From the IMG/VR virus record IMGVR_UViG_3300044846_001648, positions 1 to 21,549 of that record: DNA of 21,549 nucleotides; one strand, given 5' to 3'. Made by a program: the position numbers and the translations under genes. Source of the DNA: a virus. The notes under the pieces are model-generated. The model did no database searches. It was given only the letters and a program-made list of their open reading frames with translations, and was not told the origin of the DNA. Of the stretch, positions 1 to 21,549 are shown in pieces (within the stretch, counting starts at the first letter, position 1; each line of letters begins with the position of its first letter).

Positions 1-4
1 ATAT

Positions 5-3000
5 ATGCAAACAGCACTAATCTTATACACGCAAGGGGATGAAACACCTCTATTGGTTGACCTTTATGAGAATGAAAACATCTCATTAAATTGGTCGTTC
101 AATGACATTCAAGACCTTGCACCACGTGGTAACTATTCGAGGACTTTTCGGATTCCATTCACACCAACCAACGCAAGTATTTTTGGATTTATTCAAGAGA
201 ATACTTTTCAGTTCAGTGGCTTTAATCCCAAGCGTAAAATCAACGCATCAATTACCGTTGATACTATACCAATTATAGAAGGTTATGTTCAATTTAAAGC
301 GGCCTATACGAGCAATGGTGAGGTGAATGATTTGGAGATTGTGTTCTTTGGAAACGTGGTTAATTTTTTCAAGACAATTGGAGATGCTGACTTTAAAAAC
401 TACATAGCTTCAGAACTTCAAAATGATTATCCAATTGATGTAACTTTCAATTCAATTGATGTTGTAGCTGCTTATGATGATATCCAATTTGGCTTAACTG
501 ATAGGGGCAATAGTTGGACTGGTAATAGCATCGCAACAAATTCAAGGTCTATTTATTTAAATCCATTTGACAACGTATTTGTAGCATTAGAAAAAGCAAT
601 CAAAGTAAATGACTTAACCCCATTTGTAAGGGCAAGATACATATTTGATAAGATATTCGCATTGAGTGGATTTGAATTCAATGAAGATGATAGCACTACA
701 TTAACGGAGCAGTTGGATAAGATGTGGATTCCATTTACATCTGAAAACAATTCAATGACAATGGTAGGCGGTGCAAATGAAACTGCCGTATTTAAAGTTG
801 ATAGCGGTATCAACAATGTTGTTTTTGATGGAACTGATTTTGCTCCTATTACTTTAGCGGATGGAAATACTATTTATAGTTACACAATTCCTGCGATGAC
901 TGTTGTCAATGATCCAGGTAGTAACGTGAGTGGTTCAAATATTTATACCGTTCCGTTTGATGGTAATTATATAATTAATGGATGCGTTAACATTGAAGAA
1001 TTTGCAACTATTCAATTGATAAGTTTCCCTATTGGATTTTTAAGAACCAATCCAAATGGGGACAAATTCATAAATCCAATCTCATTAAGTAATACTTTTC
1101 TATTTGGTACGGGTGGCCTTGCTTTGAACAATAGTCACGCACGTGCCAACTTGGGAGAAACTGAAACAACGGAGGTTTTTCTTGAGGCAGGAACTACCAT
1201 TGAAATGGTCTTATGGGGAGATGCTTTGATACTTGATATTCCTGCAAACACTTTAAGATTTAAAGATGCATCTGCTGAAACAAATGAGCCATTTAATCAA
1301 AACTCAAATATTGAATGCGTGTCAGCAGTCAAGACATTGGGTAACGCAATTGATTGGGCAGCCAATGCACCTGTCATGAAGTGTAGTGAATTTATGAGTT
1401 CACTTTTCAAGATGTTCAATTTAGTAGTTATCCCCGATGATATTAACCCAAAGCTTTTAACATTTAAACCAATTCAACAATATTTGGCGCAAGGTAATGT
1501 TAAAGATTGGTCAAATAAGTTGGACATCTCAAAAGACATTACACTCACATCAACGTCAGATTATCAGGCGCAAAAAAATAGCTGGAGTTATAAGAGGTCT
1601 ACTGACTATTTAAACAACATTTACAACTCACAAGGCGATAGGGTATATGGTAGATTGGAGTTATTAGATCCCGAAAATGACTTTGCCACAAATGATTATA
1701 AAGTTGAGTCATTGTTTTTTTCCACTCCGTGTGCGTTGATAAACAATACAACATTTGCAATCCCTAAATTCATCAATGATGCAGGTGGTTACGTTAATCC
1801 TGGCGCTCGCATACTATACAAAACTCCCGATGAGTTTAAAATTGATATGTGGGACAATGATGACACTTCTTTTACATCACGTTTTTTCCCTTTGTTCAAT
1901 CATTACACATCAAATAACCCAACCATTACGGATGAGGATTTGAACTTTGGGCAGGAAGTTCCTTTGCATTACATTCAAAACACACCATATAAGACGTTAT
2001 ATCAACGTTATTGGAACGATTATATAGCTGACATTTACGCACCTGATGCACGTGTCATTGAAGCTTTCTTTGCGTTGGACTTTGCAGATATTTACCAATT
2101 TAAATTCAATGATAAAATCTTTATCAAAGATGCATACTACCGCATTCTTGATATCAGCGATTACGTGGTAGGTATGCAAGATAGCGTTAAGGTTAAGTTG
2201 CTGAAGATAGTTAGTGCAACTCCCGATTGTTTGTTGACAATTGCTCCAGTTATGAATTCTGATGGTAGTGTTAGATTCTTGGATGGTGATGGAGAGTTAG
2301 CAACTCCAACTGAAGCCTGTTGTAATTTGTATGGATATTTTTGGGTAATAGATAATTGTTTCGCAAAGATTCCCGATGGTAAACCAAAGTCATTGCAAGG
2401 AGGCAATAAATTGGAACTGCTCACACGTGAACCAATTATAACCTCATCAGCTACCACGTTGATAGCTACACCAAATAATACAATAGATAGAAACGTATTA
2501 GATACGATTGTATATGGTGAAAGAAATGTTGTCACATTTGGAATAAAAAATAGTTTGATTGGTGGCGCTTATGCAAAAGCAATTAATCAAGGTGTTACAT
2601 TTGGTAGCGGTGGCGCATATGCAGGTCAATACCAAAGCGGTATAATTCAAGTGCGTGGGTTTGGTGATTGGACAAATGCAACAACACCAATTACATTAAC
2701 AACTGATAGAAATGGTTATATCACAGTACCCGAAGAGTCACTATGGTACATCAAAATAATGATAGTTGCGGCGCACGCTGATTCAATGACTGGAATTGAT
2801 GTTAACATCACATCTGAATTCAATGTGCATTTAGCTGAAAGCGGTGGGTTGTCAATTAAAAATATAACTCAAGTTGATTCCAACGTGCATAGCACAACCG
2901 GTTACGTTGAACTTGATTTGGATTTGGTAGGCTCAACATTTGCACCATTGGTGTATCTCAAGAATTCATCTTATCCATTAACTGATATCAACATTTCAGC

Positions 3001-3034
3001 CCAAATAATATACACACAATACCATTATGAATAA
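5..3034 (+). CDS. Large tail-associated structural protein
   Basis: A 1009-residue protein with no signal peptide, rich in Asn, Thr, aromatics and short beta-strand-like stretches, as expected of a virion protein. The N-terminus (about residues 15-60: LYENENISLNW, then RGNYSRTFRIPFTPTNASIFG) resembles the start of large tail-tip or baseplate proteins of Bacteroidota phages; this is from memory of the family, not a search. A Cys-containing patch (EACCNLYGYFWVIDNC) lies near residue 775, and the C-terminal 200 residues look like a beta-rich, possibly host-contacting domain. The start is the first ATG in the window, so an upstream extension cannot be excluded. It overlaps the next gene by 8 nt and lies just upstream of the tape measure, which fits a tail-tip, Dit/Tal-like or receptor-binding role. 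The exact role is inferred. Confidence 0.75.
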   Translation: MQTALILYTQGDETPLLVDLYENENISLNWSFNDIQDLAPRGNYSRTFRIPFTPTNASIFGFIQENTFQFSGFNPKRKINASITVDTIPIIEGYVQFKAAYTSNGEVNDLEIVFFGNVVNFFKTIGDADFKNYIASELQNDYPIDVTFNSIDVVAAYDDIQFGLTDRGNSWTGNSIATNSRSIYLNPFDNVFVALEKAIKVNDLTPFVRARYIFDKIFALSGFEFNEDDSTTLTEQLDKMWIPFTSENNSMTMVGGANETAVFKVDSGINNVVFDGTDFAPITLADGNTIYSYTIPAMTVVNDPGSNVSGSNIYTVPFDGNYIINGCVNIEEFATIQLISFPIGFLRTNPNGDKFINPISLSNTFLFGTGGLALNNSHARANLGETETTEVFLEAGTTIEMVLWGDALILDIPANTLRFKDASAETNEPFNQNSNIECVSAVKTLGNAIDWAANAPVMKCSEFMSSLFKMFNLVVIPDDINPKLLTFKPIQQYLAQGNVKDWSNKLDISKDITLTSTSDYQAQKNSWSYKRSTDYLNNIYNSQGDRVYGRLELLDPENDFATNDYKVESLFFSTPCALINNTTFAIPKFINDAGGYVNPGARILYKTPDEFKIDMWDNDDTSFTSRFFPLFNHYTSNNPTITDEDLNFGQEVPLHYIQNTPYKTLYQRYWNDYIADIYAPDARVIEAFFALDFADIYQFKFNDKIFIKDAYYRILDISDYVVGMQDSVKVKLLKIVSATPDCLLTIAPVMNSDGSVRFLDGDGELATPTEACCNLYGYFWVIDNCFAKIPDGKPKSLQGGNKLELLTREPIITSSATTLIATPNNTIDRNVLDTIVYGERNVVTFGIKNSLIGGAYAKAINQGVTFGSGGAYAGQYQSGIIQVRGFGDWTNATTPITLTTDRNGYITVPEESLWYIKIMIVAAHADSMTGIDVNITSEFNVHLAESGGLSIKNITQVDSNVHSTTGYVELDLDLVGSTFAPLVYLKNSSYPLTDINISAQIIYTQYHYE

Positions 3035-3209
3035 TCCGCAACAAACATTCAAGAACATTTGCGAGATGCAAAAGATGGGCATCAAGTCGAATGCAAAATC
3101 TTACCAAAATAAATTACCAAAATGGCTAACTGGTTGTATCAATTTCGCCATTATAGCTACTTTACTTTGGGGTACTTACGAACTAATTAAAATGATTTTC
3201 AATGGCTGA
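3027..3209 (+). CDS. Small single-span membrane protein
   Basis: A 60-residue protein with a basic, Lys/Asn/Gln-rich N-terminal half followed by one hydrophobic segment (about residues 37-58, INFAIIATLLWGTYELIKMI). It overlaps the upstream gene by 8 nt (ATGAATAA) and the downstream tape-measure gene by 8 nt (ATGGCTGA), so it is almost certainly translated as part of the tail operon. Position between two tail genes suggests a tail or DNA-entry accessory protein. A second holin-like role is possible but less likely, because a better holin lies at 10816-11223. I do not recognise the family. Confidence 0.65.
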   Translation: MNNPQQTFKNICEMQKMGIKSNAKSYQNKLPKWLTGCINFAIIATLLWGTYELIKMIFNG

Positions 3210-5034
3210 CAATAAGGTAGTAGTAGAATTTGAAATTGATGATAAGAATTCATCAAAAGCAATAGATAATCTTGGAAAGAAAACTGCTGATGTAGGAAAA
3301 AAAGCAAAGGATAGTGGAGAGAAAGCGTCAAAATCTTTCAAAGATATGGCTACCAATATTGGTAAGTCATTAGGTATTATTGGACTTGTTGCAGGTGCAA
3401 TAAATATAGTTAAAGATGCATTAGCAGGCAATCAAAAAATAGTTGATTTCTTTGCAGTATCAATGGGTGTGTTATCTGATATGGTCAGAGATGCATTCAA
3501 TTTTGTCATTGATAATGCAGGAGCAGTAGTAGATTATTTCAAAGCAATATTTGAAGACCCTATTGGCTCACTTCAAGAGATGGGCAATGCCATCAAAGAA
3601 AACATCATTGAGCGTTTCGAATCTTGGTTGGAAATGTTCGGCCACGTAGGAAAAGCAATCAAACATTTATTCGCAGGAGAATGGACTGAAGCTTGGAACG
3701 CAGCAAAAGAAGCAGGTAGTGAAGCAGTTGATGTTATTACTGGGGTTGATAATACAGTAGGTAAAGTTACTGAGGCAGTAGGTAAAGCTGCTGATGCAAT
3801 TGGTAGTTATGTAAAGAAAACTATTGACGCTAATGTTGAATTAGTCAATCTTCAAAATAATGCAAAATTAGCAGCGGCAGAACAAGCACGATTATCAGAG
3901 CAGTATGATAGACAAGCGGAATTATTGCGACAAGCTAGAGATGATGAGCGTAAATCTATTGAGGATAGGATTAAAGCTAATAATGAATTAGCTGATGTTT
4001 TAGACAAGCAAGAGAAAGCCGAGTTAAGTGCAGCCAATGCACAAGTTGCAGCAGCACAAGCAATGATTCAACACAATAACACGATTGATAATCAGGTAGC
4101 ATTAACACAAGCACTTGCAAATGCTGATGGTGTACGCGCTAAAATTGCAGGATTAAGGTCAGAGCAGCAAATGAATGACCTTGCATTGAGCAAGGAAAAA
4201 AATGATTTGCTTAAAACTGAATCAGAAGCTACTAACCAACTATCAATTGAGTCAAAAAGATTTTATGCAGAAAGGATAAAAAGTGATTTTCTCCGATTAA
4301 ACGCATTAAAATATGTATTAGGCGAAGAACGCAAACTTGAATTAGCACGATTACAAGAGCAAATCAATGCACACGCTGAAGGTACACAAGCACGATTAGA
4401 AGCACAAATTGCATACAATCAAAAGCAACAAGAATTTGCACAACAAGAAATCACACTTGATGACCAAATAAAAGAAGCAAAGAAAAAAAATGCTAAAGAG
4501 GCTGAAGATGCTGAAAGACAATCGCAGGAAAAAAGAATTCAAATGGCATCTGATGCAGTTGGTGCATTAATGTCTTTAGCCGATGCACTTGGAAAGAATG
4601 ATAAGGAAGGTGCTAAAAGAAGATTTAGAATAAACAAAGCATTAGGTATAGCACAAGCAGGTATCAATACTTATATGGCCGTGAATGCTGCATTAACAGC
4701 AGGAGGTAACCCAATTAAGTTAGCAACTGGAGCGCAATTCGTAGAGGCAGGAATTGCACTTACAATGGGATTAGCAAATGTTGCTAAAATTGCTAAAACT
4801 AAATTTGATGATGGTGGTGGTTCTACATCTCCATCAGGTGGAGGTGGAGGTGGTGGTGGTATGGGTGCAAGTAGTGGCGGTGGTTCAACTGCTGCTCCAT
4901 CACTTGACCTTTCTTTTTTGAATAACGCACAAACGAAAGCACAACCGATCCAAAGCTATGTTTTAGCTACTAATGTAACGAGCGCACAAGATGCACAACA
5001 AAAGATATTAGACCAATCAAAATTAATTAAGTAA
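3202..5034 (+). CDS. Tape-measure protein
   Basis: A 610-residue protein with typical tape-measure composition. The Lys/Ala/Ser-rich N-terminus (residues 1-50) is followed by hydrophobic helices (about 51-75 and 85-115), then a long charged Ala/Gln/Glu-rich region (about 200-430) that should form coiled coil. Further hydrophobic helices (about 450-530, including GIAQAGINTYMAVNAALTAG) lead to a Gly/Ser linker with a run of eight glycines (about 535-570) and a short C-terminal segment. In siphophages this protein sets tail length and moves into the host envelope on infection; at about 1.5 angstrom per residue it would fit a tail of roughly 90 nm. It overlaps the membrane-protein gene by 8 nt and is followed one base later by the protease gene. 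Confidence 0.85.
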   Translation: MADNKVVVEFEIDDKNSSKAIDNLGKKTADVGKKAKDSGEKASKSFKDMATNIGKSLGIIGLVAGAINIVKDALAGNQKIVDFFAVSMGVLSDMVRDAFNFVIDNAGAVVDYFKAIFEDPIGSLQEMGNAIKENIIERFESWLEMFGHVGKAIKHLFAGEWTEAWNAAKEAGSEAVDVITGVDNTVGKVTEAVGKAADAIGSYVKKTIDANVELVNLQNNAKLAAAEQARLSEQYDRQAELLRQARDDERKSIEDRIKANNELADVLDKQEKAELSAANAQVAAAQAMIQHNNTIDNQVALTQALANADGVRAKIAGLRSEQQMNDLALSKEKNDLLKTESEATNQLSIESKRFYAERIKSDFLRLNALKYVLGEERKLELARLQEQINAHAEGTQARLEAQIAYNQKQQEFAQQEITLDDQIKEAKKKNAKEAEDAERQSQEKRIQMASDAVGALMSLADALGKNDKEGAKRRFRINKALGIAQAGINTYMAVNAALTAGGNPIKLATGAQFVEAGIALTMGLANVAKIAKTKFDDGGGSTSPSGGGGGGGGMGASSGGGSTAAPSLDLSFLNNAQTKAQPIQSYVLATNVTSAQDAQQKILDQSKLIK

Positions 5035-5035
5035 T

Positions 5036-5632
5036 ATGAAAGAAGAAGAAATCAAAGTCATCGAATACACGATAGATGATAGTGGATACTTGGGTGTTCA
5101 CGCAATGAGTCTTGTGGAGAATCCTGCCATTGAAGTTGACTTTGTCGCACTATCAAAAACTCGCAAGGTTCAACAAGCGGCAATTGAGGAAGGTGAAAGA
5201 AAGATGGTTTATGGTGCGGTTATGATTCCCGAGCAATTGATCTACCGAGTTGACACGATGAACCGTGAATACTATTGCAAATACTCCAAAGAAACAATCA
5301 ATAAAATAGCGCAAGAATATCTAAAAAGAAATATGCATCACAACTCCAATTTAGAGCATCAGATTCCAGTTGTTGGATGCACGGTTGTGGAGTCTTGGAT
5401 AGTGGAAGGAGCGCACGACAAGAGTCAAAACTTTGGATTCTCATTTCCTGAAGGCACGTGGTGCATCGGTATGAAGATTGATAACGATGAGGTGTGGGCA
5501 TCCATCAAACAAGGTGATGTGAAAGGGTTTTCACTTGAAGGATTCTTTACTGAAATCAGCGATGAGTATATGACACAGCAAGAGATTGAAAAGATAATGA
5601 AAGAACTCGAAAACGAGTTAAGCGGATTGTAA
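5036..5632 (+). CDS. XkdF-like prohead protease (S78_2 type)
   Basis: A 198-residue protein resembling the XkdF/Peptidase_S78_2 family, the prohead maturation proteases that process scaffold and capsid N-termini. Visible signatures are the N-terminal EYTIDDSGYLGVHAMSLVENPAIE, the His-rich segment NMHHNSNLEH (residues 99-108), which should hold the catalytic His, and VKGFSLEGFF (162-171), with Ser166 the likely nucleophile. The short acidic/basic helical tail after about residue 172 is usual. It is followed, as expected, by a scaffold-like gene and the major capsid gene, although a terminator lies between. The spacing to the tape-measure stop is one base. The family assignment is from motif recognition. 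Confidence 0.85.
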   Translation: MKEEEIKVIEYTIDDSGYLGVHAMSLVENPAIEVDFVALSKTRKVQQAAIEEGERKMVYGAVMIPEQLIYRVDTMNREYYCKYSKETINKIAQEYLKRNMHHNSNLEHQIPVVGCTVVESWIVEGAHDKSQNFGFSFPEGTWCIGMKIDNDEVWASIKQGDVKGFSLEGFFTEISDEYMTQQEIEKIMKELENELSGL

Positions 5633-5671
5633 CAATTACACCTTGTGCAGGTGTTTTATTTACCCGACAAA

Positions 5672-5700
5672 AAAGCCCTCCACGTTTGGGGGGCTTTCTT
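5672..5700 (+). terminator. Rho-independent terminator after protease gene
   Basis: AAAGCCCTCC (5672-5681) pairs with GGGGGGCTTT (5688-5697) around a 6-nt loop, with one G-T wobble, and is followed by a short CTT tail. It lies 40 nt after the protease stop. It separates the tail and protease genes from the scaffold and capsid genes, so these may be separate transcription units. Confidence 0.8.
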
Positions 5701-5797
5701 GTGAAACCGAAACAATTAAACAAACTAAAAAAACACATTACAACGGAACAAAAATAGGTGTTTTGCTACTTATGATTAGAATAATCAAATAATAGAT

Positions 5798-6385
5798 ATG
5801 AACAAAGTAAGTGAAATCGTTTCCAAATACGCAGATAGATTGAAGGCTTTTGGCATTCAACTTTCCGCTGAAGGGGAAATCACAAAAGAGGCTCAAATGG
5901 CGATGGCCGTTTTGGCTGATGGCACGGAGGTATATTCTCCAGATGCTGAATTTAAAGTAGGTAGTGAACTTTTCATTATGGATGGTGACGGCAATCCCGT
6001 TCCTGCTCCCGATGGAGAACACACAACTGCTGAAGGAAAAGTAATCGTGGTTGCAAGTGGTGTAATCACTGAGATCAGAGAGCCAGAAGCAGAAGCTCCT
6101 GAAGTTGAAATCGAAATCGAAGAAGAAAAGCAAGCTGCTTTTGAAGGTGTAAGCAAAGAGGAATTTGAGTCTACAATCAATTCATTGGTTGAGGCGTTTG
6201 AAGCTAAAATTTCTGCATTGAATGCAGAGAAAGAAACTCTTTCTTCTACCATCAAAAAGATGTCAAAGCAACCCGCAGTTGATAGCGTAAAGAAATCAAC
6301 AACAGTTGCGAAAAGTGAGCCAATCAACTTGGCTAAAATGGATTCTAAAAATAGAATCTACTCAATCATAAACAAGTATAAATAA
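5798..6385 (+). CDS. Putative capsid scaffold protein
   Basis: A 195-residue acidic protein. Residues 1-45 are helical; 46-90 form a Gly/Asp/Pro-rich, probably beta, segment (DGDGNPVPAPDGEHTTAEGK); 95-115 is a Glu/Pro run; about 118-155 (VSKEEFESTINSLVEAFEAK onward) is a good coiled-coil candidate; and the C-terminus is basic. An acidic, coiled-coil protein between prohead protease and major capsid is the normal place and look of a scaffold. I do not recognise the family by sequence. Its 160-nt upstream gap contains the terminator at 5672 but no clear TAnnTTTG box. Confidence 0.65.
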   Translation: MNKVSEIVSKYADRLKAFGIQLSAEGEITKEAQMAMAVLADGTEVYSPDAEFKVGSELFIMDGDGNPVPAPDGEHTTAEGKVIVVASGVITEIREPEAEAPEVEIEIEEEKQAAFEGVSKEEFESTINSLVEAFEAKISALNAEKETLSSTIKKMSKQPAVDSVKKSTTVAKSEPINLAKMDSKNRIYSIINKYK

Positions 6386-6403
6386 AAATAAAAAAAAGAA
6401 AAA

Positions 6404-7345
6404 ATGGCTGATAGCTTAACTATTAACAGTTCAACCTACGCAGGTGAATTGGCGTTGCCTTACATCAACGCAGCAATGTTGTCTGGTGACACTCTTGCTA
6501 AAAATTATGTAACCCTTAAAGAAGGTGTAAAATACAAGGCAGTTTTGAAAAAATTGTCTAATGCTGCTTCATTGTTGCAAAGCGGTACTGATTGTGACTT
6601 TACACAAGCAGGATCATTGAACTTGGATGAGTCAGTTTTGACGGTTTCAGATTTGAAAGTTAACTTGGAGTTGTGTAAGTCTGAATTTGCTCGTGATTGG
6701 GAAGCTGCACAAACTGGTCGTGGATTTATTAACGATGTTGTTCCTGCTAATTTCGCTGATTTCTTAATTGGTTATGCTGCTGGTAAAGTTGCTGAAACAA
6801 TTGAGTACACTATTTGGCAAGGTAACACTGCGGTTGGTAACACTTACCGTTCTTTTGATGGATTTGAAAAATTGATCAATGCAAACGCGGGAACTTATGC
6901 TAACTTTACTTGGACTTCTCCAGGTGGTACAATGTCAGTAAGCACTGTAATTGCTAACTTAAATGCAGTTATTGCCGCACTTCCTCCAGCTTTGATTGGT
7001 TCTCCTGAAACAAAGTTGTACATGAATCGTGCTACTGCACAATTCTACCGCCAAGCTGTTGCTGCTCAAGGTTACTTGCAAATGTTCTCAGCTGCTTCTG
7101 ATTTCAACTTGCAATTCAACGGATACGATATCTACGTTTGTCCAGGTATCAGCGCAGGTACTGTAATTGCTGCTCAACCTTCTAACTTATTTGTAGGTGT
7201 TGACGCTAACTCTGATTACGCTGAAGTTAAAGTTGTTGATATGTCAATGACTGATGCATCTGACAACGTACGTATGGCAATGAGATTCCGCACTGGAGTA
7301 CAAGTTGGTGTGTATCAAGACGTAGTTTTCGGTTCTAACACCTAA
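6404..7345 (+). CDS. Major capsid protein
   Basis: A 313-residue protein beginning MADSLTINSSTYAGE, with the mixed alpha/beta composition and length of HK97-fold major capsid proteins. The segment FLIGYAAGKVAETIEYTIWQGN (about 123-144) looks like the spine helix region, and the C-terminal AEVKVVDMSMTDASDNVRM to FRTGVQVGVYQDVVFG is typical of capsid C-termini. Codon choice is dominated by GCT, GGT and CGT, with few rare-looking codons, as expected of the most highly expressed virion gene. It is preceded by an A-rich leader (AAAAAAAAGAAAAAATG type) without a Shine-Dalgarno, and followed by a strong terminator. The assignment rests on position after protease and scaffold plus composition. Confidence 0.85.
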   Translation: MADSLTINSSTYAGELALPYINAAMLSGDTLAKNYVTLKEGVKYKAVLKKLSNAASLLQSGTDCDFTQAGSLNLDESVLTVSDLKVNLELCKSEFARDWEAAQTGRGFINDVVPANFADFLIGYAAGKVAETIEYTIWQGNTAVGNTYRSFDGFEKLINANAGTYANFTWTSPGGTMSVSTVIANLNAVIAALPPALIGSPETKLYMNRATAQFYRQAVAAQGYLQMFSAASDFNLQFNGYDIYVCPGISAGTVIAAQPSNLFVGVDANSDYAEVKVVDMSMTDASDNVRMAMRFRTGVQVGVYQDVVFGSNT

Positions 7346-7359
7346 TTAATAAACACAAG

Positions 7360-7398
7360 TAAAGGGGAAGGTGGTTAGTTCTGCCTTCCCTTTATTTT
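7360..7398 (+). terminator. Strong Rho-independent terminator after capsid gene
   Basis: TAAAGGGGAAGG (7360-7371) pairs with CCTTCCCTTTA (7384-7394), with one bulged G and a 12-nt loop, and is followed by TTTATTTTAA. Position directly after the major capsid gene suggests it limits read-through, so capsid message can be made in excess of the downstream genes. Confidence 0.88.
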
Positions 7399-7422
7399 AA
7401 CTAATAATAAAAATATAATAAT

Positions 7423-7965
7423 ATGGCTTGTGAATTAAGCGCTGGATTCCAGCTTGACTGTAAAGATGCGATTGGCGGTATCAAAGCAATCTACTTGCAA
7501 CAACACGCTGATTTTTTGACTGGTATAAACGTTGATAATAACGATGAAATCAATACGTTGCCAACTGCAACCATCTATAAATACATTTGTCCAAAGCACA
7601 CTGGTAGCTTTACTGAAGAAGTAGCATCAAGCGTTGAGAATGGTACAATCTTTTATACACAAACGGTAACCGCTACATTCTTTAAGTTGTCTGCATTGCG
7701 CAGAAAGCAATTGGAGTTAGTTGCTAAAAATCGTTTGATTGTATTTGTACAAGATAACAACGACAACATTTGGATGGTTGGCCGTTTCGATGGTGCTGAA
7801 GTAACTGCTGCATCAACTGCTACTGGAGTTGCAAAGGGTGACTTGAATGGATATACAATTACCTTTACTGCTGAAGAAAAGAATAAGGCTTATAGATTGG
7901 AATCTTTCGTTACTTTCCCATTTGACAACTTCAACAACATTGACGTTGAAGCACCATCAATTTAA
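7423..7965 (+). CDS. Putative major tail (tube) protein
   Basis: A 180-residue beta-rich protein. The central part (VENGTIFYTQTVTATFFKL, about 67-85) and the later LVAKNRLIVFVQDNNDNIWMVG plus GDLNGYTITFTAEEKN form a pattern I associate with tail-tube-like proteins of Bacteroidota phages and prophages. In that pattern a KNR-V-V-D-N strand pair is followed by a W-(L/M)-(L/V)-G turn and then D-NGY-(I/L)-(T)F. That is recognition from memory and needs a structure comparison. A decoration or head-completion role is the alternative, since it sits directly after the capsid gene. The leader is A/T-rich (ATAATAAAAATATAATAAT) with no Shine-Dalgarno. Confidence 0.6.
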   Translation: MACELSAGFQLDCKDAIGGIKAIYLQQHADFLTGINVDNNDEINTLPTATIYKYICPKHTGSFTEEVASSVENGTIFYTQTVTATFFKLSALRRKQLELVAKNRLIVFVQDNNDNIWMVGRFDGAEVTAASTATGVAKGDLNGYTITFTAEEKNKAYRLESFVTFPFDNFNNIDVEAPSI

Positions 7966-7974
7966 TTATCTTTG
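7945..7974 (+). promoter_or_regulatory. Candidate Bacteroidota-type promoter, near-leaderless
   Basis: TATCTTTG (7967-7974) matches the -7 consensus TAnnTTTG. GTTG at 7945-7948, 18 nt upstream, is a fair -33 element. The ATG of the next gene (7982) lies only 7 nt after the -7 box, so a transcript from here would be leaderless or nearly so. The element overlaps the end of the upstream gene. Confidence 0.5.
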
Positions 7975-7981
7975 TAGGTAA

Positions 7982-8386
7982 ATGAATTACTTACAGACAA
8001 ATACTGCATCTCAAAACCTCCTTCTCTCTTTAGAGGAGGGGGCTTTGCTTTTATCAACGTTTACGGATTATCTTTTAATTATCCAAAACGAAATTACATT
8101 ACAAATATTTGCGGTTATTCCAACGCTAATTAGTACAAATGAAAGGATCGCTACTTTGTCAATTAGTACAAATGCAGATGATGCCGTTAATGGCAGTATT
8201 CTCATCACTGATGGAGGCCGTTACAATTATATTATCTACGGTCAAAATTCGAGTACTAACCTTGATCCTGCTGATGCTGATGTGGTTGGAGAACTTAAGA
8301 GGGGCTATATTGAATTCACTACGTTAACGCAGTACTTTGACCAACCAACACTAACCATCCCAAACGATATAGAATACAATGGCTAA
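7982..8386 (+). CDS. Beta-rich structural protein, unknown role
   Basis: A 134-residue protein with alternating hydrophobic strands (LLIIQNEITLQIFAVI), a Ser/Thr-rich middle and a pattern near residue 80 (DGGRYNYIIYGQNS) followed by VVGELKRGYIEF. I have seen this kind of YxYxIYGQ...G-L motif in small tail or neck proteins next to tail-tube genes in Bacteroidota phages, but cannot name the family. It overlaps the portal gene by 8 nt (ATGGCTAA), so it belongs to the morphogenesis operon. The promoter candidate at 7945-7974 could drive it and the portal. Confidence 0.6.
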   Translation: MNYLQTNTASQNLLLSLEEGALLLSTFTDYLLIIQNEITLQIFAVIPTLISTNERIATLSISTNADDAVNGSILITDGGRYNYIIYGQNSSTNLDPADADVVGELKRGYIEFTTLTQYFDQPTLTIPNDIEYNG

Positions 8387-10169
8387 TCTAATAGACGAAA
8401 TAAAGCAAAGAGTTGGAGCAACTCAAATAGAGATGGCGAAATACGTCAAGATTGCGCCGATTGAAAGAGAAAATGTATCAAAAGGTTGGGTGAATTTTGG
8501 GGAATCTAATATGTACCCACAATATTTGATTGAACTATACAATGAAAGTCCAGTTCACGGATCAATTGTAAATTCAATTAGCCAAATGATTGCAGGGCAA
8601 GGTGTAGTTGGTGGTAATTCCATCGCTAATCAATATTTGCAGTCAATTAAATTCGATTCGATTATTCCCAATATAGCACGTGACCTTAAACTATTTGGAG
8701 GTTACTTTTTAGAGATTATATGGTCAATGGATAGAACAACCATTGCACAAGTTAATCATTTACCCTATGAAAATTGCCGTTTGGGTTGTAGTGATGAGCA
8801 GGATGATGTAACTGGTGTATGGTATTCAAGAGATTGGAGTGATATGAAGAAAAAGAAAAACGTTCCCCATTACATTCCAATGTTTAATATTGAATATAAA
8901 GAGGAACTACCAAAGCAAGTGATGTTTGTTCACACTTTGAAGCTTGGTAGTGAGTATTATCCAAAGCCTGATTACGTTGGTAGCGTCAATTACATTGAAC
9001 TTACAAGGCAGATAGGTGAGTATCACGTTAATAATATTCTTAATGGGTTTTTTCCGTCATTAATTGCGTCTTTCAATAATGGAATTCCATCACTTGAAGA
9101 ACAACACATGATTAAAAACCAATTGACTGCATCCATTCAAGGTGCAGATAATGCTGGAAAGGTGCTAACTTTCTTCAATGAGGAGCGTGATAGAGGAGTT
9201 GATTTCACTGCATTTCCTTTAACGGATGCAGATAAGCAATATCAGTTTTTGAGTGAAGAATGTACAAAGCAAATTATGATTGCACACCGTGTGACTTCAC
9301 CTTTACTTTTTGGTGTACGTGATGGTGGTGGATTGGGTTCAAATACCGATGAATTAAAGACTGCACTTTTCATATTCCAAAAACAAGTCATTGAGCCATA
9401 TCAAAGATTAATTGCAGATTCAGTAATGGAGATTTGCAAGGCATCAAATATCATTAGCAGTCCGCAAGTTATTCCAAACGAAATTTTGCAACCCGAACCA
9501 ACTGAGGTTCAGCAAAAAAAAAAAGTTGAGTGCGAACACCAAAGCGTTTCTAAAATTTGCTGTTCATCAGAAAAAGATTTCACTGATGAGGAAGGAAGGC
9601 AATTCATTGAGGAGTTAAGAAATAAAGCTGAATATATTGATTCAGAAGAATGGGAATTGATAAGCGAGGAGGAGGTTACTGATCCCGAAAATGAATTGAA
9701 CTTTACCTCTGAAATGTTCAATAAGATGCCATCAATGTCGGATGCAAATGGAGGGGAGAAAAGTAATTGGGGTGATGCAGGATTGTATAAATTACGTTAT
9801 GCATATTCACAAAATCTATCCGCTAACTCACGTGAATTCTGCGTTGAGATGGTCGGCTTATCCGTGAAGGGTGCGGTATTCAGATATGAGGACATTGAGA
9901 ATATGAGTGAGAAAGGAGTTAATGGAGATTTTGCACCAACTGGGGCATCAAATTATTCCATCTTCCGCTACCTTGGGGGGTCATTTTGCCATCATTTTTG
10001 GAGGCGTCAAATTTATGTAAGGAAAAGAGATAGCAAAGGAAGGATTTTACCAAATGAAGGTCTTGAAAACGATAAGCGTGTAGGTAATAACCCATATGTG
10101 CCAAAGAAAGGAATAGAAGGAACTGCGCCAATCAATAGACCAGGAAGAGGTTCACTAAAATATGCATAA
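8379..10169 (+). CDS. Portal protein with fused MuF-like C-terminal domain
   Basis: A 596-residue protein in two parts. Residues 1 to about 375 are portal-like: SNMYPQYLIELYNESPVHGSI near the N-terminus, then the ILNGFFPSLIASFNNG helix region, and the characteristic TSPLLFGVRDGGGLGSNTDELK with a following FIFQKQVIEPYQRLI helix. Portals form the dodecameric DNA gate at the capsid vertex. A linker (about 376-440) has four lysines' worth of homopolymer (A11 run), a Cys-rich patch (VECEHQSVSKICCSSE) and a Glu-rich stretch. Residues about 467-550 match the pattern of MuF/SPP1 gp7 C-terminal domains: YAYSQNLSANSREFC (Cys488) and GGSFCHHFWRRQIYVRK (about 532-548). The end is basic. A separate MuF/minor head gene is absent nearby, supporting the fusion. 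Confidence 0.85.
   Translation: MANLIDEIKQRVGATQIEMAKYVKIAPIERENVSKGWVNFGESNMYPQYLIELYNESPVHGSIVNSISQMIAGQGVVGGNSIANQYLQSIKFDSIIPNIARDLKLFGGYFLEIIWSMDRTTIAQVNHLPYENCRLGCSDEQDDVTGVWYSRDWSDMKKKKNVPHYIPMFNIEYKEELPKQVMFVHTLKLGSEYYPKPDYVGSVNYIELTRQIGEYHVNNILNGFFPSLIASFNNGIPSLEEQHMIKNQLTASIQGADNAGKVLTFFNEERDRGVDFTAFPLTDADKQYQFLSEECTKQIMIAHRVTSPLLFGVRDGGGLGSNTDELKTALFIFQKQVIEPYQRLIADSVMEICKASNIISSPQVIPNEILQPEPTEVQQKKKVECEHQSVSKICCSSEKDFTDEEGRQFIEELRNKAEYIDSEEWELISEEEVTDPENELNFTSEMFNKMPSMSDANGGEKSNWGDAGLYKLRYAYSQNLSANSREFCVEMVGLSVKGAVFRYEDIENMSEKGVNGDFAPTGASNYSIFRYLGGSFCHHFWRRQIYVRKRDSKGRILPNEGLENDKRVGNNPYVPKKGIEGTAPINRPGRGSLKYA
9514..9524 (+). other. A11 homopolymer at the portal/MuF junction (possible slippage site)
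   Basis: Eleven consecutive A residues encode the end of Gln379 and Lys380-382. One extra A (or a -1 ribosomal shift) reads AAA AGT TGA and stops after 383 residues, yielding a portal alone. One missing A gives 29 further codons and a stop, for about 411 residues. It is the longest A run inside a gene on the + strand that I noticed, and it sits at the domain boundary. Confidence 0.5.
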
Positions 10170-10184
10170 TTAAAACGAATTAAA

Positions 10185-10760
10185 ATGCCAATACCACAAG
10201 AAATATTATTGATAAATGAGGACTACATCAAGAAGTTCACACCGTTAACCGATGCAGTTGATCCCAACCTCATCAGACCTGCTATTTATTTGGCACAAGA
10301 TAAGTATTTGACCAACTTTTTGGGTACAAATTTGACGGTAAAATTGAAAGCTGATGTTAGTGGTGGCACGTTGACTGGTGACTATGAAACATTACTGAAC
10401 GAATACGTCTTAAAGGTGGTGTTATGGTGGACTATGGTAGAACTTTACCCATCTCTTTTGTATAAACACGACAACGGTAACTTGGTTAGTAGACAAAGTG
10501 AGGACACAACTCCAGTCACAAAGAGTGAAATGGAATCATTGAAGGAAGCTGCACGTCAAAACGCAAGATGGTATACCAAAAGAATGGTTGATTATTTGTG
10601 TTTTAATTCAACGTTGTTTCCTGAATATACCAACAATACTGACAACAACATTTTCCCTGATAGAAACCCATACGGAAAGAGTAACTTTTTAATAACAAAT
10701 TCATATAAAGAATGGCGAACCAAGTGGTCAATAAGAGACTTTCTCCCTCCATCGTACTAA
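10185..10760 (+). CDS. Head-tail connector (gp6-like adaptor)
   Basis: A 191-residue, largely helical protein. The N-terminal half (INEDYIKKFTPLTDAVDPNLIRPAIYLAQDKYLTNFLGTNL) is the pattern of gp6-like head-tail adaptors: an early Thr-Asp-Asn-Pro helix start, then AQD.YL...LGT. A second helical pair (LNEYVLKVVLWWTMVELYPSLLYK) follows, then an Asn/Pro/Tyr-rich C-terminus. Such proteins of Bacteroidota phages are usually annotated DUF6712; that name is from memory. It follows the portal gene by 15 nt with an A-rich leader, exactly where a connector is expected. It should form the ring below the portal. Confidence 0.75.
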   Translation: MPIPQEILLINEDYIKKFTPLTDAVDPNLIRPAIYLAQDKYLTNFLGTNLTVKLKADVSGGTLTGDYETLLNEYVLKVVLWWTMVELYPSLLYKHDNGNLVSRQSEDTTPVTKSEMESLKEAARQNARWYTKRMVDYLCFNSTLFPEYTNNTDNNIFPDRNPYGKSNFLITNSYKEWRTKWSIRDFLPPSY

Positions 10761-10819
10761 AGCGAAAGGAGTACGAAAAGTTATTAAAGCAATATCTTAA
10801 AAAGCAAGAGAAAAGATGA
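10712..10819 (+). CDS. Small basic 35-aa ORF coupled to the holin
   Basis: ATG at 10712, within the end of the connector gene in another frame, opens a 35-codon ORF: MANQVVNKRLSPSIVLKRK, then EYEKLLKQYLKKQEKR. It ends in TGA overlapping the holin start as ATGA (10816-10819). Ten or more of 35 residues are Lys/Arg, and the second half would be an amphipathic basic helix. The ATGA coupling is the same junction used by many other pairs here, which is the main support. The 49-nt tail of the connector overlap is short enough to be tolerated. Function unknown; it may simply deliver ribosomes to the holin start. Confidence 0.5.
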   Translation: MANQVVNKRLSPSIVLKRKEYEKLLKQYLKKQEKR

Positions 10820-11223
10820 AAGTAAAGTTGTGGCTATTGGGTATTGCAACGGTCTTTTTGCCCATCAAAGAACTGATGATAACAATCGGTTTTTTGGTGG
10901 CTATGGATATGGTGGTAGGTATATGGAAAGCTATTAAATTAGGCCAAAGAATTCGCTCTCGCAGGATGAGTGATACCATCACAAAGATGCTATTGTATCA
11001 AGTGGCGATTGTGAGTGGATTTCTAATTGAAACCTACATAATTGAGCAACTTATCCCCATTACCAAGTTGATAGCAACCGTGGTAGCCATTATTGAATTC
11101 AAATCAATTATAGAATCAATTGAGTCCGTAACTGGGAAAGATTTATGGAGTAAGATTAAGACGATTATAGGTAGAAAGAGCGAAGATATAACCGATGCAA
11201 TGACAGATGGAAAAGGTAAGTAA
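10816..11223 (+). CDS. Holin (phage_holin_4-like)
   Basis: A 135-residue protein with three or four hydrophobic segments: about residues 5-35 (two short spans around a Lys/Glu), 55-75 (MLLYQVAIVSGFLIETYII) and 80-100 (LIPITKLIATVVAIIEF). Between spans is a basic loop (GIWKAIKLGQRIRSRRMSD), and the C-terminal 35 residues are charged and cytoplasmic. The MDMVVGIWKA... loop and ...IEFKSIIESIESVTG are typical of the phage_holin_4/toxin-secretion holin family. It forms lesions in the inner membrane and times lysis. The gene overlaps the peptidase gene by 17 nt and the upstream 35-codon ORF by 4 nt. Confidence 0.8.
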   Translation: MKVKLWLLGIATVFLPIKELMITIGFLVAMDMVVGIWKAIKLGQRIRSRRMSDTITKMLLYQVAIVSGFLIETYIIEQLIPITKLIATVVAIIEFKSIIESIESVTGKDLWSKIKTIIGRKSEDITDAMTDGKGK

Positions 11224-11668
11224 GTACGTATCATATAAAGAGGTAACGCATAGCAACCAAGCGACTGCATTGAAGATTGGCAATACTCCAAACGCTGAAC
11301 AATTGGGCAACTTAAAGCTTGTATGCACCAACATTTTTGATAAAGTTCGTGAGCATTTCGGAAAGCCTATTGGTATTTCATCAGGATTTAGAAGCATCGA
11401 ACTTAATACACGCATAGGTGGTTCAAAAAGTTCGCAACATATGCAAGGTAAAGCCCTCGATATCGATGGGGATATTCACGGTGGTATAAACAACAAAGAG
11501 ATATTTGATTACATACGAAAAAATTGTACATTTGACCAACTAATATGGGAGTTCGGAAGTGAGAATGCACCATCTTGGGTGCACGTAAGTTTCAATAAGG
11601 ATGGAAATAGAGGTCAAATATTACGTGCGGTCAAGAGTGGTGGACGTACCGTGTATCAACCATTCTAA
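11207..11668 (+). CDS. Endolysin, M15-type D-Ala-D-Ala peptidase
   Basis: A 153-residue protein matching the peptidase M15_3 family, zinc enzymes that cut peptidoglycan crosslinks. The zinc site is visible as SSQHMQGKALDID, with His78 and Asp85, and WVHVSF, with His126; Glu115 (IWEFG) is the likely catalytic base. The N-terminus (YVSYKEVTHSNQATALKIGNTP) is the usual lead-in of phage enzymes of this family, so no separate cell-wall-binding domain is present. There is no signal peptide, so export depends on the holin. The ATG overlaps the holin end by 17 nt. Confidence 0.9.
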   Translation: MEKVSKYVSYKEVTHSNQATALKIGNTPNAEQLGNLKLVCTNIFDKVREHFGKPIGISSGFRSIELNTRIGGSKSSQHMQGKALDIDGDIHGGINNKEIFDYIRKNCTFDQLIWEFGSENAPSWVHVSFNKDGNRGQILRAVKSGGRTVYQPF

Positions 11669-11673
11669 AATAT

Positions 11674-12669
11674 ATGGCAGAAAGTCAAAAGACAAAAATC
11701 GCAAGAGAATTGCGTGAGCGTTTTCCAGATACACCAACTTTAACGTTGGCGAAGAAGTTAAGCAAAGAACATTTTGAAAGTTTCTTGGGAGTAGAAGATG
11801 CACGTGGTATATTGCGTAGAATTGAAGGCAAGAATGGTGCAAGAAATCGAAAAGAAACAACTGATAAATCTTTGTACAAATCAGAGGAAAGACCACGCAA
11901 TCCTTTCAAGTTACCGAAGTCATATGCCAAAGGAAGAAAGCATATTGATATCAAGGGCAAAAAGATTTTAATCCTATCAGATATTCACATCCCATATCAC
12001 GATATTGATGCAATTTCAGTAGCCATTCAAACTGGATTAGATGAAGGAGTTGATACCGTTGTGCTGAATGGTGACGCACTCGATTGTCATATGATTTCTG
12101 ACTTTGTCAAAGATCCAAAGAAAAGAAAATTCAAAGATGAACTTTACGCAATGCGTACTTTCATTTCTGAATTGAGGCAAACATTCCCGAAAGCGGAAAT
12201 CATTTATAAGGAAGGCAATCACGAGGAACGCTACTGGAGATATATGAGAGTGAAAGCACCTGAGTTATTCGACATTGATGCGTTTGATTTTGCTTCACTT
12301 TGCCATCTTGATAAGAATAATATCCAATGGATTGAAGGTAAAAACAAATTGAATGTAGGCGGTCTATCCATATTTCACGGACACGAATTCGGAAAGCAAT
12401 TTATACCATCAGTTAACGTGGCGAGGGGATTGTTTTTAAAGACAAAAGCAAATGCAATGTGTGGACATCATCACCAAACTGCTGAACACACGGAAAGAGA
12501 TGTTAATGGAAAGGTGATAACGTGTTGGGGTGTTGGGTGTCTATCTGAATTGTCACCTGATTACAATCCATATAGTAAATACAATCACGGATTTGCAATA
12601 ATCACAAGAGGCAATGGAAAAGAATTTCACGTTAAAAACTATCGCATTAATCAAGGCAATATCTATTAG
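11674..12669 (+). CDS. Metallophosphoesterase with N-terminal helical domain
   Basis: A 331-residue calcineurin-like phosphoesterase. Metal-binding motifs appear in order: SDIH (Asp103, His105), NGD (Asp134), GNHEE (181-185), HGHEFG (about 234-239) and GHHHQTAEH (about 264-272). Residues 1-90 are a separate basic helical region (LTLAKKLSKEHFESFLGVEDARGILRRIEGK), perhaps a DNA-binding or protein-docking helix bundle. The family hydrolyses phosphomonoesters or diesters, but the substrate cannot be told from sequence. Odd for its place: it sits between endolysin and the spanin-like pair. It begins 5 nt after the endolysin stop and overlaps the next gene by 56 nt. Confidence 0.9.
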   Translation: MAESQKTKIARELRERFPDTPTLTLAKKLSKEHFESFLGVEDARGILRRIEGKNGARNRKETTDKSLYKSEERPRNPFKLPKSYAKGRKHIDIKGKKILILSDIHIPYHDIDAISVAIQTGLDEGVDTVVLNGDALDCHMISDFVKDPKKRKFKDELYAMRTFISELRQTFPKAEIIYKEGNHEERYWRYMRVKAPELFDIDAFDFASLCHLDKNNIQWIEGKNKLNVGGLSIFHGHEFGKQFIPSVNVARGLFLKTKANAMCGHHHQTAEHTERDVNGKVITCWGVGCLSELSPDYNPYSKYNHGFAIITRGNGKEFHVKNYRINQGNIY

Positions 12670-12925
12670 CATTGGCATTGCCATTGGTGTATTGATTTGC
12701 AGACCTGATTCAAGTAGGGTACAAATTGTAACCACTTCAGATACCATTACGAAATATCAAATGCGAATTGATACGCTAACCATTGCACGCACTAAACTCA
12801 AAACCATTTATGAAAAGGACATTGATACTATTTATCTGCTTGATAGCGTTGCCATTGATAGCGCATACACAGAAGCTATCCAAAGACTCATTGAACTCGA
12901 AGGAGCTGGATTCTTTGAGCATTGA
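12614..12925 (+). CDS. Spanin-like membrane protein (first of overlapping pair)
   Basis: A 103-residue protein: short basic start, one hydrophobic segment (about residues 7-29, IALIKAISISIGIAIGVLIC), then a periplasmic Thr/Asp/Lys-rich region with heptad-like spacing (ITKYQMRIDTLTIARTKL) ending in GFFEH. A single N-terminal span plus coiled coil is the shape of an i-spanin (Rz). The Cys right after the span (LIC-RPD) could also be lipidated, although the preceding residues are not a good lipobox. The 56-nt overlap with the phosphoesterase is unusual but the hydrophobic segment requires this start. Position after holin and endolysin supports a lysis role; this is inference. Confidence 0.65.
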   Translation: MEKNFTLKTIALIKAISISIGIAIGVLICRPDSSRVQIVTTSDTITKYQMRIDTLTIARTKLKTIYEKDIDTIYLLDSVAIDSAYTEAIQRLIELEGAGFFEH

Positions 12926-13184
12926 ACGTAGGTTAATTGTCTTGGGTGTAAGGTCACTTGATTACTACATTAATCTAAATGAGAATCAACGTATGACAAT
13001 TGATACATACGCTCAACTAAATGCGTTTAATGTCCGATATATAGAGCAATTAGAGCAGCAAAATGTCAACTTAAATACACAATTAACTGAACAATTAAGG
13101 TCAAAAAAAAAGTGGCGCAATGCCACTCTTTTGATATCAGGTGCTAATGTCATTTTTTTGACATCATTCTTTTTAGGTAGATAG
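12810..13184 (+). CDS. Spanin-like protein, signal peptide plus C-terminal span
   Basis: The start at 12810 (MKRTLILFICLIALPLIAHTQ) is preferred over an upstream non-canonical one because it begins an ideal signal peptide of about 20 residues, probably cut near AHT-Q. The mature part is a Leu/Asn/Gln-rich coiled coil (YIEQLEQQNVNLNTQLTEQL, about residues 75-95) and ends in a hydrophobic segment (LLISGANVIFLTSFFLGR), giving 124 residues. It overlaps the preceding spanin-like gene by 116 nt in another frame, as Rz1 does with Rz. There is no lipobox, so it is not a standard o-spanin; with N-terminal export signal and C-terminal span it resembles a u-spanin in outline. It converges with the leftward operon, overlapping it by 35 nt. 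Confidence 0.65.
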   Translation: MKRTLILFICLIALPLIAHTQKLSKDSLNSKELDSLSIERRLIVLGVRSLDYYINLNENQRMTIDTYAQLNAFNVRYIEQLEQQNVNLNTQLTEQLRSKKKWRNATLLISGANVIFLTSFFLGR

Positions 13185-13359
13185 CAAAATCAAGAGCCTC
13201 CTCGTAAGCGTGCTGCATCCATTCACGCTCTGATAAATTTGCTTTATCCACGGTCGTGCCGTACTTCATTCGTCCCATCTTTTCACGTGAGATAAGGTCA
13301 GTAATTACTTCTTTGTAGACATCTGACTGGCAGTTGTCGAAATCGTGTGTTATGTTCAT
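13150..13359 (-). CDS. Small MazG-like / NTP-PPase-like protein
   Basis: A 69-residue protein of the form R..MGR.KYGTTVDKANLSEREWMQHAYEEALDFAIYLKR. The W-x-x-HAyEE-xLD-x-x-YL pattern (about residues 47-63) is a familiar short phage protein related to the all-alpha NTP pyrophosphohydrolase (MazG) fold. The EE..D residues would bind metal. Such enzymes trim dNTP or (p)ppGpp-type nucleotides. It is the last gene of the leftward operon, starts by ATGA overlap with the gene before it and ends inside the convergent spanin-like gene (35-nt overlap). Substrate unknown. Confidence 0.7.
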   Translation of the reverse strand: MNITHDFDNCQSDVYKEVITDLISREKMGRMKYGTTVDKANLSEREWMQHAYEEALDFAIYLKRMMSKK

Positions 13360-13721
13360 TGCTCTATTATTTTTTTTAAGTTAGGTTTAAAATAGTTTTC
13401 TCCCTTCATCACCTTTCCATCCTCTCGGTAAATGGGTTGACCGTTGCTATCCAGTTTGCTCATATTGGATGCGTGAACCTCATCGAACATAGCCTCTAAT
13501 TTGTCATCAATTCCCAAATCAATTGCGTAGCCAAAAAGCAAATACATTTGATCAATAATCGCATCTGAAATCTCAAAGATGTCTAATGCATTTTTCATCT
13601 CATCAAGTTCCTCTTGGATAAGTCGCTCGTGTAATGCACAATCTTGAATATTTTTACAACCTGCAATAGGAAGATTGTAAGTCTTGCGAAATTCTCGCAC
13701 TTGTTCTATTTGTTTCTTCAT
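13356..13721 (-). CDS. PRA-PH/MazG-superfamily pyrophosphohydrolase
   Basis: A 121-residue helical protein with the standard pattern of phosphoribosyl-ATP pyrophosphohydrolase-like phage proteins: QVREFRKTYNLPI at the start, then LIQEELDEMKNALD (EExxE metal site, about residues 35-48) and ISDAIIDQMYLLFGYAIDLGI (DxxxD helix, about 51-71). The end (FDEVHASNMSKLDSNGQPIYREDGKVMKGENYFKP) is very characteristic. It should be a tetrameric or dimeric Mg-dependent NTP pyrophosphohydrolase. Both ends share 4-nt ATGA overlaps with neighbours. A role in the host nucleotide pool is inferred from the family. Confidence 0.88.
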   Translation of the reverse strand: MKKQIEQVREFRKTYNLPIAGCKNIQDCALHERLIQEELDEMKNALDIFEISDAIIDQMYLLFGYAIDLGIDDKLEAMFDEVHASNMSKLDSNGQPIYREDGKVMKGENYFKPNLKKIIEQ

Positions 13722-13954
13722 CTTAATACTCTTTTTAATACGCTAAATTTTGAATTAAATTCTTCTTTGGTAAACTTACCTTTCGAATAATCAAAGAACC
13801 AACCTTCGCCATCTTTTGACCATTTGAAGTAGTTGCAAATTCTGCAACACTTCACTCTTTTGTGGTCACTTGGCCTTTGATATTTCATCTTGTCTTTTGA
13901 AAAAAAAAACAAAGGAAATTTGCGATTGCAACTAAAGCACTTCTTCATTTCCAA
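13718..13954 (-). CDS. Small four-Cys zinc-finger protein
   Basis: A 78-residue protein with two Cys pairs: CFSC (Cys6, Cys9) and CCRIC (Cys36/37, Cys40), separated by a basic segment, as in a zinc ribbon. The C-terminal half is aromatic and basic (DGEGWFFDYSKGKFTKEEF). It may bind DNA or RNA or serve as a nuclease-like accessory, but no HNH-type histidines are seen. It contains a T10 run on the coding strand (13900-13909) encoding the FFF triplet. ATGA overlap downstream; its start overlaps the preceding gene by 23 nt. Function unknown. Confidence 0.65.
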   Translation of the reverse strand: MEMKKCFSCNRKFPLFFFSKDKMKYQRPSDHKRVKCCRICNYFKWSKDGEGWFFDYSKGKFTKEEFNSKFSVLKRVLR

Positions 13955-14162
13955 ATGTTTCGTTGTAGTAATGCTCTGCTATTAATTCATAACCACCACC
14001 AATAGTATATTCTTTATTCCCATTTACATGAGCATCAACAATTTCCTTGTTATGCATTGCTTTAATCTTATCATAATTATTTAGCATCCACGCTTTGAAA
14101 TCGGAATCCGATAATAGATTAAAAGCGTTTAATATGAAATCAACGCTACTTTGCTTACTCAT
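13932..14162 (-). CDS. Small protein, paralogue of the preceding gene
   Basis: A 76-residue protein starting MSKQSSVDF. I chose the ATG at 14162 rather than an upstream one (14177) because it recreates the same ATGAGTAA overlap seen at the start of its paralogue. It shares MSK.SS, HNKEIVDAHVNGN and a near-identical ending (EHYYNETFG versus EQYYNETFA) with the gene at 14155-14391. No catalytic motif is visible. Helical first half and Gly-rich turn (TIGGGYELIA) in the second. Function unknown. Confidence 0.7.
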   Translation of the reverse strand: MSKQSSVDFILNAFNLLSDSDFKAWMLNNYDKIKAMHNKEIVDAHVNGNKEYTIGGGYELIAEHYYNETFGNEEVL

Positions 14163-14391
14163 TGTCTTGTCCTGCAAATGTTTCGTTGTAGTATTGCTCT
14201 CCCTCTTTTGAATTATCTATATAGCACATTCCAATACCGCAGCCATTATTCACCGCATTCATAATCTCCTTTTTGTGCTTTTCTTTTGCCTTCTTAAAAA
14301 TTGATTGCCATTCTACTTCGCATTTTGCCTTATTCATTTGCTCTGTTTTTATAGCCATAATAAGATATTCAATACTACTGTGCTTACTCAT
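14155..14391 (-). CDS. Small protein, first of a tandem paralogous pair
   Basis: A 78-residue protein (MSKHSSIEYLIMAIK...) with a Lys/Glu-rich helical first half, HKKEIMNAVNNGCGIGMC in the middle and GEQYYNETFAGQDNE at the end. The two Cys residues near GCGIGMC are absent from the second copy. It overlaps the upstream gene by 8 nt (ATGAGTAA). The KEI..A..NG and YYNETF motifs shared by both copies should mark the fold or the binding surface. I do not recognise the family. Confidence 0.7.
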   Translation of the reverse strand: MSKHSSIEYLIMAIKTEQMNKAKCEVEWQSIFKKAKEKHKKEIMNAVNNGCGIGMCYIDNSKEGEQYYNETFAGQDNE

Positions 14392-14737
14392 TGACCACCT
14401 CCACTTTTTCAGATTCCTCCTTTGCGTTCTGAATTAATTTGGTTAATTCAGGTAGCATCCAGTATCCGTACGTTGCCATCTCTTCTGTAAATTCACCAAT
14501 TTGTTGAGTAACATTTGGAAGTAAAGTGCCATCAACATCCCATAAACTGGCTATTGTTCTTCCGTGTTGTTTTTGTATAGAATCATTGAGCCTCTTTAAA
14601 AGCATCTTTGTTTGGTGATTGTAAAACCATTTGACGGTCTCGCACTCATCAGCTGCATACAATGAAGCTTGTAACCACATCAATAGGTTAAGCACCTTCA
14701 ATTTTTCGTGGTCTTCAATTGTAATTTTGTTTTTCAT
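14384..14737 (-). CDS. Unknown conserved-looking helical protein
   Basis: A 117-residue protein: amphipathic helices (HEKLKVLNLLMWLQASLYAADE), a central part (TIASLWDVDGTLLPNVTQQIGEF), and a Glu/Lys-rich C-terminus ending VEVVNE. No known motif is seen; the DVDGT string resembles the HAD motif DxDGT, but the rest of a HAD fold is missing. Overlaps both neighbours (ATGA upstream, ATGAGTAA downstream). Function unknown. Confidence 0.65.
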   Translation of the reverse strand: MKNKITIEDHEKLKVLNLLMWLQASLYAADECETVKWFYNHQTKMLLKRLNDSIQKQHGRTIASLWDVDGTLLPNVTQQIGEFTEEMATYGYWMLPELTKLIQNAKEESEKVEVVNE

Positions 14738-14886
14738 AATTCATCATTGATTTGTTTAGAGATTAATTCAAGTGCGTATTTAGCACCAGCTACAAAGGCG
14801 AAATAAGCCTCTCCGCTCATGTCGTCTTCGTTTCCAAAAGATGCGTAGCTTTCCGCTTGCATCTTGATTAATTTGTTTAGTTCCAT
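14734..14886 (-). CDS. Small 50-aa protein
   Basis: A 50-codon ORF: MELNKLIKMQAESYASF, then an Asp/Glu-rich turn (GNEDDMSGEAY) and FAFVAGAKYALELISKQI. The FxxGAKYAL pattern is common in small phage proteins of unknown function. It ends with an ATGA overlap onto the next gene and has a good A-rich leader (ACTAAAAAAACAATATGG) with a TAnnTTTG box 20 nt upstream, which together make it convincing despite its length. Confidence 0.7.
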   Translation of the reverse strand: MELNKLIKMQAESYASFGNEDDMSGEAYFAFVAGAKYALELISKQINDEL

Positions 14887-14905
14887 ATTGTTTTTTTAGT
14901 TGTTG

Positions 14906-14913
14906 CAAATATA
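14906..14913 (-). promoter_or_regulatory. Promoter -7 element for leftward genes
   Basis: On the minus strand TATATTTG matches TAnnTTTG and lies in the 36-nt gap between the terminase stop (14923) and the 50-aa gene (14886). No clear TTTG -33 element is found 19 nt upstream. It would allow the small distal genes to be transcribed independently of the terminase. Confidence 0.55.
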
Positions 14914-14922
14914 AATAAATTT

Positions 14923-16215
14923 CTATGCGAAAGCATACTTTCCAAAATTCTTTTTTAATTCATAAAACGCCCTCATCATTATTGCATCAGCAAAGTCGGG
15001 AGAAATGCCGTGCCTTTTTTTTAAGTCTTCTTTATTTGTCACTCTCAATTTCCCATCACTATCAAGCTTCTCCCTGCGAATCATCTCCAGTTCTTTGACG
15101 ATTGTGTCTTTGTGAGTTGATTCAAAAGTTATGAGGTTGTTGGTTATCAATTCTCCCATCTTAAAATAGCAATCACTTTTAAGATTCATATAATTATCTC
15201 GCACTGCTTTTGATCCGTTAAGAAACCCCTTGCAACGCAAATAATCAACCGCACCTCCTCCGATGCCATCTTCATCACATAGCACATTTGAAAGCTTAAC
15301 ACCGTGACTTTTCACCAACTGGTTAATGGTATCCACAACTTCATTGATTGGTTTGTGTTTTAGCACTACAAAAGTTTCAGCGTGTAACCCATTCCACACA
15401 ACTATAACTGTCCTATCGTCTCCCATCCGTGCAATATCAGCAGTTATGAATTTGTCAACGTTGGAATTGGCAGGTGTGCGGAAACATCGCAGTAAGTCAT
15501 CGTACTCATATAGGCGGTCTTTAGTCTCATCGTAATCCCAATCGCCTTCCAAAAGTCTTTTGCGGTCTACTTCAGGCAGTAATAAAAGAGATTCAAGATA
15601 GACTGGTGACACGTGGGGATTGTCAGTTGGTAAGGCTTGGATAAATTCCCTATCCGACCTTATTAAACCACTACGTTTAGCGTCAAAGAATTCACGATAC
15701 AGCCATCCTTTGTGAGGGTTGCAGGTGAGCAGTCCCTTTGGTTTATCGTTAATCAATTTATAGCGCACACGTGAGGCCAAGATGTTAACGCATTTTTCAG
15801 ATACCTCCCCTGCCTCGTCTACAAAATAATCAGTCAACTCGATCGATCCAAAACGCTGGAACTCGGGATCTGATGGAGTATCCGCTAAGTCCATTAAGAT
15901 TGTCTGACTTCCATTGTACCAAGTTATTACGTGGTCTTGTCCATTGTAGTTGTAATGTTTTCCCGCAATCAGATTGTGATGAGCGCAAAGTTCAAAGAAT
16001 GTTTGCATAGTGGATAGGCGAAGCTTCTTTAATTCAGCACGGCCTATTAAGCCTCTGGTACCTGGATACTTTAATCTTCTTTTTATTTGCCAGTCGCATC
16101 CGAGGAATGACTTTCCTCCACCAACACCTCCACCATATAAAACCTGCTTGATGTCGCTATCTATTGCAAGTGCGTTGAGAGCAGCAATTTGCTTTTCGTG
16201 GAATTCGATTTTCAC
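14923..16215 (-). CDS. terL: Terminase large subunit
   Basis: A 430-residue DNA-packaging motor. ATPase motifs: Walker A GGGVGGGKS (28-36), Walker B DYFVDEAGE (129-137) with catalytic Glu, and the coupling motif TCNPH (164-168). The nuclease half has ITADIARMGDDRTVIVVW (about 256-273), VLCDEDGIGGGAVDY (about 314-328) and SPDFADAIMMRAF near the C-terminus, giving the expected acidic triad of the RNase H-like domain. Length is normal. It cuts concatemers and pumps DNA through the portal. It lies on the strand opposite to all virion genes and overlaps the upstream gene by 4 nt. No canonical small terminase is obvious next to it. Confidence 0.95.
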   Translation of the reverse strand: MKIEFHEKQIAALNALAIDSDIKQVLYGGGVGGGKSFLGCDWQIKRRLKYPGTRGLIGRAELKKLRLSTMQTFFELCAHHNLIAGKHYNYNGQDHVITWYNGSQTILMDLADTPSDPEFQRFGSIELTDYFVDEAGEVSEKCVNILASRVRYKLINDKPKGLLTCNPHKGWLYREFFDAKRSGLIRSDREFIQALPTDNPHVSPVYLESLLLLPEVDRKRLLEGDWDYDETKDRLYEYDDLLRCFRTPANSNVDKFITADIARMGDDRTVIVVWNGLHAETFVVLKHKPINEVVDTINQLVKSHGVKLSNVLCDEDGIGGGAVDYLRCKGFLNGSKAVRDNYMNLKSDCYFKMGELITNNLITFESTHKDTIVKELEMIRREKLDSDGKLRVTNKEDLKKRHGISPDFADAIMMRAFYELKKNFGKYAFA

Positions 16216-16985
16216 AATACCTCCTTTGCCTTTTGTTGTAAAATATGACTGTCCATAATGTCAGCATATACAAGCCTTGATAGTTCAGCTTGATAATCTT
16301 CTTTGATTCTATCCTTTGCCATTTTATCAAGTCGTTTGAATTTATAGTCACTCATTTGATTTGCGTCTAATGTCTTTTTGTATGCCATAAATTGCCATCT
16401 TTTCCACTCATCCTCACTCCACGTGCCATCAGTGTATGCGCCCAATTCGTACAACTTGCGTAGCTTCATTGGTGCAAGCATCAGAACGTAATCACGTTTG
16501 TTTTCTTTCCACAATTGCAAGTCATCCGTGAACATTTGTAGCCAATTAATTGGGGTTGATTCGTCAACTGAAGGTGCAGGGATAGATAGCTTTTGTTTCT
16601 TTTTGTCAATGGCTAAATTCATCTTCATTTTGTACTCACTATACTGCTTCAATACATCGGATAAAAAGCCAACTGACATCAACCCGAAACATTCCACACG
16701 TGGCCATTCTTGTCCAACTGCATTGAGTTGGAAGGCTAATGCTAGTTCACCAATCGTAACGTATCTATAATGCCCTTGAATTACTCCGTACAATAGATTT
16801 GTTTCTTCATCAGATGGAAGCGTTTTGATTCCGTAAAGCACGATGCCATAGGATAGCGTTTGCTTAAAGATTGAGAGTGTGCAATCGCCAAGATTGATTT
16901 GTTCTTGTGCTTGCAAATAAGCTTTCTCGTTATGCGTCAAGCCATTGTTGTAGGCTTGTCCGTTGTATTCGACCAATTGTGTCAT
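16212..16985 (-). CDS. Unknown 257-aa protein, candidate terminase partner
   Basis: A helical 257-residue protein. The middle (YVTIGELALAFQLNAVGQEWPRVECFGLMSVGFLSDVL, about residues 75-112) resembles a module seen in Bacteroidota phage proteins (E-x-x-AFELNxxG...ECFGxxSxxFxSxVL), whose function I do not know. The C-terminal half is Lys/Tyr/Trp-rich (DLQLWKENKRDYVLMLAPMKLRKLYELG) and ends in a basic helix. The 4-nt overlap with the terminase makes a packaging role (DNA-recognition subunit) an attractive guess; a replication role is equally possible given the genes upstream. The start overlaps the preceding gene by 56 nt and has an A-rich leader. Confidence 0.65.
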   Translation of the reverse strand: MTQLVEYNGQAYNNGLTHNEKAYLQAQEQINLGDCTLSIFKQTLSYGIVLYGIKTLPSDEETNLLYGVIQGHYRYVTIGELALAFQLNAVGQEWPRVECFGLMSVGFLSDVLKQYSEYKMKMNLAIDKKKQKLSIPAPSVDESTPINWLQMFTDDLQLWKENKRDYVLMLAPMKLRKLYELGAYTDGTWSEDEWKRWQFMAYKKTLDANQMSDYKFKRLDKMAKDRIKEDYQAELSRLVYADIMDSHILQQKAKEVL

Positions 16986-17292
16986 TGTGTTGATTTTTAG
17001 TTACAAATTTAGTTAAGTCCCAAGCTGACCTCATCGCAGCTTTCCAATCCTTCATCTTATTCTTGCCATACTTCCAACCTGTATTGGTGTAGTGACTGAT
17101 AAATACATCAGCAAAGTTGAGCGCATCTTCTGAAGTTGCGTGTGGCATCTTCTCAAGGAAGTGGTCTGCGACTTCCTCAAGTGATGGCACAATGAAATGA
17201 GAGCCTGCTAATTTTTTCGGGAGTAGTTCCTCCAGGTGTGCTATCCTTTCTTCCAAGGATTGTACCTTTGAGATTAAAGTAAGGTTGTCCAT
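16930..17292 (-). CDS. Replication-associated protein with GWKYGKNKMKDWKA motif
   Basis: A 120-residue protein. I chose ATG 17292 (MDNLTLISKVQSLEERIAHLEELL) over an ORF start 165 nt upstream because it begins a clean leucine-zipper-like coiled coil, has an A-rich leader, and the earlier part lies inside the DnaA-like gene in another frame. After the coiled coil comes FIVPSLEEVADHFLEK, then FADVFISHYTNTGWKYGKNKMKDWKAAMRSAWDL (about residues 62-97). This FxxxY.xxGWkxGKxxMKdWKaAvRxW module is common at the C-termini of replisome-organiser-type proteins of mobile elements. Here it stands alone. It overlaps the DnaA-like gene by 116 nt. Confidence 0.75.
   Translation of the reverse strand: MDNLTLISKVQSLEERIAHLEELLPKKLAGSHFIVPSLEEVADHFLEKMPHATSEDALNFADVFISHYTNTGWKYGKNKMKDWKAAMRSAWDLTKFVTKNQHNDTIGRIQRTSLQQWLDA
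17004..17011 (-). promoter_or_regulatory. Possible internal -7 element
   Basis: TAAATTTG on the minus strand fits TAnnTTTG and lies 19 nt before the ATG of the 257-aa gene, inside the 3' end of the upstream gene. A -33 element is not evident, and in AT-rich coding sequence the match could be chance. Confidence 0.3.
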
Positions 17293-17761
17293 ATTGTAAA
17301 AGTTTTTTAGTTTGACTGCAATTATACCCATATTTCTCCAATGTCTCAAAAAATTGATTCGCATTGAACTGGTATTCCCCATCCGTTCCATACAACTCGC
17401 AGAACTTTCGAGTGCAATGGATAGCGGTAGCGTGGTCTTGATCAAATTGTTGTGCAATCCTTTGCCAAGTTAGATTCCCATCCGCTAAAAAAAGGAAGGT
17501 TATAAACATACCACGTGCATCAACTATGTTTCTTTTGCGGGATTTTTCGTGGATATCCTCAGGACTTACACCATACACCTCCTCACAACATTGGTAAAGG
17601 ATATCATTGAGCGTTTTTTGGCTATCGAATTTGTCCACAATCTCATCAAGTTCCGCAATAATCTCGGGAGTTGTTTGCTCCATCAATTCTCTCAACCGTG
17701 CAAATTGACTTTTGGATTGCACTCGCATATTGTCAATGACCTTCAGTAATAAATCATTCAT
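17177..17761 (-). CDS. Protein with DnaA domain IV (DNA-binding) only
   Basis: Start at 17761 (MNDLLLKVIDNM) is preferred over 17788 because it gives an 8-nt overlap with the upstream gene. The 194-residue protein has helical residues 1-45, then a DnaA C-terminal domain (about 48-125): ILYQCCEEVYGVSPEDIHEKSRKRNIVDARGMFITFLFL, then LTWQRIAQQFDQDHATAIHCTRKF. The DHATAIHC string matches the DnaA-box recognition signature DHSTVIHA. There is no AAA+ ATPase domain. The last 35 residues look non-native because they share 116 nt with the next gene. It may bind DnaA boxes or act as a replication or transcription regulator; this is inferred. Confidence 0.85.
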   Translation of the reverse strand: MNDLLLKVIDNMRVQSKSQFARLRELMEQTTPEIIAELDEIVDKFDSQKTLNDILYQCCEEVYGVSPEDIHEKSRKRNIVDARGMFITFLFLADGNLTWQRIAQQFDQDHATAIHCTRKFCELYGTDGEYQFNANQFFETLEKYGYNCSQTKKLLQYGQPYFNLKGTILGRKDSTPGGTTPEKISRLSFHCAIT

Positions 17762-17987
17762 TGCAGTAAATTGAAGGTTCGTGTTCATTTTCGTTTTCAG
17801 CTACTGCAAGTTCTATCAATTCGCATTTGTCCACGTTGATAAGCTTTGAAAGCTTTTCGATGTGATGTATTGACATAGTTAGCGGATAGCTTTCATACTT
17901 GCGACCAGTTGGCCAAGTGACTTCCATTGCCCTTGCAAATTCCTGCGTATTGGCAAAGTGTGTTTTGATTAGTGTTCTAAATTTCAT
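17754..17987 (-). CDS. XRE-like helix-turn-helix protein
   Basis: A 77-residue protein with a likely Cro/XRE HTH: TQEFARAMEVTWPTGRKYES (about residues 14-33) as helices 2-3, then MSIHHIEKLSKLINVDKCELIELAV as helices 4-5. The sequence is short for a repressor with a dimerisation domain, so it resembles Cro-type regulators. The C-terminus is Glu/Asn rich (AENENEHEPS). Start chosen from the A-rich leader CTAAAAAAACTAATATG. It lies between the SSB and DnaA-like genes and overlaps both reading frames at its ends. Confidence 0.7.
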   Translation of the reverse strand: MKFRTLIKTHFANTQEFARAMEVTWPTGRKYESYPLTMSIHHIEKLSKLINVDKCELIELAVAENENEHEPSIYCNE

Positions 17988-18057
17988 ATTAGTTTTTTTA
18001 GATATTCAATAAATTCTTTCGGGTCATCAAAGGTGATAACCCCCCTTAAAAAGGGAG
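17984..18057 (-). other. Candidate -1 frameshift site and 21-codon SSB extension
   Basis: On the minus strand the last codons of the SSB gene are CTC CCT TTT TAA. The heptamer C-CCT-TTT (18055-18049) fits the X-XXY-YYZ slippery form exactly. A -1 shift there reads LRG-VITFDDPKEFIEYLKKLI and stops at TGA (17986-17984), which overlaps the ATG of the next gene as ATGA. The -1 frame has no start codon after its previous stop, so it can be reached only by frameshift, non-standard initiation or an assembly indel. A short hairpin (CTCCCTT/AAGGGGGG) spans the stop. Confidence 0.45.
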
Positions 18058-18699
18058 GTCATCAGCGTTTGACAATTTGCCATCCATTATAGCGTCCTTA
18101 TACGGATTGTCGCCAGTTGTGAGATACACCTCAAATGCCTGAGCAGTTGCGCAAATGATTCCGATTTGTTTCTCCATCGGTTCGCCTTCACCTTTGTGGA
18201 GATCAACGGCGGCCTTCAAAGCTACTGCACGTGCGATATCTGCTTTATCTTCAGGACTTTTGCCATAAGATTTTGGAGCAGAACTACCACCAGTCCAAGC
18301 GGGTTTGTTGGATTGCAAAAACTTGATATTCCAATACTTGCCTTTTTGCGTGTACTCGTAATTCATCTCGTCACCTTCTTTCCAAGATGGGATTTGTGTC
18401 TTGGCGAAGCATCCGCCTACATCACCGTTTTCCATTTGTACCTCGAACTTAAAGAGGTCATTCCACGTGCCATCGTTTTGGATGGACTTGATTTTACTTG
18501 TTTTCATATTACTTGATTTATGTTGTTTTTGATATTGTTCTTCTATATGTTTTTCCTCAAACGTGTTGATGTGAACCGGCTTTCCTTTGTATGCAATGGT
18601 CACGTGCCTACCTAATTCCAACTCTCTTTCCTCTCTTTTGTTTTGAGCGTAGGTGTAAGGTTTGCCAGTCTTAAACTCATCCCAATACTGATAACTCAT
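18046..18699 (-). CDS. ssb: Single-stranded DNA-binding protein with DDLPF tip
   Basis: A 217-residue protein whose C-terminal tip is NADDLPF, the acidic-hydrophobic tail by which SSB recruits repair and replication proteins. Residues about 65-132 (MKTSKIKSIQNDGTWNDLFKFEVQ to YEYTQKGKYWNIKFLQ) are a plausible OB-fold domain with aromatics at the expected strand positions. Residues 1-64 are a basic, Tyr/His-rich extension, and 135-210 are a linker plus a helical region (ADIARAVALKAAVDLHKG). An internal ATG at 18507 starts exactly at the OB domain, so a shorter 153-residue form is possible. The OB assignment is inference; the tip is direct. Confidence 0.75.
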   Translation of the reverse strand: MSYQYWDEFKTGKPYTYAQNKREERELELGRHVTIAYKGKPVHINTFEEKHIEEQYQKQHKSSNMKTSKIKSIQNDGTWNDLFKFEVQMENGDVGGCFAKTQIPSWKEGDEMNYEYTQKGKYWNIKFLQSNKPAWTGGSSAPKSYGKSPEDKADIARAVALKAAVDLHKGEGEPMEKQIGIICATAQAFEVYLTTGDNPYKDAIMDGKLSNADDLPF

Positions 18700-18869
18700 T
18701 TCTTATAAGTCTTTTCAGTTAACAAAGCTTCCATCCTTTCAAATGGTTTGCGAGGTGAAGCATCCGCAATGTGCTGAGCGATTGCGTTAAAGTCAAGTTG
18801 CTCACTTGGGTAGCTTGATGACTGCACGCATATAAATTTACGTGGGTAGGTTGTATCAAATTTGCTCAT
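18696..18869 (-). CDS. Small 57-aa protein
   Basis: A 57-codon ORF beginning MSKFDTTYPRKFICVQSS and ending LLTEKTYKK. It overlaps the upstream gene by 14 nt and the SSB gene by 4 nt (ATGA). Its composition (Tyr/Pro start, helical FNAIAQHIADASPRKPFERMEALL) is protein-like. This fills what would otherwise be a 150-nt gap in a tightly packed operon. Function unknown. Confidence 0.7.
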   Translation of the reverse strand: MSKFDTTYPRKFICVQSSSYPSEQLDFNAIAQHIADASPRKPFERMEALLTEKTYKK

Positions 18870-19086
18870 ATCCAATGTGTTTTCTTAATCTTTTCAATAA
18901 ATCACTTGCCTCATCATTTGTCATTAAAAATCCATCCTCTTCATTTGACATCCATTTATGAACCAAATATGTCAACGCTACCGATTGATTAATCGTCAAT
19001 GGATAGACTGATTCATTTAATGGATTTCTCTTTGGTTTGAAATCTTCCAGATCTCTACCATAAATTTCAATTTTTTTGAACTGCAT
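18856..19086 (-). CDS. Small acidic/helical protein, unknown
   Basis: A 76-residue protein: beta-like start (MQFKKIEIYGRDLEDFKP), then a long helix (SVYPLTINQSVALTYLVHKW) and a charged end (NDEASDLLKRLRKHIG). No recognised motif. It starts 2 nt after the preceding gene's stop and overlaps the next gene by 14 nt, so it is part of the early leftward operon. Confidence 0.65.
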   Translation of the reverse strand: MQFKKIEIYGRDLEDFKPKRNPLNESVYPLTINQSVALTYLVHKWMSNEEDGFLMTNDEASDLLKRLRKHIGYEQI

Positions 19087-19088
19087 AA

Positions 19089-19271
19089 TTACCCGATGTG
19101 TTTAGTGATGAACAAAGGTGCTGACTCAATTGGATAGTACTTGGTCATTGTCCAACAGATGTTACCAATCATACGGCATAATGCGATTTCGTTACCTGCA
19201 ACGTGGATTTCGTTGATTCCTTTTTTAGCGACTGACAATCTGTGTTGTCTTGATACTGTGTTGTTTTTCAT
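19089..19271 (-). CDS. First gene of the leftward operon, 60-aa protein
   Basis: A 60-residue basic protein (MKNNTVSRQHRLSVAKKGINEI...) with a hydrophobic middle (IALCRMIGNICWTM) and a C-terminal PLFITKHIG. It is the promoter-proximal gene behind the strong -7/-33 promoter, where phages often place small takeover proteins or regulators. I do not recognise it. The 29-nt leader is A-rich (ACAAAAAAACAACAGTTATG). Confidence 0.65.
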   Translation of the reverse strand: MKNNTVSRQHRLSVAKKGINEIHVAGNEIALCRMIGNICWTMTKYYPIESAPLFITKHIG

Positions 19272-19300
19272 AACTGTTGTTTTTTTGTTCGTTTGTTTGG

Positions 19301-19331
19301 CAAATCTATAAATAAATTTTGATTTGTCAAT
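19301..19331 (-). promoter_or_regulatory. Main leftward promoter (Bacteroidota type)
   Basis: On the minus strand ATTG (19331-19328) is followed after exactly 19 nt by TAGATTTG (19308-19301), matching the TTTG-N19-TAnnTTTG consensus with one mismatch in the -33. It lies 30 nt before the ATG at 19271 and is the best promoter in the window. It should serve the SSB-to-pyrophosphohydrolase operon. Confidence 0.8.
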
Positions 19332-19350
19332 AGTTTTATCAAATTATTTT

Positions 19351-19358
19351 TAGTTTTG
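19351..19358 (+). promoter_or_regulatory. Possible rightward -7 element
   Basis: TAGTTTTG matches TAnnTTTG and points towards the nuclease/sigma operon 72 nt downstream. A TTTG at 19323-19326 lies 24 nt upstream, longer than the usual 19, so this is a weak call. Confidence 0.4.
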
Positions 19359-19377
19359 TAGGTTTTATGCGGGTTTC

Positions 19378-19418
19378 AAGATGCATTTTTTTTTTGATGA
19401 ATGTCAAAAATGCGTCTT
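19378..19418 (+). repeat. Inverted repeat in the divergent control region
   Basis: AAGATGCATTTTT (19378-19390) and AAAAATGCGTCTT (19406-19418) are complementary at 12 of 13 positions, the other a G-T pair. Nested inside, TTTTTGA (19391-19397) and TCAAAAA (19404-19410) pair across a TGAATG loop. It lies between the divergent promoters and the GTG start at 19430, so it could be an operator or a leader hairpin. No gene is seen in 19272-19429. Confidence 0.6.
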
Positions 19419-19429
19419 AAATTAGTGAC

Positions 19430-19825
19430 GTGAAAGGTAAAATACTACATTCAATGAAGCCACGAGCGAAAAAACCATTCGCAGGTGAGGCAGGATTGCA
19501 GCAATCCATTATCCAATACATCAAGATGCAGTACCCAAATGCACTTTATTGCGCCTCAGCGGGAGGAATGTTCACGAGTATGAAGCAGGCGATTAAGATG
19601 AAGGCGACTGGATATGTGAAAGGTTTTCCCGATCTTCAAATATGTGAGCCTAATGGCAAATACTTTGGCCTCTTTATTGAAGTCAAAACGGAGAAAGGAG
19701 TTGTGAGTAAGGAACAAAAGGAATGGATCAAAGAGTTGAACAAAAGAGGCTATTATGCTACTTATGTTAAAGGATTTGACGCAGCTCAAAAAATTATAGA
19801 TGATTATTTCAAAGGCACAATATGA
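19430..19825 (+). CDS. VRR-NUC domain nuclease
   Basis: A 131-residue protein of the VRR-NUC family, PD-(D/E)XK nucleases acting on branched or single-stranded DNA. Motifs: Glu20 (GEAGLQQSIIQYI), KGFPDLQI (64-71) with Asp68, FIEVKTE with Glu84 and Lys86, then SKEQKEW with Gln96. The length matches stand-alone phage members, which usually process replication or recombination intermediates. Two starts are possible: GTG 19430 or ATG 19454, the latter still keeping all motifs. It overlaps the sigma-like gene by 26 nt. Confidence 0.88.
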   Translation: MKGKILHSMKPRAKKPFAGEAGLQQSIIQYIKMQYPNALYCASAGGMFTSMKQAIKMKATGYVKGFPDLQICEPNGKYFGLFIEVKTEKGVVSKEQKEWIKELNKRGYYATYVKGFDAAQKIIDDYFKGTI

Positions 19826-20282
19826 GCAGCATAGAAGGTTAGCAATCAACCTTTGCGGTGGCAATGTCTACGAGGCAGATGATTTGCTTCACGACACGCT
19901 ATTGTGCATCTTCGAAAACAAATCCACTATAAAGAACTCCGAGCATTACATAAACCACGCATTAAAGATTGCCCATTGGTCAAATAGAAGTCATTACCAT
20001 AACACCATTCGCAAGTTCAACCAAATGAGTGATGAGCCAACCGAATCACAACTGCGAGATTTTGAAAGTGTGGAGGTGTGGTTAGGTGATCGCATCACAA
20101 ATGAACAACTTGATATCTTGATTTCACGGCTTCCGATGTTGGAGCGTGAAGTCTTTTATCTATATGCCTTAAACGATTTTAGTTATCAAACTTTGAGTGA
20201 TGAAACTGGAATTCCTAAAAAAGCACTTTATAACTTTGTGAAATACGCAAAAAACGAAATACGAAAAGCAATAGTCATATGA
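19800..20282 (+). CDS. Sigma-70-family (ECF-like) RNA polymerase sigma factor
   Basis: A 160-residue protein with a region 2-like segment (YEADDLLHDTLLCIFENKSTIKNSEHYINHALKIAHWSNRSHY, about residues 22-65) and a region 4-like helix-turn-helix (ISRLPMLEREVFYLYALNDFSYQTLSDETGIPKKALYNFVKYAKNEIRKAI, about 107-158). LPMLEREVFxLYxLxDFSY...ETGIP is the usual ECF region 4 pattern. Such a factor could redirect the host core polymerase to phage promoters; candidates include the late block, which lacks clear promoters. Overlaps neighbours by 26 and 4 nt. Region 2 is weaker than region 4, and the family assignment rests mainly on the latter. Confidence 0.82.
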   Translation: MIISKAQYEQHRRLAINLCGGNVYEADDLLHDTLLCIFENKSTIKNSEHYINHALKIAHWSNRSHYHNTIRKFNQMSDEPTESQLRDFESVEVWLGDRITNEQLDILISRLPMLEREVFYLYALNDFSYQTLSDETGIPKKALYNFVKYAKNEIRKAIVI

Positions 20283-20776
20283 TTAATAAGATAATGCAAA
20301 TGGCCAATGAACGGATGCATATCTGCATAGAGTGTCCGGTATATAATTCCACAACTCGAACGTGTGGGATGCCATTAAACAAACTTAATCCATTCGCTCA
20401 ACCCGTCACACTAAATGGTGTCACATTTAAGCCGTGCGGGTGTTTTTTAGACCTTAAAACGAAGATGAGTTTTGCGGATTGTCCTGCAGGCAAATGGCCA
20501 AAGATTGTGGATGCTGAACTGATAGAACAAGCAAAGGCATTAGTTGATGAGGTAAAGCGCACCAACGTCCTTTCTGATGGCAATAGAAAGCTATTAACGC
20601 AACTCGATACTATAATGAAGGGAACTAACACCAAAACAAGCAGTTGTGTTCCTTGCATCAATAAAATCATTAGCGAACTCAATAATCAGCTAAAGCGTGA
20701 AGAAGTGCTACCTACTGAAGAAGAAACCCCACAACCGAAAAAACGTGGAAGAAAATCAAGAAAATCAGGAGTATGA
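20279..20776 (+). CDS. Cys-rich zinc-binding protein with basic tail
   Basis: A 165-residue protein. The first 60 residues hold CIECPVYNSTTRTC, then CGCF and DCPAGKWP, with at least six Cys residues likely binding two zinc ions; the CP-x-GKW ending is characteristic of small Bacteroidota phage proteins. A middle helical part (ELIEQAKALVDEVKRTNVLS) and a second Cys pair (CVPC, about residue 127) follow. The C-terminus is an AT-hook-like basic tail (PKKRGRKSRKS). It should bind nucleic acid; co-transcription with the sigma-like gene (4-nt overlap) suggests transcription-related work. Confidence 0.75.
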   Translation: MINKIMQMANERMHICIECPVYNSTTRTCGMPLNKLNPFAQPVTLNGVTFKPCGCFLDLKTKMSFADCPAGKWPKIVDAELIEQAKALVDEVKRTNVLSDGNRKLLTQLDTIMKGTNTKTSSCVPCINKIISELNNQLKREEVLPTEEETPQPKKRGRKSRKSGV

Positions 20777-20970
20777 TGAGCCTGCTACATTTTTGTTTTA
20801 CGTGTTATTTACTGACCGCCTTATTACTTATTGGACTGATGGCCGTGATGATCCTAAAGCAAACCCTACGTTTTACTCTTGAGAATGTTTTGGGTATGCT
20901 ATTCACTGCGTTTTGTTGGCCTGTTGTTTTGGCAATGACAATAGTGGAATTGTTCAAAACTCGCGATTAA
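20773..20970 (+). CDS. Small two-span membrane protein
   Basis: A 65-residue protein with two hydrophobic spans (about residues 6-27, LHFCFTCYLLTALLLIGLMAVM, and 38-58, VLGMLFTAFCWPVVLAMTIVEL) and a short charged C-terminus. It starts by ATGA overlap with the Cys-rich gene, supporting translation. It could be a second holin or antiholin, a superinfection-exclusion protein or a membrane anchor; nothing decides. The start is the first of two consecutive ATGs. Confidence 0.6.
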   Translation: MMSLLHFCFTCYLLTALLLIGLMAVMILKQTLRFTLENVLGMLFTAFCWPVVLAMTIVELFKTRD

Positions 20971-20999
20971 CTTTATAGGCAACCATTTAACTGAATTAC

Positions 21000-21007
21000 T
21001 ATCTTTG
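21000..21007 (+). promoter_or_regulatory. -7 element ahead of a structured intergenic stretch
   Basis: TATCTTTG, the same 8-mer as at 7967-7974. A transcript would start near 21013, close to the first arm of the inverted repeat that follows. No good -33 element is evident. Confidence 0.5.
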
Positions 21008-21010
21008 TTG

Positions 21011-21086
21011 TGTTGAGATGATAAAGTACTGCCCCTTTGGTTTTTAGAATCTCAACAATTCAAAAAATCATTGGGGCATTCTCTTT
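21011..21086 (+). ncRNA. Candidate structured RNA or attenuator
   Basis: TGTTGAGAT (21011-21019) is exactly complementary to ATCTCAACA (21049-21057). TGCCCC (21030-21035), in the loop, is complementary to GGGGCA (21073-21078) downstream, and TTTTT(A)GAA (21041-21049) to TTCAAAAA (21059-21066). The last two can form one long hairpin ending in TTCTCTTTT, a terminator-like end; the first stem excludes that hairpin's inner part, or forms a pseudoknot with it. No known RNA family recognised. Confidence 0.45.
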
Positions 21087-21335
21087 TATGAATAAATACA
21101 AATTACTCTCCATTGCCAAAGGGAGATGCAAACGGCAAACTTGCGATATACCAACGCTTGGTTCAGGTAAATTCGCTATTCGCGAAATTGTTTGTTTTTC
21201 TTGGGGGGGCTTTTTCTTTTCTTTCTTTTTCTTTTTTACCTTTTTTTCTTTTTCTTTCTTTTCTTTTGATTTATAGTTATTACTTATTATATATATATAA
21301 CTATTAATAATTAGGTCTTATCTTAAAAAAATTAG
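21087..21335. other. Gene-poor interval with 58-nt pyrimidine tract and AT repeats
   Basis: No convincing gene is seen in 20971-21347. After the structured stretch, 21203-21209 is a run of seven G, followed by a nearly pure C/T tract (21210-21267, one A at 21238), then an AT-rich part (TTATATATATATAAC). Short open frames through here are low-complexity Phe/Ser strings. In one frame (from 21113) DANGKLAIYQRLVQVNSLFAK looks protein-like, perhaps a gene remnant, before it runs into the pyrimidine tract. Confidence 0.6.
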
Positions 21336-21343
21336 TAACTTTG
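21336..21343 (+). promoter_or_regulatory. -7 element directly at a start codon
   Basis: TAACTTTG matches TAnnTTTG, with the ATG of the last gene only 4 nt after it, so the transcript would start at or just past the start codon and be leaderless. No -33 TTTG is evident at 19 nt. Confidence 0.45.
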
Positions 21344-21347
21344 ATAT

Positions 21348-21548
21348 ATGAAATATGCTATCGAAAAAAAAGTAAATGGTGAGTTGATACCTCAAGAAGA
21401 ATTTGCTACAAAAGAAGAAGCTATTGATAGATTTTATGAAATTATTTCACTTGGCCCTTGGTGTTATAATCCATCTTATTATGCTTGGATTTCATCACCA
21501 TTCAATACTTGTGTATCATTAAGAGAAATGAAATTGATTGAACTATGA
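21348..21548 (+). CDS. Small 66-aa protein, unknown
   Basis: A complete 66-residue ORF: MKYAIEKKVNGELIPQEEFATKEEAIDRFYEII, then a Trp/Tyr/Pro-rich part (LGPWCYNPSYYAWISSPFNTC) and SLREMKLIEL. The start resembles small phage proteins with a beta strand, TKEEAIxRF helix and short strand. It stops at 21546-21548. Codons are AT-rich like the neighbours. Function unknown; what follows is outside the window. Confidence 0.6.
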   Translation: MKYAIEKKVNGELIPQEEFATKEEAIDRFYEIISLGPWCYNPSYYAWISSPFNTCVSLREMKLIEL

Positions 21549-21549
21549 T

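Follow-up and report, generated by a model that had tools for sequence, protein, structure and literature searches.

The SSB-like gene of this virus ends on a sequence at which ribosomes could change frame, which raises the question of whether its product has one C-terminus or two. The window, i.e. the whole 21,549-nt stretch of DNA that was analysed (IMG/VR record IMGVR_UViG_3300044846_001648, positions 1 to 21,549), carries this gene on the minus strand at 18046..18507, encoding 153 amino acids from MKTSKIK to DDLPF and closing with TAA at 18048-18046. At the gene end the minus strand reads GAT GAC CTC CCT TTT TAA GGGGGG TTATC. The acidic tip codons D-D-L-P-F occupy 18049..18063, and the slippery heptamer C-CCT-TTT (18049..18055) lies in 0-frame register with the stop codon directly 3' of it. 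The Leu-Pro pair is written CTC-CCT, which is expected in ~3% of cases by codon usage. The TAA is immediately followed by GGGGGGTTATCACCTTTGATGACCCG, and a G6 run is located directly 3' of the stop at 18045-18040. In the -1 frame, LRGVITFDDPKEFIEYLKKLI spans 21 codons (17984..18049 with its stop, minus strand) and closes with TGA at 17986-17984, which overlaps, as ATGA, the ATG at 17987 of the next gene (17754..17987, minus strand; weak Cro/C1-type HTH match). No ATG, GTG or TTG occurs in the -1 frame of the window downstream of the preceding TGA. A -1 frameshift adding this tail had been proposed in an original prediction made from the sequence alone, and its coordinates and description of the heptamer, the 21-codon open frame ending in ATGA and the missing start codon all agree with the sequence.

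Searching viral contigs with the SSB-like protein as query gave 34 loci, and a profile search seeded with patterns of the N-terminal core, away from the shift site, gave 80 loci. The focal clade (clade A) consists of the window and 52 relatives at 68–97% identity (53 loci). Because the loci were found by N-terminal core patterns, the conservation of the heptamer, the stop and the -1 frame is free of ascertainment bias, and a separate scan by DNA pattern agreed with the profile search for clade A. Homologue comparison indicated that all 53 loci have CCCTTT[T/C], TAA (47/53) or TAG (6/53), [A/G]GGGGG and an open -1 frame of 21–38 codons. Positions -8 to +9 around the last sense base are near-invariant, with the exceptions of the Z base, which is the only free position of the heptamer (T or C), and the third base of the stop codon, whereas upstream third codon positions vary freely. 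The -1 peptides follow the pattern L[RKG]G[VD][IV][TNS]F[DE]xP[KQ]x[FL][IFV]xY[LI][KR]. The tail is retained while the downstream gene differs among clade A loci. The alignment of homologues thus bears out both the heptamer and the -1 peptide.

The G6 and T5 homopolymers at the site had left room for an assembly indel or a decayed gene. Both are excluded by the homologues, in which the identical arrangement occurs at 53 loci and dozens of contigs, drawn from many metagenomes, contain the G6 and T5 runs again, with no homopolymer differences that would restore another frame; what is left of this explanation is negligible. The G6 run is considered genuine since the heptamer, stop, stem and open -1 frame are kept at 53/53 loci. 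A separate tail gene starting with ATG was also ruled out, as the tail never appears in this form among the homologues. An ATG-started overlapping micro-ORF (MTSLFKG..., requiring deletion of a G) was considered as well, and one locus (L102) lacks even that out-of-frame ATG. One extra U joins the two frames in the window sequence, and slippage of RNA polymerase from T5 to T6 would produce mRNAs encoding the extended form. However, 6 of 47 distinct relatives have TTTC, in which the run is broken, and still possess the tail; polymerase slippage would also make the 3' stem described below superfluous, and we find it hardly credible.

Coding selection on the clade A tail was examined by parsimony changes on the tree, compared in three frames, and by pairwise dN/dS with column shuffles. 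Changes by codon position in the -1 frame were 36/30/63, indicating a third-position excess, and 41 synonymous codon changes were observed vs 20.8 expected. The other two frames showed no clear excess (16 vs 24.7 expected and 25 vs 22.2 expected), and stop codons were gained and lost in both over the tail region. The -1 frame excess persisted downstream of the RNA stem, with 28 synonymous changes vs 12.3 expected. Pairwise dN/dS was 0.46 in the -1 frame vs ~1.05 in the others, and 3 of 100 column shuffles were as low. As judged from these substitution patterns, the clade A tail peptide is under coding selection, and the coding signature is present in the -1 frame only, in line with the protein-like character that had been ascribed to the peptide. 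Another possibility is that the frameshift chiefly delivers ribosomes to the ATG of the next gene by translational coupling and that the tail is a by-product. The tail indeed ends at the next ATG or a few codons beyond, with ATGA tail ends in 27/53 clade A loci and in 38/42 loci of the sister clade B described below. Selection on the peptide itself and the persistence of the tail when the next gene changes argue against this reading, and we regard it as unlikely, although the frameshift may, as a second effect, couple translation to the next gene through ATGA.

The heptamer is followed by a 6-nt spacer, TAAGGG (18043..18048, minus strand), and by a predicted 3' stimulatory stem-loop, GGGUUAUCA-CCUU-UGAUGACCC (18021..18042, minus strand), with a 9-bp stem, an energy of -12.9 kcal/mol and a z score of -4.1 in the window. 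The stem is predicted in every distinct relative, starting 4–6 nt past the heptamer (6 nt in the main type, 5 nt in the D type and 4 nt at one locus). This spacing in clade A agrees with that usual for -1 sites, which is 5–9 nt (PMC5009743). Compared with synonymous recodings that preserve the peptide, the 3' stem is more stable in 42 of 43 sequences, and the mean stem energy is -12.6 kcal/mol vs -4.2 kcal/mol for the recodings. The D-type lineage shows a joint change of both arms, from GGGUUAUCA/UGAUGACCC to GGGGAC/GUCCCC; this is a single lineage event and not repeated covariation, and the changes within the main type are one-sided. No Shine-Dalgarno-like stimulator was seen upstream of the heptamer. 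The most stable predicted fold of the naked RNA is a larger alternative hairpin around the shift site and the stop (18035..18063, minus strand; approximately -20 kcal/mol), which is also conserved. It was initially assumed to be the stimulator but was ruled out in this role since a ribosome on the site would prevent it from forming, and for the same reason the mechanism proposed here rests on the heptamer, stop, spacer and stem. Its conservation is explained mostly by the heptamer and the 3' stem, and it may be a switch or a by-product. The original prediction was right in its description of the shift site and missed the 3' stem-loop, this larger hairpin and the sister clade with UGA.

A stop codon after the shift codon and a hairpin around it also resemble the bypassing site of T4 gene 60 (PMC5009743). 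By that route, peptidyl-tRNA(Phe) would leave UUU at the stop and land on a UUU 18 nt downstream with AAGGGGGG as an SD-like guide, yielding DDLPF-DDPKEFIEYLKKLI. The locus offers matched Phe codons (UUY at take-off and an invariant UUU at 18031-18029) and a G run ~8 nt before the landing codon, a layout as in the T4 case. However, the length of the gap is constant in 53/53 loci and its nucleotides vary like codons (I/V, T/N/S and all four ACN third bases), and the criterion of a non-coding gap is not met. Bypassing would moreover render the conserved slippery heptamer and the correctly spaced 3' stem superfluous, and it receives very little credence from us.

The heptamer, the 0-frame stop, the open and coding -1 frame and the spaced 3' stem are all present and constitute a canonical -1 frameshift signal, in a gene where one was not expected. 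We therefore favour, with a probability of about 0.86, a programmed -1 ribosomal frameshift in the final codons of the phage SSB-like gene that yields two tail isoforms. This reading, preferred from the outset, is well supported by the conserved heptamer and peptide and the properly spaced stem-loop, although the product itself is unseen. The shift site, stem, frame and peptide selection are established at the level of sequence comparison, while the occurrence of slippage and its frequency are inferred. The majority of ribosomes would read CCT-TTT and stop at UAA, and the acidic tip of their product, SSB-...DDLPF, would be free. On some ribosomes, stalled by the stem-loop that begins 6 nt further on just before the stop codon moves into the A site, the Pro and Phe tRNAs would slip from C-CCU-UUU to CCC-UUU. 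After the slip, 21 more codons would be translated to give DDLPF-LRGVITFDDPKEFIEYLKKLI, presumably as a minority isoform.

Sites for -1 frameshifting of such architecture are well known. The X-XXY-YYZ heptamer with a 3' stem-loop at ~6 nt is shared with E. coli dnaX, IS elements and West Nile virus NS1', and the pairing of two products with a common N-terminus is the same as in canonical -1 frameshifting. The heptamer C_CCU_UUU is identical to the established shift site of West Nile virus (PMC11507841). Its efficiency is unestablished for the unknown host of this phage, and in the absence of protein or reporter data its use here remains an inference. The site differs from canonical ones in that it lies in an SSB-like gene with the 0-frame stop directly 3' of the heptamer, and in that the shift would add a short tail hiding a C-terminal binding tip, with no new domain or enzyme.

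Sister clade B comprises 42 loci (L147-L165, L173, L195-L203 and L213-L225) at ~41–50% identity to the window's protein and forms one side of a fully supported branch in the tree. The arrangement of slippery heptamer plus stem is absent from these 42 loci. The clade B gene ends with DLPF-UGA or a close variant (tips DDLPF, NDLPF, GDLPF and similar), followed by an in-frame tail with the pattern [IM]PxEWIxxLxLxxE in subclade B1 (20 loci) and M[HI]E[TA]IKILKPLL or KQEVLRILEPLKPIII in subclade B2. The B1 tail in frame 0 has a dN/dS of 0.245, with 0 of 100 shuffles as low, and 25 synonymous changes vs 11.3 expected. The B2 tail tested alone gave no significant coding signal. The first tail codon in B1 is ATA, ATT or ATC, and ATG only once, and is therefore unlike an initiation codon. 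In B2 the codon next to UGA is ATG in 17 loci and AAG or AAA in five.

These codons also bear on termination followed by non-AUG re-initiation just past the stop, which would release a free micro-protein and leave the SSB-like protein without an extension. Its best evidence is the SD-like G6 run after the stop and the ATG in the 17 B2 loci. No start codon is conserved, however: clade A has ATC or GTC, B1 has the codons given above, and five B2 loci have AAG or AAA. Re-initiation would also leave the conserved heptamer unexplained, and we judge it very unlikely.

The stop context UGA-A is found at 42/42 clade B genes vs 11/86 non-overlapping stops in the same loci, although the loci are related and the count is not a probability. 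With a fixed UGA, a conserved in-frame tail and no conserved start codon, clade B meets the criteria for readthrough (B2 alone being weak). These sequence features suggest that UGA readthrough adds the clade B tail, for which there are no readthrough protein data and, in B2, weak statistics. Inspection of 21 sister loci revealed no tRNA gene and, accordingly, no suppressor tRNA. In the model of the extended clade B protein, the tail is a short helix of low confidence. Readthrough of the stop codon of the Q-beta coat gene produces A1, a minority C-terminally extended form. Clade B resembles this system in having UGA-A followed by a conserved in-frame tail and, putatively, a minority extended form; the differences are that the focal clade frameshifts and that the extension, on a DNA-binding protein, is 12–22 residues. 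The likeness between the clade A and clade B tails is marginal (p 0.04), and homology is therefore not claimed. More distant relatives (~29–36% identity) have TAA and no comparable tail, and a tail fused in frame without a stop or shift was not found among the relatives examined.

The identity of the protein itself was assessed by structure prediction. The AlphaFold model has a confident five-stranded OB-like barrel at residues 2–63 (pLDDT ~90) and helices at 85–141, followed by DDLPF, which is kept in the focal clade. Structural neighbours are mostly OB-fold nucleic-acid proteins, including RecO, RPA14 and an SSB, with modest Z scores of 5–6.6, and Foldseek matches have E > 0.02. No Pfam or NCBIfam match was obtained at a meaningful score, although a divergent phage SSB could be missed; PHROGs matches are of unknown function only, and a sequence search of solved structures returned no SSB. 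SSB identity is thus likely on the basis of the predicted OB fold and the DDLPF tip, in the absence of a profile match, and ssDNA binding is inferred. The acidic tip ending in Pro-Phe is similar to that of bacterial SSB (PMC10164576), from which this protein differs in lacking an SSB-family profile match, in the separate helical domain before the tip and in the recoded extension past it. Among phage records, the protein gave weak matches to Vibrio phage ICP2 only, and tblastn of the tail gave none. No relative was found in a scan of genome contigs with the protein, and a terminase scan of the same kind found one distant contig with no stated host.

The SSB tip is a docking hub for replication and repair proteins and must be the very C-terminus. 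Partners of E. coli SSB bury the terminal Phe and hold its alpha-carboxyl, and deletion of this Phe abolishes binding (PMC10164576). By analogy with this biochemistry, docking would be disabled in any extended subunit, and the shift is inferred to mask the DDLPF tip. The long form, with its acidic tip lacking a free C-terminal Phe, would fail to dock tip-binding partners and should instead present a short amphipathic helix, the partner of which is unknown. The conserved tail pattern P-x-[ED]-hydrophobic-x-x-L suggests such a helix binding something else, the function being inferred from sequence. Mixed SSB assemblies would carry both tails in a set ratio.

The in-frame tail behind UGA in clade B lends independent support to the view that a tail on the SSB-like protein is worth keeping. 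Since no member with an in-frame fused tail was found, the ratio, and not the tail alone, would be the selected trait. On balance, though with considerable reserve, we lean towards a broader model in which an optional tail behind the tip is under recoding control, the mode of which has switched in evolution between a -1 frameshift with a dedicated stem-loop and UGA readthrough in the sister clade, and recoding sets the proportions of tip-exposed and tip-masked SSB at the phage replication fork. A recoding site exactly at the SSB tip would be an economical route to a set fraction of SSB whose tail is masked or exchanged. The open papers searched contained no description of recoding in an SSB gene or of a frameshift acting on the SSB tip. 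Most unusual would be the exchange of frameshift and readthrough in sister clades, which, if true, would be a clean natural experiment on the evolution of recoding signals.

Several further features of the locus were observed. Modular exchange is evident in the SSB-like proteins: the C-terminal half in L027 and L146 differs from that of the other clade A members, with a near-identical shift site and tail, and the B1 proteins of L215 and L199 pair two different OB domains with one C-terminal half. Upstream, the SSB-like frame stays open as far as an ATG at 18699 (18508-18699, minus strand), which adds 64 residues (MSYQYWDEF...). These represent either an N-terminal domain fused to the protein or a separate gene that has no stop codon of its own; this extension is present in most, not all, relatives. 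Two genes after the SSB-like gene, 17177-17788 (minus strand) encodes a small protein with a DnaA C-terminal DNA-binding domain (PF08299, E 2e-10), which is possibly a replication initiator or helicase-loader partner.
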